Positions 1-64,000 of a stretch of DNA of 64,000 nt are shown piece after piece. A program made the translations under genes and the position numbers. How positions within the stretch are numbered: the first letter of the stretch is position 1; each line of letters begins with the position of its first letter. Location of the stretch: NCBI GenBank assembly GCA_028821395.1, contig JAPPGP010000099.1, positions 1-64,000 on the forward strand, read 5' to 3'. The notes below the pieces were generated by a model, which saw nothing but the letters and a program-made list of their open reading frames with translations, made no database searches and was not told the origin of the DNA. Source of the stretch: Defluviicoccus sp. GTDB taxonomy: Bacteria > Pseudomonadota > Alphaproteobacteria > MPNO01.

Positions 1-2
1 TG

Positions 3-1568
3 CTGCTGACCGTCGACGAGCCGGTCAACAAGGACACCGAGATGGTGCCCCTGGTGCGCTGGCAGTTCCGTGGCGGGCTCGGCGAGGAAGAGCGCCGCGC
101 CTTCCTGTTCCGCAACGTGACCGACAGCCTGGACCGGCGCTACGGCATCCCCGTGGTGATCGGCGCGCTGGCCGCCAACCGGGCGGTCTACGGCGTCGGC
201 ATGCGGGCCGAGATCGCCGACATCCCGGCGCGCTGGGACCGCGCCATCGCCCGGCCGGTGCCGCCGCGCCGGGTCAATACCGCACCCTGCCAGGAGGTGG
301 TGGTCGCGGGCGACGATCTGGCGGGCGAGGGCAACGGGCTCGACGCCCTGCCGATCCCGATCTCCACCCCCGGCTTCGACAGCGCGCCGACGCTGGCGGC
401 GACCAACGTGATCACCCGCGACCCCGAGACCGGGGTGCAGAACATGGGCACCTACCGCGCCGCGCTCAAGGCGCCGGACCGGCTGGTGGTGCGCATGGCG
501 ACCCGGGTGGGCGGCGCCGGCGGCTACGTCCACTGGAAGAAGCACAAGGCGAAGGGGGAGACGCTGCCCTGCGCAATCGTGCTGGGCTGCCCGCCATACG
601 TGGCCTTCATGGGTCCGCAGAAGCTCGGGCTGGACGTGGACGAGCTCGACATCGCCGGCGGGCTCGCCGGCGAGCCGATCAACGTGGTGCGCGCGAAGAC
701 GGTGGACCTCCTGGTCCCCGCCGAGGCCGAGCTGGTGATCGAGGGCGAGATCGACACCGACATGCTGGAGCCCGAGGGGCCGTTCGGCGAGAGCCACGGC
801 CATGTCGCGCTCGAAGAGTTCAACATGCCGATGCGCATCACCGCGATCACCCGCAAGGCGAACCCGGTCATCCCGTCCTATATCAGCCAGGTCGCGCCGT
901 CCGAATCGAGCGTCATCAAGCGGGTCGCCTACGAGCCGCTGTTCCTCGGCCATTTGCGGGACGCGCTCGGCGTCAAGGCGGTCACCGGGGTGGCGCTGCA
1001 CGAGAAGCTGACCGGGCTGCTGCGGGTGACCGTCGTCACGCTGGAGCGCGGCGCGCCGCGCACCGAGGTGTGGCGCGCGCTCTACGGAGCCGCGAGCTTC
1101 AAGGGCGATTGCAGCAAGATCTGCATCGCGGTCAATGACGACATCGACCCCGACAACGCCGACGCGCTGCTGTGGGCGATGGCCTACCGCCACAACCCGG
1201 TCGAGGACGTGGTTGCCCTGCCGCATCGCGGGCAGGGCCACGGGCCCAAGCGCGAGCACGCCGGGGAGGAGGACTCGACGCTGCTGATCGACGCGACGAT
1301 GAAGTCGCCCATGCCGCCGCTGGCGCTGCCCGGGCGCGACTACATGGAGGGCGCGAAGGCGCTCTGGGAACGGCTCGGCTTGCCGAAGCTGAAGCCCGAA
1401 TCGCCGTGGCACGGCTACTCGCTCGGCGACTGGTCGGACGACTGGGAGCAGGCGGCGCGCCGCGCGGCGGACGGGCGCTATCTGGAGAACGGCCGGCGCA
1501 CCCTGCAACGCCAGCGACCCGGTCTGGTGCCCGAGACCTCGGTGCGCGACGTGGAGGGGGAGGGGTAG
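3..1568 (+). CDS. UbiD family decarboxylase (5' end outside window)
   Basis: The reading frame is open to the left edge, so the true start lies upstream; 521 residues are visible. The protein matches the prenylated-FMN-dependent UbiD family, which reversibly (de)carboxylates aromatic or alpha,beta-unsaturated acids. The opening 'VDEPVNKDTE...PLVRWQFRGG' is the family's N-terminal signature. The motif EGPFGE near nt 770 holds the two catalytic glutamates spaced as in Fdc1 (E277/E282), and the partner arginine is probably that of 'GTYRAA' near nt 455. No UbiX (cofactor prenyltransferase) is in view. Next come a flavin monooxygenase and a binding protein on the same strand, so a role in aromatic acid catabolism is likely; the substrate is unknown. 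Confidence 0.9.
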   Translation: MLTVDEPVNKDTEMVPLVRWQFRGGLGEEERRAFLFRNVTDSLDRRYGIPVVIGALAANRAVYGVGMRAEIADIPARWDRAIARPVPPRRVNTAPCQEVVVAGDDLAGEGNGLDALPIPISTPGFDSAPTLAATNVITRDPETGVQNMGTYRAALKAPDRLVVRMATRVGGAGGYVHWKKHKAKGETLPCAIVLGCPPYVAFMGPQKLGLDVDELDIAGGLAGEPINVVRAKTVDLLVPAEAELVIEGEIDTDMLEPEGPFGESHGHVALEEFNMPMRITAITRKANPVIPSYISQVAPSESSVIKRVAYEPLFLGHLRDALGVKAVTGVALHEKLTGLLRVTVVTLERGAPRTEVWRALYGAASFKGDCSKICIAVNDDIDPDNADALLWAMAYRHNPVEDVVALPHRGQGHGPKREHAGEEDSTLLIDATMKSPMPPLALPGRDYMEGAKALWERLGLPKLKPESPWHGYSLGDWSDDWEQAARRAADGRYLENGRRTLQRQRPGLVPETSVRDVEGEG

Positions 1569-1664
1569 TGCCCGTTTCGGTTGGGAGCGCCGGCCGTGAC
1601 GGTGGGGCCGCGTTGTGATGGATAGAGGCTGCGCAACCAAAACCCTAGAGGCGGAGAAGAGCGA

Positions 1665-2843
1665 ATGGCCGCGGATGGAAGCCTGCGCGAGTCGCTGACC
1701 GGAAAGGCGGCGGCGATGGTGCCGGTGCTGCTGGAACGCCAGAAGGAGGCGGACGCGCTGCGCCGGATGCCCGATTCGACGCATCGCGATTTCCTTGACG
1801 CCGGGTTCTACCGGATCTTCCAGCCGAAGCGCTATGGCGGGCTGGAATGCGAGAACCGGACGATCATCGACATCGCCGTCCAGCTCGGCCGCGGCTGCGG
1901 GTCGAGCGCCTGGGTGTTCACCAACCTGGTGGCGCACAGCCTGGTGCTGTCGATGAACTGCGTCGAGGCGCAGGACGACGTCTGGGGCGACAACCCGGAG
2001 GCGCTGATCGCCTCGGGCCTCTCGGTCACCGGCGCGACCGCGACGCCGGTGGACGACGGCGTCCTGCTCGACGGGCTGTGGAGCTTCTCCAGCGGCGTCG
2101 ATTTCGCCGACTATCTCCATCTCCAGGTCTTCGTGCCGCGGGAGGACGGGCCGCCCGAGCCCCGCTTCGCGCTGGTGCCGAAGGGCTCCTTCGAGATCGT
2201 CGACGACTGGAACGCGACCGGGCTCCTGGCGACCGGCAGCAAGTCGGTGCGGCTGAAAGAGGTGTTCGTGCCCAACTACCGGACCGTCGCCGCCGGCGTG
2301 CTGTCCGGCGGCAGGGGGCTCAGCCGCGACATCAACTCGGCGCCGCTCTACCAGATCTCCATCTGGTCGTCGGGCACCCAGATCTTCCCCGCCCCCGCGG
2401 TCGGCATCGCGCGCGGCGCACTCGACTATGTCGAGCACGAGTTCCGCGACCGGGTGGGGGTGGTGGGCGTCAAGCTCGCCGAGCTGCCGACCGCCCAGGC
2501 CCGCGTCGCCGAGGCCAATGCCGAGATCGACGCGGCGCTGGCGCTGCTTCTCCAGGTCAGCGTCGAGGCGAACGAGTTCGCCGAGCGCGACATCCACCCC
2601 GAGCTCGAGCAGCGCGCCCGCTGGCGGCTCAACAACGCCTATGCGACCCAGCTCTCGATCCGCGCGGTCGAGCGGCTCTACCCGCTATTGGGCGCGCGCG
2701 GGCTGGATGCGGCCAACCCGTTCATGCGCGCCTGGCGCGACGTGCACGCGGTCGGGCAGCAGATCACCCAGGCCTGGGACATGCAGGCGACCAATGCCGG
2801 GCGCATCCGGTTCGGCCTGCCGTCGGTCGACCCGCGGCTGTGA
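1665..2843 (+). CDS. Acyl-CoA-dehydrogenase-fold flavin monooxygenase (group D, HpaB/HsaA-like)
   Basis: This 392-residue protein has the acyl-CoA dehydrogenase fold used by two-component flavin monooxygenases such as p-hydroxyphenylacetate 3-hydroxylase and HsaA. The N-terminal helical part carries 'FYRIFQPKRYGGLE', the middle beta domain has 'LDGLWSFSSGVDFADY' (typical of the hydroxylase branch), and the C-terminal part is helical. No catalytic glutamate of true dehydrogenases is evident. Such enzymes use reduced FMN/FAD from a separate reductase, and none is adjacent. The start follows a GGCGGAG ribosome site. It lies 96 nt after the UbiD gene and 10 nt before the binding protein, suggesting one transcription unit. 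The aromatic substrate is not predictable. Confidence 0.8.
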   Translation: MAADGSLRESLTGKAAAMVPVLLERQKEADALRRMPDSTHRDFLDAGFYRIFQPKRYGGLECENRTIIDIAVQLGRGCGSSAWVFTNLVAHSLVLSMNCVEAQDDVWGDNPEALIASGLSVTGATATPVDDGVLLDGLWSFSSGVDFADYLHLQVFVPREDGPPEPRFALVPKGSFEIVDDWNATGLLATGSKSVRLKEVFVPNYRTVAAGVLSGGRGLSRDINSAPLYQISIWSSGTQIFPAPAVGIARGALDYVEHEFRDRVGVVGVKLAELPTAQARVAEANAEIDAALALLLQVSVEANEFAERDIHPELEQRARWRLNNAYATQLSIRAVERLYPLLGARGLDAANPFMRAWRDVHAVGQQITQAWDMQATNAGRIRFGLPSVDPRL

Positions 2844-2853
2844 GGAGCCGCCG

Positions 2854-3837
2854 ATGATCCGGACGCTCGCCCTGCTCGCCGCCGTCTGGCTCGCCTTGCC
2901 GGCCGGGGCGGCGGACAAGTTCGTGTTCGGCACCAACTGGAAGGCCGAGGCCGAGCATGGCGGGTTCTACCAGGCGCTCGCCGAGGGGCGCTACCTGCGC
3001 TACGGGCTGGAGGTGACGATCCGCGAGGGCGGGCCGCAGGTGAACCACAACCAGCTGCTCGCCGCCGGCGTGCTCGATGCGGCGATGATCAGCAACAACG
3101 CCGAGGCGCTCAACTTCCTCAAGCACGACATTCCCATGGTCACCGTGGCCGCGTTCTTCCAGAAGGACCCGCAGGTGCTGCTGACCCATCCCGGCTCGCC
3201 GATCCGCTCGATCGCCGGGATGAAGGGAAGGCCGATCATGATCTCGGCCGATGCGCGCGACACCTGGTGGCGCTATTTCGAGCTGCGCTTCGGCTTCGAC
3301 GAGAGCCAGATCCGGCGCTACACCTTCAACCTCGCGCCGTTCCTGGTGAACCCGGACGCGATCCAGCAGGGCTACGTCACCTCCGAGCCCTTCATGGCGC
3401 AGAACGCGGGCGTCAGGCCAAGGGTCTTCCTGATCGCCGATACCGGCTGGCCGGCCTATTCCACCCTGGTGACGGTCTCGAAGGCGCTCGCGGCAAAGCG
3501 ACCGTCGGTGGTGCAGCGCTTTGTCGACGCCTCGATCGAGGGCTGGTACAGCTATCTCTACGGCGACCCGACTCCGGGCAACCTGTTGATAAAAAAGACT
3601 AATCCTGATATGCCCGATACCCTGATCGGCTACGGGATCGCCAAGATGAAGGAGCACGGCATCGTCGATTCGGGCGATGCGCTGAAGCTCGGCATCGGCG
3701 CCATGACCGAGGCGCGGCTCGGCGCGTTCTTCGCTGCGATGGCGCGCGCCGGGGTGTACCCGGCGGCGATGGACCACATGGCCGCCTTCGACCTCGGCTT
3801 CGTCAACAAGGGGCACGGGATGGGGATGCGGCGATGA
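2854..3837 (+). CDS. NMT1/THI5-like ABC transporter substrate-binding protein
   Basis: This 327-residue protein has an N-terminal signal peptide (hydrophobic stretch ending in 'LPAGAADK'). It has the NMT1/THI5 periplasmic-binding fold found in importers of sulfonates, pyrimidine precursors and aromatic acids. Recognisable elements are 'WKAEAEHGGFYQALAEGRY' near the N-terminus and 'GYVTSEPF' in the hinge region. The ATG start is preceded by GAGGAG immediately after the monooxygenase stop, and an in-frame longer reading would lack a signal peptide. No permease or ATPase gene is next to it, so it either partners with a distant ABC system or acts as a soluble sensor. Uptake of the pathway's substrate is an inference from context. 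Confidence 0.85.
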   Translation: MIRTLALLAAVWLALPAGAADKFVFGTNWKAEAEHGGFYQALAEGRYLRYGLEVTIREGGPQVNHNQLLAAGVLDAAMISNNAEALNFLKHDIPMVTVAAFFQKDPQVLLTHPGSPIRSIAGMKGRPIMISADARDTWWRYFELRFGFDESQIRRYTFNLAPFLVNPDAIQQGYVTSEPFMAQNAGVRPRVFLIADTGWPAYSTLVTVSKALAAKRPSVVQRFVDASIEGWYSYLYGDPTPGNLLIKKTNPDMPDTLIGYGIAKMKEHGIVDSGDALKLGIGAMTEARLGAFFAAMARAGVYPAAMDHMAAFDLGFVNKGHGMGMRR

Positions 3838-4082
3838 CCTCGAAGCGTGCGGCCGCGGTTTCGCTCGCCGCCGCGCTCGTCCTTGCGCTCGGCGCCTGCG
3901 GCGGGGACGGGCCGGCGCGCAAGGCGCCCGACCTCGCGCTCGCCTGCCAGACCATGGACTGCGTCTGCACCGGCGATCCGGAAACGCTCTTCGCCGCGGA
4001 GCGCAAGACCGAAGTCCTATGGCGCGCCAACGGGGACGCCTACTGCCCCGACGGGTTCGCGCTGGAGCCCGCCGGGGGTTGA
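3834..4082 (+). CDS. Small lipoprotein, unknown function
   Basis: This 82-residue protein starts at an ATG overlapping the previous stop codon by 4 nt (ATGA). The N-terminus has a positively charged start, a hydrophobic stretch and the lipobox 'LGAC', so signal peptidase II processing and lipid attachment are expected. The mature part is short, with three further cysteines in 'CQTMDCVCTG' and one near the C-terminus, which could form disulfides. I recognise no family. The 3' end overlaps the convergent hpnH gene by 43 nt. Translational coupling to the binding-protein gene suggests an accessory role, but this is inference. Confidence 0.6.
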   Translation: MTSKRAAAVSLAAALVLALGACGGDGPARKAPDLALACQTMDCVCTGDPETLFAAERKTEVLWRANGDAYCPDGFALEPAGG

Positions 4083-5179
4083 GCCCCGGCGCGTTCCGCG
4101 ACCAGCCCGGCGAACACGTCTTCCGCCGGGCGGGCGTCGCCGAGCGGGATGTCGGGCGCCATCTCTCCCTCGGTGCGGATGCCCGAGAGCGCGATCGGAA
4201 CCGCCTTCCAGGGATGCGCGGCGAGGTCCGCCACCGCCGTCGCCTCGTAGCCGCAATGGGCCATGCAGTCGGCGCATTTCTGGTAGTTGCCGGTGCCGTA
4301 GGAGTCCCAGTCGGTCTCCTCCATCAGCGCGCGGAAGCTCGGCGCGTAGCCCTCGCCGAGCAGGTAGCAGGGGCGCTGCCAGCCGAACACGTTGCGCGTC
4401 GGGTTGCCCCAGGGCGTGCAGCGATAGCTCCGGTTGCCGGCCAGGAAGTCGAGATAGAGCGCCGAGTGGCTGAGCGGCCATCGGCGCCGGCGGCCGCGGG
4501 CGAAGACGGCGCGGAACAGCGCCCTTGTCTTGTGCCGGTTGAGGAAGTGCTGCTGGTCGGGCGCCCGCTCATAGGCGTAGCCCGGCGAGACGGTGATCCC
4601 GTCGACCCCGAGCCCGGTGACGGTATCGAAGAAATCGGCGACCTCGCCGGCGTCGACGCCGTCGAACAGGGTGCAGTTGACCGACACCCGGAAGCCGCGC
4701 GCCCGTGCCGCGGCGAGCGCGCCGAGGGCTGCGTCGTAGACGCCCTCCCGGCACACCGAGCGGTCGTGCACCGCGCGGGGACCGTCGAGGTGGATGGAGA
4801 ACGACAGGAACGGTCCCGGCTCGAACAGGTCGAGCTTCTTCTCCAGAAGCAGCGCGTTGGTGCACAGATAGACGTAGCGCCGGCGCGCCACGACGGCGTC
4901 GACGATACGGTCGATCTCGCGGTGGATCAGCGGCTCGCCGCCGGCGATCGAGACCACCGGCGCGCCGCATTCCTCGACCGCGGCCGTCGCCTCGGCGACG
5001 CTCATCCGCCGGTCGAGGATCGAATCGGGGTAGTCGATCTTGCCGCAGCCGGCGCAGGCGAGGTTGCAGCGGAACAGCGGCTCCAGCATGAGCACCAGCG
5101 GGTAGCGCCGCACGCCCGAGAGCCGCTGCTTCAGGATATAGGCGCCGATGCGGAGCTGTTGCGAGAGCCGAACGCCCAT
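4040..5179 (-). CDS. hpnH: Hopanoid biosynthesis radical SAM protein HpnH (adenosylhopane synthase)
   Basis: This 379-residue radical SAM enzyme adds the 5'-deoxyadenosyl group to diploptene/hopene, the first step of extended (C35) hopanoid synthesis. The 4Fe-4S motif CNLACAGC has its cysteines at residues 38, 42 and 45, followed by 'SIAGGEPL' (SAM-binding GGE). A C-terminal cysteine group ('YQKCADCMAHCGY') is typical of HpnH. The N-terminus 'RYPLVLMLEPLFRCNLAC' matches the family closely, and length is normal. Squalene-hopene cyclase and the rest of the hpn cluster are not in the window. An hpnM-like gene is transcribed divergently 110 nt away. The 3' end overlaps a lipoprotein gene on the other strand. 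Confidence 0.93.
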   Translation of the reverse strand: MGVRLSQQLRIGAYILKQRLSGVRRYPLVLMLEPLFRCNLACAGCGKIDYPDSILDRRMSVAEATAAVEECGAPVVSIAGGEPLIHREIDRIVDAVVARRRYVYLCTNALLLEKKLDLFEPGPFLSFSIHLDGPRAVHDRSVCREGVYDAALGALAAARARGFRVSVNCTLFDGVDAGEVADFFDTVTGLGVDGITVSPGYAYERAPDQQHFLNRHKTRALFRAVFARGRRRRWPLSHSALYLDFLAGNRSYRCTPWGNPTRNVFGWQRPCYLLGEGYAPSFRALMEETDWDSYGTGNYQKCADCMAHCGYEATAVADLAAHPWKAVPIALSGIRTEGEMAPDIPLGDARPAEDVFAGLVAERAGAQPPAGSSANPSGQ

Positions 5180-5289
5180 GCGAGACCCTTGTCCACCGGG
5201 GCCGGATTATCCGGCGATGCGGCGGCGATGTCCAATGTCGCCGGCCCGCTCGAGGCGCTAGGATGGCGCCGCCAGGAGTGGAGGCGCGA

Positions 5290-5922
5290 TTGAGCCCAGC
5301 GATCCGGCCCCTCGCCCGGGCGTTCGCCGCGGGCGTCATGGCCGTCTTCCTCGCCGCGCCGGCCGCGGCCGACCGGTCGGACCCGGTCAGGCTCGTCGAG
5401 GGGTTCCACGCGACCCTGCTCGGGGCGATGCAGAACGCCGAGGCGCTCGGCTATGCCGGGCGGCACCGCCTGCTCGCGCCGGCCATCGGCAAGACCTTCC
5501 ATCTCCGCCTGATGAGCCGCATGGTGGCCGGGCGGCGCCACTGGAAGGGGTTCTCCGGCGCTCAGAGGAAGCGCTTCGTCGCGGCCTTCTCCGGCCTCGT
5601 CGCGGCCACCTACGCCGATCGCTTCGACGGCTGGTCCGGCCAGAGCTTTAGGACCCTGGGCTCGGCCGAGCTGCGCCCCGGCACGGTGCTGGTCAAGACC
5701 GAGGTGGTCTCGCCGGGCAAGGCGCCGACCCGGCTCAACTACGTGCTGCGCCGGCTCCGCGACGGCTGGCATGCGGTCGACGTCTACCTCAAGGGCTCGA
5801 TCAGCGAGGTGGCGACCAAGCGGTCCGAGTACGCGGCGATCCTGCGCCGGGAGGGCGTCGACGCGCTGGTCCGGCGGATCGGGGAGACCGCGGCCAGGCT
5901 GGCGGCGGAGGCGGGTGAGTAG
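5290..5922 (+). CDS. MlaC/Ttg2-type phospholipid-binding protein, HpnM-like
   Basis: This 210-residue secreted protein of the MlaC/toluene-tolerance Ttg2 family binds lipids in the periplasm; the hopanoid-associated member is called HpnM. The start is placed at a TTG because GGAGG lies 5 nt upstream and an in-frame earlier start has no ribosome site. The signal peptide ends near 'APAAADRSD'. The core contains 'FSGAQRKRFVAAFSGLVAATYADRF', the usual MlaC central motif, and a C-terminal 'WHAVDVYLKGSISEV' strand segment. It diverges from hpnH, so a role in hopanoid or lipid traffic to the outer membrane is likely. Two parS sites follow directly after the stop. Confidence 0.85.
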   Translation: MSPAIRPLARAFAAGVMAVFLAAPAAADRSDPVRLVEGFHATLLGAMQNAEALGYAGRHRLLAPAIGKTFHLRLMSRMVAGRRHWKGFSGAQRKRFVAAFSGLVAATYADRFDGWSGQSFRTLGSAELRPGTVLVKTEVVSPGKAPTRLNYVLRRLRDGWHAVDVYLKGSISEVATKRSEYAAILRREGVDALVRRIGETAARLAAEAGE

Positions 5923-5929
5923 CCCCTAA

Positions 5930-5945
5930 TGTTTCACGTGAAACA
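5930..5945. other. parS centromere site 1
   Basis: The sequence is TGTTTCACGTGAAACA, a perfect match to the 16-bp palindromic parS consensus bound by ParB. It begins 7 nt after the stop of the hpnM-like gene. With the flanking CTAA it forms a 20-bp unit (5926-5945) repeated exactly in inverted orientation at 5967-5986. ParB loads here and spreads, directing origin segregation. Confidence 0.93.
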
Positions 5946-5966
5946 ATGGTCAACCGTGCTGACCTA

Positions 5967-5982
5967 TGTTTCACGTGAAACA
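5967..5982. other. parS centromere site 2
   Basis: This is a second perfect TGTTTCACGTGAAACA, 37 bp from the first measured start to start. The 20-bp unit 5967-5986 is the exact reverse complement of 5926-5945. The pair lies in the 150-nt gap between the hpnM-like gene and the end of the amidase gene. No T-run follows either copy, so these are not terminators. Confidence 0.93.
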
Positions 5983-6072
5983 TTAGCCTGAAACGGTTAA
6001 TATCCCGTCCCCCGGGGACGCGCCAGGCGCGCGTCAGGGGCTTGGCCGACGGTGCTGAGAGACCGGTCGAGG

Positions 6073-7461
6073 TCAGCCGGGCGCGGCGATCCCGCGCACC
6101 GCATGCACCAGCCAGTGCGCGTGGGCGACGATTTGGGCGTCGGCGCGGAAGAAGCCCATCAGCTGCACCCCGAGGGGCAGGCCGGCGACCGCGAGCAGCG
6201 GCAGGTTCAGCGCCGGGCAGCCGAGCACCGAGGACGGCTCGCCATAGACCATGTCGCCGACCGCCATGCCGACCGGCGCCGGGTCGACCTGGTTGAGGGT
6301 GACGAACCCGTCCGCCCTGCCGGCGAAGGCGTCGTGCCGCGCGCGGAAGGCGATGCACCATTCGAGCGCCCGGGCGTAGTCCTCGGGCGCGAGCTCGCGT
6401 CCGGCGACCACGCGGTCCCGCACCCGCTCGCTCAACCTGTCCCATTCGCGCTCGGCGTACATCGCGAGCGGCCAGCGCCCCTCATAGGTCAGGATCAGCG
6501 CGATTACCTCACGCAGCGTCACCAGGTCCCGCTCATAGGCCTCGATCTCGGGGTCGTCGGCGCGGCCGGCGATCTCGATCCCGGAATCCGCGAGCGTGCC
6601 GAGCCAGGCCTCGAAGGCAACCCTGGTCTCGTCGGTGGTGGCGGCCCAGCCGGCGGTCTCCAGCCGGATCAGCCGCCGGGGCTTGTCGGGCCTCGGCAGC
6701 GTCGCCGGCCCGCCGAGGCTGGGGTGGCCCGGATCGCCGCCCGCGATGCGCGAGACCGCGTGCGAGGCGATCCACAAATCGGCCAGCGTCCCGGTAATGA
6801 AGCCGACATGGACCAGGCTCGGCGCCGAGGGGAAGCCGCCGAGCGAGTTGATCGCGCCGTAGGAGGCTTTCAGCGTGTAGGCGCCGCAATAGGCGGCGGG
6901 CCGGAGGATCGAGCCGCGCACCTGCGATCCGGTGGCGGCCGGCAGCATGCGGGCGCCGACCGCCGCCCCGCTGCCGCTCGAAGAGCCGCCCGGGGTGCGG
7001 CTCTCGTCCCACGGGTTGCGCGACGGGCCGGGCGTGGCGAAGGCGAACTCGGTGGTGACCGTCTTGCCGACGATCGCCGCCCCCGCCTTGCGCAGCGCGA
7101 ACACGCAGGCGCCGTCCCAGCCCGACGACCAGTTCTCGAAGATCGGGCTGCCCACCTGCATCGGCATGTCCTCGGTCTCGTGCACGTCCTTGATGCCGAC
7201 CGGCATGCCGTCGAGCGGGGACAGCGGCCGCCCCGCCCGGTAGCGCGCCGTCGATGCGTCCGCCGCCGCCCGCGCGCCGTCGAGATTGAGGGTGACGAAG
7301 GCCTGGATGCGTGGCTCCAGCGCCTCGACGGTCTCGATGCAGCGCTCCAGATAGGCGCGCGGCGTGTCGCTGCCGTCGAGAAAGCCGGGGACGGCATCGC
7401 TGAACGAGAGCAGCGTCGTCGTCTTCGGATCGTAGGATTCGGTCGTTGCTGGATCGTTCAT
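6073..7461 (-). CDS. Amidase signature (AS) family amidohydrolase
   Basis: This 462-residue protein hydrolyses an amide or related C-N bond through the Ser-cisSer-Lys triad of the amidase signature family. The predicted triad is Lys91 (in 'PVGIKDVHE'), Ser160 (in 'PGGSSSGSG') and Ser184 (in 'QVRGSILRPA'), spaced as in FAAH and malonamidase. The usual 'GTDTGGS' before the nucleophile reads 'GSQVRGS' here, a divergent variant. The start is the ATG behind GGGAGG; an ATG seven codons upstream lacks a ribosome site. The enzyme stands alone, and substrate cannot be assigned. The GatA role is unlikely because gatB/gatC are absent and the motif is divergent. Confidence 0.88.
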   Translation of the reverse strand: MNDPATTESYDPKTTTLLSFSDAVPGFLDGSDTPRAYLERCIETVEALEPRIQAFVTLNLDGARAAADASTARYRAGRPLSPLDGMPVGIKDVHETEDMPMQVGSPIFENWSSGWDGACVFALRKAGAAIVGKTVTTEFAFATPGPSRNPWDESRTPGGSSSGSGAAVGARMLPAATGSQVRGSILRPAAYCGAYTLKASYGAINSLGGFPSAPSLVHVGFITGTLADLWIASHAVSRIAGGDPGHPSLGGPATLPRPDKPRRLIRLETAGWAATTDETRVAFEAWLGTLADSGIEIAGRADDPEIEAYERDLVTLREVIALILTYEGRWPLAMYAEREWDRLSERVRDRVVAGRELAPEDYARALEWCIAFRARHDAFAGRADGFVTLNQVDPAPVGMAVGDMVYGEPSSVLGCPALNLPLLAVAGLPLGVQLMGFFRADAQIVAHAHWLVHAVRGIAAPG

Positions 7462-7577
7462 CGACGCCTCCCGGTCGTGCATCGGTGCGATTTCCGAGCC
7501 GTCGCGGCCCGCCCCGGCATCCTATACGCTCGGCGGGCGGCATGGGGGTTCATGCCGACCGGCGATCCGGGTGGGAA

Positions 7578-7742
7578 CTACGCGCCGAAGGGCGACCGCG
7601 CGGCCTCGCCGAGCGGCACCGCGCGGGGGCCGGTCTCCGAAGCTTCAAGGTTCAGCGCGTCTCCGCCGATGTTCCGCCAGCGCAGATTGAGCACTTCGCT
7701 GCGGCGGCATCCGGTGAGCGCCGACCCCGCGGGCTTGCCCAT
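7578..7742 (-). pseudogene. Tyrosine recombinase (integrase) fragment
   Basis: A 54-codon open frame reads 'ALTGCRRSEVLNLRW' followed by 'SETGPRAVPL'. This is box I of the tyrosine integrase catalytic domain, with the first catalytic arginine, plus the beta-hairpin normally containing the catalytic lysine ('K-TG-PR-VPL'). The lysine position is glutamate, and the H-x-x-R and tyrosine segments are missing, so it is a dead remnant. It lies just downstream of higA on the same strand, inside a 385-nt stretch otherwise without genes (7462-7846), and marks past insertion of a mobile element. Confidence 0.65.
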
Positions 7743-7846
7743 TCACGCCGCTCTCGCGCTCTCCCATAAGGTCGCCATTCCGCGGAGCCCGCGCGAGGAT
7801 GCGTTCAAGAAGCCCGGCGATCGGGGATTATGGATTCTCCGCCGAC

Positions 7847-8140
7847 TCAGGCCACTTGCGGCTCATAGCGCTTGACGTCGATCCGGTCCTCCCGTTGCCG
7901 GGCCTGCGCGATGTCGTACGCCGCCTGCAGGCGTATCCAGGCTTCCGTCGTCGAGCCGAAGGCCTTGGCCAGGCGGATCGCCATGTCGCCCGAGATCCGC
8001 GCCCGGCCGTTGACCAGGTTGGAGAGCGCCTGACGGCTCACGCCCAGGACTTGGGCACCCCGGGTGACGCTCAGACCGAGCGGCTCGAGGCAGGATACGC
8101 GCACCACCTTGCCAGGGTGCGGGGGGTCCTTCATCGGCAT
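7847..8140 (-). CDS. higA: HigA/VapI family antitoxin
   Basis: This 97-residue HTH protein is of the HigA type, which neutralises HigB mRNA interferase and represses its own operon. The opening 'PPHPGKVV', the helix-turn-helix 'LSVTRGAQVLGVSRQALSNLVNGRARIS' region (residues about 22-50) and 'MAIRLAKAFGSTTEAWIRLQAAYD' are the classic family pattern. GGAGG precedes the ATG at good spacing. Its partner toxin gene should lie just upstream but is reduced to its last codons (8157-8234), so this is an orphaned antitoxin. It may still act as a repressor or protect against a HigB elsewhere. Confidence 0.88.
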   Translation of the reverse strand: MPMKDPPHPGKVVRVSCLEPLGLSVTRGAQVLGVSRQALSNLVNGRARISGDMAIRLAKAFGSTTEAWIRLQAAYDIAQARQREDRIDVKRYEPQVA

Positions 8141-8156
8141 CGTCGTTCTTCCTCCG

Positions 8157-8234
8157 TCAGTGATAGTCGATCAGCGCCACTTGGTCGACGTCTTCGCCCT
8201 CGAAACGAAAGGGGCTTATCCAGGTCACTTTACG
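8157..8234 (-). pseudogene. higB toxin, 3' remnant
   Basis: Directly upstream of higA the minus strand reads 'VTWISPFRFEGEDVDQ' then 'VALIDYH' and a stop. This matches the conserved HigB C-terminus ('WRICFRFEDGDAYDVEIVDYH'-type). The rest of the roughly 90-residue toxin is absent. Upstream of it the sequence becomes a REP-like repeat (8302-8412), so an insertion or deletion at this point probably removed the 5' part. The 16-nt gap to higA is normal for a higBA operon. Confidence 0.7.
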
Positions 8235-8301
8235 GGTGGGGAGGCATGGCGATGGGGTGGGCCGCCCGACTCTCCCTGCTCTCCCACCGCCGCCGCCACC
8301 C

Positions 8302-8412
8302 CGTCATGGCCGGACTCGATCCGGCCATCCATGCGGCCTTTCCGCACGCACGGCGGCCGGCAGGGTGGGGCGGCAGCGCCAGTGGGTGCCCGGATCAAGT
8401 CCGGGCATGACG
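8302..8412. repeat. REP-like element, two hairpins (GGCC then GCCC type)
   Basis: The element opens with CGTCATGGCCGGA, closes the first hairpin (arms 8306-8314 and 8320-8328, loop CTCGA), and ends with a second hairpin (arms 8387-8394 and 8400-8407, loop TCAAG) followed by TGACG. The first stem carries GGCC and the second GCCC. The same layout recurs at 13.9, 15.8 and 37.3 kb. It abuts the truncated higB end. Confidence 0.8.
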
Positions 8413-8462
8413 GGTGGGGACATGGCGACGGAGGCGGACGGCCGCATCCCGGCCCCCGGCGG

Positions 8463-9428
8463 TCAGCTCTTGGGCGGCCAGAGGCCGGCCTCCTTGTAGA
8501 ACTTGATCGCCCCCGGGTGGTAGGGGTTGGAGTGCCTGGCCGCCATCTCGTCCGGCACCATGCGGTTGAACGGCCCGAAGGCGAGCGCCAGCGCCTTCTT
8601 GTTGTTGTAGAGCGTTTTGGCGGTCAGGTAGACCACCTCGTCCGGCACATGCGCCCCGGTGACGAGGTAGAACTGCACCCGCATCATGGCGGTCGGCTCG
8701 ACCACGCCGGTGTTGGTCTTCCTGGGCGGCACCACGTTGGGCTCGGCATAGGGCAGCACGCCGTGCATGCGCTTGGCGCCCTCCGGCGTCACGTCGAAGG
8801 ATATGTAGCGCCAGCCGTTGTTCATGGTCGCCATCGCCTTCTTGCCGGCGCCCGCGTTGAGCGGGATATAGGCCGTGTCCACCTTGCCCTGGACCAGCGC
8901 GTCGATTCCGCGGATGAAGGTCGGCACCGGGAAGCGGCGGACGTCGTCGTAGCTCATTTCCTGCGTCGCCAGGATGCCGCCGGTGATGTAGTGGAAGATG
9001 CGCCCGCTGGTGTAGTCGGACGGCACCCGCTTGCCCTTCAAGTCGTTGATCTTGCGGATCGCCGAGTCCTTGGGCACGGCGAAGGTGCCGTTGATGCGGT
9101 ACATCACGCCGAGATTGCGCAGCCCCTTGTTGGGCCTTCCGTCGAAGATCTGCGTCCCGTCATAGGCGAAGGCGATCTCGCCCTGGTTGGCGAAGCCGAA
9201 ATCGAGCTTCTTCGCGTGGATCAGCGGCAGATAGGTCGAGGAGCCGCCATAGGGGGCGACCCGGAACTGCAGCTTGCCCTTCTGGGCCATCACCTTGGCC
9301 ACGGCGGTCCCCGAGGCGAAGGCGAGCGAGCCCTGCGGGTTGGTGCCGACGCTGTAGGTCTGGCCGTGGGCCGCGGCGGCGGCGAGCGCGGCGAGTCCCG
9401 CGACCGCCGCTGACGTGAACTTGCGCAT
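8463..9428 (-). CDS. TAXI family TRAP transporter solute-binding protein
   Basis: This 321-residue periplasmic protein of the TAXI branch of TRAP transporters captures the substrate for the fused permease encoded just upstream. It has a signal peptide (to 'AAAAAHGQ') followed by the TAXI hallmark 'YSVGTNPQGSLAFASGTAVAKVM' region and 'DFGFANQGEIAFAYDG'. GGGAGG sits 6 nt before the ATG. It is 43 nt downstream of the permease gene in one operon. Characterised TAXI-TRAP systems carry dicarboxylates or glutamate, but the ligand here is not predictable. Confidence 0.92.
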   Translation of the reverse strand: MRKFTSAAVAGLAALAAAAAHGQTYSVGTNPQGSLAFASGTAVAKVMAQKGKLQFRVAPYGGSSTYLPLIHAKKLDFGFANQGEIAFAYDGTQIFDGRPNKGLRNLGVMYRINGTFAVPKDSAIRKINDLKGKRVPSDYTSGRIFHYITGGILATQEMSYDDVRRFPVPTFIRGIDALVQGKVDTAYIPLNAGAGKKAMATMNNGWRYISFDVTPEGAKRMHGVLPYAEPNVVPPRKTNTGVVEPTAMMRVQFYLVTGAHVPDEVVYLTAKTLYNNKKALALAFGPFNRMVPDEMAARHSNPYHPGAIKFYKEAGLWPPKS

Positions 9429-9471
9429 GGTTGTCCTCCCGTTTGGGTTATGCGTTCAACGCGGAAAAATC

Positions 9472-11382
9472 TCACTCGCCGGCCCCGGCCGCCGGGGTGT
9501 CCCGGAGCCGCGCGCGGCGCGACGCGAAAAGCTCGTGTCCGAGGATCGCCAGCCCCGCCGCGGAGCCGGCGATGGCCGCGGCGCCTTCGAGCCCGAGCGC
9601 GGTGTCCGGCGTCATCGCGACCAGGCCGACGAGGGCGAGCGCGATGCGGCGCGCCGGGTCGAGCGGGCGCATGAAGTAGCCCTCGACGGCGATCGCGACG
9701 AGATAGACGCCGACCGTCGCCGTCGCCACGTTGATCGCGATCTGCCCCGCCTCGCCCTGCATGATCAGGGTCGGCGACAGCACGAACAGGAACGGCACCA
9801 CATAGGCGACCCAGCCCAGCTTCATCGCCATGAACCCGGTGCGCGTCGGGCTCTCTCGCGACAGCGTGGCCGCGGCGAAGGCGGCGAGCGCGATCGGCGG
9901 GGTGATCATCGACATCATGCCGAAATAGAGGATGAACACATGCGCCGCGAGCGGCAGCACCCCGGCCTCGACCAGCGACGGCGCGACCAGGGCGGCGAGC
10001 AGCACGTAGACGCCGGTGGTCGGCATCCCCATGCCCAGCAGGATGCAGATGCCCGCCGCGATCAGCAGCAGCACCGCGAGCTGGTCGCCGCCGAGCTCGA
10101 TCAGGAACAGGGTGAGCGCGAACCCGCCGCCGCTCAGATTGAGGATGCCGATCACGAAGCCCGCGGCGGCGACGATGATGTTGAGCTCCACCATCGCGAT
10201 GCCGGTGTCCCAGAAGGTAGCGAAGAACTCGCGCAAGCGCAGCCGCTTGCCCTTGTAGGAGCGCAGCGCGCCGCCGACGGCGATCGTCGCCGCGGCGTAG
10301 AGCGCGGCGATCTCGGGCTCGGTGTTGAGCTCGAACAGCGCGTAGATCAGCACCGCGAAGGGGACGATGAAGTGCCAGCCCTCCTTCAGCACGGTGCGCG
10401 CCCTCGGCAGCGATTGGTCGGCGGCGGTGATGTTCTCGCGCGCCGCCACCAGGTCGACCTGCACGAACACCGCGAAGTAGTAAAGCAGCGCCGGTATCAG
10501 CCCGGCGACGATCACGTCCGTGTAGGGCAGCTCCAGGAACTCGGCCATCAGGAAGGCCGCCGCGCCCATGATCGGCGGCATGAACTGGCCCCCGGTCGAG
10601 GCGATCGCCTCGATCGCGCCGGCCTGGACGCCGGAATAGCCCGACCGCTGCATCAGCGGGATGGTGATCACCCCGGTGGTGGCGACGTTGGAGACCGCTG
10701 AGCCCGAGATCGAGCCGAACATCGCCGATGCGACGACCGAGATCTTCGCCGCCCCGCCGCGCCTCCGCCCCATCGTCGCCATCGCGAGATCGGTGAAGAA
10801 CTCGCCGCCGCCGGTCTTGAACAGGAGCTGGCCGAGGAAGATGAACAGGATCACGATGGTGACCGAGACGCTCAGCGCCGCGCCGAGCAGCGCGCTCGGG
10901 TCGAAGCCGAGATAGATCGGCAGCTCGTCGATCCCGATCGAGCGCCCGGTCAGCGGCGCCGGCACCAGATGGCCGACCATCGCGTAGGCGATGAAGCCGA
11001 GCACGATGAAGAACAGGAAGAGCCCGGCGGTGCGCCTCAGCGCCTCCATGACCAGCAATACGATGACGCTGCCCATGACCAGCATCTCCGGCGGGCCGAA
11101 GGGCTGCTCGCGCAGGAAATAGGCGTACCAGACGGCGATCGAGAACAGCACCGCCGGCGCGATCAGCGCGAGGATCCAGTCGTACCAGGGAACCCGCCGG
11201 GACTTGCTCCGGTCGGCGCGGTTGAGCAGGAAGACCGTCGTCAGGGTGAACCCGGCGGCGACCGCCAGGAACTGCTCCTTGTAGAGCGCGATGCCCAGAT
11301 AGGACGGTATCTGCAGGGCGAGCACCAGGGAGAACAGGGTCATCGTCCCGGCGCATGCGCGCGCGCAGTTGAGCGCTAGCAA
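9472..11382 (-). CDS. TRAP transporter fused 4TM/12TM permease
   Basis: This is a permease of about 636 residues in which the small (DctQ-like) and large (DctM-like) membrane subunits are fused, as is normal for TAXI-TRAP systems. It drives Na+- or H+-coupled uptake across the inner membrane. Many hydrophobic segments are visible; 'GSISGSAVSNVATTGVITIP' and 'ASTGGQFMPPIMGAAAFLMAE' are the conserved DctM substrate/ion signatures. I chose the TTG at 11382 because GGAGGG lies 7 nt upstream; a GTG at 11406 is an alternative without a ribosome site. It heads the operon with the solute-binding protein. Confidence 0.9.
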   Translation of the reverse strand: MLALNCARACAGTMTLFSLVLALQIPSYLGIALYKEQFLAVAAGFTLTTVFLLNRADRSKSRRVPWYDWILALIAPAVLFSIAVWYAYFLREQPFGPPEMLVMGSVIVLLVMEALRRTAGLFLFFIVLGFIAYAMVGHLVPAPLTGRSIGIDELPIYLGFDPSALLGAALSVSVTIVILFIFLGQLLFKTGGGEFFTDLAMATMGRRRGGAAKISVVASAMFGSISGSAVSNVATTGVITIPLMQRSGYSGVQAGAIEAIASTGGQFMPPIMGAAAFLMAEFLELPYTDVIVAGLIPALLYYFAVFVQVDLVAARENITAADQSLPRARTVLKEGWHFIVPFAVLIYALFELNTEPEIAALYAAATIAVGGALRSYKGKRLRLREFFATFWDTGIAMVELNIIVAAAGFVIGILNLSGGGFALTLFLIELGGDQLAVLLLIAAGICILLGMGMPTTGVYVLLAALVAPSLVEAGVLPLAAHVFILYFGMMSMITPPIALAAFAAATLSRESPTRTGFMAMKLGWVAYVVPFLFVLSPTLIMQGEAGQIAINVATATVGVYLVAIAVEGYFMRPLDPARRIALALVGLVAMTPDTALGLEGAAAIAGSAAGLAILGHELFASRRARLRDTPAAGAGE

Positions 11383-11519
11383 GCCATGTCCCTCCGCCCC
11401 CTGCACGGGGAAGGCGGCCGCCGCGCCGCCCGAAGGTTCAGCCTAGCGGAAGCCGCCCCGCGCCGCCAATCCCGGCGGCGGGCGGGGCCTTGCGCTTCGT
11501 CACGACCGGGCCTGCTCCC

Positions 11520-11589
11520 CCCAACCGCGTCATGCCCGGGCTCGCCCCGGGCTGCGATCCGGGGCGAGCCCGGGCATGACGCGGTTGGG
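11520..11589. repeat. Perfect 31-bp inverted repeat (long hairpin)
   Basis: Arms 11520-11550 and 11559-11589 are exact reverse complements with an 8-nt loop (GCTGCGAT). The arms contain the REP core CGTCATGCCCGG, so this is a long-stem relative of the other elements in the window. It lies in the gap upstream of the TRAP operon. No T-run follows, so it is not a classical terminator. Confidence 0.9.
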
Positions 11590-11641
11590 ATCTTTCATTC
11601 CTGAACGACCAAACGCCCCTCGCCGTATCAAGGCCCAAAGG

Positions 11642-11669
11642 TTGAGGTATCGGGTAAGGAATGTATACT
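11642..11669 (+). promoter_or_regulatory. Possible sigma-70-type promoter
   Basis: TTGAGG at 11642-11647 and TATACT at 11664-11669 are separated by 16 nt and lie about 30 nt upstream of a small ORF with a good ribosome site (11699). The TATACT stands out in this GC-rich background. Assignment is by eye. Confidence 0.4.
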
Positions 11670-11698
11670 TTGGGTAGCGACGGCCTCGGGAGAGCGCC

Positions 11699-11869
11699 AT
11701 GGATGACCGGGACTTGAACGAACTCGATTCCTCGCCGGTCGAACCCTACCGGAAGGAAACGAATTCGATCGCCCGGGCCATCCCGATGCACTCGACCATC
11801 GAACTTCGCGGCGCCGATGCGATGCCGAGGATCGCGCAGCCGATGCCGGAACTCCCGCCCTCGCGATAG
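11699..11869 (+). CDS. Hypothetical 56-residue protein
   Basis: This is a short ORF with a GGGAGAG ribosome site 6 nt or so before the ATG and a candidate promoter upstream. The predicted product is polar at the N-terminus ('MDDRDLNELDSSPVEPYRKE') and proline/methionine-rich at the C-terminus, with no membrane segment and no family I recognise. A small membrane protein gene begins 17 nt after its stop, so the two may be one transcript. The coding call rests mainly on the initiation signals. Confidence 0.4.
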   Translation: MDDRDLNELDSSPVEPYRKETNSIARAIPMHSTIELRGADAMPRIAQPMPELPPSR

Positions 11870-11886
11870 TAGGACAGCATTCGATC

Positions 11887-12099
11887 ATGAGCCCGGAGAC
11901 ACTCGGATACATCAATCTGGCAGGCATTGCAGGGATCTTGGCATTCCTCTGGGGCCTGCACCGGGATCTCGCCAATGTCCGTGAGCGCCTTGCCAAGCTG
12001 GAAGGTGCCGTCGAAATTCTCACGACTTTCCTGATCGACCGAGAGCGCGAACGCCGAGCCGCGGGAGAGCGAGTCGGAGCGCGTAGCGACACGGGATGA
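11887..12099 (+). CDS. Small membrane protein with coiled coil
   Basis: This 70-residue protein has one N-terminal transmembrane helix ('INLAGIAGILAFLWGLHRDL', residues about 8-27) followed by a charged coiled coil 'VRERLAKLEGAVEILTTFL'. The pattern TM plus 'ERxAKLEG' resembles many short alphaproteobacterial membrane proteins of unknown function, and a similar one lies at 14312. The ribosome site is weak (AGGA about 11 nt upstream). Function is unknown; a membrane scaffold or partner of a soluble coiled-coil protein is conceivable. Confidence 0.6.
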   Translation: MSPETLGYINLAGIAGILAFLWGLHRDLANVRERLAKLEGAVEILTTFLIDRERERRAAGERVGARSDTG

Positions 12100-12225
12100 G
12101 TTGAATAAGGTCGTCAAGGGCGCGGGAACCGAACTCCACGAGTGCCCGAAGTCCGGCGGCGGCTCTCGCCCGCGGCCGGTGGTGCGGGCCCGCATTACCG
12201 CGCCCCGCGGCGCCGACGCCCCCGC

Positions 12226-13815
12226 TCAGCCCCACGCCGCCAGCGCCGCCGCGCCGGTGCCGGCGATGCGGCCGGAGACGAAGCACTCGGCGATGTTGCC
12301 GCCCGACATATAGAGATGGCCGAAGGCGCTGCCGAGCTCGCCCGCGGCATAGAGCCTCGGGATCGGCGCGCCGAACACGTCGACGATCCGCTGGCGGCGG
12401 TCGTGCACCGGCCCGCCCTGGGTGTTGGACACCACCGGCCAGACCGGGGCGCCGTAGAACGGCGGCTCGGCGACCGGCATCATGGTGCCGGGCGGGCGGC
12501 CGAAATCCTCGTCCCGCCCCGCCGCGCAGAGCGCGTTCCAGCGCGCGACGCTGCGCTCCACCGCATCGGGGTCGAGCCCGAGCGCGGCGGCGAGCCCGGC
12601 GAGCGTGTCGGCGCGGGCGAGAATGCCCGATTCGACCTCCGCCAGATTGTCGGCGCTCCAGTCGAGGCGCAGCCCCCTGTCGTTCGACGTCGGCCGGCCC
12701 AGCGGGTAGAGCTTGCGGCCCTCCTCGTCGCAGACCAGATAGCTCGGGATGCGCGGAAATTCCTGGCGCACGGTGTCGAAGAGCTGCATCTGGCGGTGGC
12801 CGGTGTCGTGGGTGTAGGGCGGGTACTCGTTCATGTAGCGGCTGCCGTCGCGGTCGAGCAGGATCCAGGTCATCTTGACCTGGGCGTCGCTGATCTCGCC
12901 GGTCTCGTCGCGCCGCGCCATGAAGCCGCCGCCGCCGGGCCGCCAGTCGGGCAGGCGCTTGACCCGGATGGCGTAGGGGTAGTCGGGGTCGGCGCTGCGG
13001 AAGCCGTAGGCGCCGTGGAAGTGCCACATGTGCCACAGCTCGGCGCCGACATCCTGGGCCATGACGATGCCGTCGCCGGTGTTGTGGCGCGCGGCGGCGG
13101 ACAGCACCGGCCTGCCCTCCCAGTACTGGTCCTGCCGCTCGGGGCTGCCCTCGAATCCGCCGGAGGCGAGGATGACGCCGCGGCTCGCCGCGATCCGGCT
13201 GACCCCGTCCGGCCCCTCCACCGTGATGCCGCGGATCTCGGAGCCGTCCGCGGCGGCGAGCAGCCGCACGCCGCGGGTGTTCAGCCTGATGTCGACGCTC
13301 TCGTTGGCCAGGTTGTCGTCGATTATCTTGAACAGCATCGGCCCGCCCGGCGCGCCGTTGGCCCAGGGGTAGACCGCGCGGGCGTCGAAATTGGGCACCG
13401 AGACGACCACCGTCTGGTAGAACGCGTCGAACCCGGGCAGCGGGTAGTTGGCGCCGGTCTTGCCGGTCTCGATGGTGGTCATGAGCTCGGCGTCGTTGAC
13501 CTTGGCGAGCTCGCGCACATAGGGCTCCAGACCCGACATCCCCTCGGCGAGGGTGCGGACCACCTCGTCCGAAGTCCGCCCGGCATTGGTGGCGGTGAGG
13601 TAGGCGTAGGCGCGCTCGGCATCCATGGCGCAGCGCACCGCCCCGTAGGAGCAGATCGAGATGCCGCCCGGCACGGCGGTCTTCTCGATCAGCAGCACCT
13701 TCGCCCCGGCGCGCGCGGCCTCCAGCGCCGAGATCGACCCCGCGAAGCCGTAGCCGACGACGACGACGTCGAAGGTCTCGTCATAGCTCTCCACCGAGCG
13801 AGGGATGCCGTCCAT
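12226..13815 (-). CDS. FAD-dependent oxidoreductase, fumarate reductase/ketosteroid dehydrogenase type
   Basis: This 529-residue flavoprotein is of the FAD_binding_2 family (fumarate reductase flavoprotein, urocanate reductase, 3-ketosteroid dehydrogenase). The dinucleotide-binding motif 'DVVVVGYGFAGSISALEAARAG' is at residues about 16-37. 'GGISICSYGAVRCAMD' is the second flavin contact, 'GVILASGGFEG' a middle motif and 'LYAAGELGSAFGHLYMSGGNIAECFVSGRIAG' the C-terminal FAD contact. AAGGAG precedes the ATG. There is no signal peptide or haem motif, so it is cytoplasmic. It stands alone; the electron acceptor/donor substrate (enoate, steroid or similar) is unknown. Confidence 0.85.
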   Translation of the reverse strand: MDGIPRSVESYDETFDVVVVGYGFAGSISALEAARAGAKVLLIEKTAVPGGISICSYGAVRCAMDAERAYAYLTATNAGRTSDEVVRTLAEGMSGLEPYVRELAKVNDAELMTTIETGKTGANYPLPGFDAFYQTVVVSVPNFDARAVYPWANGAPGGPMLFKIIDDNLANESVDIRLNTRGVRLLAAADGSEIRGITVEGPDGVSRIAASRGVILASGGFEGSPERQDQYWEGRPVLSAAARHNTGDGIVMAQDVGAELWHMWHFHGAYGFRSADPDYPYAIRVKRLPDWRPGGGGFMARRDETGEISDAQVKMTWILLDRDGSRYMNEYPPYTHDTGHRQMQLFDTVRQEFPRIPSYLVCDEEGRKLYPLGRPTSNDRGLRLDWSADNLAEVESGILARADTLAGLAAALGLDPDAVERSVARWNALCAAGRDEDFGRPPGTMMPVAEPPFYGAPVWPVVSNTQGGPVHDRRQRIVDVFGAPIPRLYAAGELGSAFGHLYMSGGNIAECFVSGRIAGTGAAALAAWG

Positions 13816-14311
13816 GTCCGCTCCTTGCCGCGAGAATCCGGGATGGCGCCGGCGGCGCGGGCCGGCGCGGGGATTGTAGCCCGGTCGCCGGGTCCGCGCG
13901 ATTCGCCCCGTCCCCTCTCGTCATGCCCGGACTCGATCCGGGCATCCACTGGCGCTGCCACCTCTCTCCACCGCTCGCCTCGCGGGCGGCGGCGTGGATG
14001 GCCGGAACAAGTCCGGCCATGACGAGGGTAGGGGTGGGCCGTACCCGCTGCACCACACTCTCGTCCTGGACACCGCCACAGGCAGCATCCCATGGCAGAC
14101 CGGGTGGCTGCTCCCTCCATGCACCCAAGAATAGAGCCGATCCTCGAAGGGGCGACCGACAATGAAGGACACAGCCATACGGCGCGATCCCGCGGGAGGC
14201 ACGGATACCCCCTCGAATGTTTCCCCGCTTCACATCGCTCCGAGGTGACCCTAGATTGTACGCAAGCCCAACGCGAAGACCGCCCCGGCCATACAACCCG
14301 CCACCAGGTCC
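13816..14311. other. 496-nt stretch without a supported gene
   Basis: It holds the flavoprotein gene's upstream region, a two-hairpin REP-like element (13919-14024) and then about 290 nt in which I see only a 28-codon ORF of doubtful value (14162-14248). A segment near 14150 (AGGGGCGACCGA) recurs near 14735 on the other side of the small membrane protein gene, an imperfect short direct repeat. No further gene or remnant is recognisable. Confidence 0.5.
13919..14024. repeat. REP-like element, two hairpins (GCCC then GGCC type)
   Basis: CGTC followed by hairpin 1 (arms 13923-13931 and 13937-13945, ATGCCCGGA/TCCGGGCAT, loop CTCGA), a spacer starting CCAC and ending GTGG, then hairpin 2 (arms 13998-14006 and 14012-14020, ATGGCCGGA/TCCGGCCAT, loop ACAAG) followed by GACG. 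The outer ends (CGTC/GACG) and the spacer ends (CCAC/GTGG) are themselves complementary. Confidence 0.85.
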
Positions 14312-14575
14312 GTGCCCAAGAACGAATTCATCGCCATCATGATCGCCGTCGTCGGCATCGGCGTCACGCTTGGCGGCCTGTTGCTCAACGCCGCCTTCCG
14401 CATCGAAACCCGGCTCGACAACATCGAAACCCGGCTTGACAACGCGAACGCCGAAGCGGCCGCGGACCGCCGCGCCACCGACGCCAAGATGGACGAGTTC
14501 CGCCGCCACATGCAGCGCCTCGGAGAGCGCCAGGCCCGACTCGAGGGCCAGCGCGAAGGCATCGCCCGCCAGTAG
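14312..14575 (+). CDS. Small membrane protein with coiled coil
   Basis: This 87-residue protein starts at a GTG. An N-terminal transmembrane helix (residues about 6-27, 'FIAIMIAVVGIGVTLGGLLL') is followed by a long charged coiled coil containing an internal duplication ('IETRLDN' twice) and ending in 'RLGERQARLEGQREGI'. It has the same plan as the 70-residue protein at 11887. The ribosome site is weak (CAGG), so the start is uncertain. Family and function are not recognised. Confidence 0.5.
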   Translation: MPKNEFIAIMIAVVGIGVTLGGLLLNAAFRIETRLDNIETRLDNANAEAAADRRATDAKMDEFRRHMQRLGERQARLEGQREGIARQ

Positions 14576-14776
14576 CTCCCCCTCGACGAACAGCACCTCC
14601 TCACGGCCCGCAGCGTCCCGCGCCCGGCCACGGACCCGCCGACCGGCTTCCCGGCCCGGACGCCACTTGCCGGCCCGCCCATCCACCCCCGCCAAACCGA
14701 CCCCCCCTTCCGAGAAGAGAGGAGCCGCGCAGGGGCGACCGAAACCGAAGGAGCCTGCGATGCGTATCGAGGGGCG

Positions 14777-15805
<1,029 letters not shown>

Positions 15806-15837
15806 CTAGCGCCTTACCCGGTTTTTTCCGCCCCGCC

Positions 15838-15927
15838 CATGGATGCCCGGATCGAGTCCGGGCATGACGAAGGGGGTGTCGGCGCTTCCCCAACCACGTC
15901 ATGGCCGGACTCGATCCGGCCATCCAT
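15838..15927. repeat. REP-like element, two hairpins (GCCC then GGCC type)
   Basis: CATGG followed by hairpin 1 (arms 15843-15851 and 15857-15865, ATGCCCGGA/TCCGGGCAT, loop TCGAG) and GACG, then CGTC with hairpin 2 (arms 15901-15909 and 15915-15923, ATGGCCGGA/TCCGGCCAT, loop CTCGA) and CCATG. The orientation is opposite to the 13.9 kb copy: TGG ends lie outside and CGTC ends inside. Confidence 0.85.
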
Positions 15928-15949
15928 GCAGCCCGAGGCGAGATAAGGT

Positions 15950-16282
15950 CTAACCCTTGCGGCGCGCGCCGGCGTAGAAGAAATCGCCCGGGATCGCCTC
16001 GATGACCGGGTCGATCGAGCGCGCCCGGGCAATCTCCCGTCCCGAACGGTGGTCCGCCAGGCAATACGAGCCGTCGGCCCGCCGCGAGATCCGGTAGCAG
16101 GCATAGGGCGCGTTGCCGCGATCGCCCGAATAGACCCGGATCTCGTCGACCTCGCCGCCGGGGATGCGCTCGCTGCGGTACCAGCGGTGCATCAGCTCCA
16201 GCTTGCGCGCGAGCGCGGCGACCTTCTCCAGGTCGCGCGCGGTGAACCGGGCGAGGTCGAGGCGGACGAGATCGGCGGGCAT
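15950..16282 (-). CDS. Hypothetical protein, 110 residues
   Basis: The ATG at 16282 is preceded by GGAGTGGGA; a longer frame runs into the hicA promoter region and is not supported. The product is basic and soluble, with an N-terminal helical part ('FTARDLEKVAALARKLELMHRWYRSER') and a C-terminal part containing 'CYRISRRADGSYCLADHRSGREIARARSIDPVIEAIPGDFFYAG'-like beta segments. I recognise no family. It is divergent from hicAB with a 144-nt gap. Confidence 0.65.
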   Translation of the reverse strand: MPADLVRLDLARFTARDLEKVAALARKLELMHRWYRSERIPGGEVDEIRVYSGDRGNAPYACYRISRRADGSYCLADHRSGREIARARSIDPVIEAIPGDFFYAGARRKG

Positions 16283-16409
16283 GGACGGTCCCACTCCGGC
16301 TGGCGTCGGCGAACCTCCGCATGCCGGAATGTTGCCGCATGTACAAGGAAATTCGCGTCGCCGAGCGCCTCGCCGTCGCTCCGGCAAGACTCCCGTATCG
16401 ATACCGATT

Positions 16410-16422
16410 ATGGTACTACCAT
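16410..16422. promoter_or_regulatory. Palindrome ATGGTACTACCAT, candidate HicB operator
   Basis: This perfect 6-1-6 palindrome ends 4 nt before the hicA start codon, where a ribosome site would normally be. HicB antitoxins with a ribbon-helix-helix domain repress their own promoter through such palindromes. The binding role is inferred from position and symmetry. Confidence 0.45.
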
Positions 16423-16426
16423 CGAA

Positions 16427-16681
16427 ATGCGGACGAAGCATCGACGCACGCTGAACAGCGTGCTCAAGACGCCTACGCCCGCGGGAATCCGGTGGTCCGA
16501 CATCGTTTCCATGCTTGAGGCGGCGGGGGTCGAGATTTCTGAGCGCGCAGGGTCGCGCGTATTGTTGAAGAAGGGACGCGAGCGAATGGTGATCCATCGG
16601 CCGCACCCGGAGAGCGAAGCCGGGAGAGCGACGGTGCGCGACATCGCCGTGTTTCTCGGGGCGGCGGGAATCGAGCCATGA
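16427..16681 (+). CDS. hicA: HicA family mRNA interferase toxin
   Basis: This 84-residue protein is a HicA toxin of the subtype with an N-terminal 'KHRRTL' extension. The core 'IRWSDIVSMLEAAGVEISERAGSRV' and 'VIHRPHPE...VRDIAVFLGAAGIEP' match; the 'GSH' of short HicAs is 'GSR' here, as in the long subtype, with histidines in HRPHP. It cleaves mRNA when free of HicB. No clear ribosome site is present; a 13-bp palindrome occupies that position. The stop overlaps the hicB start by 4 nt. Confidence 0.88.
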   Translation: MRTKHRRTLNSVLKTPTPAGIRWSDIVSMLEAAGVEISERAGSRVLLKKGRERMVIHRPHPESEAGRATVRDIAVFLGAAGIEP

Positions 16682-17007
16682 TGGAATACAAGGGATACAT
16701 CGCCCGGGTCGAATTCGACGACTCGGTCGGGCGGCTGCACGGGCGGGTGGTCAACAGCGGCGCCTATCCGATCGCAACCTTCGAAGCGGTCGACGTCGAC
16801 GGGCTGCGGCGCGAGTTCCGCCGGTCCGTCGACGAATATCTCGCATCCTGCCGCGAGGACGGCGTGGAACCCAGACGGCCGTTCTCGGGCAAGCTCAACC
16901 TTCGCCTCGGCCCTGACCTGCACCGGCGCGTCGCCCTTCTGGCGGCGGAGAGCGGCATGAGCCTCAACGGCTGGATCAGGCAGGCGCTGGAGAAGAGCGC
17001 CTCCTAG
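16678..17007 (+). CDS. hicB: HicB family antitoxin
   Basis: This 109-residue protein has an N-terminal HicB-like partial RNase H fold ('YKGYIARVEFDDSVGRLHGRVVN', 'FEAVDVDGLRREFRRSVDEYL'). Its C-terminal Arc/MetJ-type ribbon-helix-helix ('LNLRLGPDLHRRVALLAAESGMSLNGWIRQAL') binds DNA. It neutralises HicA and autoregulates the operon. The ATGA overlap with hicA implies coupled translation. Its 3' end is 20 bp from the convergent hsdS gene. Confidence 0.9.
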   Translation: MMEYKGYIARVEFDDSVGRLHGRVVNSGAYPIATFEAVDVDGLRREFRRSVDEYLASCREDGVEPRRPFSGKLNLRLGPDLHRRVALLAAESGMSLNGWIRQALEKSAS

Positions 17008-17027
17008 AGCCCGGTTCGGACGCGCCG

Positions 17028-18452
17028 TCACCCGGCCAGACGGCGGGCGGGCTCGGGCTGTGCGCAGCTATGCAGCGCATCCTCGACATTGCCGCCGACG
17101 GCGTAGGAGACCAGCTCGGCGAGGGTGACCGGCGCGCCGCGCACGTCGCGCTTGCCGGTCACCACGTCGGCGATCAGGCGGGCGTGCAGCTCCGCGGCGA
17201 GCTCGATCTGGCGCTTGGCGCGCGCGATGCGGGCGTCGATCGCGGCCTCCACCCGCTCCAGGTAGCTCACGATGGCGTGCTGTTCGGCGAGCGGCGGGCG
17301 AACGATCCGCAGGCAGCCGAGGCCGCTCCACTCCGCCCGCTTCACCGCCGAGCCGCCGGCGAGGGCGTCGATCGCCGCCACCACCGGGTGGGAGCGCAGC
17401 AGCCGCTCGACGTAGCGGCCGGAAAAGGCCGAGCGGCGCGGGCGCAGCACGAGGAACTCGCCGGCGCACAGCCCTCCGGTCTGCGGGCTGACCACCCGGG
17501 CGAGATGGGGGCGGAGCTTTCCGAACAGGACGTCGCCCGGCTCGAAACGCCTCAACCTCGCATCGGGCGGGTCGTCGGGCTCGCCGCGTTGGAGCCGCCC
17601 GGTCCGGCTCTCGACATGTTCCAGCGCGACATAGGCGTCGACGTGGCGCCGTTCGTCGCAGATCCGCCCGACGCTGGCCATCGACGCCTTGAGCCGTTCG
17701 ACCACCCAGTGCTCCGGCACCATGCCGAGCCAGGCCGCGCCGGAGTCCTTGCAGACGCGGTAGGGGCGCCCGGTACGGACGTCGAGCTTGCCGGCGACCG
17801 CACGGTGCACGGTGACCAGCTTCTGCTCTTCCAGCAGCGCGACCAGCCGCTTCTTGGCGCGGACGAAATTCCGCATCCTCCGTTCGACCCGGTCGAGGAA
17901 GCGCACGATGGCGCCCTGCTCGTCGAGCGGCGGCAGCGTCACGGTCAGCCGCTTGAGCTGTTCGGCGTAGATGTGGGCGACCGTGATGCCCTGGCCCATC
18001 GCCCCCTTCTGGCCCGCCGCCGGCAGGCAGTTGGTGGCGTAGCCCAGATAGCGCGCGTCGACCGTCCGGCTGGGCCGGAAGCGGATCACGTCGCGGCCGC
18101 AGCAGGCCTCGGAGCGGATCAGGTTGACCGCCGATTCGCCGACCTCCGCGGCGGTCTCGCCGGTCGCCGCGAACAGCACGTCGCCGAACCGGATCGGCGA
18201 GTACTTCGCGGCCTTGCTCCGGGTGACGAAGGACCGGCTCTCGGTGACAAAGCGGCGATGCGTGGTGTACAAATCGCCGTAGCGGATGCAGGGAATTCCC
18301 GACGCGCGCTCGTCCAGCCGGTTGCCGCCCCTGCCGGTGGAGAACGAGCCGAACCGGCCGAGCGGTTCGACGTCCCAGTGCGCGGGCACAAGGCCGAGCC
18401 AGTCCAGGCCGGACTCCTTCATCTCGGGGTAGCGGAGGAGGGCGGCGGTCAT
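17028..18452 (-). CDS. hsdS: Type I restriction-modification specificity subunit HsdS
   Basis: This 474-residue protein has two target-recognition domains in tandem, each opening with the HsdS signature ('GLDWLGLVPAHWDVEPLGRF' near residue 14, 'AAWLGMVPEHWVVERLKASM' near residue 235). Each ends with a conserved helix ('LDEQGAIVRFLDRVERRMRN', 'LAEQHAIVSYLERVEAAIDARI'). It gives sequence specificity to the methylase complex. The ATG lies inside the end of hsdM (4-nt overlap). No frameshift is seen in hsdS itself, but the partner hsdM has an early stop and no hsdR is nearby. Confidence 0.92.
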   Translation of the reverse strand: MTAALLRYPEMKESGLDWLGLVPAHWDVEPLGRFGSFSTGRGGNRLDERASGIPCIRYGDLYTTHRRFVTESRSFVTRSKAAKYSPIRFGDVLFAATGETAAEVGESAVNLIRSEACCGRDVIRFRPSRTVDARYLGYATNCLPAAGQKGAMGQGITVAHIYAEQLKRLTVTLPPLDEQGAIVRFLDRVERRMRNFVRAKKRLVALLEEQKLVTVHRAVAGKLDVRTGRPYRVCKDSGAAWLGMVPEHWVVERLKASMASVGRICDERRHVDAYVALEHVESRTGRLQRGEPDDPPDARLRRFEPGDVLFGKLRPHLARVVSPQTGGLCAGEFLVLRPRRSAFSGRYVERLLRSHPVVAAIDALAGGSAVKRAEWSGLGCLRIVRPPLAEQHAIVSYLERVEAAIDARIARAKRQIELAAELHARLIADVVTGKRDVRGAPVTLAELVSYAVGGNVEDALHSCAQPEPARRLAG

Positions 18453-20422
18453 CGTCCGGCCCCCTGGAAGATGTTCTCCATCAGGCTTCCGGTCTCGCGC
18501 TCGAGAGCGAGGATCTCGGCCCGGATCTCGTCCACCCCGCGCATCGGCTCGGGGCGGTAGAAGTGCCGCCTGAAATCGATCCGGTAGCCGATCTTCTCGC
18601 TGTCCGGCCGGTACCACGCATCCGGCGCGTAGGGCAGCACCTCGCGCTCCATGAAGCTCTCGATCCCGCCCTCTTCCTGCAGCGGGACCCGTTCGGTGTC
18701 GCGCAGCGCGGCGTCCGGCTCGTACTCCACCACCGCCGCCCTGCCGCCGATCTCGGCGGCGAACAGGCCGCGCAGCGGATCGGCCGCGGCGCCCCTTCCA
18801 TGGATCTTCGCGATCACCGGCGACGCGGTCTCCCGCCGCCTGCCGTGATCCCGCAAGCGCACGATCTCGTCCGCCGAGTGGACCCTGCCGGGCTCGACGC
18901 CTTCGACGCGGAGCGGGCGCTCGACGGTCACCTTGCGGTAGCCGAACGCGGCGTTGTCGAGGATCCGGCTGTGCTCGGTCTCCTCGAAGGCGAGGAAGGC
19001 CTCGCAGATCCGCGCGACATGCTCCTCGCCGAGCTCGCGGCTCTTCTTGCCGACGCTCCTCGGCAGGCCGCGGAACCAGCCGCTGGCGTCGATCAGCTGC
19101 ACCCTGCCGCGGCGGCGCGCCGGCTTGCGGTTGGTGAGAACCCAGACATAGGTGGCGATCGCGGTGTCGTAGAAGATGTTGCTGGGCAGGGCGACGATGG
19201 CCTCCAGCCAGTCGTTCTCCAGGATCCAGCGGCGGATGTTGCTCTCGCCCTGCCCGGCGTCGCCGGTAGACAGCGACGCGCCGTTGTGGACCTCGGCGAT
19301 GCGGCTGCCGAGCGGCGTGTCCCGCTTCATCTTCGCCAGCGCGTTGACGAGGTAGAGCATCTGGCTGTCGCTGGCGCGCGGCAGCAGGGAGTAGCCGGGA
19401 TCGCCGGCGTGGTGGACGGCGAAGCGCGCATCCCGCGTCGCCTTCCTGCCGCCCATGCGGTCGAGCTCCGCCTTCCACCGCCTGCCATGCGGCGGGTTGG
19501 ACAGCATGAAGTCGAACTGGTGCGCCGCGAACGCGTCCTGCGACACCGCCGACCGCCCCTCCCCGCCGGCGATGGTGCAGGCGTCGTCGCCGCGTCCGGC
19601 GAGCAGCATGCCGGCCTTGCAGGAGACGTAGCTGTCGGGGTTGACCTCCTGGCCGTAGAGACGGATCGAGACCTCGCCGCGGTTCGGCCGCGCCAGCTCG
19701 CGCAGGCGCTCCCCGGCCGCGTCCAGAATCTCGCCGATGCCGCACGCCCCGTCATAGAGCGAGTAGGCGCCAGGCCGGAAGTTGCCGGCGACCGGTTCGA
19801 AGGCGAGCCGCGCCATCAGCCCGATCGCATCGCGCGGGGTCCGGTGCTCGCCGGACCCCTCGCCGCTCTCGGCCTTGCCGCGGCGCACCAGCTCCTCGAA
19901 CAGCGCGCGCATGGCGGCCTCGTCGAGGCCGGTCTCCGCGATCGTGCCGTCGGCGTGGCGCACCGGGTCCGGGCCGAAATGGATGTCGCCGGCGGTGAAT
20001 TTGCGGATCAGCCTGGCCAGCGCGGCAGTCTCGCCCAGACGCTCGGCCCGCTCGCGGAAGCCGAGCTCGTCGAGGATCCCCCGCACGTTGGGCGAGAAGC
20101 CGTCGAGATAGGCGGCGAAATCGGCCGCCAGCCGTCGGCGTCCCGAGCGTTTCCCGAGACCGCCGAGGGCGAGCCCGGAGAGATTGTAATAGGGCAGCCC
20201 CGAGACCCGGCGGAGCGCGTCGTCGCGTTCCGCCGGGTGCGCGCCGTCGAGCTCCGCGGCGCGCGCCGCGCCGGGTTACCTGGACGCTTCCAGCAGCGCG
20301 TCGAGGCGGACGATGAAGACCATGGGCAGGACGACATCGCGACACCCGACCGGGGCGTCGCAATTGCGCAGCGCCTCCCTGGCAAGCTTCCAGATCTGGT
20401 TGGCGATCCGCGGTACGTTCAC
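18449..20422 (-). pseudogene. hsdM: Type I methyltransferase subunit HsdM with in-frame stop
   Basis: The GTG at 20422 has an AAGGAGAA ribosome site, and the first 48 codons read as a normal HsdM N-terminus ('RIANQIWKLAREAL', 'VVLPMVFIVRLDALLEAS'). An in-frame TAA at 20276-20278 then interrupts, after which the same frame continues as HsdM for about 608 codons to 18449, including 'FSPNVRGILDELGF'. Motif I reads 'DGACGIGEIL' (usual D-P-A/T-C-G-T-G-G) and the catalytic motif IV reads NPPH rather than NPPF/Y. Both hint at erosion. Restart at the GTG at 20086 would omit most of the N-terminal domain. A sequencing error is possible. Confidence 0.75.
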
Positions 20423-20882
20423 GCAAGTTCTCCTTCCCCGTCGCCGACCCGAACCTGTAACCGCAAAGGCGAACCGGGGAAGGAGAGACCCCGGACGGCT
20501 GCCCGCCCGCGGCCCCGAACCGTCCCCGGCATTCTTGCGCACCGAAATGCCGGGAAAACCCGGGTCTGCCACCTAGGTGTCCGCTCCCGCCCTTGGGCAC
20601 AAGGCCCCGGCGCCATGCTGCGACGAAGGGCCGCAGCGGGCGGGGGAGTTCGGGGGGTTCGACGGAACACGCGGGCAGGGAAAAGAAGCCCCGGCACTCC
20701 CGGACCTTGGGGGATCGTGTCCCAGTCCGTGGCGGCCGGCGAGCGCAACCCGGTCGAGGCCCGGCGGCGGTGTGTCGGAGGCGCGGTTGGGTTAGGATCC
20801 TGGCCTGTTGGGTCTGGCCTTTGCGCAGCGAGAGCCAATATGTAAGCTTCGAAACCGAATCTCGGGGCGGGACAAGGAACGG
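20423..20882. other. 460-nt stretch without a supported gene
   Basis: This is the upstream region of hsdM. It has no hsdR or fragment of one that I can recognise on either strand; open frames here lack ribosome sites and family resemblance. An imperfect GC-rich hairpin (AATGCCGGG...CCCGGGT) lies around 20535-20570. Confidence 0.5.
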
Positions 20883-21110
20883 ATGGCACGTTCGACCAGG
20901 GTTTTCATTCCCTATCTTCAAGGGGCGGGCTCAATTCTCGAAGTCCTTCCGCCTTCTTCATACGGGCATTTCGTACCGCGGGAATCCTTCAACACCCGGA
21001 TTCAAGCCGATTTCCATCGCGTAGGCGGAGCAATACGCCACGGGATGGGCGTCTGGAACGAGGAGAAGTCTCGAGCGAAGGAGCAGTCCGAACTCCGCGC
21101 TGCCGGCTGA
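20883..21110 (+). CDS. Hypothetical 75-residue protein, partner of DUF2335 gene
   Basis: The ATG follows AAGGA at short spacing. The product reads 'TRVFIPYLQGAGSILEVLPPSS', then 'FVPRESFNTRIQADFHRVGGAIRHGMG' and a charged tail, with no transmembrane helix. It is 14 nt upstream of the DUF2335 membrane protein, so the two are probably co-transcribed. I do not recognise a named family. Coding is supported by the start site, spacing to the next gene and a composition unlike the surrounding shadows. Confidence 0.55.
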   Translation: MARSTRVFIPYLQGAGSILEVLPPSSYGHFVPRESFNTRIQADFHRVGGAIRHGMGVWNEEKSRAKEQSELRAAG

Positions 21111-21124
21111 CGAACGGTTCGAGG

Positions 21125-21592
21125 ATGTCAGAGGTCCGCCCTTCGGAACCCGGCACTCAAGAGATCGTACCGCCGGCAGATGACGATTCCGGGGCGCAAG
21201 AGGTTCGCGCCCGAGCCGTTCAGGTGCGGACCACGGAGTCATATTCGGGTCCGCTTCCGCCCGCAGATCAGCTTGCAGCCTACGACGAGGTGGAGCCTGG
21301 CGCGGCAAAACGCATCATCGTCATGGCCGAGGAGTACGCCGAGCACAGTCGGGAGATGGAGCGGACGGCGCTCAGCCTGGAGGGGAAGGCGCGGCTCCGA
21401 GGGCAATTGCTCGGTGTGTTGGTGGTCTTGGCTGTACTCGGTACGTGCTTGATTGCCCTCGATCTCGGCTATGAGGCCTTCGCGATCGCGTTGGGGAGCG
21501 GAACCCTGGTCGCCCTGGCAATCGTGTTTGTCCTGGGCAAGGTACCGGAATGGCTCAAGATGCGAGAACCCAGAGACCGGGAATCGAATTGA
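21125..21592 (+). CDS. DUF2335 family membrane protein
   Basis: This 155-residue protein has an acidic, proline-rich N-terminus. The DUF2335 core follows: 'LPPADQLAAYDEVEPGAAKRIIVMAEEYAEHSREMERTAL' (residues about 44-85), then two transmembrane helices ('LLGVLVVLAVLGTCLIALDLG', 'AIALGSGTLVALAIVFVLG') and a short charged tail. DUF2335 proteins are often linked to phage or mobile regions and have been called holin-like, but function is unproven. It is placed between the broken hsd locus and tRNA-Asn. Confidence 0.85.
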   Translation: MSEVRPSEPGTQEIVPPADDDSGAQEVRARAVQVRTTESYSGPLPPADQLAAYDEVEPGAAKRIIVMAEEYAEHSREMERTALSLEGKARLRGQLLGVLVVLAVLGTCLIALDLGYEAFAIALGSGTLVALAIVFVLGKVPEWLKMREPRDRESN

Positions 21593-21701
21593 AGTAGAGG
21601 CATTCCCAGTCAACACGTCGCGCTCAATAGCGATCGCTGGAATCGGGTGCGCCGCAGTGTAGGACTTCAGGGAATTCGAACGAAACACGCAAGCTCGGAA
21701 G

Positions 21702-21723
21702 AAAAAACCCCGGAATGCCGGGG
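21702..21723 (-). terminator. Rho-independent terminator of tRNA-Asn
   Basis: On the minus strand CCCCGG (21723-21718), loop CATT, CCGGGG (21713-21708) is followed by TTTTTT (21707-21702). It lies 49 nt beyond the 3' end of tRNA-Asn in the right orientation. Confidence 0.85.
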
Positions 21724-21772
21724 CTTCGAGGTAGTTGTTCGGGAATTCTTGGGTCCCTCGGGACCTGTGAAT

Positions 21773-21848
21773 TGGCTCCCCGGGCCGGACTCGAACCAGC
21801 GACATGGTGGTTAACAGCCACCCGCTCTACCAACTGAGCTACCGGGGA
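21773..21848 (-). tRNA. tRNA-Asn (anticodon GTT)
   Basis: This is a 76-nt cloverleaf including an encoded CCA. Acceptor TCCCCGG/CCGGGGA, D-arm with GCTCAGTTGGTAGAGC, anticodon loop CTGTTAA (GTT) in stem GGTGG/CCACC, and T-arm with GGTTCGAGTCC. The hsd/DUF2335/hic accessory block begins downstream of its 3' end. Confidence 0.97.
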
Positions 21849-21930
21849 ACGGCATCCGCCTAGCGTCGGGCCGCTATATAACAACCCGGGATTGGGTTGT
21901 CAGCCTCGCCGTCGCGCCCACCCGGACCCG

Positions 21931-23187
21931 TCACGCCGCCGCGTCGGCGAGGCGGTCGCGGTAATGGGCGAGGAGCGCGGGCGAGGCGTGGTAGATCGGG
22001 GTGTGGCCGCGGATCAGGATCTGGGCGCTGCGCATATAGGCGGCGCTGTCGATCCGCACCGCGTCGCCGTCGCGCGCGCCGCGAATCACCGCTCCCAGCA
22101 CCCCGGCCGGGTTGCCGATGCCGACCTCGCGGTCGGCGGTCTCGGGCCCGAGCGGCTCCAGCTCCGCCGCCGTGTCGTGCGCGACCGTGCCCGGGATAAG
22201 CGCCGCCGCGGCGAGGCACGACCCGCCGGTCACCGCCATCGTCCGGTGGCAGGTCTGCGGCGTGAAGTAGCGTGCGCGGATATGGGCCCCGGCCGCCGAC
22301 TCGGCCTCGTCCGGGGCCGCGATCAGGCAGATTTTGGGCACCGTCTCGCTGGCCGCGAGTTCCTCCGCGGTCATCCTGCGCCCGTCCCGCTCCAGCCCCA
22401 TGGCGAGCCCGGCGGCGACCCAGAGCGGCTGCATCCTCGCCCGCAACCCCGCGTCCCGCTCGAGCGCTTCCGGCGCCTCGTCGGCGGCGACGCCGAGATC
22501 CGCGGCGCGGGCGATCGCCATCGGCATGGCGAAGTCGAGGCAGGACACCTCGATCCCGCCGAAGGTGTCGCGCCTGGCGCCGGTCGGGAACAGCCTGCCG
22601 GTCTTCGAACCGACCGGATCGACCAGCGACAGCGCCACACCCGGCCAGCGTCCCAACACGCCCGGCATCTCGGTGTCGGGGGCGAGCGGCGCGCCGGGCG
22701 GGGGCATCCCGATCGTGGCGTCGACCGCGATGCCGGTATTGGTGTTGAGGATGCGCAGCCGGTTCGGTCCCGGCGCCGGCGCCGCGAGCCCGCTCTCGAA
22801 CGCCACCAGCGGCAGCGAGGCCGACATGTTGCCGCAATTCACGCTCCAGTCGATCGCCGCCTTCCGGGCTGCGAGCTGGGCGAGCGTGCTCTCCAGGTCG
22901 AACCCCGCGCGCGCCGATGCGGCCAGGATGAACACCTTGTTGCTGGTGGTGATGCCGCGGCCGAGCCCGGTGATCTGCCGGTTGCCCGGCACCTCGCCTT
23001 CGAGCGGCACCCCCATCACGTTGCGGATCACCTCTTCGCGCAGCCCGACCGATCGCGGCAGCTGCGCGGCCAGCAGGACGATCCCGGTCGAGGTGCCGCC
23101 GCGCGCATGCCAGACCGGGATTTCCAGCGTCCCGCCGACGAAGCGCGGCAGAAGCCCGTCGATCGCGGGTCGTCCTGGCGGGCTCAT
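21931..23187 (-). CDS. PrpF family isomerase, 4-oxalomesaconate tautomerase-like
   Basis: This 418-residue protein of the PrpF/DUF453 family shifts double bonds in tricarboxylic or dicarboxylic acid intermediates (aconitate isomerase PrpF, 4-oxalomesaconate tautomerase GalD). Signatures include 'VWHARGGTSTGIVL', 'TGLGRGITTSNKVFIL', 'DWSVNCGNMSASLP' (catalytic Cys region) and 'TCHRTMAVTGGSCLAAAALIPGTVA'. The start at 23187 is preceded by GGAG; longer readings run into the divergent promoter. It faces away from a cupin operon at 180 bp distance, so shared regulation with a ring-cleavage pathway is plausible. Confidence 0.85.
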   Translation of the reverse strand: MSPPGRPAIDGLLPRFVGGTLEIPVWHARGGTSTGIVLLAAQLPRSVGLREEVIRNVMGVPLEGEVPGNRQITGLGRGITTSNKVFILAASARAGFDLESTLAQLAARKAAIDWSVNCGNMSASLPLVAFESGLAAPAPGPNRLRILNTNTGIAVDATIGMPPPGAPLAPDTEMPGVLGRWPGVALSLVDPVGSKTGRLFPTGARRDTFGGIEVSCLDFAMPMAIARAADLGVAADEAPEALERDAGLRARMQPLWVAAGLAMGLERDGRRMTAEELAASETVPKICLIAAPDEAESAAGAHIRARYFTPQTCHRTMAVTGGSCLAAAALIPGTVAHDTAAELEPLGPETADREVGIGNPAGVLGAVIRGARDGDAVRIDSAAYMRSAQILIRGHTPIYHASPALLAHYRDRLADAAA

Positions 23188-23366
23188 CCTGCGGTCTCCG
23201 CGCCTTGTCCGGTTCGCCGCCATACTATCCAAACGGCCGTGGCGGCGAAACGCGCCCTTCGATACGCCGCGGAGCGAGTCGGGGCCGTATCGAGAGGCGC
23301 GGCGAGTTCGTTGACATCCTTTGCCGCCGGGCCGAGGATCGAAGCGGAATTCCGGGAGGCAAGACC

Positions 23367-23795
23367 ATGCAGACACCCAACACCGACGCCCATGCCGGCA
23401 TCGACGCGCTAGCGTCGCGCTATGTCGACGTCGAGTCGCTCGACTGGCAGACGACCCCGTTCGAGGGCGTGTCCGCCAAGATCCTGCTGCAGGACGAGAA
23501 CGGCGGCGTGCGTACCATGCTGGTGAAGATGGAGCCGGGCGCGACGATCCCCGACCACAAGCATACCGGACTGGAGCAGAGCTACATCCTCGAGGGTTCG
23601 CTGGAGGACCACGACGGGGTGTGCGGGCCGGGCCAGTATGTCTGGCGCCCGCCCGGCAACCGCCATGTCGCGACCTCGCCCGGCGGAGCGCTGATGCTGG
23701 TGATGTTCGAGACCCCCAACGTCTATTACGACGGCCCCGCCAAGGGCGGGACGATGGAGGCGTACATGGCCGGCAAGGTCGCGGTCGAGGCCTGA
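23367..23795 (+). CDS. Cupin (ChrR/dioxygenase-like) protein
   Basis: This 142-residue single cupin has metal motifs in 'GATIPDHKHTGLEQSYILEG' (His-His-Glu of motif 1) and 'RPPGNRHVATSPGG' (His of motif 2). It resembles the anti-sigma ChrR C-terminal cupin and 2,4'-dihydroxyacetophenone-dioxygenase-like cupins. GGGAGG precedes the ATG. It is the first gene of a tight operon with a DUF1330 protein (3-nt gap) and a metallo-beta-lactamase-fold hydrolase. It may be a small dioxygenase; the substrate is unknown. Confidence 0.82.
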   Translation: MQTPNTDAHAGIDALASRYVDVESLDWQTTPFEGVSAKILLQDENGGVRTMLVKMEPGATIPDHKHTGLEQSYILEGSLEDHDGVCGPGQYVWRPPGNRHVATSPGGALMLVMFETPNVYYDGPAKGGTMEAYMAGKVAVEA

Positions 23796-23798
23796 GCG

Positions 23799-24083
23799 AT
23801 GGCGGCCTATCTGATCGCGGAGACCCGCGAGGTCAGGGACCCCGAGCTGCTAAAGGACTATGTCGGGCGGGCGGTGGCCGACTCGGAGGCGGCCGGCGGC
23901 AGGGTGGTCGCGATGGGGCCCGGCGAGCGGCTGGAGGGCGACTGGACCCCGCAGCGCCTGGTCGTGGTCGAGTTCGAATCGATGGCCGCGCTCAAGGCCT
24001 GGTACAACGCGCCCTCGTACCAGGAATTGATCCCGATGCGGGAGAAGGCCTGCGACTCCAGGCTGGTGATCGTCGGCGAATGA
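23799..24083 (+). CDS. DUF1330 family protein
   Basis: This 94-residue ferredoxin-like alpha-beta barrel protein of family DUF1330 contains 'MAAYLIAETREVRDPELLKDY' and 'PQRLVVVEFESMAALKAWYNAPSYQEL'. Family members are small dimeric enzymes or oxygenase-like proteins of mostly unknown role. It sits between a cupin and a hydrolase, overlapping the latter by 4 nt. Confidence 0.9.
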   Translation: MAAYLIAETREVRDPELLKDYVGRAVADSEAAGGRVVAMGPGERLEGDWTPQRLVVVEFESMAALKAWYNAPSYQELIPMREKACDSRLVIVGE

Positions 24084-24964
24084 GCCAGCGCTGGTCGGTC
24101 GGGTCGGTGCGAATCGACCGGGTGGTGGAGTTCGAACAGCCGCTGCTGCCGCCGGTCGCGCTGCTGCCCGAGATCGACGAGGAGATTCTCGCGCGCCACC
24201 GCGACTGGCTCGAACCCGACCTGCTCGACCCGGACACCGGGCGGCTGGTGCTCTCGTTCCACAGCTTCGCGATCCGCACGCCCGATAACCTGATCCTGGT
24301 CGACACCTGCAGCGGCAACGACCGCGAGCGGCCGGGCAAGCCGCGCTACCACAGGAAGAGCTGGCCCTATCTCGAAAACCTCGCCGCTTCCCGGATCGCG
24401 CCCGAGGCGGTCGACTACGTGCTGTGCACCCATCTTCATGTCGATCATGTCGGCTGGAACACCCGCCTTCTCGACGGGCGCTGGGTGCCCACCTTTCCCA
24501 ACGCCCGCTATCTGTTCGACCGGCGGGAATGGGAGTTCTGGCAGGCCGAGTACGAGACCGAGCGCTTCACCGACGACCCGTATCACGAGGACAGCATCCT
24601 GCCGGTGATCGCCGCCGGCCAGGTCGATCTGGTCTCCGGCGAGCACGAGGTCGACCCCTGGGTGCGGCTCGAGCCGTCGCCCGGCCACACACCGGGCCAT
24701 GTCTGCGTCCGCATCCGCGACGGCGCCTGGGAGGCGGTGATGACCGGCGACATGATGCATCACCCGCTGCAATGCGCCGAACCCGCGCTCAACAGCTGCT
24801 TCTGCGTCGACCCCGGGCAGTCTCGGCGCACCCGGCTCGCCTTCCTCGAACGTCACGCCGATGGCGGCACGCTCGTGCTGCCGGCGCATTTCCCGACGCC
24901 CACCGGCGGCCGGGTCCGCGGCGTCGGCGCCGGCTTCCGGTTTTCCTTCGAGCGGCGCGGCTGA
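24080..24964 (+). CDS. Metallo-beta-lactamase-fold hydrolase
   Basis: This 294-residue protein has the dinuclear metal motif HLHVDH at about residue 116, followed by 'SPGHTPGHV' (second His), 'VMTGDMMHHP' (bridging Asp) and 'VLPAHFPTPTGG' (last His). The plan resembles quorum-quenching lactonases and related esterases/lactonases. The ATGA overlap with the DUF1330 gene shows coupling. In this context it may hydrolyse a lactone or ester product of the cupin step, which is inference. Confidence 0.88.
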   Translation: MSQRWSVGSVRIDRVVEFEQPLLPPVALLPEIDEEILARHRDWLEPDLLDPDTGRLVLSFHSFAIRTPDNLILVDTCSGNDRERPGKPRYHRKSWPYLENLAASRIAPEAVDYVLCTHLHVDHVGWNTRLLDGRWVPTFPNARYLFDRREWEFWQAEYETERFTDDPYHEDSILPVIAAGQVDLVSGEHEVDPWVRLEPSPGHTPGHVCVRIRDGAWEAVMTGDMMHHPLQCAEPALNSCFCVDPGQSRRTRLAFLERHADGGTLVLPAHFPTPTGGRVRGVGAGFRFSFERRG

Positions 24965-25025
24965 GGCGGCGAGCGAATGCAGTCGGCGGGAATACATCCT
25001 ATAGTTCAACACATTGGAGATGGAG

Positions 25026-25226
25026 ATGATCTATTTCGGCAGGTCCGGAACCCGGACAAGACGTTGGCTACGCGGCGGCGCCGCGATGTTGCTGGCGGCT
25101 TCGCTCGCCGGCTGCGAAACGGCCGGCGAGGTGGGCTCGGCCGTGGTCTCGGGCGTGGAATCCGTAGGCGACTGGGTCACGGACGTCTTTGACGGCGAGG
25201 AGGACGGCAAGAACAAGGCCGAATAG
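25026..25226 (+). CDS. Small lipoprotein, entericidin-like
   Basis: The predicted 66-residue product has a basic N-terminus, a hydrophobic helix and the lipobox 'LAGC', then 'ETAGEVGSAVVSGVESVGDWV' and a charged tail. The short amphipathic mature part after the lipid-modified Cys resembles entericidin-type peptides. The ATG at 25026 is chosen because GGAG lies 6 nt upstream; two earlier in-frame starts exist. It stands alone between the hydrolase and an acyl-CoA synthetase gene. Confidence 0.6.
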   Translation: MIYFGRSGTRTRRWLRGGAAMLLAASLAGCETAGEVGSAVVSGVESVGDWVTDVFDGEEDGKNKAE

Positions 25227-25315
25227 GGCTCCTCCGTTCGACCGTTGCGTGTCGGTTGCTTCCCCCGAAGCCCGGCCTATGCTCTCGGGCGTCGCCACTC
25301 TTGGAAGGGTTGGAC

Positions 25316-26974
25316 ATGTCCGATGGCGCCGCGCGACGCGACAGCCCGTATGACAGCGGGCTGGAGAAGAACGCCGCCAATTTCGCCCCGCTGACGCCGC
25401 TCAGCTTCCTCAAGCGCACCGCCGCGGTCTATCCCGACCGTATTTCGGCGATCCACGGCGAGCGCCGGTTTACCTGGCGCGAGACCGAGCGCCGCTGCCG
25501 CGCGCTGGCCTCTTCGCTCGCCGGGCTCGGGGTCCGCAGGGGCGACACGGTGGCGGTCTTCGCGCCCAACGTGCCGGCCATCCTGGAGGCCCATTTCGGC
25601 GTGCCGATGACAGGCGCGGTGCTGAACGCGATCAACATCCGGCTCGACGCCGAGACCGTCGCCTTCATCCTCGCCCACGGCGAGGCGCGCGTGCTGCTGA
25701 CCGACCGCGAGTTCTCGCCGGTGATCGCGGACGCGCTCGGCCGGCTGGAGCGGCGGCCCCATGTGATCGACATCGACGATGCGGCGGCGGGCGGCGGCGG
25801 GCCGATCGGAGACGCGGAATACGAGGACTTCATCGCTGCGGGAGATCCGGAATTCGACTGGCACCCGCCCGACGACGAGTGGGACGCGATCGCGCTCAAC
25901 TACACCTCGGGCACCACCGGCAGTCCGAAGGGCGTCGTCTACCACCACCGCGGCGCCTATCTCAACGCGCTCGGCAATTTGGTCGCCCAGGCGATCCCGC
26001 CGCACCCGGTCTATCTCTGGACCCTGCCGATGTTCCACTGCAACGGCTGGTGCTTCCCGTGGACGATCACCGCGCTCGCCGGCACCCATGTCTGCCTGCG
26101 CCGGGTCGAGGCGGAACCGGTCTACCGGGCGATCGCGGAGGACGGGGTGACCCATTTCTGCGGCGCGCCGGTGGTGCTCAACATGCTGGCCAACGCGCCG
26201 GTCGAGCACAGGCGGGAGCTGCCGCGCCCGGTCGAGGCGATGACGGCGGGCGCGCCGCCGCCGGCCACCGTCATCGAGGCGATGGAGGCGGCGGGCTTCC
26301 GCATCACCCATGTCTACGGCCTGACCGAGACCTACGGGCCCGACGTGGTGTGCGCCTGGAACGGCGACTGGGATGCCCTGCCCGCGGCCGACCGGGCGGG
26401 GCTCAAGGCGCGCCAGGGCGTCGCCTACCCGGTGCAGGAGGCCGTCATGGTCGCCGATGCCGGGACACTCGAGCCGGTGCCGAAGGACGGCGCGACGATG
26501 GGCGAGGTGATGCATCGCGGCAACATCGTCATGAAGGGCTATCTCAAGAACGGCCAGGCGACGGAAGAGGCGTTCGCCGGCGGCTGGTTCCACTCGGGCG
26601 ACCTCGGGGTGTGGCACGAGGACGGCTATGTCGAGCTCAAGGACCGCTCCAAGGACATCATCATCTCGGGCGGCGAGAACATATCGAGCATCGAGGTCGA
26701 GGAGGTGCTGTACCGCCACCCCGCCGTGCTCGAGGCCGCGGTGACCGCGCGGCCCGACGACAAATGGGGCGAGACGCCATGCGCCTTCGTCACCCTGAAA
26801 GAGGGCAGGCGCGCGACCGAGGCGGAGATCGTCGCGTTCTGCCGCGACAACCTCGCGCATTTCAAGGCGCCGAAGACGGTGGTGTTCTGCGACCTGCCCA
26901 AGACGTCGACGGGGAAGGTGCAGAAATTCGTGCTGCGCGAGCGCGCCCGCGCCCGCGCCCTCGACGGCGGCTGA
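25316..26974 (+). CDS. AMP-dependent acyl-CoA synthetase
   Basis: This 552-residue ANL-superfamily ligase activates a carboxylate to its CoA thioester via an acyl-adenylate. It has the P-loop 'NYTSGTTGSPKGVVYHH', 'MFHCNGWCFPW', 'HVYGLTETYGPDV', 'WFHSGDLGVWHEDGYVELKDRSKDIIISGGENIS' (hinge) and the C-terminal 'LPKTSTGKVQKFVLR' with the catalytic Lys. The pattern fits the fatty/aryl-acyl-CoA ligase clade. GGAAGG precedes the ATG. It is 10 nt upstream of a phenylacetate-CoA-ligase-like gene. Substrate unknown. Confidence 0.92.
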   Translation: MSDGAARRDSPYDSGLEKNAANFAPLTPLSFLKRTAAVYPDRISAIHGERRFTWRETERRCRALASSLAGLGVRRGDTVAVFAPNVPAILEAHFGVPMTGAVLNAINIRLDAETVAFILAHGEARVLLTDREFSPVIADALGRLERRPHVIDIDDAAAGGGGPIGDAEYEDFIAAGDPEFDWHPPDDEWDAIALNYTSGTTGSPKGVVYHHRGAYLNALGNLVAQAIPPHPVYLWTLPMFHCNGWCFPWTITALAGTHVCLRRVEAEPVYRAIAEDGVTHFCGAPVVLNMLANAPVEHRRELPRPVEAMTAGAPPPATVIEAMEAAGFRITHVYGLTETYGPDVVCAWNGDWDALPAADRAGLKARQGVAYPVQEAVMVADAGTLEPVPKDGATMGEVMHRGNIVMKGYLKNGQATEEAFAGGWFHSGDLGVWHEDGYVELKDRSKDIIISGGENISSIEVEEVLYRHPAVLEAAVTARPDDKWGETPCAFVTLKEGRRATEAEIVAFCRDNLAHFKAPKTVVFCDLPKTSTGKVQKFVLRERARARALDGG

Positions 26975-26984
26975 GGATCTCGCT

Positions 26985-28295
26985 GTGGCGCAGCCCGAGT
27001 ACCCCCTGCCGCTGCCGCGCTCGCGCGACGAGATTGCGGCGATCTGGCGCGAGCGCCTGCCGATCGCGGTCGAGCGCGCCAGGCTTTCGCGGTTCTTCGC
27101 CGGGCGTCTCGACCATGTCGACACCGCCCAGCTCGACGACCCCGAGGAGTGGCGGAAGATCCCGATCCTGACCAAGGACGAGCTGCGCGGACTCCCGGCC
27201 GAGACCTTCCACGAGGATTTCTGCATATCCGGCCGCGACGCGGTGGTCGAGTACTGGCGCTCCGGCGGGGTGACCGGACGGCCGCTGTTCTACCCGCGCT
27301 CGGCGGCCGACATGCGCTACGGCATGGAGGGGTTCCGGCGCCTCCAGACCGCCGCCGGCTGCGGGCCGGGCGACCTGGTCCATGTCTGCTTCCCGCTCGG
27401 CATCCACCCGGTCGGCCTCGCCTATGCCCGCGCCGCGCAGCAGCTAGGCGCCGGCGTGGTGACCTGCGGCTCGGGCAACAACACGCCGACCGCGCTCCAG
27501 ATCGAGCTGATCCGCACCCTGCGCCCCACCGTGATCGCCGGCATGGCGAGCTACGCGCTGCAGCTGGCGCAGCACGCCGAACGCCTCGGCATCGACCTCG
27601 CGGCGGGCTCGGTGCGGAAGATCCTGACCGCCGCCGAGCCGGTCTCGCCCGGCAAGCGCGAACGGCTGGAGCGGCTCTGGGGCGCCGAGCTCTACGACCA
27701 GTTCGGCGTCACCGAGGGCTCGGCGATGGCGAGCGAGAGCGAGCGCCACGACGGCATGCATATCTGGACCGACCAGTACTTCGTCGAGGTGGTCGACGCG
27801 GACAGCGGCCGGCCGGTGCCCGACGGCGAGATGGGGCTGCTGGTGGTCACGCCGCTCTGGAACAACACGATGACGCCCTTCCTGCGCTGGGAGACCGGCG
27901 ACTACGTCCGCTTCGTCGACCGCGGCGAGACCGACGGGCCGTTCGGCGTCTTCCCGATGATCCGCCACGCCGCCAGGACCGCGGGTTTCTTCAAGGTGCG
28001 CGGCATCAACATCAACCAGGCCGATATCGAGGATTTCCTCTACCGCAAGCCGGCGATCGCCGATTTCAAGATCGAGGCGGTCGAGACCGGGACCCTCGAT
28101 GCGCTCAAGATCTCGATCGAGCTGGCCGCCGGCGCGGACGCCGAGGCCGCCGGCGCCGAGCTCGTAGAATCGGTGCGACAGACCTTCGAGCTCACGCCCG
28201 AGATCCAGGTGATCGAGCCCGGCACGCTGGAGCGCGAATTCGCCGGCGCGGTCAAGCAGAACCGCTTCGTCGACCGCCGCAGCACGCCGGAGTGA
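26985..28295 (+). CDS. Phenylacetate-CoA ligase-like adenylate-forming enzyme (PaaK family)
   Basis: This 436-residue PaaK-type protein starts at a GTG. The N-terminus has 'WRKIPILTKDELR', the nucleotide loop is 'EYWRSGGVTGRPLFYPRS', and 'LYDQFGVTEGSAMASESERHDGMHIWTDQYFVEV' is the adenine/acyl site. 'RWETGDYVRF' and 'VRGININQADIEDFLYR' mark the hinge and C-terminal domain. It would make an aryl-CoA thioester. Finding two different adenylate-forming enzymes in tandem suggests two related acids or sequential steps. Confidence 0.88.
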   Translation: MAQPEYPLPLPRSRDEIAAIWRERLPIAVERARLSRFFAGRLDHVDTAQLDDPEEWRKIPILTKDELRGLPAETFHEDFCISGRDAVVEYWRSGGVTGRPLFYPRSAADMRYGMEGFRRLQTAAGCGPGDLVHVCFPLGIHPVGLAYARAAQQLGAGVVTCGSGNNTPTALQIELIRTLRPTVIAGMASYALQLAQHAERLGIDLAAGSVRKILTAAEPVSPGKRERLERLWGAELYDQFGVTEGSAMASESERHDGMHIWTDQYFVEVVDADSGRPVPDGEMGLLVVTPLWNNTMTPFLRWETGDYVRFVDRGETDGPFGVFPMIRHAARTAGFFKVRGININQADIEDFLYRKPAIADFKIEAVETGTLDALKISIELAAGADAEAAGAELVESVRQTFELTPEIQVIEPGTLEREFAGAVKQNRFVDRRSTPE

Positions 28296-28316
28296 ACGCC
28301 CCTCGATCCGGGGCGT
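28296..28316. terminator. Hairpin between convergent genes, possible bidirectional terminator
   Basis: ACGCCCC (28296-28302), loop TCGATCC, GGGGCGT (28310-28316) begins right after the ligase stop and ends 10 nt before the stop of the convergent bicupin gene. There is no T-run on either strand, so efficiency is uncertain. Confidence 0.5.
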
Positions 28317-28326
28317 ATCGCAGACC

Positions 28327-29289
28327 TCAGACGAGCTCGCGCCGGTAATACTTCGCGAACTTCATCAGCGGCTCGTCGCTCATCCGGAAGAGCACCGCGT
28401 CCTCGTCGGCGCTGTGCGAGACGCTGCGCCACATCGGACCGGCGAAGGTGTCGCCGCGCTCCCAGCGGATCGGCTCGCCGTCGATCGTCGTGGTGCCGTG
28501 CCCCTGCATGACGCAGAAGATGGCGTTGGTCGTCGTGCGCATCGGCCGCGTCGTCTCGCCCGATTCGAGACGCAGCACGTCGAGCGCCATGCTCGGCATG
28601 TCGGGCGCATCGAGGCGGATGCGCGTCCCCTCGACCCCCTCGGGGTCGGGCGCGGCCGCATCGAGCGCCTTCTGCAGCCCGTCCCAGGAGAAGCGGAGCG
28701 GCGAGTCCTCGGTGACCAGCTCGACCTCCTCGAACCCGTCCGGGTGGTCCTCGACGAACATCGGCTCCAGCAGTTGCACCAGCGGCACGTCGAGCCCGTC
28801 GAACCAGTAGGCCGGCGCATCCCCGTCATGGCCATGGCCATGCCACTGCCAGCCCGGGGTGAGCACGATGTCGCCGGTCTCCATCGGCGTCTTGATCCCG
28901 TCCACCGTCGAGTAGGCGCCTTCGGCGTCGATGATGACGCGGAGCGCGTGCGGCGCGTGGCGGTGCGAGCGCGCCTTCTCGCCCGGCAGGATCATCTGGT
29001 AGGCCGAGACCAGGGTGCGGGTCGTCGCGATCCCGTCCGGGTCGGCCGGGTTGCGCATCACCAGGTTGCGCCGTTCCGCGAGCTCGGTGTTGATCAGCCG
29101 TCCGGCGGCATCGAGCGCCGGCTTGGCCACCGCGTAGCGCCAATGCGCCGGCCGGAAGGCGGTATCCGGCTCGGCCCGCAGGATCGGCTCGTCGCGGTCG
29201 ATCCACCCCGGGGTCATCTCCACCCCGCCGAGCGCGGCGTAAAGCTCCTCCAGCGATCCCACCTCGGCGATGCGTCGTTCGGCGGTCAT
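28327..29289 (-). CDS. Gentisate 1,2-dioxygenase-like bicupin
   Basis: This 320-residue bicupin is of the gentisate/1-hydroxy-2-naphthoate dioxygenase family. The first cupin has 'GEKARSHRHAPHALRVIID' (iron-binding His-His) and 'GDIVLTPGWQWHGHGHDGD'. The second has 'SGETTRPMRTTTNAIFCVMQG' and 'WERGDTFAGP', whose metal residues are not all kept. That is the normal state of these enzymes, where only the N-terminal cupin is active. It would cleave a hydroxylated aromatic ring next to the carboxylate. It is convergent with the two ligase genes. Confidence 0.85.
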   Translation of the reverse strand: MTAERRIAEVGSLEELYAALGGVEMTPGWIDRDEPILRAEPDTAFRPAHWRYAVAKPALDAAGRLINTELAERRNLVMRNPADPDGIATTRTLVSAYQMILPGEKARSHRHAPHALRVIIDAEGAYSTVDGIKTPMETGDIVLTPGWQWHGHGHDGDAPAYWFDGLDVPLVQLLEPMFVEDHPDGFEEVELVTEDSPLRFSWDGLQKALDAAAPDPEGVEGTRIRLDAPDMPSMALDVLRLESGETTRPMRTTTNAIFCVMQGHGTTTIDGEPIRWERGDTFAGPMWRSVSHSADEDAVLFRMSDEPLMKFAKYYRRELV

Positions 29290-29515
29290 GGCACGGGCTC
29301 CGTCGGTCGATATGCGGGGAGAACTATAGCGTCCCGGTTCCGGCGTTTCATGCCTCTCGATGCCACGTCCCCGTACCTCTCACGCGGGGGGCGGCATCCG
29401 GAAGGCGAACCGGGGCTCGCCGGTCCAGCACGGCAGAATTGGTCAATCACTTATTCTACTGTAGGAAGTTGGTCTGGCGACAAGTCCCGAAGCGGTCTGT
29501 TTGCCAGGGGCACTT

Positions 29516-29956
29516 TCAAGGTACGGAAACTGCCCTGTCCTGCCACCTGCTCAAACTGAGGAATGCTCGCAGGTGGACCTCTGCGTCTTCCCAATCTCTT
29601 GCGTGCTCTTCCGGCAGGACTATTTCCGCATGGTAAGGGTTGTCTTGTTGAGGGGTATACACAACGGTACGGCAACCCAAGCAGGCATCGCGTTTCGTGA
29701 TAATCAACCATCCTTGGACGCGATCTGACCCATCAATTCGAGCCGCTCTACGGTCCCCATGGTCAGTGGCGAATTCCAAGCTTACGTCGTCGTACCTGTT
29801 GGTGGAGATTCGAGCGTCGGGCCCTTGCGAGCTACCGAAGACGTCCTTTGTCCTTCTGCTGACTATTCGTTCTCCCACGGGGCAATCCAGTGCCCGCTTC
29901 TGGCGCTCCCGGTAGACGTCCCTCCAGAGACCTTCGTCCTCGCGGATATCCTCCAC
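29516..29956 (-). CDS. Unknown cassette protein C (146 residues)
   Basis: This is the last gene of a three-gene minus-strand operon in visibly AT-richer DNA. The product is charged and soluble, with an N-terminal helical start, a middle 'NRYDDVSLEFATDHGDRRAARI' segment and a C-terminal 'CLGCRTVVYTPQQDNPYHAEI' followed by 'LPEEHARDWEDAEVHLRAFL'. I have seen the NPYHAEI-type segment in small uncharacterised proteins but cannot name a family. The start is 5 nt after the stop of the upstream gene. Confidence 0.65.
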   Translation of the reverse strand: MEDIREDEGLWRDVYRERQKRALDCPVGERIVSRRTKDVFGSSQGPDARISTNRYDDVSLEFATDHGDRRAARIDGSDRVQGWLIITKRDACLGCRTVVYTPQQDNPYHAEIVLPEEHARDWEDAEVHLRAFLSLSRWQDRAVSVP

Positions 29957-29961
29957 GATGC

Positions 29962-30765
29962 CTAACCTGCGGCAAGGTCGCGCAGAGCCTTCTCGATGAA
30001 CACATCCGGGAGTCCGTCCATTTGGTAGAACTTCGCCCGGCGGCTGTTTCCGCCAATCGTGGCGAAACAGTAGACGGTATCGTCAGGAGCGCACTCCACG
30101 GCCACGGATGCACCCCATTTCATCGGTGCGTCGATGGCGACGCCGCGTCTTTCCGTCGGCGACACCCGGTACCGCGCTGGCAGGATCGCGTAGAGCCGTG
30201 GCAGCAAGGTACGGGCATTGGCAACGGAGCCTGCGTCCGGTTCCGGCAAGTCGTCCTCCTTCGCTTCGTCGTTCAGCGAATCCAGGTCCGAGAGAGCTTC
30301 CCGAAGGTCTCGGTCATCATGGGGCAACAGCTCAGCAGTACTGGCGCCGGACTCCTGCACCGCGCGCCGCGACATGCTCCCCGCTGGGTGCGGAACGAAA
30401 TAGGCATGGCGCTCATCGTCGAAGCTACCCAAGTCGCCCTGGCTAGGCCATGTCGGCACTCTCACCAGGTATCCACCAACGAGCCCGTGCCCCGTGTGCA
30501 TGCCTCCGGATGCGGTTTCGCGCTGAGGCGTTGCCGGGTAGAGGCGTCGCACCAGCGTCTCGGGGTCAGCGGCGAGGTCATCCAGGGAAACCGTTCCTTC
30601 GTTCTTGTGCAACTCCACCAGTTTACCCGCCAGAGAATGCCGCAGCGGTTCGCTATGCAACCCGCCCGCGGACGCCGTATCTCGAGTCCACGTCTCCGCC
30701 GTCGCTGGGCTTGCCCCGAAGTATCGCTGATGTGCTCCCCGTGCAACATTCGCTGTGTCACTCAT
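29962..30765 (-). CDS. Unknown cassette protein B (267 residues)
   Basis: This second gene of the three-gene operon overlaps the first by 4 nt (ATGA), with a GAAGGG ribosome site. No signal peptide or membrane helix is seen. The N-terminal half is hydrophilic, with a short acidic linker ('LNDEAKEDDLPEPD'). The C-terminal part 'NARTLLPRLYAILPARYRVSPTERRGVAID' followed by 'SVAVECAPDDTVYCFATIGG' looks like a compact beta domain seen in various small uncharacterised proteins. Function is unknown. Confidence 0.7.
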   Translation of the reverse strand: MSDTANVARGAHQRYFGASPATAETWTRDTASAGGLHSEPLRHSLAGKLVELHKNEGTVSLDDLAADPETLVRRLYPATPQRETASGGMHTGHGLVGGYLVRVPTWPSQGDLGSFDDERHAYFVPHPAGSMSRRAVQESGASTAELLPHDDRDLREALSDLDSLNDEAKEDDLPEPDAGSVANARTLLPRLYAILPARYRVSPTERRGVAIDAPMKWGASVAVECAPDDTVYCFATIGGNSRRAKFYQMDGLPDVFIEKALRDLAAG

Positions 30766-31391
30766 TTCCCTTCACCCTCGAAACCGCGAGATAGGCCGCT
30801 GAACACCGATTGGATGTACTCCTTCGCGTTCCCCGCTTCGTTCAGCTTGGACGACAGGTCGTCGCTCGCGGCAACGTTCTGATGTCCATTGACCGAAAGA
30901 AACAGGTTTGCTCCACCGGAACTGACATGCGGCTCAACCCTCAGCGTGTATTGCACTGCCCCACGGAGGACGACCACATGGCATTGGGTTTCGTCGAAGG
31001 GTGAGCCGATCGCCTGCCGTACTCGGACAGCGTCGTACATGCCATTGCAGAACTCCGTCCCGGAAAGGCCGCCGATCCCCTGAGACAGCACGGCACTGAA
31101 GTTGAACCCCAGCCCCGTGACGCCATGGCCTTGGCTTTGAGCTTCCAATTGGGCAACGACCCGCGCCGCCGCTTCCACCAGTTCACCAGACAGGACTGAG
31201 CCGGAGTTGTGGTCGAGCACAATTCGGTCGTTTAGGACGGAGAACCTGTAGGTATTCGATCCGTAGGCGTAGATCGCGAAATCGCCCACCGCCGTATAGT
31301 CCTTCGCCATCCGCTCAGGAAATAGCTCGTGCTCTTCGAACAGCTGACGCCTGAAGCCGCCCCCGACAAAGACAACGCTGGACGCGCCCAC
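30762..31391 (-). CDS. Unknown cassette protein A (209 residues)
   Basis: This first gene of the three-gene operon has a GTG start with GAGAGGAG 6 nt upstream. The product is soluble and beta-rich ('FAIYAYGSNTYRFSVLNDRI', 'CHVVVLRGAVQYTLRVEPHV', 'NLFLSVNGHQNV') with a C-terminal helix. The layout loosely recalls TIGR04255-type proteins, but I cannot support that assignment. Two copies of CCAGTCTAGAC lie 24-90 nt upstream. With its neighbours it forms a self-contained unit next to tRNA-Cys. Confidence 0.7.
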   Translation of the reverse strand: MGASSVVFVGGGFRRQLFEEHELFPERMAKDYTAVGDFAIYAYGSNTYRFSVLNDRIVLDHNSGSVLSGELVEAAARVVAQLEAQSQGHGVTGLGFNFSAVLSQGIGGLSGTEFCNGMYDAVRVRQAIGSPFDETQCHVVVLRGAVQYTLRVEPHVSSGGANLFLSVNGHQNVAASDDLSSKLNEAGNAKEYIQSVFSGLSRGFEGEGK

Positions 31392-31414
31392 TCGAAACTC
31401 CTCTCTTGACCCTC

Positions 31415-31481
31415 CCAGTCTAGACCCACGCAGTACCCGACAGTTCCTGTGTGGGCTTCGTCTCTTTCCGCCAGTCTAGAC
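31415..31481. repeat. Two direct copies of CCAGTCTAGAC upstream of the cassette
   Basis: The identical 11-mers are at 31415-31425 and 31471-31481, 56 bp apart, each containing the palindrome GTCTAGAC. They lie 24 and 80 nt upstream of the start of cassette gene A. Their position fits operator sites, but no bound regulator is known. Confidence 0.55.
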
Positions 31482-31537
31482 AAGCCCAAACGACGGAGTC
31501 CACCACACGCCCTCGCCGGTTGCGGCCCCAACAGCGC

Positions 31538-31639
31538 CTAAGCGGACCTCTGGAAGCGGAGCAGCGTGGTCGTGCCGCGCTTTTCTCTAGAGATTGGCAC
31601 TAGCCCGCATTTCTCAAGAACATGGGTACGTTGGGCCTC
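31538..31639 (-). pseudogene. Possible GNAT acetyltransferase C-terminal remnant
   Basis: Between an in-frame TGA and a TAG the minus strand reads 'RTHVLEKCGLVPISREKRG' and a short beta-like tail. This resembles the end of GNAT acetyltransferases ('RVLEKxGF...'). Only 33 codons remain and the preceding frame is closed, so at most it is a relic. The match is short and may be chance. Confidence 0.3.
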
Positions 31640-31835
31640 TCAAGTGATGAACGACGCTTGGGCCCGGGCTGAAACGAACCGGGCGGTCCGTCAGGCCGCA
31701 TGAGTGGCTGCGGCGAACGCAACACTGAAGTCGCTACTACCTCCTCGCACAACGTCCGTCAGTGCCGGATATCGGGCGTCAACAGCGGCGGCCAGAGACA
31801 TGTTTCATTGAAATCCTGCAAATCCTTGAAAAAAC

Positions 31836-31909
31836 TGGAGGCCCGGAGCGGATTCGAACCGCTGTGAACGGATTTGCAGTCCGCTGGATAGCCACTCTCC
31901 CACCGGGCC
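31836..31909 (-). tRNA. tRNA-Cys (anticodon GCA)
   Basis: This is a 74-nt cloverleaf with encoded CCA. Acceptor GGCCCGG/CCGGGCC, D-arm with GGGAGAGTGGC, anticodon loop CTGCAAA in stem GCGGA/TCCGT, and T-arm with GGTTCGAATCC. A run of six T follows the CCA on the transcribed strand. The unknown three-gene cassette lies downstream of its 3' end. Confidence 0.97.
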
Positions 31910-32039
31910 GGAGGGTCGGGGAGCCGTTTTACGCGATTCGGCGGGGCAGGGGAACGGGTGGCGTTGTGTCGGCGCCGGGGAATTTGTATAGCTCGGGCAG
32001 AGCACAGGCCCGCGCGGTGGCGGGCCGGGAGGAGGCGCG

Positions 32040-32696
32040 ATGGCCGGGTCCGCCGAGCGGCGTCTGTCCATGGTGGACAGCCAGCTTCGCACCAACCGGG
32101 TGGTCGACGAGGCCCTGATCGGAGCGATGCTGGAGCTGCCGCGCGAGGACTTCGTCCCCGACCGCCTGGCCCCGCTCGCCTATGTCGACAAGGACCTGCC
32201 GCTCGACGGCGGGCGGTTCCTGATGGAGCCGATGGTGTTCGCCCGGCTGGTGCAGATGCTCGCGGTCTCGCCCGGCGACATCGTGCTCGATATCGGCTGC
32301 GGCACCGGCTATTCCAGCGCCGTGCTGGCCCGGCTCTGCTCCACCGTGGTGGCGCTCGAATGCGATGCCGGGATGGCCGAGACCGCGCGGCGCAACCTCG
32401 CGCGCGCAGACATCGACAACGTTATAGTCGTCGACGGGGAGCTGGCGGCGGGCTATCCTGACCAGGCGCCCTATAACGCGATTCTTCTGGGTGGAGCGGT
32501 GCCGGAGATTTCAACGGCGCTTGCCGATCAACTGGCGGAGAACGGCCGGCTGGCGGCGGTGGTGACGCGGGGCGCCCCGCCGGGGCGCGCGACCTGCGCG
32601 GTGCGCGGCGGCGGCGGGGTGTCCCGGCGCGTCGCGTTCGACGCCGCCACCTTGCCGCTGCCCGGATTCGAGAGAGCGGAGCGGTTCGTATTATGA
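32040..32696 (+). CDS. pcm: Protein-L-isoaspartate O-methyltransferase
   Basis: This 218-residue SAM-dependent enzyme methylates isoaspartyl residues to start repair of damaged proteins. It shows 'MVDSQLRTNRVVDEALIGAM', 'REDFVPDRLAPLAYVDKDLPL', the SAM motif 'VLDIGCGTGYSSAVLARL' and 'YNAILLGGAVPEI'. It starts at an ATG shortly after a GGGAGGAGG site. The stop overlaps the start of the tolC-type gene by 4 nt. The order pcm-tolC-popZ-valS is a familiar alphaproteobacterial arrangement. Confidence 0.93.
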   Translation: MAGSAERRLSMVDSQLRTNRVVDEALIGAMLELPREDFVPDRLAPLAYVDKDLPLDGGRFLMEPMVFARLVQMLAVSPGDIVLDIGCGTGYSSAVLARLCSTVVALECDAGMAETARRNLARADIDNVIVVDGELAAGYPDQAPYNAILLGGAVPEISTALADQLAENGRLAAVVTRGAPPGRATCAVRGGGGVSRRVAFDAATLPLPGFERAERFVL

Positions 32697-34081
32697 ACGC
32701 GACACTGTCCAAGGCTGCGCCGACACCGATTCTCGCGGCAACGTTCGTCGTCGCGCTGGCCGCGCCGGCGGATGCGCTGGCCATTCGCGAGGCGCTGGTC
32801 CAGGCCTATCAGAACAGCCCCCGGCTCGCCGCGGAGCGCGCGCGGCTGCGCGGCATCGACGAGCAGGTCAGCCAGGCGCTTTCGAGCTGGCGGCCCAGGG
32901 TGGTCGTCGAGGGCTCGGCGGCGATGCAGGAGAGCCGCTTCATCCCCACGATCGGTCCGAACGCCGGCGAGCGGGAGGGGGACAGCTCGCACCCCTACCA
33001 GGCCGCCGTCACGGTGACCCAGAACATCTATCGCGGCGGCCGCAACGAAGCACAGACCCGGCGGGCCGAGGAGAACATCCTGGCCGGCCGCGCGCGGCTC
33101 TCCTCGGTCGAGCAGGAGGTGCTGCTGTCGGCGCTCACCGCCTATGTCAACGTGGTGCGCGACCGGGCGGTGGTGGAGCTCAGCGTCAACAACGAGCGGG
33201 TGCTCAAGCGCCAGCTCGAAGCCACCAGCGACCGATTCCGCGTCGGCGAGGTCACGCGCACCGATGTGGCGCTGGCCCGGTCGCGGCTGTCGCGGGCGAC
33301 CGCCGAGCTGATCCGGGCGCGCGGCAATCTCGCCGACTCGCGGGCGATCTTCGCCGACATCGTCGGCGTCGCGGCGGACGGTCTCAGCGAGGTGGAGCCG
33401 CTCGGGAACCTGCCGGAGACGGAGAAGGACGCGGTCGCCAGGGCAAGGTCGGACAGCTTCGCGGTGGTCGCCGCGCGCCATGCCGAACGCGCCGCCCGCC
33501 ACTCGGTCGACGCGGTCGAGGGCGAGCTGCTCCCCACCGTGAGCCTGTCGGGGCGGCTGAGCCGCGCCCTCGACGCGACCGATTCCGACGTCGAGACCGA
33601 CGTCTTCGCGGTGACGGGGCGGGTGACCGTGCCGCTCTACCAGTCGGGCGCGGTGTCGTCGCGGGTCCGCGAGGCCAAGCACGGCGTGGTCCGGCTGCGC
33701 AACGAATCGGTGCGCGCGGTCCGCGCCGCGGCCACCGCGGCGACCCAGAGATGGGAGGACTACCGGACAGCCGAGGCCGCAATTTCCGCGTTCTCGGAAG
33801 CCGAGCGCGCGGCCCGGATCGCGCTCGAAGGCGTCGAGCAGGAGGCCCTGGTCGGGTCGCGCACCGTGCTGCACGTGCTCGATGCCGAGCAGGAATTGCT
33901 CGATGCGCGGGTGAGCCTGGTGCGGGCGCGCCGCGACCTGGTCGTGGCCAGCTATGCCCTGCGCTCGGCGGTGGGGCGGCTCACCGCGGACAGCCTCGGA
34001 CTCGAGGTCGATCTGTACGACCCGAAAGCGAATTACCGCAAGACCCGCGAGCGCTGGTACGGCCTCGATATCGCGAAATGA
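32693..34081 (+). CDS. tolC: TolC family outer membrane efflux protein
   Basis: This 462-residue protein has a signal peptide (to about 'APADALA') and the TolC helical-barrel repeats. Marks include 'ALVQAYQNSPRLAAERARLRGIDEQVSQALSSW', 'VTVTQNIYRGGRNEAQTRRAE', 'VGEVTRTDVALARSRLSRATAEL' and the C-terminal 'LLDARVSLVRARRDLVVASYALRSAVGRLT'. It forms the outer membrane exit duct for type I secretion and RND efflux. Its translation is coupled to pcm by an ATGA overlap. Confidence 0.93.
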   Translation: MNATLSKAAPTPILAATFVVALAAPADALAIREALVQAYQNSPRLAAERARLRGIDEQVSQALSSWRPRVVVEGSAAMQESRFIPTIGPNAGEREGDSSHPYQAAVTVTQNIYRGGRNEAQTRRAEENILAGRARLSSVEQEVLLSALTAYVNVVRDRAVVELSVNNERVLKRQLEATSDRFRVGEVTRTDVALARSRLSRATAELIRARGNLADSRAIFADIVGVAADGLSEVEPLGNLPETEKDAVARARSDSFAVVAARHAERAARHSVDAVEGELLPTVSLSGRLSRALDATDSDVETDVFAVTGRVTVPLYQSGAVSSRVREAKHGVVRLRNESVRAVRAAATAATQRWEDYRTAEAAISAFSEAERAARIALEGVEQEALVGSRTVLHVLDAEQELLDARVSLVRARRDLVVASYALRSAVGRLTADSLGLEVDLYDPKANYRKTRERWYGLDIAK

Positions 34082-34113
34082 CGGGGCGGCCGGCGGACGC
34101 AGGAAGGTCGACG

Positions 34114-34590
34114 ATGACGGAACCCGGTGCGCGCGGCGAGCACTCGAAGGAGGAGATCCTGGCCTCGATACGCGAGGTCGTCTCGGAACGTGCGGGGACG
34201 GCCGAGCGCGGGGACGCGGACGACGCGACGATCCTCGACCTGACCCAGGAGATCCGCGACGACGGGTCGGTGGTCGATATCGCGACCGGCCCGGCGGTGG
34301 CCGGCACTCAAGGCGACGAGCCGACGACCGAAGCGCCGGAGGAAGGTCTCGTCGCGCGGGAGGCGCGGAACGCCGCGTCGGCCGCCTTCGCGGCCGTCGC
34401 CGAAACCGCCGCCGGGCTCGATCCGCTACCCGATCCCAACGGCAAGACCGTCGAGCAGATGGCGCGGGAGGTGATGCGGCCGCTGATCAAGGACTGGCTC
34501 GACGCCAACCTCCCGGAGATCGTCGAACGCCTGGTCCAGCGCGAGATCGAGCGCCTGTCGCGCCGGGGAGAGTCCGCCGCCGAGGGTTGA
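34114..34590 (+). CDS. popZ: Polar organizing protein PopZ (DUF2497)
   Basis: This 158-residue protein has the PopZ plan. An N-terminal helix 'SKEEILASIREVVSE' binds partner proteins, a central acidic/disordered stretch follows, and the C-terminal oligomerisation region ends in 'GKTVEQMAREVMRPLIKDWLDANLPEIVERLVQREIERL'. PopZ forms the polar matrix that anchors the ParB-parS centromere. The ATG is chosen behind AGGAAGG; it lies 32 nt after the TolC gene and 37 nt before valS. Perfect parS sites lie in the same window, 28 kb away. Confidence 0.9.
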   Translation: MTEPGARGEHSKEEILASIREVVSERAGTAERGDADDATILDLTQEIRDDGSVVDIATGPAVAGTQGDEPTTEAPEEGLVAREARNAASAAFAAVAETAAGLDPLPDPNGKTVEQMAREVMRPLIKDWLDANLPEIVERLVQREIERLSRRGESAAEG

Positions 34591-34627
34591 GCGGCATCCG
34601 AATTTCCTGAACCGTATCAAGACGAAA

Positions 34628-37300
34628 ATGGACAAGACCTATCGGCCCGCCGAAGTCGAAGACCGCATCTACGCGCGCTGGGAAGAGGCGGGCGCGTTCG
34701 CCTGCGGCCGCGCCGGCGGGGCGGATGTGGAACCCGCGCCCTATTCGATCGTCATCCCGCCGCCCAACGTCACCGGCAGCCTGCATATGGGGCATGCGCT
34801 CAACAACACGCTGCAGGACATCCTGATCCGCTTCGCGCGCCTGGCCGGCCGCGACGCGCTGTGGCAACCGGGCACCGACCATGCCGGTATCGCCACCCAG
34901 ATGGTGGTGGAGCGCCAGCTCGCGGCGGAGGGCAGGACGCGCCACGATCTCGGCCGCGAAGCCTTCATCCGGCGGGTCTGGGAGTGGAAGGCGGAGTCGG
35001 GCGGCACCATCACCGGCCAGCTGCGCCGGCTCGGCGCGTCCTGCGACTGGGGCCGAGAGCGCTTCACCATGGACGACGGTCTGTCGCAGGCGGTGCGCAG
35101 GGTGTTCGTCGAGCTCTACAAGGACGGGCTGATCTATCGCGACAAGCGGCTGGTCAACTGGGATCCCGAGCTGCACACCGCGATCTCCGACCTCGAGGTG
35201 GAGCAGCGCGAGGTCACGGGGAAGCTGTGGTACATCGCCTACCCGATCGAGGGCGGCGGCGGACGCAAGGTCGTCGTCGCCACGACCCGGCCGGAGACCA
35301 TGCTGGGCGACACCGCCGTGGCGGTCCATCCCGACGACGGGCGCTACCGCGACCTGGTCGGAAAATGCGCCGTGCTGCCCATCGTCGGGCGCCGTCTGCC
35401 GATCGTCGCCGACGAGTATTCCGACCCGGAGAAAGGCTCGGGCGCGGTCAAGATCACGCCGGGCCACGACTTCAACGATTTCGAGGTGGGGCGTCGCCAC
35501 GGCCTCGACATGGTGTCGATCTTCGATGCCGACGCCAATCTCAACGACAACGTCCCGCAACATCTGAGAGGCCTGACCCGCGAGGCGGCGAGGGCGCGGG
35601 TCATCGAGGAGCTGGAGGCGGCGGGGCTCGTCGAATCGGTCGAGGACAACCCGATGACGATCCCGCACGGCGACCGGTCCGGGGTGGTCATCGAGCCGAT
35701 GCTGACCGACCAGTGGTTCGTCGACGCCGAGGCCCTCGCCGGACCCGCCATCGAGGCGGTCGAGAGCGGCCGCATCCGCTTCGTGCCGAAGCACTGGGAG
35801 CACACCTATTTCGAGTGGATGAAGAAGATCCAGCCCTGGTGCATCTCGCGCCAGATCTGGTGGGGGCACCGCATCCCGGCCTGGTTCGGCCCCGACGGAA
35901 CGTTCTTCGTCGAGATGACCGAAGACGAGGCGCGTGCCGCCGCCCGCGAGCACTATGGCGGGGATGTCGATCTGGTCCAGGACTCGGACGTGCTCGACAC
36001 CTGGTTCTCCTCGGCGCTGTGGCCGTTCTCGACGCTGGGCTGGCCGGAGGAGACCGACGAGCTTGCGCGCTACTACCCGACCAGCGTGCTGGTGACCGGG
36101 TTCGACATCATCTTCTTCTGGGTCGCGCGGATGGCGATGATGGGGCTCCGCTTCCGGCGCGAGATACCCTTCGAGACCGTCTACATCCACGCTCTGGTGC
36201 GCGACGAGCGCGGCCAGAAGATGTCGAAGAGCAAGGGCAACGTGCTCGATCCGCTGGAGCTGATCGAGACCTACGGCGCCGACGCGCTGCGCTTCACCCT
36301 GACCGCGCTCGCCGCCCAGGGGCGCGACATCAAGCTCGCGCCCGGGCGGATCGCGGGCTACCGCAACTTCGTCACCAAGATCTGGAACGCCGCCCGCTAC
36401 GCGCGAATGAACCTTTGCCAGGCGGACCCGGAATTCGATCCCAAGGCGGCGCAGCTGACCGTCAACCGCTGGATCGTCGGCGAGACCGCTGCGGCGGCGT
36501 CCGAAGCCGCGGAGGCGATCTCGGCCTACCGCTTCAACGATGCCGCACAGGCGCTCTACCGCTTCACCTGGAATACGTTCTGCGACTGGTACATCGAGTT
36601 CACCAAGCCGATCCTCGACGCCGGTACGGAAGCGGAGCAGGCCGAGACCCGCGCCGCCACGGCGTGGACGCTGGATGCGCTGCTGCACATGCTGCACCCG
36701 ATCATGCCGTTCGTGACCGAAGAGCTGTGGGACGCGACGGCGCCGGATGGCGCGCCGCGTGGCAGCCTGCTGATCGACGGGCGCTGGCCGGACCTTCCCG
36801 CCTCGCTGGTGCGGTCGGACGCCAAGGCGGAGATGGACTGGGTGGTCCGCGCGGTGTCCACCGTCCGGGCGGTGCGCGCCGAGATCAACGTCCCGCCGGG
36901 CGCCAGGCTCGGCCTGGTCGTGCGCGGCGCCGGGGCGGATACCAGGGCGCGGATCGACCGTCACGACGGATTGTTGCGGCGTCTCGCGAGGCTGGAGGGC
37001 ATCGTCCTCGACGACGATGCGCCGCTGCCGGACGGCGCCGTCCAGGCGGTGGTCGACGAGGCCGTGTTCGCGCTCCCGGTCGGCGCGGTGATCGACATTG
37101 CCGCCGAGAAGTCGCGGCTGGAGAGGGAGCTCGGCAAGCTGGCCGGCGAGATCGGCAAGATCGACGCCAAGCTCGCCAACGAGAAATTCGTCTCCCGCGC
37201 GCCGAAAGAGGTGGTCGAGGAGCAGCGCGAGCGCCTCGCCGAGCTGCACCGTTCCCGCGACCGCCTGACCGAAGCCATAGACCGCCTGGCCGCGGCATAA
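34628..37300 (+). CDS. valS: Valine--tRNA ligase
   Basis: This 890-residue class I synthetase charges tRNA-Val. The HIGH motif is 'PPNVTGSLHMGHAL' (residue about 44), the editing domain has 'VATTRPETMLGDTAVAVHP', and KMSKS appears intact in 'GQKMSKSKGNVLDPLELIETYGADALR'. The C-terminal coiled coil ('IDIAAEKSRLERELGKLAGEIGKIDAKLANEKFVSRAPKEVVEEQRERL') is typical. Full length. It ends the pcm-tolC-popZ-valS group. Confidence 0.97.
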   Translation: MDKTYRPAEVEDRIYARWEEAGAFACGRAGGADVEPAPYSIVIPPPNVTGSLHMGHALNNTLQDILIRFARLAGRDALWQPGTDHAGIATQMVVERQLAAEGRTRHDLGREAFIRRVWEWKAESGGTITGQLRRLGASCDWGRERFTMDDGLSQAVRRVFVELYKDGLIYRDKRLVNWDPELHTAISDLEVEQREVTGKLWYIAYPIEGGGGRKVVVATTRPETMLGDTAVAVHPDDGRYRDLVGKCAVLPIVGRRLPIVADEYSDPEKGSGAVKITPGHDFNDFEVGRRHGLDMVSIFDADANLNDNVPQHLRGLTREAARARVIEELEAAGLVESVEDNPMTIPHGDRSGVVIEPMLTDQWFVDAEALAGPAIEAVESGRIRFVPKHWEHTYFEWMKKIQPWCISRQIWWGHRIPAWFGPDGTFFVEMTEDEARAAAREHYGGDVDLVQDSDVLDTWFSSALWPFSTLGWPEETDELARYYPTSVLVTGFDIIFFWVARMAMMGLRFRREIPFETVYIHALVRDERGQKMSKSKGNVLDPLELIETYGADALRFTLTALAAQGRDIKLAPGRIAGYRNFVTKIWNAARYARMNLCQADPEFDPKAAQLTVNRWIVGETAAAASEAAEAISAYRFNDAAQALYRFTWNTFCDWYIEFTKPILDAGTEAEQAETRAATAWTLDALLHMLHPIMPFVTEELWDATAPDGAPRGSLLIDGRWPDLPASLVRSDAKAEMDWVVRAVSTVRAVRAEINVPPGARLGLVVRGAGADTRARIDRHDGLLRRLARLEGIVLDDDAPLPDGAVQAVVDEAVFALPVGAVIDIAAEKSRLERELGKLAGEIGKIDAKLANEKFVSRAPKEVVEEQRERLAELHRSRDRLTEAIDRLAAA

Positions 37301-37336
37301 TTGTGGACCCCCGCCGGCGCCACCGGGCACCCCGCC

Positions 37337-37523
37337 GTGGATGCCCGGAACAAGTCCGGGCATGACGATTGAGGGGCGGCGGGAGGACCTGACGGCGCGG
37401 CGCGGTCTCGACGGCTCTCCGCGCCCACACTCCCACCCCGTCATGGCCGGACTTGCTCCGGCCATCTACCTCTCCGACACCAGGCACCCCGCCGTGGATG
37501 CCCGGAACGAGTCCGGGCGTGGA
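37337..37523. repeat. REP-like element, three hairpins (GCCC, GGCC, GCCC types)
   Basis: Hairpin 1 has arms 37341-37349 and 37355-37363 (loop ACAAG), hairpin 2 arms 37443-37451 and 37457-37465 (GGCC type, loop CTTGC), and hairpin 3 arms 37498-37506 and 37512-37520 (loop ACGAG, one mismatch in the right arm). They fill most of the 327-nt gap between valS and ilvD, where I see no gene. Confidence 0.85.
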
Positions 37524-37627
37524 GAAAGGAGAGGGGGCCGCCGCTCCGGACGAGCCGGACACGCGCTGGCCACCTCATCCGGCCCCGGCTATGGTGCGGC
37601 GGATTTCCGCACCGGACGGGGAGCGAC

Positions 37628-39385
37628 ATGCCGGATTCGACGACACGGGCGCGCGGCCGCAGGACGCGCAGGGGTTTCGACAAGGCGAAGCTGCCCAGCC
37701 GCCATGTGACCGAGGGGCCCGAACGGGCGCCGCACCGCGCGTTCCTCTACGCGATGGGGCTGACCGACGAGGAGGTGCACCAGCCCCTGGTCGGCGTCGC
37801 CACCTGCTGGAACGAGGCCGCGCCCTGCAACATCTCGCTGTCGCGCCAGGCGCAGGCGGCCAAGCGCGGGGTCTCGGACGCGGGCGGCACGCCGCGCGAA
37901 TTCGCGACCATCACCGTCACCGACGGGATCGCGATGGGCCATGACGGCATGAAGTCGTCGCTGGTCAGCCGCGAGGTCATCGCCGATTCGGTCGAGCTCA
38001 CCATGCGCGGGCACTGCTACGACGCGCTGGTGGGTCTCGCCGGCTGCGACAAGTCGCTGCCGGGGATGATGATGGCCATGGTGAGGCTCAACGTGCCGTC
38101 GGTGTTCGTCTATGGCGGCACCATCCTGCCGGGCCGGTTCCAGGGCCGCGACGTGACCATCGTCGACGTGTTCGAGGGGGTGGGGCAGCACGCAGCCGGC
38201 AAGATGTCGAAGGCGGCGCTCGACGAGCTGGAGGCGGCCGCCTGTCCCTGCGCCGGGTCCTGCGGCGGCCAGTTCACCGCCAACACGATGGCTTGCGTAT
38301 CGGAGGCGATCGGTCTCGCCTTGCCGGCCTCGGCGGGCGCGCCGGCGGTCTACGAATCCCGCGATTCGATGGTCGAGGCCTCGGGCCGCGCGGTGATGGG
38401 CGCGCTGAAGAAGGGGATACGCCCGCGCGACGTGGTGACCCGCGAGGCGCTCGACAACGCGGCGACGGTGGTGGCGGCAACCGGCGGCTCGACCAATGCC
38501 GGGCTCCATCTGCCGGCGATCGCCAACGAGGCCGGGATCCGCTACACGCTCGACGACGTCGCGAAGATCTTCAAACGCACTCCCTATATCGCCGACCTGA
38601 TGCCGGGCGGGAAGCACACCGCCCGCGCCATGTACGAGGCCGGCGGCGTCGGCGTGGTGATCAAGGAGCTGCTCGATGCCGGGCTGCTCGCGGGGGACTG
38701 CCCGACGGTGACCGGCAGGACGCTTGCCCAGAACTACGCCAAAATACGCTTCCCCAAGGACCAGGACGTGTTCTACCGGGTGTCCGATCCGCTCTCGCCC
38801 ACCGGCGGCGTCGTCGGGCTCAAGGGCAACCTCGCGCCCGAGGGGGCGATCGTGAAGGTCGCCGGGCTCGCACGGCTGCAATTCGAGGGCCCGGCGCGGG
38901 TGTTCGACTGCGAGGAGGATGCCTTCGATGCGGTGGTCAACCGCCGCATCGCCGAGGGCGAGGTGATCGTCATCCGCTACGAGGGGCCGCGCGGCGGTCC
39001 CGGCATGCGGGAGATGCTGTCGACCACCGCCGCGCTCTACGGGCTCGGCCTCGGCGAGAGCGTGGCGCTGATCACCGACGGGCGCTTCTCCGGCGGCACG
39101 CGCGGCTTCTGTATCGGCCATGTCGGACCGGAGGCCGCATTGGGCGGGCCGATCGGGCTGATCGAGGACGGCGACAGGATCTCGATCGACGCGGTGAAGG
39201 GGAGGCTCGACGTGGCGTTGACGAAGAAGGAGCTCGGCGCGCGCAAGAAGAAGTGGAAGCCGCGCGGGACCGACCACAACTCGGGCGCGCTGTGGCGCTA
39301 CGCCCAGACCGTGGGGCCGGCGGTGAACGGCGCGGTGGTGCATCCGGGCGCCGCGGCCGAGACCCACGTCTACGCCGATATCTGA
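37628..39385 (+). CDS. ilvD: Dihydroxy-acid dehydratase
   Basis: This 585-residue Fe-S dehydratase catalyses the penultimate step of valine/isoleucine synthesis. Cluster-binding cysteines are in 'CWNEAAPCN', '[16 protein letters not shown]' and '[21 protein letters not shown]'. '[28 protein letters not shown]' and '[21 protein letters not shown]' (catalytic Ser region) are conserved. GGGGAG precedes the ATG. It is monocistronic here. The same family includes sugar-acid dehydratases, but this sequence follows the IlvD pattern. Confidence 0.94.
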
Positions 39386-39389
39386 GGGG

Positions 39390-39575
39390 TCAGGGGCGGC
39401 GGCGCCTTCCGGCCAGCCGGATCAGCGCCGCCCGCAGCCCCCAGAGCAGCGCGCCGAACGCCCCGCACAGCAGTACCGGCCCGGCCAGCGCCGGCAGCGC
39501 CGTCGTCTCGCCGCGCAGATACTGGATCGCCGCCCAGGCGCAGCCGAAGGCGAGCCCGACCGCGATGTAGCGCAT
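39390..39575 (-). CDS. Small two-helix membrane protein
   Basis: This 61-residue protein has two hydrophobic segments ('YIAVGLAFGCAWAAIQYL', 'LAGPVLLCGAFGALLWGLRAALIRL') and a basic C-terminal tail ('RRRRP'). AGGAGG lies about 12 nt before the ATG, a long spacing. It is convergent with ilvD, 4 nt apart. No family recognised; coding is likely from the membrane topology and charge pattern. Confidence 0.6.
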   Translation of the reverse strand: MRYIAVGLAFGCAWAAIQYLRGETTALPALAGPVLLCGAFGALLWGLRAALIRLAGRRRRP

Positions 39576-39774
39576 CTCGGTTCAACGCCTCCTTCGGGAC
39601 TTCGCGTGCGCCGTGTTCATCGGTTCGAAGTTAGATCGGATGCGCGGGGGCCGGTACCCCGCGTATCCAGCTCACAGTATGTTTACCTGACCGAAACACT
39701 TCTTCGCGCCCCGCGCTATGGTCATCCTCACGACGCCGTGTATCCTTGTCCCCGTCGGGAGGGGGTTTCGCGCC

Positions 39775-40698
39775 ATGGACGTGCGCCAGCTGCGCTATTT
39801 CGTGGAAGTCGTCCAGGCAAAGAGCTTTACCAAGGCAGCAGAACGGGTCCGCGTGGCGCAGCCCGCGCTCGGGTTTCAGGTCCGCAAGCTGGAGGACGAG
39901 CTGGGCTCGGCGCTGCTGGTGCGCCATTCGCGCGGCGTGAAGACGACCGAGGCGGGCGATGCGCTGCTCAAGCACGCGCATGCGATCTTGCGCCAGATTG
40001 AGCTCGCCAGGCAGGAGGTGATCGACCTCGCCGGCCCGCCGCGCGGCCCGCTCGCGCTGGGCGTGACGCCGACGGCGAGCGCGCTGCTGGCTACCCGTAT
40101 CGTGCAGCAATGCGGCGAGGCCTTTCCCGGCATCGCGCTCAACCTGGTCGAAGGGCTGAGCGAAGAGGTCATGAAATGGCTCGACGAGGGCCGCATCGAC
40201 CTCGGCTTCTCCTACAACCCGACCGCGATCAAGGGGATCGACAGCAAGCCTCTGCTGATCGAGGACCTGTTCTACATATCGTCCGACGACGACGGTTTCG
40301 ACGGGACCGAAAAAATTGCGTTGGCCAAGCTGCGCAACCGCCCGCTGATCCTGCCGAGCCGGCCGCACGGCACCCGCATGCTGGTCGAACAGGCGGCGGA
40401 AGAGCGCGGCATCGCCATCGAGATCTCCTGCGAGGTCGATTCGGTGGCCACCGTGCGCGAGCTCGTCGAGGCCGGAATCGGGGCGACGATCCTGCCGCTC
40501 GGCGCGGTGCAGGACGCGGTGCGCAATGGACGGCTTCATGCGGCGAGGATCTCCCGTCCCAGGATCTCGCGCACCCTCCACCTCGCCTGGTCCAGCCGCT
40601 CGGCCCAGACCAATGCGGCGCTGGTGGTTTGCGATATAATCGACCGCCTCGCCGAAGAGCGAATCCAGTCCGGTAGCGGTTTCTGGCGGGCGCCCTAG
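39775..40698 (+). CDS. LysR family transcriptional regulator
   Basis: This 307-residue regulator has an N-terminal winged helix ('MDVRQLRYFVEVVQAKSFTKAAERVRVAQPALGFQVRKLEDEL') followed by a LysR substrate-binding domain. The 'RQLRYFVEV' start and C-terminal domain resemble the Nac/Cbl-type branch. The ATG follows GGGAGGGGG. It is 56 nt upstream of, and on the same strand as, the diiron/decarboxylase genes that it may control. Confidence 0.92.
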   Translation: MDVRQLRYFVEVVQAKSFTKAAERVRVAQPALGFQVRKLEDELGSALLVRHSRGVKTTEAGDALLKHAHAILRQIELARQEVIDLAGPPRGPLALGVTPTASALLATRIVQQCGEAFPGIALNLVEGLSEEVMKWLDEGRIDLGFSYNPTAIKGIDSKPLLIEDLFYISSDDDGFDGTEKIALAKLRNRPLILPSRPHGTRMLVEQAAEERGIAIEISCEVDSVATVRELVEAGIGATILPLGAVQDAVRNGRLHAARISRPRISRTLHLAWSSRSAQTNAALVVCDIIDRLAEERIQSGSGFWRAP

Positions 40699-40754
40699 CC
40701 GCGCCTCCAACCCTCCGAGACGCATTTGCCCCAACCAGCAGGGAGCGTGCCGCG

Positions 40755-41477
40755 ATGAGTGCCAGCAACGTGATCGACCGGCTCGACGAGGTGGTCGACG
40801 AATTCGCCCGGCGGGTCCGCATCTACAACGAGGACGCGACGATGGAGCGCGCCCGCATCTTCGTGATGCAGCACCGTCAGAACACGCGGTTCCGCAACTC
40901 GGTCCTGAAGCTCCGGGTGGCCACCAACTGCCCGGAATGGGACATCAAGCTCGACATCATCCACGCCTGCTCGCAGGAAATCATCGCCGACCACGAATAC
41001 GGCGGCGGTCAGCCGCACTGGGAGATCGTCGAGGACCTCGGGGTGTGCCTCGGTCTCGACCGGGAGCAAATCCGCGCCGCCTCTCTGCTCGACTCGACGC
41101 GGCTGAGCTGGCTCGCCTGGGAGGCGCTGATGACCAACCGGCACTGGCTGGAGGGGCTGATCGCAAACACCTGCGCCGAGCGCTCGGCGCTGCCGGGCTA
41201 CGGCGCGGGCGAGCTGCGCGAGCTCGGCTGGCTCGGGCTGGAACGCAAGCGCTGGCGCGAGACGCTCGGCATCGACGACGACAAGCTCAGCTTCTTCAAG
41301 ATCCACGGCGAGGCCGATGTCGAGCACTCGGACATCGGCTGGAACGCGGTCGCCAGGTTCGCCGCCGATCTCGGCATGGAGGACGCGGTGGTGGAGGCCT
41401 GCCGGGTCAACCTGATGGTGTGGGAGAACTACTGGAACGGCATCTGCGCGGCCGCCGACCGGGCCGGGGCGGGCTGA
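40755..41477 (+). CDS. Heme-oxygenase-like diiron protein (TenA/PqqC fold)
   Basis: This 240-residue all-helical protein of the iron-containing redox enzyme group shares the TenA/PqqC/heme-oxygenase fold. Candidate metal ligands lie in 'HACSQEIIADHEYGGGQPHWEIVED' (His/Glu/Asp) and 'FFKIHGEADVEHSDIGWNAV' (Glu/His). Related enzymes (HDOs) use a labile diiron site to oxidise or fragment amino or fatty acid substrates. It is 13 nt upstream of the first decarboxylase-like gene, so the five genes from the LysR gene on probably form a functional unit. Substrate unknown. Confidence 0.75.
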   Translation: MSASNVIDRLDEVVDEFARRVRIYNEDATMERARIFVMQHRQNTRFRNSVLKLRVATNCPEWDIKLDIIHACSQEIIADHEYGGGQPHWEIVEDLGVCLGLDREQIRAASLLDSTRLSWLAWEALMTNRHWLEGLIANTCAERSALPGYGAGELRELGWLGLERKRWRETLGIDDDKLSFFKIHGEADVEHSDIGWNAVARFAADLGMEDAVVEACRVNLMVWENYWNGICAAADRAGAG

Positions 41478-41490
41478 GCCGGATAATCGC

Positions 41491-42480
41491 ATGGCCCCGC
41501 TGACGCTCACCTTCGCCGCCAGCGAGTACGACCACTTCCACGATCTCGTCACCGGCGAGGTGAGGGCGGAAGGGATCGCGCTCAACTACCTCAAGCTCAC
41601 CATCGAGGAGATATTCTTCCGCTTCACCAGGTTCCGGGAGTGGGACGTCTCGGAGATGTCGATGGGCAAGTACGTCTCGCTCAAGTCGCAGGGCGACGCC
41701 TCGCTCACCGCGATCCCGGTGTTTCCCTCGCGCGTGTTCCGCCAGTCCTCGCTCTATGTGCGCGCCGGCAGCCCGCTCAGCGGCGCGGAGGAGCTCGCCG
41801 GCAAGCGGGTCGGCATCCCGGAATGGGCGCAGACCGCCTCGATCTACACCCGGGGCTGGATCGCCCACCAGGTGGGCGTGCCGCTGACCGCCATCGAATG
41901 GGTGCAGGCCGGGGTGAACCAGCCGGGCCGGGTGGAGAAGGTCGCGCTCCGCCTGCCGGACGGCATCGACTATCGCCCGGAGCCCGAGCGCAGCCTCAAC
42001 GACATGCTGCTCGCGGGCGACATCGACGCGGCGATGAGCGCCCACCCGCCGGAAGCCGCCGAGGACGGCAGCGGCCGCATCGTCCGGCTCTACCCCGACT
42101 ACCGCGAGATCGAGGAGGCCTATTACCGGGAGACCGGCATCTTCCCGATCATGCACGTGATCGCGCTTAGGGGCGACGTCTTCGAGGCCAACCGCTGGAT
42201 CGCGATGAACCTGCTGATGGCGTTCGACGAGGCCAGGCGGAACTCGATGCGCCGGGCCCAGGAAATCACCGCGACGCGGTTTCCTTTCGCCTGGTGCTTC
42301 GACGCGGCGGCGGAGGCGCGCGCGCTGTTCGGCGAGGATTTCTTCCCCTACGGCATCGAGCCCAACCGGACGACGCTGGAAGCGTTCCTGCAATACGGAT
42401 TCGAGCAGGGCGTCTGCCACGAGCGGATCGCGCCGGAGGATCTGTTCCCGCCCGAGGTCCAGGCCGTCTTCAAGGTCTGA
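41491..42480 (+). CDS. 4,5-dihydroxyphthalate decarboxylase-like protein (copy 1)
   Basis: This 329-residue protein has the periplasmic-binding-like fold of Pht5-type 4,5-dihydroxyphthalate decarboxylases. It has no signal peptide, so it is cytoplasmic. Shared marks with its neighbour are 'LTLTFAASEYDHFHDL', 'FRFTRFREWDVSEMSMGKY', 'PVFPSRVFRQSSLYVR' and 'LYPDYREIEEAYYRETGIFPIMHVIAL'. These proteins are annotated as ABC binding proteins as well as decarboxylases. The lack of export signal favours an enzymatic or ligand-sensing role. Confidence 0.8.
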   Translation: MAPLTLTFAASEYDHFHDLVTGEVRAEGIALNYLKLTIEEIFFRFTRFREWDVSEMSMGKYVSLKSQGDASLTAIPVFPSRVFRQSSLYVRAGSPLSGAEELAGKRVGIPEWAQTASIYTRGWIAHQVGVPLTAIEWVQAGVNQPGRVEKVALRLPDGIDYRPEPERSLNDMLLAGDIDAAMSAHPPEAAEDGSGRIVRLYPDYREIEEAYYRETGIFPIMHVIALRGDVFEANRWIAMNLLMAFDEARRNSMRRAQEITATRFPFAWCFDAAAEARALFGEDFFPYGIEPNRTTLEAFLQYGFEQGVCHERIAPEDLFPPEVQAVFKV

Positions 42481-42542
42481 GGATTGCGGGGCCGCAGCCG
42501 GGGCGCTAGTTTCCCGGCGACGGCAAGGGCAGGGAGGCAACC

Positions 42543-43538
42543 ATGGTCGCCAAGGTTCCGCTTACCATCGCGTGCGGCGATTACGACCGGGTCGCGGCGA
42601 TCAAGGACGGACGGGTCGAGGTCGAGGGCTGCGAGGTCACCTTCATCCCGATGGAGCCGGAAGAGGTTTTCTTCCGCGCCTTCCGCTACCAGGAATTCGA
42701 CTGCTGCGAGCTCTCGTTCTCCAGCTTCATGATCGTGACTTCGCGGGGCGAGAGCCCGTTCGTCGGCATTCCCGCCTTCGTCTCCCGCGTGTTCCGCCAT
42801 TCCGGGATCTATATCCGTACAGACAAGGGGATCGAGAAGCCCGAGGATCTGCGCGGCAGGACGGTCGGCCTGCCGGAATACCAGATGACCGCGCCGGTCT
42901 GGATGCGCGGCATGCTGGAGGACGAGTACGGCGTCAGGCCGGACGAGATCCACTGGCGCTCGGGCGGGCAGGAGGAAGCCGGGCGGGACGAACGCACCCC
43001 GCTGGTGCTGACCAACGGCGTCGACCTGCAGCCGATACCCGAGGACAAGACCCTGGTCGAGCTGTTCGAGGCGGGCGAGCTGGACGCCTTGCTTACCGCC
43101 CGCGCGCCGTCGAGCTTCCTGCAGGGCAAGCCCAATATCGCGCGCCTCTTCCCCGACTACCGCGCGGTCGAGCGGGCCTATTGGGAGAAGACCAAGCTGT
43201 TCCCGATCATGCACCTGATGGGCGTGAAGAAATCGCTCGCCGAGCAATATCCCTGGCTGCCGGGGAGCCTCTACAAGGCGCTGCTCAAGGCCAAGGCGAT
43301 CGCACTCGAGGAGGTGCGCGAGATCGCGGCGCTCAACGTCACCCTCCCCTGGGTGGAAGCGGAGGCGCTGGAGACCCGGGCGTTTATGGGCGAGGATTAC
43401 TGGCGCTACGGGGTTGCCGAATGCGCCCACGAGATCGAGACGATCACGCGCTACTCCTATGACCAGGGGCTGTCGGTCCGCAAGCTCGCCGCCGAGGATC
43501 TGTTCGCCCCGTCGACCTTCGAAATCTCCAAGATTTGA
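42543..43538 (+). CDS. 4,5-dihydroxyphthalate decarboxylase-like protein (copy 2)
   Basis: This 331-residue paralogue of the preceding gene shares its motifs ('LTIACGDYDRVAAIKDGRVEVEG', 'VFFRAFRYQEFDCCELSFSS', 'PAFVSRVFRHSGIYIR', 'LFPDYRAVERAYWEKTKLFPIMHLMG'). It also lacks a signal peptide. GGGAGG precedes the ATG, 62 nt after copy 1. The pair may form a heteromer or act on successive intermediates. Confidence 0.82.
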   Translation: MVAKVPLTIACGDYDRVAAIKDGRVEVEGCEVTFIPMEPEEVFFRAFRYQEFDCCELSFSSFMIVTSRGESPFVGIPAFVSRVFRHSGIYIRTDKGIEKPEDLRGRTVGLPEYQMTAPVWMRGMLEDEYGVRPDEIHWRSGGQEEAGRDERTPLVLTNGVDLQPIPEDKTLVELFEAGELDALLTARAPSSFLQGKPNIARLFPDYRAVERAYWEKTKLFPIMHLMGVKKSLAEQYPWLPGSLYKALLKAKAIALEEVREIAALNVTLPWVEAEALETRAFMGEDYWRYGVAECAHEIETITRYSYDQGLSVRKLAAEDLFAPSTFEISKI

Positions 43539-43554
43539 CAGGCGGAGACGGCAG

Positions 43555-43884
43555 ATGGACGAGGTGCCGCTCGAGATATCGATCGAGGAGCTAGACCGCT
43601 TGCGCAAGGCGGGGGAGAGCCACGTCCTGCTCGACATACGCGAGCCGCACGAGCTCGAGATCAGCGCGCTCTCGGGCAGCCTCGACATTCCCATGGGCGA
43701 CGTGCCGGAACGCCTCGACGAGCTGCCCAAGGAGGCGACGATCGCGGTGCTCTGCCGCACCGGCAACCGCAGCATGAAGGTCACCATGTGGCTGCGCCAG
43801 CAGGGCTATGACGGCGCCACCAATGTCGGCGGCGGCATCAACGCCTGGGCGGAGCGGATCGACCCGTCCTTGCCGCAGTATTGA
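43555..43884 (+). CDS. Rhodanese-like domain protein
   Basis: This 109-residue single rhodanese domain has the active-site loop CRTGNRS with Cys67. It contains 'EISIEELDRLRKAGESHVLLDIREPHE' and the C-terminal 'GGGINAWAERIDPSLPQY'. The loop length fits sulfurtransferases of the PspE/GlpE class. It is 16 nt after the second decarboxylase-like gene. The last 47 nt overlap the convergent MFS gene. Confidence 0.9.
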   Translation: MDEVPLEISIEELDRLRKAGESHVLLDIREPHELEISALSGSLDIPMGDVPERLDELPKEATIAVLCRTGNRSMKVTMWLRQQGYDGATNVGGGINAWAERIDPSLPQY

Positions 43885-45160
43885 GGGGCCGGGCCGCGCG
43901 GTCCCGGGCTGAACCGGAGCGCCGCATTTCATCCGCTCGCGCGCCGCCCAGCATCAGCGACAGGAGCACGACGGCGACGACCAGCAGCGTGCCCGCGCTG
44001 AGCCCGAGCGACCAGTGGATTCCGATGACGCTTCCGCCGAGCCCGACGGTGACGCCGCTGAACGAGCGGAGGCCCAGCGAGGCCATGTTGTAGAGCCCGA
44101 TCACCCGGCCGCGGATCGCCTCCGGCGCGTTGAGCTGGACCAGCGTCATCGCCATCGAGTTGTAGGAAAGATCGAGAAAACCCGCGGCGAACAACAGCCC
44201 GAGAGCCAGCGGGTAGCTCGCCGCCGAGGCAAACCCCGCGATCGCGCCGCACCAGAGCGCCACCAGAACGCAGGCGGTCCGAGGATGGGCGGTCAGCAGT
44301 CCCCGGCTCTCCAGCACGATGCCGGCGATCAGCGCCCCGGCCGCGGTCGCGGCGAGCAGCGCGCTGTAATGCAGGCCGTCGTCGTGCCCCAGATGGTGCG
44401 CGAATTCCGGCATCTGCGCCTGGTGGGCGTTGCCCACCAGGAACGAGGCGCAGCCCGCCAGCAGGATCATCGAGACGATGGTCCGGTTCGACGCGATGTC
44501 CCGCAGCGTCGCGAGGATTTCCGCCAGCCCCGCGAAGGCGCGGCCGGGCGGGCGCGGCCCGGTGCGGAAGGCGGGGCCGTAGGGCGCCTTCCACAGCCAG
44601 AGCGTCAGCGGCAAGTAGATGAAGACGTTGAGCAGCATGCCCCAGGCCGGACCGAGGGCCAGCATCAGCCCGCCGCCGACCGCAGGGCCGAGCAGAATGC
44701 CGAGCTGTCGACCCGACGCGATCATCCGGACCGCGCTCTGGAGCTGGGCGGGGCCCACGATGTCATGCACCAGGAGCTGCGCCGCGGGCGCCCAGATCAC
44801 GCCCGAGAAGCCGTGCAGCACGAGCAGTATCGCGGCGTGCCACATCTCCAGCGAATCGGTGAGGAACAGGATGCCCCAGCCGGACGAGACGATCATAAAC
44901 AGCACCATGCCGAGCTGGATGATGCGGCGCGGGTCGAACCGGTCGGCGAGCGCCCCGGCATAGACCGAGAAGACGAGGAAGGGCACCCAGTGGGAGAACA
45001 CCGCGAATCCGGCAAGCGCCGGCGATTCGAACTTCTGGTAGATCATCCAGTAGCTGATCACGTGCTCGATATTGTCGGCCATCATCGCCAGCATCGCACC
45101 GGCCAGATAGGCGCGCCCGCCGGGGTGGCGCAGCGCCGCGAAGGACTTGGGTTCGCTCAT
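43838..45160 (-). CDS. MFS transporter, EntS/MFS_3-like
   Basis: This 440-residue inner-membrane protein has about 12 hydrophobic helices. The inter-helix motif 'GALADRFDPRRIIQLG' is MFS motif A, and 'RVIGLYNMASLGLRSFSGVTVG' near the second half is typical of the enterobactin-exporter-like group. The C-terminal tail is short, basic and disordered. It probably exports a small molecule; substrate unknown. Convergent overlap of 47 nt with the rhodanese gene. Confidence 0.87.
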   Translation of the reverse strand: MSEPKSFAALRHPGGRAYLAGAMLAMMADNIEHVISYWMIYQKFESPALAGFAVFSHWVPFLVFSVYAGALADRFDPRRIIQLGMVLFMIVSSGWGILFLTDSLEMWHAAILLVLHGFSGVIWAPAAQLLVHDIVGPAQLQSAVRMIASGRQLGILLGPAVGGGLMLALGPAWGMLLNVFIYLPLTLWLWKAPYGPAFRTGPRPPGRAFAGLAEILATLRDIASNRTIVSMILLAGCASFLVGNAHQAQMPEFAHHLGHDDGLHYSALLAATAAGALIAGIVLESRGLLTAHPRTACVLVALWCGAIAGFASAASYPLALGLLFAAGFLDLSYNSMAMTLVQLNAPEAIRGRVIGLYNMASLGLRSFSGVTVGLGGSVIGIHWSLGLSAGTLLVVAVVLLSLMLGGARADEMRRSGSARDRAARPLNTAARTGRSAPPRR

Positions 45161-45354
45161 TGTCGCTTTCTATAGCCCCGTCCGGCGGGCACGGCGAGGA
45201 GCCGCGAAGTCAGCCGGCCGCCGCCAACCGACTTCCGCAAACCGCCCCGCGACAAGCGGCCGGTTCGCACGGAGTCTTGCGGATCGCAAAGCGGCGTATC
45301 GAAGCGTCTACGCCGAGCCTGTCGAAAGGGCGTGCCCCAGCCGGGTCGCCGGCG

Positions 45355-45903
45355 CTACAGCACCGCCTCGACGCGGGCGACCTCGGGGACGTAGTGGCGC
45401 AGCAGGTTCTCGACCCCCATCTTGAGGGTCGCCGTCGAGCTCGGGCAGCCCTGGCACGCGCCCTGCATCTGCAGGTAGACCACGCCGTCCTCGAAGCCGT
45501 GGAAGATGATGTCGCCGCCGTCCATCGCCACGGCCGGCCGGACCCGGGTGTCGAGCAGGTCCTTGATCTGCGTCACCACCTCGTCGTCGTCGGTCTCCGG
45601 CAGGGACGCGTCGGCGCTCTCGTCCACGATCGGCAGCCCCGCCGTCAGATGCTCCATCAGGGCGCCCAGGATGGACGGCTTGAGAACGTACCATTCGAGC
45701 GCGTCGTCCTTGGTGACGCTGACGAAATCGGCGCCGAAGAACACCGCCGTCACCCCGTCGACCGCGAACAGACGTGTCGCGAGAGGCGAGGACGCCGCCA
45801 TCTCGGGACTTGCGAAATGGACGGTTCCGTTCGCCATGATCGTCCGGCCCGGCAGGAATTTGAGGGTCGCCGGGTTGGGGGTCTGTTCGGTCTGGATGAA
45901 CAT
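45355..45903 (-). CDS. NifU family Fe-S scaffold protein (Nfu type)
   Basis: This 182-residue protein has an N-terminal Nfu domain ('MFIQTEQTPNPATLKFLPGR') and a C-terminal NifU domain with the Fe-S-binding C-x-x-C at 150/153 in 'MQGACQGCPSS'. 'IKDLLDTRVRPAVAMDGGDI' is the conserved linker. It transfers 4Fe-4S clusters to client enzymes such as aconitase-type dehydratases. It is 58 nt downstream of yciB. Confidence 0.94.
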   Translation of the reverse strand: MFIQTEQTPNPATLKFLPGRTIMANGTVHFASPEMAASSPLATRLFAVDGVTAVFFGADFVSVTKDDALEWYVLKPSILGALMEHLTAGLPIVDESADASLPETDDDEVVTQIKDLLDTRVRPAVAMDGGDIIFHGFEDGVVYLQMQGACQGCPSSTATLKMGVENLLRHYVPEVARVEAVL

Positions 45904-45961
45904 GGTTGCTCTCGTCCTGGGCGGCTGCGTTCAGGGTGACATAGCACGAATTCGGCGTCGA

Positions 45962-46519
45962 TCAATTCTCGGCGCGGTATCGGTTGAGCAGGGGCAGCTG
46001 GGTCAGGATGAACGCGAAGCTGAGCCCCATGATGCCGAACACCTTGAAGCTGACCCATAAGTCGGTGCTCTGGGTGCGCCAGACCAGCTCGTTGAGCAGC
46101 GCCATCGCGACGAAGAAGATCCCGAAGCGGAAGGTCAGCCTGGTCCAGCCCTCGTCGTTCATCTGCCAGGCCGCGCCGAGCACCGGCTTGAGCAGCGGCC
46201 GGCGGAAGGCGAGCCCGCCCAGCAATACCGCCGCGATCAACCCCTGCACGATGGTCGGCTTGACCTTGATGAAGGTCTCGTCGTTGAGCCAGAGGGTAAG
46301 GCCGCCGAACACGCCGACCACGCCGGCGGTTATCAGCGGCATCAGCGGCACCTGCCGGCTGACCGCGTAGGACAGGGCGAGCGCGGCGGCGGTGGCGATC
46401 ATCAGCGCGGCGGTCGCGGCGATCAGGTCGGACAGCACATAGGCGACGAAGAAGACGGCGAGCGGACCGTACTCGGTGACCGGCTTGACCGCCCGGGCCG
46501 GACCGGTTGCGGTTGTCAT
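45962..46519 (-). CDS. yciB: Inner membrane-spanning protein YciB (septation protein A)
   Basis: This 185-residue membrane protein has five or so helices ('YGPLAVFFVAYVLSDLIAATAALMIATA' and on), with 'ITAGVVGVFGGLTLWLNDETFIKVKPT' and 'NELVWRTQSTDLWVSFKVFG' as YciB/IspA signatures. GGGAGG precedes the ATG. It is implicated in septation and envelope synthesis. It is followed by the NifU-type gene. Confidence 0.93.
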   Translation of the reverse strand: MTTATGPARAVKPVTEYGPLAVFFVAYVLSDLIAATAALMIATAAALALSYAVSRQVPLMPLITAGVVGVFGGLTLWLNDETFIKVKPTIVQGLIAAVLLGGLAFRRPLLKPVLGAAWQMNDEGWTRLTFRFGIFFVAMALLNELVWRTQSTDLWVSFKVFGIMGLSFAFILTQLPLLNRYRAEN

Positions 46520-46685
46520 CGGCGTTTGGCCTCCCGGCGCGGTGCGGATTTCGGGGCGCGGTCTCCTCGCGACCGTGCCCTACGGAGATGCAAGATGGGC
46601 GAAGGAGGCACGGCTTTCAACCGCGGCCCCGCACGGCGCGACGCAGGCCGTGACAATGGTGAGAAATCCGGGCTAGGCTTCCGCC

Positions 46686-47228
46686 ATGGCAACGACCGCC
46701 TGCAAACCGGGAACCAGGACGCCGCTCTCCCGCGAGGAGCGGACGAGGCTCGAAGCGCTGCTCAAGGTGGCGGCGGAAAGCCCGTTTCCGGGCGAGCGCG
46801 CGAACGCGCTGGACGCCGCGCGCAGGCTTGCCGGGCGTCACGGCATGTCGCTGCAGGAGGCCACGAGGCCGGCCGCCGCCGCGATGCGGCCGACGCGGCT
46901 GCCGTGCCGCGCCGGCCGGTTCGACGCGCGCGACGTCGCCGATTTCGTCGCCTATTCCGAAGCCAAGCTGCGGGCCGACAAGGAACGCTACGAACGCGCC
47001 CTCAGGGAGGCCTTCGAACGGGGCCTCGACGACGGCATGCGGGCGCGCGCCCGCGCTTCCCAGCCGGATGCGTCGCAAAGGCCGCGCGGGCGGTGCCGCA
47101 GCCCGCAAAGCTTCGCCAAGGTGCTGCTGTCGGAGACCAGCCTGCCGCTCGGCGAGATCGTGAGTTTGACCGGGCTCGACATCTACCGGATCGTCGGCCT
47201 CAAGCTGAAAATGCGCTCCGCCGCCTGA
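46686..47228 (+). CDS. Hypothetical protein with DUF2786-like N-terminus
   Basis: This 180-residue soluble basic protein has an N-terminal 'LEALLKVAAESPFPGERANALDAARRLAGRHGMSLQEA', which follows the DUF2786 pattern (helix, Glu/Ala-rich helix, 'A..L...HG.'). A middle coiled-coil region is rich in Arg/Glu, and the C-terminus 'TSLPLGEIVSLTGLDIYRIVGLKLKM' could be a small HTH. Function unknown. The ribosome site is poor, so the start is provisional. Confidence 0.7.
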   Translation: MATTACKPGTRTPLSREERTRLEALLKVAAESPFPGERANALDAARRLAGRHGMSLQEATRPAAAAMRPTRLPCRAGRFDARDVADFVAYSEAKLRADKERYERALREAFERGLDDGMRARARASQPDASQRPRGRCRSPQSFAKVLLSETSLPLGEIVSLTGLDIYRIVGLKLKMRSAA

Positions 47229-47250
47229 CCCCGGGTCCGGCCGCTTCGCA

Positions 47251-47295
47251 CGTCATGCCCGGCCCCCGGAACAAGTCCGGGGGCCGGGCATGACG
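47251..47295. repeat. Perfect 20-bp hairpin of the REP family
   Basis: Arms 47251-47270 and 47276-47295 are exact reverse complements with loop ACAAG. The arms start CGTCATGCCCGG as in other copies, but the stem is extended by GCCCCC. It lies between convergent genes (ending 47228 and 47343) and may end transcription. Confidence 0.88.
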
Positions 47296-47342
47296 CCGTG
47301 GAGGGCGCAGTGCAGATGGGCAGAGACTCGTGCACCGGAGAG

Positions 47343-48389
47343 CTACGGCTCGGGCACGAAGAACTGCATGCCGAACCAGCGCCAGCGACCGTCGCCGGCC
47401 GGCAGGGTACAGTTGATGCGCGCGCGGCCGGGCGGGAAGGCTTCGGCGAGCTTGACGATGACCCGGCCCTGTCCCCGCCGTTCCAGCGCCGTGCGGCCTT
47501 GGCCGGACGCGTAGCAGGCCATGGAGCCGAGTCCGCCGCGCGCGTCCCCGGCGACGGTGAACGCGAATTCCGGCGGGTTGTTGCGCCGGGTGAGCAGCGG
47601 ATCGGCAGGCGCGATGTCCCTCGCCTCGATCGGGAGCGCATTGGCGGCGAGAACGAACCGGTCGAGGCTGCCATAGGTCTCGTTCATCGCGAAACGCGGC
47701 AGGTACAGGTGGTCGGCGTCGGGATAGAGCACCCCCGAGTGCTGCCCGAACGCCGCGACGAAGCCGGCCTTGTCGACCTCGCTTCGCGCCGCGCTGCTGA
47801 TCTCGCCGAAGGGGTAGGCGAACAGCACGGGCCGCTTCCCGAGCTCCTGCTCGAAGCGTCTGTTGGACCTCGCGAGCTCGTCGGCGTTCTTCCCCGGCGG
47901 CAGCAGGGGCATATGCGGGTGCGATGCGGTCTGGCTGCCGATGGTCACCCCGGCCGCCGCCAGCTCGCGGATCTGGTCCCAGCCCATGTAGTTCCTGAAG
48001 CCGCGGTCGATCGGGTCGGTCGCGACGAACAAGGTGAAGGGAAGCCCGGCTTGGCGCAGCCGGGGCCAGCCCTCGTCGTAGAGCGACCGAAAGGCGTCGT
48101 CGACGCTGAGCCCGACAGTGCGGTCGGGCAGCTGCCGCTTCTCGCGGATCGCCGCGACGATCTGCGGCAGCGGCAGGACGGTGAAACGCCCGCTCTTGAG
48201 CGTCTGGATATGCGCGTCCAGCTGGGCGATGGTGGTGTTGGTCGACGGGAGGGTGTTCTCGCCGAAGCGGTGATACATGAACACCACCGCCGAGCTGGCG
48301 GCAAACGCTGGCGCCGTGACGAGCAACGCCGCCGCGGCCGCGACCGCGCCGAGGACGGAGCGCCGCAACCGGCGGAAGCCAATCCTCAT
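47343..48389 (-). CDS. Polysaccharide deacetylase family protein (secreted)
   Basis: This 348-residue protein has a signal peptide ending 'APAFAAS'. The NodB-type carbohydrate esterase 4 domain shows 'AVVFMYHRFGEN', 'VGLSVDDAFRSLYDEGWPRL' (motif 1, with DD), 'IGSQTASHPHMPLL' (motif 2, metal His) and 'LFAYPFGEIS' (motif 3). The C-terminal 100 residues form a further beta-rich segment without a clear family. It is expected to deacetylate a polysaccharide or peptidoglycan in the periplasm. Confidence 0.88.
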   Translation of the reverse strand: MRIGFRRLRRSVLGAVAAAAALLVTAPAFAASSAVVFMYHRFGENTLPSTNTTIAQLDAHIQTLKSGRFTVLPLPQIVAAIREKRQLPDRTVGLSVDDAFRSLYDEGWPRLRQAGLPFTLFVATDPIDRGFRNYMGWDQIRELAAAGVTIGSQTASHPHMPLLPPGKNADELARSNRRFEQELGKRPVLFAYPFGEISSAARSEVDKAGFVAAFGQHSGVLYPDADHLYLPRFAMNETYGSLDRFVLAANALPIEARDIAPADPLLTRRNNPPEFAFTVAGDARGGLGSMACYASGQGRTALERRGQGRVIVKLAEAFPPGRARINCTLPAGDGRWRWFGMQFFVPEP

Positions 48390-48564
48390 GACCTGTTACC
48401 CGATGAATGGGTGCGTCGAGCGCACGCCATCCGACATTGTCGGCCGGCGCCCCGAGGAGTCAATCGAAAGCGCCCGCCGGCGCGGTTTGCCGTTTGTCCT
48501 TGCCCGGCGCGGCGATCCGAATAGATTGCTTCCATCCGGAGGCCTCCGGGAGAGGGAGTCCAGC

Positions 48565-48999
48565 TTGACGGAGACGGCGCATGCGGACCCGCCGCTGATC
48601 GCGGGCGAGGCGGTGAGCTTCGACGGCGACGGCCGGCCGACCCTGATCGGCTCGGAATGCGCCGACTGCCAGGCCCGGGCGTTCCCGCCGGTCGCGCTCT
48701 GCCCGGAATGCATGGGCGGCGACATCCGGAAGCTGGCGCTCGGGCGCAGGGGCCGGCTCTACAGCTACTCCACCGTCCATGTGGCGCCGCGCGGCTGGAC
48801 GGTTCCCTATATCGCCGGCTATGTCGACCTGCCCGAAGGGGTGCGCGTGTTCACCCATGTGGTGGAGGCGGAGGACGCCGAGCTCGCAATGGAGATGGAG
48901 CTCGAGCTGACCACCGCCGCGCTGGGCAGCGACGGCGACGGGACGGCATTCTCCAGCTACGCCTTCCGCCCCCGCAGGTTGGAAAGAGCCGATGCGTGA
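48565..48999 (+). CDS. OB-fold/zinc-ribbon DUF35 protein, thiolase partner
   Basis: This 144-residue protein has a rubredoxin-like zinc ribbon (C-x-x-C in 'SECADCQARAFPP' and 'LCPECMGG') followed by an OB fold ('GRRGRLYSYSTVHVAPRGWTVPYIAGYVDL'). DUF35 proteins form complexes with SCP2-type thiolases or aldolases, and the next gene, overlapping by 8 nt, is exactly such a thiolase. A TTG start is chosen because GGGAG lies 6 nt upstream. Confidence 0.87.
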   Translation: MTETAHADPPLIAGEAVSFDGDGRPTLIGSECADCQARAFPPVALCPECMGGDIRKLALGRRGRLYSYSTVHVAPRGWTVPYIAGYVDLPEGVRVFTHVVEAEDAELAMEMELELTTAALGSDGDGTAFSSYAFRPRRLERADA

Positions 49000-50131
49000 C
49001 GTGTCCGTGATCGGCGCCGGCATGGTCCGGTTCGCCAAGCAGCCGGACAAGACGTTGGCCGAGATCGCCTGGCCCGCGGTCAAGCAGGCGATCGACGACT
49101 CCGGCGTCGCGAAACGGGATATCGAGGCCGCCTGGTGCGGCACCGCGCTCGGCGGGATGATGTCGGGGCAGCGCATCCTCAAGGCGATCGGCCTCACGGG
49201 GCTCCCCATCGTGAATGTCGAGAACGCCTGCTCGTCGTCGTCGAGCGCGTTCCGCGAGGCCTGGATCGCCGTGGCGGCCGGGCTCTACGACGTCGCGCTC
49301 GTCATCGGGGTGGAGAAGCTCACCAAGTTCGGCGGCGGTACCCTGCCGCTGGAGACCGAGGATTTCGAGGTCGCCCACGGCATGGTGATGCCGGCGCTCT
49401 ACGGCATGCGGGCGAAGCGCTACATGCACGATTACGGGCTGACGCGCGAGCAGCTCGCCCGCGTCGCAGTGAAGGCGCACGACCACGGCGCGCTCAACGA
49501 GGACGCCCAGTACCGCAACCGGATCACCGTCGACGAGGTGATGGCGGCGAGACCCATCGCCGACCCCTTTACGTTGCTGCATTGCTGCCCGTCGGGCGAC
49601 GGGGCGGCGGCGCTGGTGATCGCCGCCGACACGGTCGCCGCGCGCTACAGCGCGAACCCCGTCCGGGTGCGCGCCTCCGAGCTCGCGTCGGGGAAGTACA
49701 TGACCGGCTTCCGCGACATGACCACGCCGGAGATCACCGTGCGCGGCGCCGCGGAAGCCTACGAGACGGCCGGAATCGGCCCGGAAGACATCGACGTTGC
49801 CGAGGTGCACGACGCCTTCACCATCGCCGAGCTGCTGTACTACGAGGCGCTCGGGTTCTGCGCGCGCGGCGACGCGGCGGGGCTGCTGGAGGACGGCGAG
49901 ACCTCGCTCGGCGGGCGGATACCGGTAAACCCCTCCGGCGGGCTGCTGTCGAAGGGCCACCCCATAGGCGCGACGGGCGCGGCGCAGATGGTCGAGATCG
50001 TCCGCCAGCTTCGCGGCGCGTGCGGCACCCGCCAGGTCGAGGGGGCGAAGGTCGGGCTCACCCATTGCACGGGCGGCGGCATCTCGGGCTTCGACCACGG
50101 CGCCTGCTCGATCCACGTTTTCTCGAACTAG
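48992..50131 (+). CDS. SCP2-type thiolase / acetyl-CoA acetyltransferase
   Basis: This 379-residue thiolase-fold protein has nucleophile Cys80 in 'VNVENACSSSSSAFREA', 'VAEVHDAFTIAELLYYEALG' (His) and the C-terminal 'NPSGGLLSKGHPIGATGAAQMVEIVRQLRG' and 'GLTHCTGGG'. With the DUF35 partner it would cleave a beta-ketoacyl-CoA or perform a retro-aldol step. It opens the catabolic cluster running to 55782. Confidence 0.92.
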   Translation: MRDVSVIGAGMVRFAKQPDKTLAEIAWPAVKQAIDDSGVAKRDIEAAWCGTALGGMMSGQRILKAIGLTGLPIVNVENACSSSSSAFREAWIAVAAGLYDVALVIGVEKLTKFGGGTLPLETEDFEVAHGMVMPALYGMRAKRYMHDYGLTREQLARVAVKAHDHGALNEDAQYRNRITVDEVMAARPIADPFTLLHCCPSGDGAAALVIAADTVAARYSANPVRVRASELASGKYMTGFRDMTTPEITVRGAAEAYETAGIGPEDIDVAEVHDAFTIAELLYYEALGFCARGDAAGLLEDGETSLGGRIPVNPSGGLLSKGHPIGATGAAQMVEIVRQLRGACGTRQVEGAKVGLTHCTGGGISGFDHGACSIHVFSN

Positions 50132-50145
50132 CGGCGAGGGAAGGG

Positions 50146-51018
50146 ATGAAACCTCCGCCATTCACCTATCACGACCCGCGAACGATCCCGGAAGTGCTGG
50201 ATCTGCTGGCGGAGAAGGACAACGCGCGGCTGCTCTCGGGCGGGCAGTCGCTGATGCCGATGCTCAACATGCGCTACGTCCTGCCCGACGACGTGATCGA
50301 CCTCAACCGGGTCGACGGGCTGACCGGGATCGAGGCGGCCAACGGCTCGCTCGGCATCCGCGGCATGACGCGCCAGCGCGACATCGAGTTCTCCGATGCG
50401 GTCTCGGCGCGCTGCCCGATCATGACCGAGGCGATCCTCCAGGTCGGCCACCGCCAGACCCGCAATCGCGGGACGCTCGGCGGCAGCCTCGCCCATCTGG
50501 ACCCCTCGGCCGAGCTCCCGGCGGTGGCGATGGCGCTCGACGCGACGATCCATGTCGAGAGCAAGCGCGGCAGGCGCGACATCGCGATGGCCGATTTCCC
50601 GGCCGGCTACATGACGCCGGCAATCGAGCTCGACGAGATGGTGACGGCCGCGACCTTCCCGCTGTGGGACGAGGGTCACGGCTACGCCTTCATCGAGTTC
50701 GCCCGCCGCCACGGCGATTTCGCCATCGTCTCGGCGGCCGCGCTGCTGACCGTGGACGGCGCCGGCAAGGTCGACCGGGTCTCGATCACGGTGAGCGGCG
50801 TCGGCCCTTCGCCGGTGCGCTGCACCGAGGCCGAGGCGATGATCATGGGGCAGACGCCCGAGCTCGAGCTGTTCCGCGAGGCGGCGGAGACCGCGCGCGC
50901 CTACGAGGCGCTGGAGGACGTGCACGCGCCGTCTTCCTATCGCCAGCATCTGGCGGCCGTGCTCTCGCGGCGCGCGCTCGAGAAGGCGCAGACGCGTCTG
51001 GGAGGTTCCAATGGCTGA
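50146..51018 (+). CDS. Molybdenum hydroxylase FAD-binding subunit (CoxM family)
   Basis: This 290-residue protein has the FAD motifs of CoxM/HcrB-type subunits ('ARLLSGGQSLMPMLNMRYV' and 'RQTRNRGTLGGSLAHLDPSAELPAV'). No insertion for an extra 4Fe-4S cluster (as in 4-hydroxybenzoyl-CoA reductase) is evident. It passes electrons from the Fe-S subunit to an acceptor. The next gene begins 8 nt before its end. Confidence 0.93.
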   Translation: MKPPPFTYHDPRTIPEVLDLLAEKDNARLLSGGQSLMPMLNMRYVLPDDVIDLNRVDGLTGIEAANGSLGIRGMTRQRDIEFSDAVSARCPIMTEAILQVGHRQTRNRGTLGGSLAHLDPSAELPAVAMALDATIHVESKRGRRDIAMADFPAGYMTPAIELDEMVTAATFPLWDEGHGYAFIEFARRHGDFAIVSAAALLTVDGAGKVDRVSITVSGVGPSPVRCTEAEAMIMGQTPELELFREAAETARAYEALEDVHAPSSYRQHLAAVLSRRALEKAQTRLGGSNG

Positions 51019-51502
51019 CCGGCGCCGGATCAGCGTCACCATCAACGGCGACACCTACGAGCGCGAGGTCGAGACCAGGCTTCTGCTGTCCGACTTCATC
51101 CGCCACGAGTGCGAGCTCACCGGCACCCATGTCGGCTGCGAGCACGGGGTGTGTGGCGCATGCACCATCCTGCTGGACGGGCTGACCGCCAGAAGCTGCC
51201 TGATGCTCGCCGTCCAGGCGGACGGCCACGAGCTGCTGACCATCGAGGGCATCGCGCCCAACGAGGAGGAGCTGCACCCGCTGCAACAGGCTTTCATGGA
51301 CAATCACGGCCTGCAATGCGGCTACTGCACGCCGGGCATGCTGACCACGCTGCTCGAATTCCTGCGCGACAATCCGGACCCGACGGAGCAGGAGGTGAGG
51401 ATCGCCATCTCCGGCAATCTCTGCCGCTGCACCGGATACCAGGGGATTGTCGACGCCGCGCTCGATGCGGCGGGGCGCCTGAGGGCGGAGGCCGGGGCCT
51501 AA
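51011..51502 (+). CDS. Molybdenum hydroxylase 2Fe-2S subunit (CoxS family)
   Basis: This 163-residue protein has two 2Fe-2S clusters. The plant-ferredoxin type has Cys43/48/51/63 in 'THVGCEHGVCGACTILLDG', and the helical type has Cys pairs in 'LQCGYCTPGML' and 'NLCRCTGYQGI'. It links the molybdenum site to the FAD subunit. GGAGG inside the upstream gene's end supports the ATG. Confidence 0.95.
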   Translation: MADRRRISVTINGDTYEREVETRLLLSDFIRHECELTGTHVGCEHGVCGACTILLDGLTARSCLMLAVQADGHELLTIEGIAPNEEELHPLQQAFMDNHGLQCGYCTPGMLTTLLEFLRDNPDPTEQEVRIAISGNLCRCTGYQGIVDAALDAAGRLRAEAGA

Positions 51503-51506
51503 CGTC

Positions 51507-53846
51507 ATGGGTGCCAAGGCGATGGGCGCCCGGGTCAAACGCATGGAGGACCCGGCGCTCCTGACCGGCCGCGCGACCTTCACCGACGACATCCACCTGC
51601 CGGGCATGCTGGAGGCGGCCTTCGTCCGCTCGACCCAGGCGCATGCGCGCATCCGCGGGATCGACAAGGCGGCGGCCGAGGCGATGCCGGGCGTCTTCAG
51701 GGTGGTGACGGCGAGCGACCTGCCGCCTGGGCTCCGCGAGGTCCGGGTGCCGTTCCAGGTTCCCAACCCGGCGATCACCCAGCCCTTCCAGCAACGCCTG
51801 CTGGAAGACGCGGAGGTGTGCTTCGTGGGCGAGGCGATCGCCATGGTGCTCGCCGAGACCCGCTACCAGGCGGAGGACGCCGCCGCCGCGGTCGAAATCG
51901 ACTACGAAATTCTGCCCGCCGCGTCCGACTGCCGGGACGCGCTGGGCGAGGGCGCCGGTCTCTGCCATGCCGACAGCGGAAACAACCTCTGCGCCGAGTT
52001 CAAGCTGGGCTACGGCGACGCGGCCGGCGCCTTTGCCAATGCCGAGCACGTCTTCGAGGCCTCGCTGTGGAGCCACCGGGGCGCCGGACTCGCGGTCGAG
52101 AACCGGGCGGTGGTCGCCGAGCCCGACTCCTTGCGCGACGTCGTAACCCTGTGGTCGGCGACCCAGTCGCCCTTCCTGGTCAAGCAGAATGTCGTCGACA
52201 TGCTGGACTGGCCGGCCGACCGGCTGCGCGTGATCGCGCCCGAGGTGGGCGGCGGGTTCGGGCCCAAGACGGTCTACTATGTCGAGGAGGCGCTGATCCC
52301 GCTCTGCGCGATGACGTTCGACCGGCCGATCAAATGGGTCGAGGACCGGCGCGAGAACTTCGTCGCCACCAACCAGGAGCGCGACCAGTACTGGGAGATG
52401 GCGCTCGCCTGCGACGGGGACGGGAAGATCCTCGCGGTGCGCGGCACGATGATCCACGACACCGGCGCCTACATGCCGTGGGGGATCATCAGCCCCTATA
52501 TTTCCGCGACCACGGTGCCCGGCCCCTATGTCGTGCCGGCCTACGAGCTGACCACCCGCGTCGCGCTGACCAACAAGGTCGCGGTGACCCCGGTGCGCGG
52601 CGCCGGGCGGCCGCAGGCGGTGTTCGCGATGGAGCGCCTGCTCGACCGCGCGGCCGACGGGCTCGGCATCGACCGGGCGGAGATCCGCCGCCGCAACTTC
52701 ATCCCGACGGACGCGATGCCGTACTCCTTCGGGCTGATCTTCCGCGACGGCAAGCCGATGACCTATGACAGCGGCGACTACCCGCGCTGCCAGGAAGAGG
52801 CGCTGGCGCTTGCCGATTACGACGGCTTCCAGCACCGAAGACAGAAGGCCGAGGCCGAAGGCCGCCATGTCGGGATCGGCATCGCCAACTTCGTCGAGGG
52901 CACCGGGCTCGGGCCGTTCGAAGGCGCGACGGTGCGGGTGCACGCCAACGGCAAGGTGACGGTCTATACCGGCGGCGGCGATTCCGGCCAGGGGCACTGG
53001 ACGACGCTCGCCCAGCTCTGTGCCGAGCCGCTCGGCGTCGATCCGGCGGACATCGCCGTCGAGGTCGGCGATACCGCCAAGATCGCCAACGGCATCGGCA
53101 CCTTCGCGAGCCGGATCGCTGTGAATGCCGGCAACTCCGTCCATCTCGCCGCGACCTCGGTGCGCGAGAAGGCGATAAGGGTCGCCTCGCATCTGCTGGA
53201 GGCGGCCGAGGAAGACCTCGACATCGAGGACGGACGGATCTTCGTCAAGGGCGTGCCCGAGGTCTCGACCACCCTGCGCGACGTCGCCCGGGCGGTGCGC
53301 GGCATGCCGGGCTTCTCGCTGCCCGGCGGGGTCGAGCCCGGGCTCGAGTCGACCGAGTATTTCTCCCCGCCCCAGGCCGCCTATTGCAACGGCACCGCGG
53401 TCGTCGAGGTCGAGGTCGATCCCGATACCGGCTATGTCGAGATCCTGAACTACGCGATGGCGCACGATTCGGGGAACCTGATCAACCCCTTCATCGTCGA
53501 CGGCCAGGTGCACGGCGCCTGCGCGCACGGCATCGGCAACACCCTGCTGGAGTGGATGGGCTATGACGACGACGCCCAGCCGGTGACGACGAATTTCGCC
53601 GACTACCTGCTGCCCGGCGCGCCCGACGTGCCCAGGATCGACGTGGTCCATGTCGAGTCGCCCACCCCCAACAACCCGCTCGGCGTCAAGGGGGCGGGGG
53701 AGGGGGGGACGATCCCCGCGCTCGCCGCCATCGTCGCCGCGGTCGAGGACGCGCTCGGGCCGTTCGGCGTGGCGCTCGACGACGTGCCGATCATGCCGGG
53801 CCGGCTGGCCGCCCTGGTCGCCGATGCGAGGACGCGCGCCGGGTGA
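51507..53846 (+). CDS. Molybdenum hydroxylase large subunit (CoxL/XdhB family)
   Basis: This 779-residue molybdopterin-binding subunit has 'GARVKRMEDPALLTGRATFTDDI' at the N-terminus, 'VGGGFGPKTVYYVEEALIPL', 'PVRGAGRPQAVFAMERLLDRAAD' and the catalytic-base region 'LGVKGAGEGGTIPALAAIVAAV'. The active-site loop of true CO dehydrogenase (AYRCSFR) is absent, so it hydroxylates an aromatic or heteroaromatic ring carbon, or oxidises an aldehyde, using water. It forms a complete M-S-L operon. Confidence 0.92.
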   Translation: MGAKAMGARVKRMEDPALLTGRATFTDDIHLPGMLEAAFVRSTQAHARIRGIDKAAAEAMPGVFRVVTASDLPPGLREVRVPFQVPNPAITQPFQQRLLEDAEVCFVGEAIAMVLAETRYQAEDAAAAVEIDYEILPAASDCRDALGEGAGLCHADSGNNLCAEFKLGYGDAAGAFANAEHVFEASLWSHRGAGLAVENRAVVAEPDSLRDVVTLWSATQSPFLVKQNVVDMLDWPADRLRVIAPEVGGGFGPKTVYYVEEALIPLCAMTFDRPIKWVEDRRENFVATNQERDQYWEMALACDGDGKILAVRGTMIHDTGAYMPWGIISPYISATTVPGPYVVPAYELTTRVALTNKVAVTPVRGAGRPQAVFAMERLLDRAADGLGIDRAEIRRRNFIPTDAMPYSFGLIFRDGKPMTYDSGDYPRCQEEALALADYDGFQHRRQKAEAEGRHVGIGIANFVEGTGLGPFEGATVRVHANGKVTVYTGGGDSGQGHWTTLAQLCAEPLGVDPADIAVEVGDTAKIANGIGTFASRIAVNAGNSVHLAATSVREKAIRVASHLLEAAEEDLDIEDGRIFVKGVPEVSTTLRDVARAVRGMPGFSLPGGVEPGLESTEYFSPPQAAYCNGTAVVEVEVDPDTGYVEILNYAMAHDSGNLINPFIVDGQVHGACAHGIGNTLLEWMGYDDDAQPVTTNFADYLLPGAPDVPRIDVVHVESPTPNNPLGVKGAGEGGTIPALAAIVAAVEDALGPFGVALDDVPIMPGRLAALVADARTRAG

Positions 53847-55063
53847 GCGGGGCACGCCCTCTCGCCGGCATCCGGGTCCTCGACCTGACGCAGTTCCTCG
53901 CCGGCCCCTTCGCGACCCAGATTCTCGGCGATCTGGGCGCCGAGGTGATCAAGCTCGAATCGCCCTCCGGCGACTGGTCGCGCAGCCTGCCGCCCCATTT
54001 CGTCGGCCCCGACAGCGCCTACTATCTCAGCGTCAACCGCAACAAGAAGAGCGTGGTCGCCGACATGAAGTCGGCCGAGGGGCTGGCGCTGGTCAAGCGG
54101 CTGGCCGGCGCCTCCGATATCGTGATGGAGAATTTCCGCCCGGGCGTGCTCGCCCGGCTGGGGCTGGTCTACGAAGAGCTCGCGGCCGACCACGCGGGGC
54201 TGATCTGGTGCTCGATCAGCGGCTTCGGCCAGGACGGCCCCGACCGCGACCGCCCGGCCTATGACATGATCGTCCAGGCGCTGTCGGGCGGGATGAGCAT
54301 GACCGGCGAGCCCGGCGAGCCCGCGGTTCGGGCGGGGATTCCGATCGGCGATCTCTGCGCCGGCATGTACGGCACCATCGGCGTGCTCGCCGCGCTGGAG
54401 GAGAGGCGGCGCACCGGCAAAGGCAGGCTGGTCGACGTGGCGATGCTTGACTGCCAGGTGGCGATGCTGTGCTACCAGGCGGCCTATTTCCTGCACTCCG
54501 GCGCCGAGCCCGGCCGCCAGGGCCGCGGCCACGCTTCCATCCCGACCTACCGCTCCTTCGATGCCGGCAACGACACCGAGCTGGTGATCACCGCCAACAC
54601 CGAGCGCATGTGGCGGGCGCTCTGCGGCGTGCTCGGTCTGCAAGAGCTGGTCGACGATCCGCGCTTCGCGACCAATGACGACCGCTACGCCAACCGGTTC
54701 GAGCTGTGGCCGCTGCTCGAGGCGGCGTTCCGCGAGAAGGACGCCGATGACTGGGTGCCGCTGCTGCTGGAGGCCGGCATACCGGTCGGCCGGGTCAACA
54801 CGCTGGGGGCGGCGCTGTCGAATCCGCAGATCGGGCACCGCGACATGGTGCTCGATCTCGCCGCGCGCGACGGGCGCCGGGTGCGGGTCGCCGGCAACCC
54901 GATCAAGTTCGCCGACGACCGGCCGCCAAACGCCGCCTTCCCGCCGCTGCTCGGCGAGGATACCCGCGCGGTGCTCGCCGGGGTGCTCGGAATGGGCGGC
55001 GCGGAGATCGAGGCGGCGCTCGCGGCGGGCATCGTCAGCGAACCGGAGGAGGGACCGACATGA
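53843..55063 (+). CDS. CaiB/BaiF CoA-transferase family protein
   Basis: This 406-residue class III CoA transferase has 'AGIRVLDLTQFLAGPFATQILGDLGAEVIKLE', 'NRNKKSVVADMKSAEGLALVKRLAGASDIVMENFRPG' and the catalytic Asp in 'AGIPIGDLCAGMYGTIGVLAAL'. The GTG start overlaps the CoxL stop by 4 nt. It would move CoA from a donor such as succinyl-CoA to the pathway acid. Confidence 0.93.
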   Translation: MSGARPLAGIRVLDLTQFLAGPFATQILGDLGAEVIKLESPSGDWSRSLPPHFVGPDSAYYLSVNRNKKSVVADMKSAEGLALVKRLAGASDIVMENFRPGVLARLGLVYEELAADHAGLIWCSISGFGQDGPDRDRPAYDMIVQALSGGMSMTGEPGEPAVRAGIPIGDLCAGMYGTIGVLAALEERRRTGKGRLVDVAMLDCQVAMLCYQAAYFLHSGAEPGRQGRGHASIPTYRSFDAGNDTELVITANTERMWRALCGVLGLQELVDDPRFATNDDRYANRFELWPLLEAAFREKDADDWVPLLLEAGIPVGRVNTLGAALSNPQIGHRDMVLDLAARDGRRVRVAGNPIKFADDRPPNAAFPPLLGEDTRAVLAGVLGMGGAEIEAALAAGIVSEPEEGPT

Positions 55064-55782
55064 CCGGCGAGACCATCACCCTGCGACGGGACGGCGAGAT
55101 CGCCCGCGTGCGGATCGACCGGCCGGACGCCGGCAACACGATGTCCGCCGGAATGATCGCGGAGCTCACCCGGCTCGTGGTCGAGGCCGGATCGGATCCC
55201 GCGCTGAAGGCCGTCGTGCTGATTGGGGCGGGCGAGGATTTCTGCCTCGGGCGCGAGCCCGGCGCCGGCGGGGCGAGCCGCACCGCGCTGGAGATGCGCG
55301 AGTCGCTGACCGGGCCCATCCTCGGCCTCTACGCCGCGGTGCGCGGCGCCGAGATCCCGGTCGTCGCCTCGGTGCAGGGTCGGGCCGCCGGGTTCGGCTG
55401 CGCGACCGCAGCGGTGTGCGATCTCACCATCGCCGCCGACGATGCCAGATTCAGCCTGCCCGAGATGACGCACGACCTGCCGCCGACGCTCGCGATGTGC
55501 GCCCATATCGACCGGACCATGCCGAAGGCGATCGCCTGGCTGGTCTACTCGACCGAGAGCGTCGATGCGGCGACCGCGCGGACGCTCGGCTTCGTCAGCC
55601 ACGTCGTCCCGGCCGCGTCGCTCCGGGAGGAAACCGAAGCCCTGCTGGCGACGCTTGTGGCGAGGCGGCGCGACGCGCTGATCACCTGCAAGCGCTTCCT
55701 CGCCAATGCGCGGCTGATGGAGACCGACAAGGCCGCCGATTACGCGGGCAACGTGCTGTCGGTGATCCTGTCGTCGCGCTGA
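55060..55782 (+). CDS. Enoyl-CoA hydratase/isomerase family protein
   Basis: This 240-residue crotonase-fold protein has 'VRIDRPDAGNTMSAGMIAELTRLVVEA', an oxyanion-hole region 'DFCLGREPGAGG' and 'VVASVQGRAAGFGCATAAVCDLTIAADDARFSLPEM'. The usual catalytic Glu pair is not clear. The ATGA start overlaps the CoA-transferase stop. Its last 43 nt overlap the convergent Rieske gene. Confidence 0.9.
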   Translation: MTGETITLRRDGEIARVRIDRPDAGNTMSAGMIAELTRLVVEAGSDPALKAVVLIGAGEDFCLGREPGAGGASRTALEMRESLTGPILGLYAAVRGAEIPVVASVQGRAAGFGCATAAVCDLTIAADDARFSLPEMTHDLPPTLAMCAHIDRTMPKAIAWLVYSTESVDAATARTLGFVSHVVPAASLREETEALLATLVARRRDALITCKRFLANARLMETDKAADYAGNVLSVILSSR

Positions 55783-56906
55783 GGGTCATCGAGCACCCGG
55801 TCGAGGATCCAGTTGTCGACCGCGTGAACCCCGGCCTCGCGGTGGCTGAACCGGCCTGGCCGCGCATGCGGCGAGGCGAGGCCCCGCTGCTGCATCTCGG
55901 TCGCGCGGTTGTCCTCGGGGTGGGATGCGTCGGTCCGCGCGATGTAATTCCCCACGATCGCGGCGAAATCGGCCCGCTTCGTCACCGTCTCCGGGAAGCA
56001 TAGCCCGGTGAGCACCTGGGTGCGGTCGGCCGCGAGAGGGCGGAACGACATCCACCACATGCAGTCCACCGTGAAGACCAGGAACGAGGCCGGGTAGAGG
56101 CCGACGAAAAAGGTGCCCTCGGCCGCGCGGCCTTCGAGCGTCGGGATCGGCGGCAAGGTCTTCGCCGCACCGAGCCGGGCGGCGATCGATCCCTGGTGCC
56201 CGAACCAGGAGCCGGACCAGTGCCCGGACGCCGCGAGCTGTTCCGGTAGCTGCTCGGCCAGCGTGCCGCGGTGGACGACGGCGACGTGGTAGCTCTCGCG
56301 CTGGTTCTCCATGCAGAGCTTCCAGTTGCAGGCCACGTCGTAGGCCCTCCGGTGGACGCAGATCATGCCCTCCGCCTGGTGCGAGTGGAGTTCTTCGGGG
56401 AGATTGCCGAGATGATCGTCGAGCCCCGCGCCGTCATCCGCGAAGTTGAGAAAGACGAACCCGGCCCATTCCGCCAGGCGTAGCGGGATCAACCCGAACT
56501 CCGCGGAATCGAAGCTCTTTGCCCGTTCCATCCCGGCCGCCGCGACAAGCCTGCCGTCGAGCGCGTAGCTCCAGCCGTGATAGGGGCAGGAGATCGCCTT
56601 GGCATTGCCGCTCCCCGAGACCAGCCGGGAGCCGCGATGCCGGCAGGTATTGGCGAAGGCGCGCAGCGCCCCGTCCGCGCCGCGCAGCACGATCGCCGGC
56701 ATTCCCGCGAGGTCGACCGTGCAATAGTCCCCCGGCTCTGAAATGTCCCCGGCGCGGCAGGCGAGGTTCCAGTGCATCCGGAAAATCCGCTCCCGCTCGC
56801 GCGCGAAGAACGCCGGCTCCGTATAGGCATCGGGCGGCAGCGTCTCGGCGTCGAGCAGGGGAAGACGCACTTTCGCGTAGCGCGCCGGGTCGAACAGCCC
56901 GGTCAA
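55740..56906 (-). CDS. Rieske oxygenase alpha subunit
   Basis: This 388-residue protein has an N-terminal Rieske 2Fe-2S site (Cys88-x-His90, Cys107-x-x-His110) in 'CRHRGSRL' and 'SCPYHGW'. The catalytic domain has mononuclear iron ligands in 'NWKLCMENQRESYHVAVVH', where the usual bridging Asp position is Glu. The start is most simply the TTG at 56906 that overlaps the upstream stop (TTGA); there is no clear ribosome site, so translation is probably coupled. It ends a three-gene operon with a diiron protein and a reductase. Confidence 0.88.
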   Translation of the reverse strand: MTGLFDPARYAKVRLPLLDAETLPPDAYTEPAFFARERERIFRMHWNLACRAGDISEPGDYCTVDLAGMPAIVLRGADGALRAFANTCRHRGSRLVSGSGNAKAISCPYHGWSYALDGRLVAAAGMERAKSFDSAEFGLIPLRLAEWAGFVFLNFADDGAGLDDHLGNLPEELHSHQAEGMICVHRRAYDVACNWKLCMENQRESYHVAVVHRGTLAEQLPEQLAASGHWSGSWFGHQGSIAARLGAAKTLPPIPTLEGRAAEGTFFVGLYPASFLVFTVDCMWWMSFRPLAADRTQVLTGLCFPETVTKRADFAAIVGNYIARTDASHPEDNRATEMQQRGLASPHARPGRFSHREAGVHAVDNWILDRVLDDPQRDDRITDSTLPA

Positions 56907-57637
56907 CGGATCGCGGCGAAGGCCGGGTCGTCGGCGTCGAAGCCGGGCAGCACGAGTCCGAGCTTCCCTTCGACGACGGCGCGGGCGCGGCCGACATAGT
57001 CCTCGCGCATCGCCTCGTTGGTCCGCTTCTTGATGCCCCATCTGCGGTAGAGCGCGTTGTTGCGCGAGCCCGAGCGCCCGAAGAAGGGCGGGAAGAGGGG
57101 GAAGATCCGCTCGACATGGCTCTGGATCAGCGCCTTCCCCTCGTCGGTCTGGCAGATGTCGGTGCAGAAATTCTCGCCGAACTCGGCATGGAAGTGCTCT
57201 TCCGGCATCGTCATCCGGGCAAGCCTTCGTACCGGATGGAAGGAACACTGTACAAGGTCCTCGACCTGAGGGATTTCCGCGAGATCGCCGAGCATCTTGA
57301 TGACGCAGAACTCCTCCCAGGTTTGCAGGTCGAAGCTCATCACCGAGAGCGGGCTCTTCTCGGTCGTCTCGGGCAGCATGAGCGCCTCGGGGATGCCCAT
57401 CTCGCGGCCGAGCTCGAAGAATCGGTAATGGTGGCCGTACTCCTCCATTACGATCCGGCAGGTCAGCCACTTGGCGTAGGGCGTCGGCGCGAGCGCGATC
57501 GCCGGTTCGTCATAGACCCTGGAGCCATGGAGCTCGTTGATCGCGTGGCTGACGACGATCTTGCGGCAGCACTCCCGATATTCCTCGGGCGCGCTGCGAA
57601 AGGCTTCCACGCTCTCGATCTGGGGAAAATCGTTCAT
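56903..57637 (-). CDS. PaaA/BoxB-like ferritin-fold diiron oxygenase
   Basis: This 244-residue helical protein is of the phenylacetate-catabolism oxygenase family. Diiron ligands fit E-x-x-H repeats: 'VMEEYGHHYRFFE' (Glu66/His69) and 'MPEEHFHAEFG' (Glu147/His150), with Glu35 in 'NELHG' as a further candidate. Members epoxidise aryl-CoA thioesters (PaaA, BoxB). Length is short compared with PaaA (about 310) and nearer to PaaC/other branches. It overlaps genes on both sides by 4 nt. Confidence 0.83.
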   Translation of the reverse strand: MNDFPQIESVEAFRSAPEEYRECCRKIVVSHAINELHGSRVYDEPAIALAPTPYAKWLTCRIVMEEYGHHYRFFELGREMGIPEALMLPETTEKSPLSVMSFDLQTWEEFCVIKMLGDLAEIPQVEDLVQCSFHPVRRLARMTMPEEHFHAEFGENFCTDICQTDEGKALIQSHVERIFPLFPPFFGRSGSRNNALYRRWGIKKRTNEAMREDYVGRARAVVEGKLGLVLPGFDADDPAFAAIR

Positions 57638-58671
57638 GCCGCCCCCCGACCCGGCCTCTCGGCCTCAGTATAGAACGCATCGGCATGGCAGTCCCGGCGG
57701 CCGAGGCCGAAGCTCAGCAGGCGCTCGGTGCAGGTCTCGACCATCGCCGGCGGGCCGGCGAGATAGGCCTTGAACCCGTCGAGATCGTCGAAATCCGCCG
57801 CCAGCGCGTCGGCAAGCCAGCCGGTGCGGCGTCCGGTCGGCCCGTCCGGCTCCGACAGGACGGTGACCACGCGCAGATTGGGGTGCCGTGCCGCGAGCGC
57901 CTGGAAATGGGACTCCAGATAGACGTCGCGCTCCGTCCGGGCGCCGAAATAGAGGAACATCTCCTGCCGGGCGCCGCCGGCGAGCGCGCTGTCGGCGATC
58001 GACTTGATCGGGGCGAGGCCGGACCCGCCGGCGACCAGCAGTATCGGCCCGCGGTGGCGCTTTCGGTAATGCGCGGTGCCCATCGGACCCGAGACCGCGA
58101 CCGGATCGCCGGTCCTCAGCGTGTCGAGGACATGGCGGGTGACTTGCCCGCCGGCCACCAGGCGGACGTGGAATTCGAGCCGCCCCGCGCCGGGTTGCGA
58201 GGCCATGGAGAAATCCCGCGGCGGCAGCCCCTCGAAGGCGAGCGCGGCGTATTGTCCGGCGGTGAAGTCGAACGGCCCGCCGCTCTCGATGTCAAGCGCG
58301 AGAAGCCGGATGTCGTGCGTCGCCCGTTCGATCGCCGCGACCCGGCAGGCGAGCCGGCGGCTCGCGTGCACCGCCTCGTCGTCTGCCGAGACGGGCTCGA
58401 CGGCGCAGTCCGACCAGGGCACCGCGCGGCAGGCGAGGATCAGCCCGCGGCCGCGCTCTTCGTCGTCCAGCGCGTATGGCGAATAGGGCGACATCTCGAC
58501 CTCGCCCGCGACCAGATGCGACTTGCAGCCGCCGCAATTGCCCGACCGGCAGCCATGCGGGTAGTCGATGCCCGCCTCCAGCGCGGTCTGGAGGATGGTG
58601 CGACCGCCCGGCACCTCGAGCCCCGCCCAGGATGCCCCGCCGGGCTTGTTCAGACTGACGCGATAGGTCAT
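57634..58671 (-). CDS. Ferredoxin-NAD(P)H reductase of an oxygenase system
   Basis: This 345-residue electron-transfer protein has an N-terminal plant-type 2Fe-2S domain (Cys41, 46, 49, 81 in 'HGCRSGNCGGCK' and 'LACRAV'). A FAD domain ('PRDFSMASQP', the RxYS equivalent) and an NAD domain ('ILLVAGGSGLAPIKSIADSAL', 'YLAGPPAMVETCTERLL') follow, the order of BenC/XylZ rather than PaaE. GGAGG ends 1 nt before the ATG, unusually tight. It starts the operon and probably feeds both oxygenases. Confidence 0.92.
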   Translation of the reverse strand: MTYRVSLNKPGGASWAGLEVPGGRTILQTALEAGIDYPHGCRSGNCGGCKSHLVAGEVEMSPYSPYALDDEERGRGLILACRAVPWSDCAVEPVSADDEAVHASRRLACRVAAIERATHDIRLLALDIESGGPFDFTAGQYAALAFEGLPPRDFSMASQPGAGRLEFHVRLVAGGQVTRHVLDTLRTGDPVAVSGPMGTAHYRKRHRGPILLVAGGSGLAPIKSIADSALAGGARQEMFLYFGARTERDVYLESHFQALAARHPNLRVVTVLSEPDGPTGRRTGWLADALAADFDDLDGFKAYLAGPPAMVETCTERLLSFGLGRRDCHADAFYTEAERPGRGAA

Positions 58672-58746
58672 TCCTCCTTTATCGAGCCCGGCGGCGGCGA
58701 TGTCCACCGGCCGGGCCGGCAGGTTGAACGCCGACGGGAGACAGAC

Positions 58747-59745
58747 ATGGACGGAACCCAATTTTCGCTCGCCACCTATTCCGGCGGACCGGCAGGCCCG
58801 TTCGCCGCGATCGTGCTCGGCGAGACCGCGTTCTCCGTCGCCGGCGTCTACCCCGCCTATCGCGACAGCGCGCGCGGGCGGGCCGGACCGCTGACCGCGA
58901 CCGGCGGCATCCGGGACATGCTGGAGGGCTGGGACCACAACTTCCCGGTGCTGCAGGAAATCGTCGCCTTCATCGAGGAGGAAGGGGAGGAACGCTTCGC
59001 TTCCGTCTCGGCGGCCGTCGACGGGCTTCGCGCGCTGCCGCCGGTCCTGCGTCCCGGCAAGATCCTGAACGCGGCGCAGAATTTTCAGGAACATGTCGAC
59101 GAGATGATTCGCGCCGGCAACACGCCGGAGGGCGGGCCGCGCTGGACCGGCGACCGGTCGACGACGATCCCCTATCTGTTTCTCAAGGCGCCCGGCGTGC
59201 TGGCCGGCGCGCATGACGACATCGCCATCCCGCGCGGCATGGAGAAGATCGACTGGGAGGCCGAGATCGCCTGCGCGATCTGGAAGCGGGGCAGGCGAAT
59301 CGGCGCCGACGTCGCGCTCGATCATGTCGCCGGGTGGATGACCACCAACGACGTCTCCTGCCGCGACCTCAACATGCGCCCCGACCGCCCGGCGCTGAAA
59401 TCGGACTGGTTCGGCGGCAAGAGCCACAACGACTTCGCGCCGATGGGGCCGGTGCTGGTGCCCAAGGCGTTCGTCGCCGACCACATGAACCTGTTCCTGC
59501 GCCTTGCCGTCAACGGCGAGATCAAGCAGGACGGCAACACCTCGCAATTCATCTACACGCCGGAGGAGCAGATCGAATTCGCCTCCAACATCGCCGAGGT
59601 CGAGGTCGGCGACATCTTCGTCTGCGGCACCTGCGGCGGCGTCGGCATGGGGACCGGCACCTTCCTGCAGGTCGGCGACGTGATGGAGACCGAGGTCGAG
59701 GGTCTCGGCAAGATGACCAACCGCCTGGTCGCGGATACGGACTGA
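58747..59745 (+). CDS. Fumarylacetoacetate hydrolase family protein
   Basis: This 332-residue FAH-fold enzyme has 'KILNAAQNFQEHVDEM' (His, metal site start), 'YLFLKAPGVLAG', 'KIDWEAEIACAIWK' (Glu metal ligands), 'DVSCRDLNMRP' and 'FVCGTCGGVGMGTGTFLQVGDVMETEVEGLG'. The family hydrolyses or decarboxylates acyl-pyruvate-type ring-cleavage products. GGGAG precedes the ATG by 6 nt. Divergent from the oxygenase operon with a 75-bp gap. Confidence 0.92.
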   Translation: MDGTQFSLATYSGGPAGPFAAIVLGETAFSVAGVYPAYRDSARGRAGPLTATGGIRDMLEGWDHNFPVLQEIVAFIEEEGEERFASVSAAVDGLRALPPVLRPGKILNAAQNFQEHVDEMIRAGNTPEGGPRWTGDRSTTIPYLFLKAPGVLAGAHDDIAIPRGMEKIDWEAEIACAIWKRGRRIGADVALDHVAGWMTTNDVSCRDLNMRPDRPALKSDWFGGKSHNDFAPMGPVLVPKAFVADHMNLFLRLAVNGEIKQDGNTSQFIYTPEEQIEFASNIAEVEVGDIFVCGTCGGVGMGTGTFLQVGDVMETEVEGLGKMTNRLVADTD

Positions 59746-60010
59746 GGGCCGGGTTGCGGCGTCTCCGCCCGCTACGGTGTCACGCCGATCCGGGGCATCC
59801 CGGGGGCACACCCTGCGCCCGTTCGAGCAGTGATCCAAGGAGGTATTCCGCCACCCGGACAAGCACCGCGCGCAGCATCCCGAATCCGGTGTGGAGAGAC
59901 CGGGGTCGCGGAAGAGCATGCCAGTGGTGTCACCACGTTTCACGAACCCTTTCTTCGCAAGCCGATCGCCGGCGTCCGGACAGGCGGAAAGAATGGCGGA
60001 TGCGGCCTTC

Positions 60011-60664
60011 TCAGAACTTCATCGCTGCCAGGAATGCGGCCACTAGCGCGACCACCGCCGTCACCTGGACTCCGGTCACCCACTTGAGCGTATCCCGCCC
60101 GACATCCGCGATGGTCTTCCCGACCACAAGGTGAATATTCTCCATGTCCCGCGCAGTTGCCGCCCGCTGGTCTTCGAACTCCTTCGCGGTCGCCGCCTGA
60201 TGTTCTTCGAGCTCCTTCGCGGTCGCCGCCCGAAGTTCTTCGATCTCCTTCGCGGTCGCCGACCGGTGTTCTTTCAGTTCCTTCGCGATCGCCGCCCGAT
60301 GGTCTGCAAATCCCTTCGTGATCGCAGCCCGCAAGCCTTCGATGTCCTTCGCGGTCTCCGTCCGATGTTCTTCCAGCTCCTTCGCGGTCTCCGCCCGCAA
60401 GCTCTCAAATTCTTTGGAGGTGGTTGCGCTCAGCTTTTCGAAGTCCGTGCGCAGGCGCGCGAAGTCCGTGCGCAAATCTTCGACGTCCCTTGTGACGCTC
60501 TCGCGCAGGCGTTCGATGTCGTCGGCCGTCGCGAAATCGCGATCGGCCCATCGGGCCTGCAAACGCACCAGAACGCCCGCCTGCTCGCTCGGCATGCCGG
60601 CGCCGACAAGCTCCTCGACGGCCTTCTGGGTGTCGAACAGCAGAACGGAAGCACGCTCGACCAT
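60011..60664 (-). CDS. Hendecad coiled-coil membrane protein (CCDC90/DUF1640-like)
   Basis: This 217-residue protein has an N-terminal 'FDTQKAVEELVGAGMPSEQAGVLVRLQ' domain, the signature of the DUF1640/CCDC90 family (mitochondrial relatives MCUR1/CCDC90B). Nine 11-residue units (residues 82-180, consensus 'TAKELEEHRAA') follow. A C-terminal transmembrane helix ('VTAVVALVAAFLAAMKF') anchors it. It should form a long membrane-anchored rod. No partner gene is obvious. The 265 nt to the FAH gene contain no recognisable gene. Confidence 0.8.
   Translation of the reverse strand: MVERASVLLFDTQKAVEELVGAGMPSEQAGVLVRLQARWADRDFATADDIERLRESVTRDVEDLRTDFARLRTDFEKLSATTSKEFESLRAETAKELEEHRTETAKDIEGLRAAITKGFADHRAAIAKELKEHRSATAKEIEELRAATAKELEEHQAATAKEFEDQRAATARDMENIHLVVGKTIADVGRDTLKWVTGVQVTAVVALVAAFLAAMKF
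60125..60421 (-). repeat. 33-bp tandem repeats encoding hendecads
   Basis: Nine consecutive 33-bp units encode the 11-residue repeats (unit starts at residues 82, 93, 104, 115, 126, 137, 148, 159 and 170). The nucleotide phrase CTCCTTCGCGGTC recurs in most copies on the plus strand. Copy number may vary by slippage or recombination. Confidence 0.85.
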
Positions 60665-60720
60665 CGCGAGACTTTACCCCCACTACCGGGGGTTGTGGAG
60701 CCGTCCTGTAGGAGAGTAGC

Positions 60721-60963
60721 CTAGCTGAACGCCTTGAAGGTGATCAGCGTAAACGTGTCCTTGACCCCGGGCAGGAGCTGGACCTGCTCGGTGACGAAGT
60801 GGCCGATGTCCTGGTCGTCGGCGAGATAGAACTTCATCAGGAGATCGAACTGACCTGAAATCGAGTGGACTTCCGAGGCCTGCTCGATCTTCTCGATCGC
60901 CTCCGCCGCCACGCTGTAGGCCTGGCCGAGCTCGCACTTGACCATGACGAAAATGGTCTGCAT
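60721..60963 (-). CDS. Stand-alone Lrp/AsnC ligand-binding (RAM) domain protein
   Basis: This 80-residue protein consists only of the Lrp/AsnC effector domain ('IFVMVKCELGQAYSVAAEAI', 'VHSISGQFDLLMKFYLAD', 'GVKDTFTLITFKAF') with no DNA-binding helix-turn-helix. Such SraA-type proteins bind amino acids or modulate full-length Lrp proteins. The start codon overlaps the helicase stop by 1 nt, so expression is probably coupled. Confidence 0.9.
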   Translation of the reverse strand: MQTIFVMVKCELGQAYSVAAEAIEKIEQASEVHSISGQFDLLMKFYLADDQDIGHFVTEQVQLLPGVKDTFTLITFKAFS

Positions 60964-62315
60964 CAGCCGGCCTCCCCGGTCCCGCCCGGCCGCAGCAGGA
61001 AGGCGGGCACGTGGCTGCCCATGCCGACCACGGACTCGGCGGGCTTCTTCTTGCCCGCCTTGCGCCTCTCGCGCCTGGGCGGGGTGGGTTTCGGTTCGGC
61101 GGCGCCCGCCGTCTTCTTTTCGGGCTTCGCCTTGCCCTTCGGGGAGCGCGGCTTGCGGGTCCGTTTCGCCGCCGGTTTCCCGAGCTCGCCGCGTTCGAGC
61201 CCGGCAACCTCGAACCCCGGTATCTCCTTGCCGATCAGCCTGGCGATGGCGGCGACCGCTTCGGCGTCCTCCGGCGTCGCGATGGTGAAGGCGCGGCCTT
61301 CCTTGCCCGCCCGGCCGGTGCGCCCGATCCGGTGGATATAGTCCTCCGGATTGTAGGGGACGTCGAAATTGAACACGTGGGACAGGTCGACGATATCGAG
61401 CCCGCGCGCGGCGACGTCGCTGGCGACCAGGATTCTTATCTCGTTGTTGCGGAATGCCTCCAGCGTCTGCAGGCGGACCGGCTGCGCCATGTCGCCGTGC
61501 AGCGCGGCGACCGCGAGGCCGTGCTTCCTGAGCGAGCGGTAGAGAATGTCGACATCGCGCTTGCGGTTGCAGAAGACGAGCGCGTTCTGGACGTCCTCGC
61601 TCTCGACGATGCGGCGCAGCGCCTTGCGCTTGTCGCCGGTCCCGACCACGGCGAGGCGCTGGATCACCGTCTCCGCCGGGCTCGCCGGCGGGTCGACGTG
61701 GATTTCCTTCGGGTTGATCAGGAAGGCGTCGGCGAGGCGGCGGATCTCCGCCGGCATGGTCGCCGAGAAGAACAGGGTCTGGCGGATCTTCGGCAGTTGC
61801 CCGACGATTTTCTCGACATCGGGGATGAACCCCATGTCGAGCATCCGGTCGGCCTCGTCGATCACCAGCACCTTGATGTCGCTCAACAGGATGCGGCCGC
61901 TCTCGAAGTGATCGATCAGCCGGCCTGGCGTGGCGATCAGCACGTCGACGCCGCGGCCCAGCTTTCTCGACTGGTCGTCCATCGAGACGCCGCCGATCAG
62001 CAGCGCCTGGGTGAGCTTATGGAACTTGCCGTACTCGTCGAAGTTCTTCGAGATCTGCATCGCGAGTTCGCGCGTCGGCGTCAGGATCAGCGAACGCGGC
62101 ATGCGCGCCCGGGCCCGCCCGGATGACAGGATCTCGATCATCGGCAGCACGAAGGAGGCGGTCTTGCCGGTCCCCGTCTGGGCGCAGCCCAGTATGTCGC
62201 GACCGGTCAGCGCGGCCGGGATCGATTGGTGTTGTATCGGCGTCGGCGTCTCGTAGCCGACATCCGAAATCGCCCGTAGGACGTCGGGGCCAAGCCCCAG
62301 TTCATCAAAACCCAT
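60963..62315 (-). CDS. DEAD-box RNA helicase
   Basis: This 450-residue helicase has the Q motif 'YETPTPIQHQSIP', motif I 'AQTGTGKT', Ia 'PTREL', II 'DEAD', III 'SATMP', 'NALVFCNRKRD', 'VASDVAARGLDI' and VI 'HRIGRTGRAG'. The C-terminal 80 residues are a Lys/Arg/Pro-rich tail as in RhlE-type helicases. It unwinds RNA in ribosome assembly or decay. Upstream lies a 101-nt gap to parE. Confidence 0.95.
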   Translation of the reverse strand: MGFDELGLGPDVLRAISDVGYETPTPIQHQSIPAALTGRDILGCAQTGTGKTASFVLPMIEILSSGRARARMPRSLILTPTRELAMQISKNFDEYGKFHKLTQALLIGGVSMDDQSRKLGRGVDVLIATPGRLIDHFESGRILLSDIKVLVIDEADRMLDMGFIPDVEKIVGQLPKIRQTLFFSATMPAEIRRLADAFLINPKEIHVDPPASPAETVIQRLAVVGTGDKRKALRRIVESEDVQNALVFCNRKRDVDILYRSLRKHGLAVAALHGDMAQPVRLQTLEAFRNNEIRILVASDVAARGLDIVDLSHVFNFDVPYNPEDYIHRIGRTGRAGKEGRAFTIATPEDAEAVAAIARLIGKEIPGFEVAGLERGELGKPAAKRTRKPRSPKGKAKPEKKTAGAAEPKPTPPRRERRKAGKKKPAESVVGMGSHVPAFLLRPGGTGEAG

Positions 62316-62416
62316 TGATACTCAAGACAGTATGAAGGAAGGTCGCAGTTCTCTGCGGTTGCACCCCATTTGGTTCCCCCGGCGCGTTTTGTCAAACGCC
62401 CATTCGTCGAATCGCC

Positions 62417-64000
62417 TCAGACATCGAGCTCGCCCGCGGCATCGGCGCGGTCGCGGATGAAGGCGAGGCGGGTTTCCGGCTTGCGCCCCATGAGCTGTTC
62501 GACGAGCGCCGCGGTCGCCTCGATGCCGGCGCCGGCCTCCCCGTTGGCGATGCCGATTCGGTAGAGCACGCGCCGCGCCGGGTCCATGGTGGTCTCGCGA
62601 AGCTGGCCGGGCGGCATCTCGCCGAGCCCCTTGAAACGGCTCACCTCGATCTTGCCGCGGCCCCGGAAATGCTCGGCGATCAGCCGGTCGCGGTGGGCGT
62701 CGTCCCGGGCGTAAAGCGTCTGCCCGCCCTGGCTCACCCGGTAGAGCGGCGGAACCGCGAGATAGAGATGGTCGTTCTCGATGAGCTGGCGCATCTCGCG
62801 GAAGAAGAAGGTCATCAGCAGCGAGGCGATATGCGCCCCGTCGACATCGGCGTCGGTCATGATGATGACGCGCTGGTAGCGCAGCCTGGCGTCGTCGTAG
62901 TCCTCTCCCCGGCCGCAGCCCAGCGCCTGGACGAGGTCGGCGAGGTCCTGGTTCTGGCGCAGCTTCTCGGGAGATGCGCTGGCGACGTTGAGGATCTTGC
63001 CGCGCAGGGGAAGGATCGCCTGGGTTTCCCGGTCGCGCGCCTGTTTGGCGGAGCCGCCCGCCGAATCGCCCTCGACGAGGAAGATCTCGGTGCCGTCTGC
63101 GGAGGCACGGCTGCAATCGGTGAGCTTGCCCGGGAGACGTACCCGCCGCGTCGGGGTCTTGCGCGCGAATTCGCGGTCCTGCTTGCGGCGCAGCCGGTCC
63201 TCCGCGCGTTCCACGACATGCTCGAGCAGCGCGGTCGCGCTCGCCGGATCGCCGGTCAGGAAATGGTCGAAATGGTCCTTGACCGCGGCATCCACCTGGC
63301 GGGTGACCGAGGCGGTCGACAGCCGTTCCTTGGTCTGGCCCTGAAAGACCGGGTCGGGGATGAAGACCGAGAGCAGCCCGCAGGCGGCGCCCAGGATGTC
63401 GTCCCCGGCGATCTGCCCGGCGCGCCGGTTGCCGGTAAGCTCGCCATAGGCCTTGAGCCCGCGGACCAGCGCGGCGCGGAGCCCGTTCTCGTGGGTCCCG
63501 CCCTGCGGCGTCGGCACGGTATTGCAGTAGGAGCGGAAGAACCGCACCGCGTCCTCGGGCCAGGCGATTGCCCATTCCGCGCGCCCGCCGCCGTTGAGCG
63601 CGGCCTCGCCCGCGAACGGACGATTGCCGATCAGCGGGGCGCCGGCGAGCGAATCCGCCAGGTCGTCGGCGAGCCCGCCGGGAAAGCACAGCGTCTCCTC
63701 GGCCGGGATCCCGGGATCGCCGTCGCCGCGTTCCCCGGCGCAGCGCCAGCGGATCTCGACCCCTTTGGAGAGATACGCCTTCGACCGGGCGAGCGCGTAC
63801 AGCCGGTCGGCGCGGAGCGCCGCTTCGGCGCCGAAGATCTTGGGGTCGGGATGGAACCGCACCGAGGTGCCGCGCCGGTTGCGGGCGCTGCCCCTGTTCT
63901 CCAGCGGACCCTTCGCCCGGCCGCGCGCGTAGCTCTGCCGCCAGAGCGACCGGTCGCGGGCGACCTCCACCGTCATGCGGTCGCTCAGCGCGTTGACCAC
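62417..64000 (-). CDS. parE: DNA topoisomerase IV subunit B (N-terminal part outside window)
   Basis: The frame is open to the right edge; 527 C-terminal residues are visible and the GHKL ATPase start is outside. The transducer domain shows 'YCNTVPTPQGGTHENGLRAAL', and the TOPRIM domain 'LVEGDSAGGSAKQARDR', 'PLRGKILNV' and 'VIIMTDADVDGAHIASLLMTFFF'. 'SRFKGLGEMPPGQLRETTMDP' is the tail. The short insertion pattern and tail fit ParE rather than GyrB. It decatenates replicated chromosomes with ParC, which is not in view. Confidence 0.92.
   Translation of the reverse strand: MVNALSDRMTVEVARDRSLWRQSYARGRAKGPLENRGSARNRRGTSVRFHPDPKIFGAEAALRADRLYALARSKAYLSKGVEIRWRCAGERGDGDPGIPAEETLCFPGGLADDLADSLAGAPLIGNRPFAGEAALNGGGRAEWAIAWPEDAVRFFRSYCNTVPTPQGGTHENGLRAALVRGLKAYGELTGNRRAGQIAGDDILGAACGLLSVFIPDPVFQGQTKERLSTASVTRQVDAAVKDHFDHFLTGDPASATALLEHVVERAEDRLRRKQDREFARKTPTRRVRLPGKLTDCSRASADGTEIFLVEGDSAGGSAKQARDRETQAILPLRGKILNVASASPEKLRQNQDLADLVQALGCGRGEDYDDARLRYQRVIIMTDADVDGAHIASLLMTFFFREMRQLIENDHLYLAVPPLYRVSQGGQTLYARDDAHRDRLIAEHFRGRGKIEVSRFKGLGEMPPGQLRETTMDPARRVLYRIGIANGEAGAGIEATAALVEQLMGRKPETRLAFIRDRADAAGELDV

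What the first reader, a model, noticed from the sequence alone, without database searches (positions are those of the whole stretch)
5926..5986. Pair of perfect parS sites in exact inverted arrangement
Two copies of TGTTTCACGTGAAACA, each within a 20-bp unit (5926-5945 and 5967-5986) that is the exact reverse complement of the other, lie between an hpnM-like gene and an amidase. parS sites usually cluster near oriC and parAB, and neither is in the window, so this may be an outlying ParB loading site. The conserved CTAAT extension on the outer side of both copies is more than ParB needs.
Basis: partly seen in the sequence, partly recalled or inferred. Interest (0 to 1): 0.65.

Follow-up and report, generated by a model that had tools for sequence, protein, structure and literature searches.

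The report
Centromere sites scattered by a repeat
The two perfect bacterial-centromere (parS) sites are real, and they sit inside a roughly 100-base repeat, found only in this genus of sponge-associated bacteria, that has spread 22 to 52 perfect parS sites over the chromosome instead of keeping a few beside the replication origin, which breaks the rule known for almost all bacteria.

Summary
In detail: two exact parS 16-mers (5930-5945, 5967-5982) in exact inverted arrangement. They are not a lone outlying site. They are the front half of a ~98-bp dispersed repeat (5925-6022): CTAA-parS-[21-bp GGTCA...TGACC core]-parS-TTAG-tail with GTCCCCCGGGGAC. The genome holds 22 exact copies of the 16-mer on 17 of its 266 contigs. 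Four relatives of the same genus (Defluviicoccus MAGs) hold 23-52, the sister genus 2, and the rest of the class usually 0-5. Copies sit at gene 3' ends. In 26 copies picked by their tail, not by parS, the two parS sites are 99% identical pairwise against 83% for the core between them, with no compensatory changes, so the letters themselves are under selection. A canonical ParB, ParA and SMC are present, and the ori-proximal parS array upstream of mnmG has the same parS-core-parS structure. Placement fits the whole genome; confinement to 20% of it is rejected. Best reading: a genus-specific repeat, probably derived from the native centromere, that supplies ParB-binding sites genome-wide. ParB binding is inferred, not shown. 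How the repeat spread is unknown (no REP-type transposase found).

The parts
5925..6022 (+). whole dispersed repeat (parS - core - parS - tail), oriented with its CTAA foot at the stop codon of the hpnM-like gene
   Evidence: nhmmer hit to a model of 43 copies, 94.3 bits, E 4.7e-27, positions 2-102 of 105; 83-89% DNA identity to many places in four related genomes
5926..5929 (+). foot CTAA (outer edge of the repeat)
   Evidence: a related TAA/TTAG edge flanks most copies; in 10 oriented copies of the family its TAA is the stop codon itself
5930..5945 (.). parS 1, exact consensus 16-mer
5946..5966 (+). 21-bp core ATGGTCAACCGTGCTGACCTA, imperfect palindrome GGTCA...TGACC
   Evidence: most core places found in the own genome lie beside an exact or one-mismatch parS, the rest are weak one-mismatch matches
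5967..5982 (.). parS 2, exact consensus 16-mer, 37 bp from parS 1
5983..5986 (+). TTAG, mirror image of the foot, followed by the tail
5987..6022 (+). tail of the repeat, GCCTGAAACGG variant, ending in the palindrome GTCCCCCGGGGAC (6007-6019)
5263..5922 (+). HpnM/MlaC-family gene whose 3' end abuts the repeat (stop TAG 5920-5922)
   Evidence: PF05494, 122.6 bits; the G002 ortholog is 88% identical and lacks the repeat
6073..7482 (-). amidase gene converging on the tail of the repeat
   Evidence: PF01425, 198.9 bits; orthologs in G001, G003, G004 have other neighbours and no repeat

Best explanation
The site is one copy of a genus-specific dispersed intergenic repeat that carries one or two perfect parS sites. 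Shown: the repeat's anatomy; 22-52 exact parS per genome in five species against 2 in the sister genus; preference for gene 3' ends; genome-scale spread; gain, loss or rearrangement at individual sites; and near-absolute conservation of the 16-mer while the DNA between the two sites drifts. Inferred: the native centromere upstream of mnmG expanded into a 37-bp-spaced parS-core-parS array, the module gained a tail and was copied to 3' ends around the chromosome, and the copies were kept because the chromosomal ParB binds them. ParB would nucleate at each copy, spread over the flanking DNA in the CTP-dependent way and possibly load SMC. The chromosome would then carry many small ParB complexes in addition to the ori cluster, acting in nucleoid organisation or ParB retention rather than as one point centromere. 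The 3'-end position would keep ParB spreading away from promoters.
For: Exact consensus and copy counts. Canonical ParB (216 bits to Caulobacter ParB 6T1F), ParA and SMC present. 26 copies chosen by the tail, not by parS: pairwise identity 0.991 and 0.986 in the two parS, 0.833 in the core, 0.757 in the foot. No compensatory changes between parS arms in 47 distinct copies, and frequent broken core pairs, so selection is on letters and not on a hairpin. mnmG-upstream parS arrays with the same core at 37-bp spacing. 64 of 82 oriented copies have a gene reading toward the foot (p = 3e-7), 39 within 25 bp of the stop codon, convergent spacers enriched 3.3-fold and divergent ones depleted. Placement in four genomes fits the whole genome; a 20% domain is rejected.
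Against: No binding data. In Caulobacter and P. aeruginosa, extra parS far from ori is harmful or not tolerated (PMC5815017, PMC5098823), so dozens of active sites would need an altered ParB/SMC regime. All genomes are draft MAGs, so distance to oriC is inferred statistically, not mapped, and the model assumes exponential contig lengths. Residue A184 of Caulobacter ParB (numbering from memory) is N here, of unknown effect. The mechanism of copying is unknown.
Confidence: 0.6

Rival explanations
1. Selfish or neutral repeat: a MITE/REP-like element that carries parS as a passenger or uses ParB for its own upkeep, with no benefit to the cell.
For: Multi-copy, short, palindrome-rich, non-coding and genus-specific; sites differ between species, with filled/empty contrasts at the hpnM 3' end and at L236 versus L224/L176; other ~120-bp dispersed repeats lie next to many copies.
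Against: A passenger would drift like the core; parS does not. No RAYT/Y1 transposase in any of six genomes; no clear target-site duplications; many copies are retained at the same gene ends in 2-5 species.
Confidence: 0.22
2. Ordinary enlarged ori-proximal parS cluster, as in Streptomyces or Listeria, that only looks scattered because the assembly is fragmented.
For: High parS numbers near ori are known (20-23; PMC7333895); some copies lie near ori-type genes (mnmG/parAB; Tim44-MltA in L213, ori-proximity of the latter from memory).
Against: Contigs of 60-194 kb carry one clump each; observed contig lengths fit genome-wide placement, and domains of 10% and 20% are rejected (30% borderline by length). 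Breaks near repeats in G000 and G001 weaken but do not remove this; G002 shows no such breaks and gives the same result.
Confidence: 0.1
3. Transcription terminator or mRNA 3'-end hairpin whose palindromes merely resemble parS.
For: Strong predicted fold (z -6.05); 3'-end position; many relatives' copies have GTCCC..GGGAC followed by TATTTTT.
Against: The window copy has no T-run after its tail hairpin, and only weak core hairpins score. No covariation between parS arms and frequently broken core pairs. The conserved block is exactly the ParB consensus.
Confidence: 0.06
4. Artefact: binning contamination or chance palindrome.
For: The assemblies are MAGs; two copies sit in a mis-binned 'Vicinamibacteria' MAG.
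Against: Five separate assemblies, orthologous neighbours, zero reversed-pattern control hits.
Confidence: 0.01

Closest known systems
Chromosomal parS sites (ParABS), e.g. Caulobacter, Bacillus, Streptomyces
   Same: Identical 16-mer consensus, cognate ParAB in the genome, parS inside rsmG and upstream of mnmG beside parAB.
   Different: Known sets are 1-23 sites, nearly all in the ori domain (PMC7022226 Table 1; PMC7333895). Here 22-52 exact sites ride on a dispersed repeat and fit genome-wide placement.
REP/BIME and MITE-type palindromic repeats
   Same: Short, intergenic, multi-copy, built of palindromes, at gene 3' ends.
   Different: No Y1/RAYT transposase found; one block (parS) is nearly invariant and equals a protein's binding consensus; no target-site duplications seen.
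Half-parS binding by P. aeruginosa ParB
   Same: A known case of ParB binding at very many sites genome-wide, acting like a nucleoid-associated protein (PMC7022226, PMC10419367).
   Different: Those are heptamer half-sites; here the sites are full, perfect palindromes, often paired at 37 bp.
SGI1 hijack of a plasmid parABS system
   Same: A mobile element carrying partition sites (PMC10954446, abstract only).
   Different: That is a gene-bearing island using a plasmid's system; here a ~100-bp gene-less repeat uses the chromosomal consensus.

Membership tests
chromosomal parS site | match to the consensus TGTTTCACGTGAAACA | tested here: met
   two exact copies
chromosomal parS site | cognate chromosomal ParA/ParB encoded in the genome | tested here: met
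   parB on C136 over the curated cut-off, parA upstream, parS in rsmG
chromosomal parS site | location in the ori domain (about 20% of the chromosome) | tested here: not met
   for the set as a whole: placement confined to 20% rejected by simulation; the distance of this single copy is not mapped
chromosomal parS site | bound by ParB and able to nucleate spreading | not testable with these tools
   needs ChIP-seq, EMSA or a CTPase assay
chromosomal parS site | sequence-level purifying selection | tested here: met
   0.99 against 0.83 pairwise identity, no compensatory changes
REP/BIME element | short intergenic palindromic repeat in many copies | tested here: met
REP/BIME element | associated RAYT (Y1_Tnp) transposase | tested here: not met
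   PF01797 absent from six genomes while found in control genomes
MITE | terminal inverted repeats with target-site duplications | tested here: inconclusive
   filled/empty comparisons show presence/absence but flanks are too diverged to read a duplication
intrinsic terminator | G+C stem followed by a T-run | tested here: inconclusive
   not in the window copy's tail; present by eye in several relatives' copies

The most novel reading that the evidence does not exclude
A bacterial genus has turned its point centromere into a dispersed one: a repeat has seeded tens of functional, ParB-loading parS sites around the chromosome, so that ParB and possibly SMC act genome-wide, loosely comparable to a holocentric chromosome.
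Probability: 0.35. Interest if true: 0.9.

Novelty: new variant of a known kind. Interest (0 to 1): 0.72.

Why it matters
A 2020 review lists as open why parS number varies and why sites cluster near the origin (PMC7333895), and engineered parS sites far from ori harm Caulobacter and P. aeruginosa (PMC5815017, PMC5098823). A natural genus with 22-52 perfect sites spread by a repeat, with parS frozen while the rest drifts, is a natural experiment on those questions. It also shows a plausible route by which a centromere site can multiply, and gives about 20 comparable loci per genome for ChIP-seq or Hi-C.

Tried and rejected
RAYT/REP origin: no PF01797 hit. Mobile gene cassettes between inverted copies: the modules hold ordinary genes (dinB, CoA transferase, thiolase, purEK, Tim44, MltA, hydantoinase), so an island reading was dropped. 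RNA hairpin: no covariation; Rfam gave only sub-threshold MIR918 chance hits. Viral contigs: no composite element. Other genera with parS-NN-GGTCARC lack the rest of the repeat. Contig coverage in record titles showed no usable ori-to-ter gradient. One search used a pattern one base too long and is void. The first gene calls were on the wrong strand and were redone. The Livny 2007 survey is not held; its content is cited only through reviews.

Full report
Observation. The symmetry reaches 27 nt per arm with a 7-nt loop. The unit is flanked by an HpnM/MlaC-type gene that ends 3 bp before it and an amidase on the opposite strand.

Whole genome. The window is the start of contig C248 of a 4.94-Mb, 266-contig assembly. 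The genome holds 22 exact copies of the 16-mer on 17 contigs, 6 further places with one mismatch and 4 with two; the backwards-pattern control gives 0. The chromosomal parA and parB lie on C136, and parS is embedded in the start of rsmG as in other alphaproteobacteria. ParB aligns to Caulobacter ParB of PDB entry 6T1F with 216 bits. SMC is present, split over two contigs in G000.

Relatives. In 97 genomes of the class the usual number of exact copies is 0-5 (two reach 7 and 9), but the four congeners have 35, 23, 52 and 35, and the only other genus of the family has 2. A scan of 84,980 species shows the parS-NN-GGTCARC combination in quantity only in MAGs named Defluviicoccus, one of which (bin129) comes, by its name, from a sponge metagenome study (PMC5649159). 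Single hits elsewhere lack the second parS and tail and look like chance, except two contigs in a 'Vicinamibacteria' MAG, which carry the repeat and are probably mis-binned.

The repeat. Aligned copies give: TAA - parS - 21-bp core (GGTCA...TGACC) - parS - TTRG - tail with CCCGATATGGGAC or GCCTGAAACGG and a GTCCCC.GGGGAC palindrome, about 100 bp in all; shorter one-parS forms also occur. The window copy spans 5925-6022 (94 bits). This explains the 'CTAAT' extension: it is the edge of the repeat.

Is parS the selected part? Copies were re-selected using only the tail. Of 29, 26 have an exact proximal and 23 an exact distal parS. In the 26 copies that carry both sites, pairwise identity is 0.991 and 0.986 in the two parS, 0.833 in the 21 bp between them and 0.757 in the foot. 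In 47 distinct two-parS copies, 13 positions changed on one arm, none was compensated on the other, and the core stem is often mispaired. The selection is therefore on DNA letters, as expected for a protein site, and not on a hairpin.

Origin. In three congeners the intergenic region upstream of mnmG, about 2 kb from the rsmG parS, carries three parS at 37-bp spacing separated by the same core; a fourth has two; the sister genus has a single parS there without core. The repeat therefore resembles the native centromere array plus a tail. The direction of copying (array to repeat) is inference.

Position. Of 82 oriented copies with a neighbouring gene on the foot side, 64 have that gene reading toward the repeat (p = 3e-7). 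In 39 the stop codon is within 25 bp, and in 10 the TAA of the foot is the stop. Convergent spacers are enriched 3.3-fold (p = 1e-6) and divergent ones depleted. All 9 oriented copy pairs closer than 10 kb face each other foot-inward around 2-7 kb of ordinary genes; these are about five independent modules, so this is suggestive only.

Turnover. Many copies are shared by two to five species at the same gene end. Others differ. At the window locus, G002 (88-95% identical over hpnM and the 5 kb before it) has hpnM convergent with a squalene-synthase-like gene and no repeat. In the window genome that synthase is on C108. The amidase has another neighbour in G001, G003 and G004. The window copy therefore sits on a rearrangement junction.

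Spread. All exact copies of G000, G001, G002 and G004 were recovered. After merging units within 10 kb, 71 clumps lie on 70 contigs that sum to 2.8 Mb. (For G000 this table also counts C124, whose copy has a one-mismatch site.) Simulation with exponential contig lengths gives 3.1 Mb for genome-wide placement, 2.2 Mb for a 20% domain (p < 0.001) and 1.6 Mb for 10% (p < 0.001); 30% is borderline by length (p = 0.05) and rejected by contig number. Contig breaks near repeats in G000 and G001 (7 contigs each) could hide some neighbours; G002 has none and shows the same. Exact positions relative to oriC remain unknown.

Literature. Known parS sets are 1-23 sites, concentrated near ori (PMC7022226, PMC7333895). 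Ectopic parS is tolerated best within about 500 kb surrounding ori in Caulobacter, with a limited zone near ter (PMC5815017), and must lie within about 650 kb around oriC to work in P. aeruginosa, where sites 1-1.5 Mb away could not be maintained (PMC5098823). No held paper describes parS carried by a dispersed repeat; absence from this library is weak evidence.

Verdict. The best explanation is a genus-specific parS-bearing repeat that provides ParB sites widely over the chromosome. ParB occupancy, benefit to the cell and the copying mechanism are not shown.

Noticed in passing
window 7586-7722: Another dispersed ~126-bp repeat: 85-90% identical copies in several places of G003 and G004.
   Followed up: no
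window 8287-8413: A further short repeat, 78-80% identical at two places in G001.
   Followed up: no
L203 6670-6759, L204 10533-10622, L166 2509-2598, L188 6600-6652: Ori-proximal parS arrays upstream of mnmG: three (G003, G004, G001) or two (G002) perfect parS at exactly 37-bp spacing, a candidate ancestor of the repeat.
   Followed up: partly
G000 contig C124: 8783-10046 (L017, L019) and parS at 27431 (in L036): Two adjacent ParB-like genes on the same contig as a parS repeat with one mismatch, about 17 kb away; possibly a second partition locus or integrated plasmid.
   Followed up: no
L082 and L140 (JAJEEA010000103, JAJEEA010000484): Contigs of a MAG named Vicinamibacteria (p16x33bins.71) carry the Defluviicoccus repeat; probable mis-binning.
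   Followed up: partly
element-bearing contigs of G000 and G001: In 7 of 18 and 7 of 19 element-bearing contigs a repeat copy lies within 1.5 kb of a contig end, more than expected; assembly breaks or strain variation may cluster near copies.
   Followed up: partly
L073 5331 and 7641 (JANSXH010000003): A distant proteobacterium has parS flanking an mnmG-like gene, and the second one is followed by atggtcagcattgctgtccat, very like the core of the repeat; chance or an ancestral parS-core unit.
   Followed up: partly
oriented pairs L030, L180, L182, L208, L218, L223, L229, L234, L236: All close repeat pairs are foot-inward; direct-repeat or tail-inward pairs were not seen, perhaps because direct repeats delete essential genes by recombination.
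   Followed up: partly

Follow-up and report, generated by a model that had tools for sequence, protein, structure and literature searches.

The 64,000-nt stretch of Defluviicoccus sp. DNA analyzed in this study (contig JAPPGP010000099.1; here called the window) carries three tightly coupled genes, designated A, B, and C, which lie in a segment inserted at the 3' end of a tRNA-Cys gene. The cassette is a transferred operon, complete in itself, and its most probable role is to protect the host from phages or from mobile DNA of other kinds. As it has been exchanged among widely divergent bacteria and is sometimes located inside known anti-virus clusters, it is probably a defense module that has not previously been described. 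The A, B, and C proteins are new; mobile candidate defense operons are already known as a kind. The features of the locus are as follows.

29416..31834, no strand assigned: inserted segment of ~2.4 kb, missing from three congeners; its ends are approximate by a few bases
29516..29956, minus strand: gene C, 146 aa, with conserved E8, R12, S51, G82-W83, R96, N106, and H109
29962..30765, minus strand: gene B, 267 aa, with residues 150 to 267 strongly conserved and residues 1 to 150 variable
30762..31391, minus strand: gene A, 209 aa, which opens the cassette; no family recognized, exchangeable position
31416-31425 and 31472-31481, upstream of gene A: two copies of the repeat CAGTCTAGAC, a possible operator
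31836..31909, minus strand: tRNA-Cys(GCA), with the insert at its 3' end

The initial annotation, made from the letters of the window alone, had described three coupled genes in AT-richer DNA downstream of the tRNA-Cys 3' end, and the open reading frame coordinates, base composition, and tRNA position all agree with this description. All three genes lie on the minus strand, with A and B joined by a 4-nt ATGA overlap and B and C separated by 5 nt. The GC content of the genes is 0.57 to 0.64, compared with 0.69 to 0.72 in neighboring genes, and their GC3 (A, 0.71; B, 0.70; C, 0.61; cassette, 0.68) is below the 0.87 to 0.95 (~0.93) of six neighbors. A, B, and C are considered real genes on comparative grounds, as A, C, and the C terminus of B retain 58 to 83% amino acid identity in close relatives despite fourfold-degenerate sites that are only 33 to 53% identical. 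The three proteins are acidic, and no hydrophobic segment was found in any of them (highest 19-residue hydropathy mean, 1.07), in keeping with the earlier view that membrane helices and signal peptides are absent. Strong initiation signals had been proposed for the whole cassette; good Shine-Dalgarno-like sequences precede A and B, but that of C is weak. Similarly, the upstream repeats are present as two copies of CAGTCTAGAC (chance expectation for the pair, 0.02) but were not seen upstream of the relatives' cassettes, and a role as a conserved operator was rejected.

The genes neighboring the cassette are retained in four genomes of the same genus. In three of these (G387, G388, and G389) only some tens of bases separate the tRNA-Cys 3' end from the DNA that precedes the cupin gene, and this empty site shows that ~2.4 kb was inserted at that position in the window, a point absent from the initial annotation. 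The insert consists of the A-B-C cassette and noncoding DNA on its flanks. It resembles tRNA-integrated genomic islands in its position at a tRNA 3' end, in the empty site found in relatives, and in content that differs between species. It differs from them in that neither an integrase open reading frame nor a second copy of the tRNA-Cys end (an att-like repeat) was found within it. A phage or satellite remnant was also considered and rejected, as the insert is devoid of any phage gene. The fourth genome, G386, carries a different insert of ~3.7 kb (L021:5448-9150) at the same tRNA-Cys point, containing an EamA transporter gene and small genes of unknown function, which marks the tRNA-Cys 3' end as a variable spot in the genus. 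Directly after the tRNA, the window and G386 inserts are weakly similar over 24 nt (13 of 24 positions alike), a value equaled or exceeded in 223 of 100,000 shuffles, which is no more than suggestive of an integrase arm common to both. Elsewhere in the window, a type I-like DNA methyltransferase gene (PADLOC MTase_I, E value of 2e-150; 18449-20086, minus strand) is located near tRNA-Asn (21773-21848).

When 84,980 species genomes were scanned for B, two relatives were identified: L002, from a metagenome-assembled genome (MAG) of the Immundisolibacterales (Gammaproteobacteria), and L003, from a MAG of the Bryobacterales (Acidobacteriota). Both may come from sponge samples; sponge metagenomes have been reported to be rich in defense genes (PMC5099237). 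Each harbors a complete A-B-C cassette with the order and tight spacing seen in the window, and that of L002, like the window's, is found downstream of a tRNA gene, here tRNA-Asp at a distance of ~330 nt. Protein A shares 63% (L002) and 58% (L003) of its residues with the window version; the corresponding values are 66% and 64% for C and 83% and 78% for the final 117 residues of B. In the middle region of B, identity among these three closest loci falls to 15 to 32%. Fourfold-degenerate sites within the conserved stretches are near-saturated (33 to 53% identical among the three), so that the conservation reflects selection on the protein rather than recent copying. From these comparisons, the B C terminus is judged to be under strong purifying selection.

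Profile searches added seven loci to the window, L002, and L003, giving the ten loci compared here: G389, from the genus of the window; G124, G185, and G312, from other Alphaproteobacteria; G784, from the order of L003; and G921 and G919, from the order of L002. The C-terminal domain of B (~117 residues) is present in all ten and C in nine, with the C of G919 possibly damaged at its end. The first gene belongs to the A family only in the window, L002, and L003. Its place is taken by a 236- to 239-aa protein in G389, G124, and G784, by yet another protein in G921 and G919, and by a 134-aa protein in G312, the B and C of which align clearly with those of other loci in profile comparison. G185 has no first gene and represents a minimal form, in which two genes encoding 128 and 138 aa overlap by 4 nt. 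No homology among the first-gene proteins was detectable by profile comparison (hhalign), and a single family covering all of them was thus unsupported. The part of B that precedes the conserved domain is equally variable in length, ranging from a few residues (G185) to ~180 (G389). Each C that was found is preceded by a B. In G124 (L028:2708-3223), B is present but C is not intact: a C-like start (DDIKPEENL) gives way after ~14 codons to unrelated sequence with an in-frame stop, abutting the frame of a DUF4411 protein. We take this protein, following common annotation, to be PIN-like. The arrangement is read as a single case in which C, as a putative small effector, was displaced by another.

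Co-occurrence of the three families, which the initial annotation proposed as a check, holds for B and C (C always lies behind B, and nine of the ten B loci have C) and in part for A, the family of which was seen in three loci. Sequence comparison across two phyla defines the B C-terminal domain and C as a conserved core, and shows that the first gene and the B N terminus are variable or exchangeable.

Several lines of evidence show, at the level of sequence, that the cassette has been transferred horizontally. A tree built from the B C terminus and C unites the window with L002 and L003 (support of 100) and places it far from G389, although G389 belongs to the same genus as the window. The same gene order occurs in three classes and two phyla, and the GC3 of the cassette is lower than that of the compared neighbors in 10 of 10 loci. 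The cassette is also sparsely distributed: two samples from the class, of 289 and 385 genomes, contained three carriers each (the window's genome counted), and in a sample of 398 genomes from the phylum it was found in the window's own only. Together with the empty sites of congeners, the foreign GC3 and shared gene order bear out the proposal of a self-contained transferred module.

All of the C residues listed above are invariant in nine of nine C copies (window numbering), and the protein contains the motif DNxYHAxIxLP. These residues resemble an active or binding site more than a bare scaffold, and their conservation in nine sequences suggests that C is likely the effector. In the mechanism proposed here, an invader or its activity would be recognized by the protein from the first gene together with the N-terminal half of B, the C-terminal domain of B would hold or couple C, and C, with its conserved E, R, S, and R and its N-x-x-H residues, would act as the effector. 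This division of labor, with recognition by the first gene and the variable half of B and coupling of C by the constant half, is put forward tentatively. It is likewise possible, though speculative, that the cassette represents a previously undescribed, modular immune system of bacteria built on a constant B(C-terminal)-C core, in which the range of targets would depend on which first gene and which N-terminal half of B are exchanged into the locus, and in which the chemistry of C would be of no known family.

The earlier finding that the proteins lack a recognized domain was upheld, as none of A, B, and C had a significant match in Pfam, NCBIfam, PHROGs, or PADLOC. In PADLOC-DB 2.0.0, no match was found at E values up to 1, including for the corresponding G389 proteins (A', B', and C'), and the distant versions gave nothing significant in Pfam, NCBIfam, or PADLOC. 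Searches of plasmid and phage records gave no match to the cassette proteins, scans of viral contigs gave no relative, and a PDB sequence search returned nothing credible. A structure model of A (pLDDT of 55) retrieved a Foldseek PDB list of TBP-like folds (E values of ~1e-3 and weaker, TM of ~0.3), a weak lead to a predicted TBP-like fold; the model of C (pLDDT of 41) was left unused. The idea that the first gene is TIGR04255-like was rejected, as A had no NCBIfam match at E values up to 1 and the other first-gene proteins had none either.

Among the rival explanations, the main one is that B and C form a plain toxin-antitoxin (TA) pair, with C as the toxin and the C-terminal domain of B as the antitoxin, maintained on mobile DNA chiefly through addiction and with no need to invoke phage defense; the first gene would then play an accessory part as a regulator or chaperone, in the manner of three-component TA systems. 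The cassette does resemble type II and three-component TA systems in its small coupled genes, in the two-gene minimal form of G185, from which the first gene is missing, and in the finding that C never occurs without B while B without intact C exists in G124, where the C-like frame runs into the DUF4411 protein and a HicB-like antitoxin lies nearby. However, the asymmetry between B and C is based on that one locus, no TA family match or known toxin or antitoxin domain was found in Pfam or NCBIfam, and the large conserved first gene present in most cassette loci, along with the fast-diverging B N terminus, would be unusual for a plain TA pair. We consider this explanation doubtful and favor the reading of the cassette as a probable protective operon, the case for which comes from its genomic context.

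Three of the ten loci adjoin known defense genes (G389, G124, and G921), two of them at Hma, a system composed of the HmaA helicase, HmaB methylase, and HmaC ATPase (Payne et al. 2021, PMC8565338). The G389 cassette ends 22 nt upstream of hmaB, which has the same orientation, and hmaC lies farther downstream. In G124 the first two cassette genes lie ~390 nt after the end of hmaA, followed downstream by the genes for the DUF4411 protein, the HicB-like antitoxin, and a DNA methylase. As neither contig spans the interval, a position of the cassette between hmaA and hmaB is inferred from these two halves. The G921 cassette is flanked by a type III methylase and a HEC-01A/B pair. Hma is uncommon, with ~7 to 8 strong HmaB matches in 289 genomes, and contact of two of ten cassettes with Hma by random placement would thus appear very unlikely. 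The defense or TA-like role suggested in the initial annotation is, as far as gene neighborhoods can indicate, strengthened by this context in three of ten loci; no recognized defense gene was found directly beside the cassette in the stretches read at the other seven.

The latter loci bear on a second explanation, that the cassette is ordinary accessory cargo unrelated to conflict, carried on elements that use tRNA sites or genomic islands, with its defense neighbors incidental because islands collect many things. Most copies do stand alone among housekeeping genes, and the tRNA-Cys site of G386 holds an EamA transporter instead of a defense gene. Shared islands nevertheless poorly explain why 2 of 10 copies are found at the uncommon Hma, one of them in an apparent operon with hmaB, and a half of B that diverges fast next to one that is nearly fixed suggests conflict. 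Cargo of this kind is rated unlikely. A third explanation, suggested by the G389 and G124 placements, is that the cassette belongs to the Hma system as an accessory and can also persist independently. This is highly improbable, as no Hma gene was found in the stretches read around 8 of 10 cassettes, the cassette was not found in the sequence read at other Hma loci, and the presence of Septu in the same interval in G033 points to a cargo slot.

In that locus (G033; L055:1393-9786), Septu ptuA (4902-6233) and ptuB (6235-6876) lie between hmaA and hmaB in a continuous operon with junctions of 4 nt or shorter, one defense system nested in another. According to Payne et al. 2021 (PMC8565338), Septu type I is a frequent companion of Hma. 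The cassette resembles Septu type I (ptuA-ptuB) in being a small self-contained operon and in apparently occupying the same interval in G389 and G124. Unlike Septu, which comprises the PtuA ATPase and the PtuB HNH protein, A, B, and C do not match PtuA or PtuB and include no ATPase or HNH nuclease. Hma itself, which requires hmaA, hmaB, and hmaC in one locus, is likewise distinct: none of A, B, and C is an Hma protein, hma genes are absent beside the window cassette, and most cassettes are alone, with hma genes found only beside those of G389 (hmaB and hmaC) and G124 (the end of hmaA), directly adjacent in both.

Should the cassette prove protective, previously undescribed protein families would join bacterial immunity, and the view of the hmaA-hmaB interval as a loading slot for exchangeable defense modules would be supported, offering a simple route for finding further modules. 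The layout of a constant core with variable partners also poses the question of whether swapping the first gene and the B N terminus alters which phage is blocked.

At six to seven other Hma loci, the cassette was absent within ~1.5 kb upstream of hmaB. In two further genomes (L035 and L040), long frames of another kind lie directly upstream of hmaB (~500 aa shown, running off the stretch), so that cargo in this interval may be of several types. In G389 (L017:1985-3350), two genes of unknown function encoding 289 and 157 aa, with no PADLOC match, follow hmaC in the same direction and precede a DUF4145 gene. The window's own genome also carries (L042; G000:C38, 478-4679) another gene for a DUF1156-type methylase, which matches HmaB distantly and precedes a gene for an AAA ATPase.

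Follow-up and report, generated by a model that had tools for sequence, protein, structure and literature searches.

A reductase, a PaaA-like diiron oxygenase and an alpha-only Rieske oxygenase encoded in one conserved unit in Defluviicoccus: a possible two-oxygenase relay

Work on Rieske and diiron oxygenases usually treats the two as unconnected systems, each with its own redox partners. In Ralstonia U2, the nag genes reportedly encode several Rieske oxygenases running on one redox supply. There, as in Sphingobium yanoikuyae B1, all oxygenases involved belong to the Rieske class as far as the available accounts go, whereas the Defluviicoccus unit considered here combines a diiron with a Rieske enzyme. 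For S. yanoikuyae B1, redox partners common to several Rieske oxygenases are described (PMC1847435). Two-component Rieske systems built of alpha subunits only are classified as type I-alpha, with an FNR-C reductase (PMC2358900), which we read as a reductase carrying its [2Fe-2S] cluster at the C-terminus. On the diiron side, the closest described enzymes are PaaA of the 1,2-phenylacetyl-CoA epoxidase PaaABCE, with the metal ligands E42, E72, H75, D126, E155 and H158, and the benzoyl-CoA epoxidase BoxB, whose reductase BoxA contains two [4Fe-4S] clusters (both from PMC4498308). No description of a unit combining a diiron oxygenase, a Rieske oxygenase and a reductase was found in the open-access literature.

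The window, i.e. the whole analysed stretch of 64,000 nucleotides, belongs to contig JAPPGP010000099.1 of Defluviicoccus sp. Its minus strand carries one co-oriented unit of three genes, encoding a BenC-type reductase (RED, 57634..58671, 345 amino acids), a solo diiron oxygenase of the PaaA family (DII, 56903..57637, 244 amino acids; PF05138, 4e-19) and an alpha-only Rieske oxygenase (RIE, 55740..56906). The preliminary description, made from the sequence alone, had noted overlaps of 4 nt at both junctions, and these are indeed present (ATGA between RED and DII, TTGA between DII and RIE, so that RIE starts with TTG). Its assignments of the three proteins hold as well: RED shows the Pfam domains Fer2, FAD_binding_6 and NAD_binding_1 in the Fer2-FAD-NAD order of BenC, with the plant-type [2Fe-2S] domain at the N-terminus followed by the FAD and NAD domains; DII matches PaaA_PaaC and has the two E-x-x-H motifs, both invariant in 46 aligned sequences; RIE has the Rieske and Ring_hydroxyl_A domains, and a beta subunit is absent among the 10 window proteins scanned, which led us to reject a hidden beta subunit nearby.

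The triplet was found in all five Defluviicoccus genomes. The TTGA junction is kept in every one of them and the ATGA junction in four; in the fifth (G385), RED ends 8 nt before DII. The values of dN/dS within the genus (RED 0.11-0.22, DII 0.05-0.14, RIE 0.13-0.20) indicate purifying selection on each of the three genes, DII being the slowest-evolving and RIE faster. With one gene order in five genomes and dN/dS of ~0.05-0.22 across all three genes, the unit is beyond chance, and the grouping of reductase, diiron and Rieske genes is real and conserved. In the phylogenies, the genus sequences form one clade each for RIE (SH-aLRT 100) and DII (SH-aLRT 99).

The picture is different in other Pseudomonadota. 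After merging of near-identical loci, 67 were left in the census. Outside the genus, 62 non-redundant loci were compared: in 60 of them a short-chain dehydrogenase (SDR) gene directly precedes the diiron gene, and in none is a Rieske gene of the RIE type nearby, although many of these loci extend only ~1.5 kb to each side. Within that span, the neighbourhood search proposed earlier places the triplet in the genus only. Of the 59 outside loci in which the position can be seen, 53 have RED upstream of the diiron gene. A homologue of gentisate 1,2-dioxygenase follows the diiron gene in 32 of 56 outside loci. Operons of relatives include a gentisate 1,2-dioxygenase scoring 562.8 bits, above the curated cut-off of 442.1, and CoA ligase, thioesterase and FAA-hydrolase genes too. 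Desertibaculum subflavum (L037) is a cultured host of the diiron gene. This operon type shares RED, DII and a neighbouring CoA ligase with the Defluviicoccus locus but differs from it in having the SDR gene between RED and DII, a ring-cleavage or FAA-hydrolase gene downstream, and no Rieske gene; conversely, the SDR gene is absent from the triplet locus in all five genus genomes. As RED precedes the diiron gene in most outside loci and the RIE type occurs in none, the RED-DII pair is the older part. By sequence comparison, RED is the diiron enzyme's own old reductase partner, the triplet is a derived rather than the ancestral arrangement, and RIE is a later addition of single origin in Defluviicoccus. 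We found no description of a diiron gentisate route in the open-access literature; in the widespread operon, likewise undescribed in what was searched, a PaaA-like diiron enzyme working solo appears to supply a gentisate route that depends on CoA.

DII resembles PaaA in its predicted fold. Its Pfam score (69.2 bits) is well above the threshold of 28.5, and its AlphaFold model (pLDDT 93.5) has PaaA as the best PDB match (Z 28.0, rmsd 2.1 over 240). In the alignment of 46 rows (the window and 45 of 46 loci; L025, very similar to L024, was omitted and L026 trimmed before a stop), six residues (E35, E66, H69, D118, E147, H150) are invariant, and the alignment of DII to PaaA places them at all six ligand positions; D43 is the acid equivalent to PaaA E49. 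Unlike PaaA, DII has Ile62 at the position of the lysine-bridge residue K68 (V 40, I 5, X 1 among the 46 sequences), next to an invariant R61, and its score against the curated PaaA equivalog (74.9 bits) is far under the cut-off of 280. It also differs from PaaA of PaaABCE in being a solo protein of 244 amino acids, with no PaaB or PaaC partner among the 10 scanned window proteins. With BoxB (fold Z ~21.5) it has in common that it is a putative diiron oxygenase of acyl-CoA acting solo, its reductase being a separate protein, but RED, a plant-type [2Fe-2S]/FAD protein with Fer2, FAD_binding_6 and NAD_binding_1, is unlike BoxA. The short length, regarded as odd in the preliminary description, is true but usual for the family; truncation was rejected, as all five genus copies have 244 residues and homologues align over nearly the full length.

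In RIE, the Rieske ligands C88, H90, C107 and H110 and the iron site H207, H212 and D332 are invariant in 38 sequences (the window, four genus relatives and 33 of 35 homologue stretches; the partial L090 and L092 were omitted, and stretches with a stop, with <280 aligned residues or duplicated were dropped, which removed the L131 copy). Where many Rieske enzymes carry the bridging Asp, RIE has E204. This Glu had been taken for an oddity; it is present, but it is ordinary, occurring in 32 of the 38 sequences (D in 6) and known from CntA (E205), so we rejected it as a novelty. The model of RIE (pLDDT 93.2) is closest to the stachydrine demethylase Stc2 (Z 40.1) and CntA (Z 39.8); values for Stc2, CntA and 3n0q (38.7-40.1) lie ~4 units above those for alpha-beta ring dioxygenases. 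In predicted fold, in its bridging Glu and in its alpha-only gene content (with no beta-subunit gene among the scanned neighbours), RIE agrees with Group V. Nevertheless, it differs from the CntA and Stc2 systems in reductase type and operon setting, and it scores 163 bits against 670 for the curated equivalog of the glycine betaine monooxygenase GbcA.

The best NCBIfam match of RED is BenC, with 172.4 bits below the cut-off of 430, so that the score of the curated BenC equivalog is not reached. A second BenC-like reductase is encoded in the genome, on contig C227. Faster evolution of RED upon the arrival of RIE was considered and rejected, as the genus stem carries no excess of change (0.25 of a tree length of 12.2, compared with 0.18 of 6.6 for DII); this counts against the use of RED by both oxygenases.

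The surroundings of the unit point to CoA thioesters. Convergent with RIE and overlapping its 3' end by 43 bp is an enoyl-CoA hydratase/isomerase family gene (55060..55782, plus strand, PF00378), preceded by a family III CoA-transferase gene (53843..55063, plus strand, PF02515); both are conserved in five of five genus genomes. Divergent from RED, an FAA-hydrolase family gene (58747..59745, plus strand, PF01557) is present in all three other genus contigs reaching that far. Further away on the plus strand are genes for a molybdenum hydroxylase, with a large subunit (51507..53846, MoCoBD_1/MoCoBD_2) and a [2Fe-2S] subunit (51011..51502, Fer2/Fer2_2), both genus-conserved, and a FAD subunit (50128..51000, FAD_binding_5 and CO_deh_flav_C in the stretch scanned), and, from the window protein scan, for a thiolase-like protein (48992..50131) and a ChsH2-type OB-fold partner protein (48277..48999). 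A divergent AMP-ligase is found in three of five genus genomes. Because of the CoA-related neighbours and the kinship of DII with PaaA, we favour an acyl-CoA substrate over an N-heterocycle. The latter, also proposed at the outset, was rejected: neighbours and homologues give it no backing, apart from the molybdenum hydroxylase of unassigned specificity. For homarine, the literature search gave no useful paper.

Taken together, it seems evenly balanced whether the triplet represents a two-oxygenase version, specific to the genus, of the widespread CoA-dependent aromatic-acid (acyl-CoA hydroxylase) module, with RED serving both oxygenases. By sequence comparison, the RIE gene joined once, behind DII, and the dehydrogenase gene that elsewhere separates RED and DII is gone. 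Electrons would pass from NADH via RED (FAD, then [2Fe-2S]) to DII, which would oxygenate the ring of an aromatic acid bound as its CoA thioester; the thioester would be made by the CoA-transferase encoded nearby or, in three of the five genomes, by the AMP-ligase. Less certainly, RIE may draw electrons from RED too and oxidise a substrate or intermediate of the DII pathway by hydroxylation or dealkylation; processing of the products would fall to the hydratase and the FAA-hydrolase. Supply of both oxygenases by one reductase is plausible given 30 Ring_hydroxyl_A (Rieske catalytic-domain) matches and 3 FAD_binding_6 reductase matches in this genome, and DII and RIE may act in sequence on one ring. 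More tentative, and somewhat doubtful, is the full relay, in which one FNR-type reductase drives a PaaA-like diiron and an alpha-only Rieske enzyme successively on one CoA-linked aromatic and which arose when, in one genus, an acyl-CoA hydroxylase operon acquired a Rieske gene. The earlier proposal of two oxygenases fed by one reductase is thus upheld as regards the conserved co-oriented unit, the intact cofactor ligands and purifying selection, but RED, given its place upstream of the diiron gene elsewhere, is no neutral hub. If one reductase does serve both, reductases would be recruitable across oxygenase classes, and the triplet offers a small, expressible three-gene test case.

It is rather unlikely, though to be taken seriously, that RIE is only co-transcribed with RED and DII while drawing on a ferredoxin or reductase from elsewhere and converting a substrate of its own, in which case the operon would serve co-expression only. 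RIE homologues occur in varied settings, e.g. in L131 within the run Oxidored_FMN, MttB, Rieske, 2-hydroxyacid dehydrogenase and HpaB, and no BenC-type reductase lies beside them in 46 loci (33 narrow and 13 of the 20 wide ones). This counts against sharing of RED by RIE, which might use another supply, although the lack of such reductases beside RIE homologues was also weighed in favour of the two-oxygenase variant. The N-terminal [2Fe-2S] of RED, compared with FNR-C of type I-alpha systems (PMC2358900), likewise speaks against sharing, since Rieske enzymes of the alpha-only kind usually have a reductase of another type. Against mere co-expression speak the TTGA coupling retained in all five genomes despite synonymous divergence (dS up to 0.94 in RIE) and the scarcity of FAD_binding_6 reductases in the genome.

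We regard it as improbable that RIE is a genuine member of Group V, an N-demethylase or C-N cleaver making a betaine or an N-methylated aromatic ready for entry into the CoA route. Its fold neighbours and the homologue accompanied by MttB and an Oxidored_FMN protein would fit, but Y203, C206 and C209 of CntA are Q202, S205 and V208 in RIE, the Cys pair and Tyr203 being missing, and the scanned neighbours include no betaine or amine gene. Very improbable is a replacement in which RIE has the ring-modifying role, with RED mainly serving it and DII confined to a side reaction or being lost. For this, one may cite the lost dehydrogenase, the lack of a gentisate dioxygenase adjoining the triplet at all five genus loci and the absence of the CoA ligase from two genomes, G000 and G386, whose best homologue reaches 36-37%; yet DII keeps every ligand and evolves most slowly of the three, with RIE faster. 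The lost dehydrogenase and the lack of an adjacent gentisate dioxygenase also count against the two-oxygenase variant itself, with respect to its product route in the genus.

The nearest gentisate dioxygenase homologue (52%) is on a different contig of the genome. Diiron and Rieske genes are on different contigs in the ten other genomes listed with both places (G067, G079, G087, G122, G178, G184, G200, G231, G292 and G370); in the class-wide Rieske search, few candidates were scored per genome, and its tally is a lower bound. Plasmid relatives amount to 181 records, all with <60% identity, and most of the 20 listed are annotated as PaaA.

Three consecutive genes on the window's minus strand encode a BenC-type reductase (RED, 57634-58671), a solo diiron oxygenase of the PaaA family (DII, a PaaA_PaaC protein of 244 aa, 56903-57637) and an alpha-only Rieske oxygenase (RIE, Rieske and Ring_hydroxyl_A domains, 55740-56906), which confirms the gene triplet reported in the preliminary description. 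The domains of RED are arranged as in BenC, the plant-type [2Fe-2S] domain leading (Fer2 18-85, FAD 109-202 and NAD 212-314 in the domain scan). RED and DII have ATGA in common at their junction, and DII and RIE have TTGA, so the RIE start codon is TTG. The alpha subunit was also correctly described as lacking a partner, as a scan of ten window proteins revealed no beta subunit. RIE and a convergently oriented hydratase gene have 43 bp (55740-55782) in common at their 3' ends.

A neighbourhood search, proposed in the same description, revealed the triplet not in the window genome (G000) alone but in all five Defluviicoccus genomes examined (G000 and G385-G388), with the TTGA junction kept in five and the ATGA junction in four of them. 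Pairwise dN/dS values of the genus copies (RED, 0.11-0.22; DII, 0.05-0.14; RIE, 0.13-0.20) imply purifying selection on all three genes. The hydratase, CoA-transferase and molybdenum hydroxylase neighbours are likewise conserved in the genus; the whole neighbour set (window 48277-55782) comprises genes for a ChsH2-type OB protein, a thiolase, a three-subunit molybdenum hydroxylase, a family III CoA-transferase and the hydratase. RIE is 10 aa longer in G000 and G386 than in the other three genomes.

The six metal ligands of PaaA (PMC4498308) correspond to E35, E66, H69, D118, E147 and H150 in DII and are invariant in all 46 aligned sequences, whereas the PaaA lysine bridge (K68) is replaced by Ile62. 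The DII model (pLDDT 93.5) matches PaaA (Z 28.0, rmsd 2.1 over 240), PaaC (Z 23) and BoxB (Z 21.7). DII is a PaaA-family protein, but not PaaA. Invariant K203 and N207 lie in a stretch common to DII and PaaA that presumably touches CoA.

The DII family occurs in 23 of 385 genomes drawn evenly over the class and in 3 of 398 drawn over the phylum (own genome included in both). Of the 67 non-redundant loci that match DII strongly, 62 lie outside the genus. In 60 of these (exceptions, L034 and L040) a short-chain dehydrogenase (SDR) gene is directly upstream of DII, while no dehydrogenase gene separates RED and DII in any of the five genus genomes. RED is found upstream in 53 of the 59 outside loci of sufficient length (exceptions, L016, L019, L034, L040, L044 and L159), and a gentisate 1,2-dioxygenase homologue is the next gene downstream in 32 of 56. 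No RIE homologue was present near DII in the 62 loci within the available span (often ~1.5 kb).

This widespread RED-SDR-diiron operon (e.g., L160:5802-11935, L190:6268-13322), often accompanied by genes for gentisate 1,2-dioxygenase, CoA ligase, thioesterase and FAA-hydrolase, appears to encode a CoA-dependent gentisate route; no description of such a route with a diiron enzyme was found in the open-access literature. The L160 order is AMP-ligase, MarR, RED, SDR, DII and cupin, the latter scoring above the curated gentisate 1,2-dioxygenase cut-off (562.8 vs 442.1 bits), and the L190 run continues with FAA-hydrolase, thioesterase and a glutathione-transferase-like gene (identified by visual inspection of its sequence). 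This content fits a predicted ancestral pathway in which an aromatic acid would be converted to its CoA ester and hydroxylated by DII, after which the thioesterase would release it for cleavage as gentisate. As the loci of the clade closest to Defluviicoccus (L008, L009, L011, L012, L013, L018, L021) lack an adjacent gentisate dioxygenase, the locus probably lost that gene before RIE arrived. Each genus genome possesses a gentisate dioxygenase homologue (52-53%) on another contig. Three of the five genus genomes carry, divergently oriented to RED, a homologue of the CoA ligase found in the relatives; the other two, G000 and G386, have a homologue of only 36-37% identity at best. A 187-aa protein (L023:11805-12368) without Pfam or NCBIfam match recurs downstream of the diiron or dioxygenase gene.

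In RIE, every ligand (C88, H90, C107 and H110; H207, H212 and D332) is conserved without exception in the 38 aligned sequences. The bridging Glu204, previously regarded as an oddity, is not one: Glu occupies this position in 32 of the 38 homologues (Asp in six), and CntA E205, required for inter-subunit electron transfer, is a known precedent (PMC7948474). The RIE model (pLDDT 93.2) matches stachydrine demethylase (Z 40.1), CntA (39.8) and 3n0q (39.5), with alpha-beta oxygenases at Z 35.9 and below. However, Cys206/Cys209 (a pair described in PMC10952381) and Tyr203 of CntA are replaced by Ser205, Val208 and Gln202. RIE, as modelled, therefore has the fold of Group V but lacks the residues associated with quaternary amines. 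Its copies from the genus group as a single clade (SH-aLRT 100), their nearest homologues outside being ~50% identical, and no BenC-type reductase stands beside RIE homologues in the 46 loci tested. In L131:3082-10650, a RIE homologue shares a gene run with members of the Oxidored_FMN, MttB, 2-hydroxyacid dehydrogenase and HpaB families. This setting points to a role in amine or betaine catabolism for some members of the Rieske subfamily.

What is new is that two oxygenase classes stand behind a single reductase, within a single genus. This part of the preliminary interpretation stands; that RED also feeds RIE is plausible from the gene data rather than proven. The tight gene coupling, kept in five genomes, speaks for it, and Ralstonia U2 reportedly has a redox supply common to Rieske oxygenases. 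G000 encodes 30 Ring_hydroxyl_A matches (two look like pieces of one gene, contig C166) against three FAD_binding_6 matches, so most of its Rieske enzymes cannot have their own reductase of the FAD_binding_6 kind, the only kind counted here; a common redox supply for Rieske oxygenases is already known (PMC1847435). On the other hand, alpha-only two-component systems are classed with FNR-C reductases (PMC2358900), and tree branch comparison revealed no stem acceleration of RED on the genus branch.

G000 possesses large catabolic gene sets, with 13 gentisate-dioxygenase-like cupin matches (some in two pieces) and 10 AMP-ligase matches at E <= 1e-60. One such cupin gene, ~33-40% identical to the L160 enzyme, is located in the window (28345-29244, minus strand), accompanied by an AMP-ligase-like gene (25412-26950).
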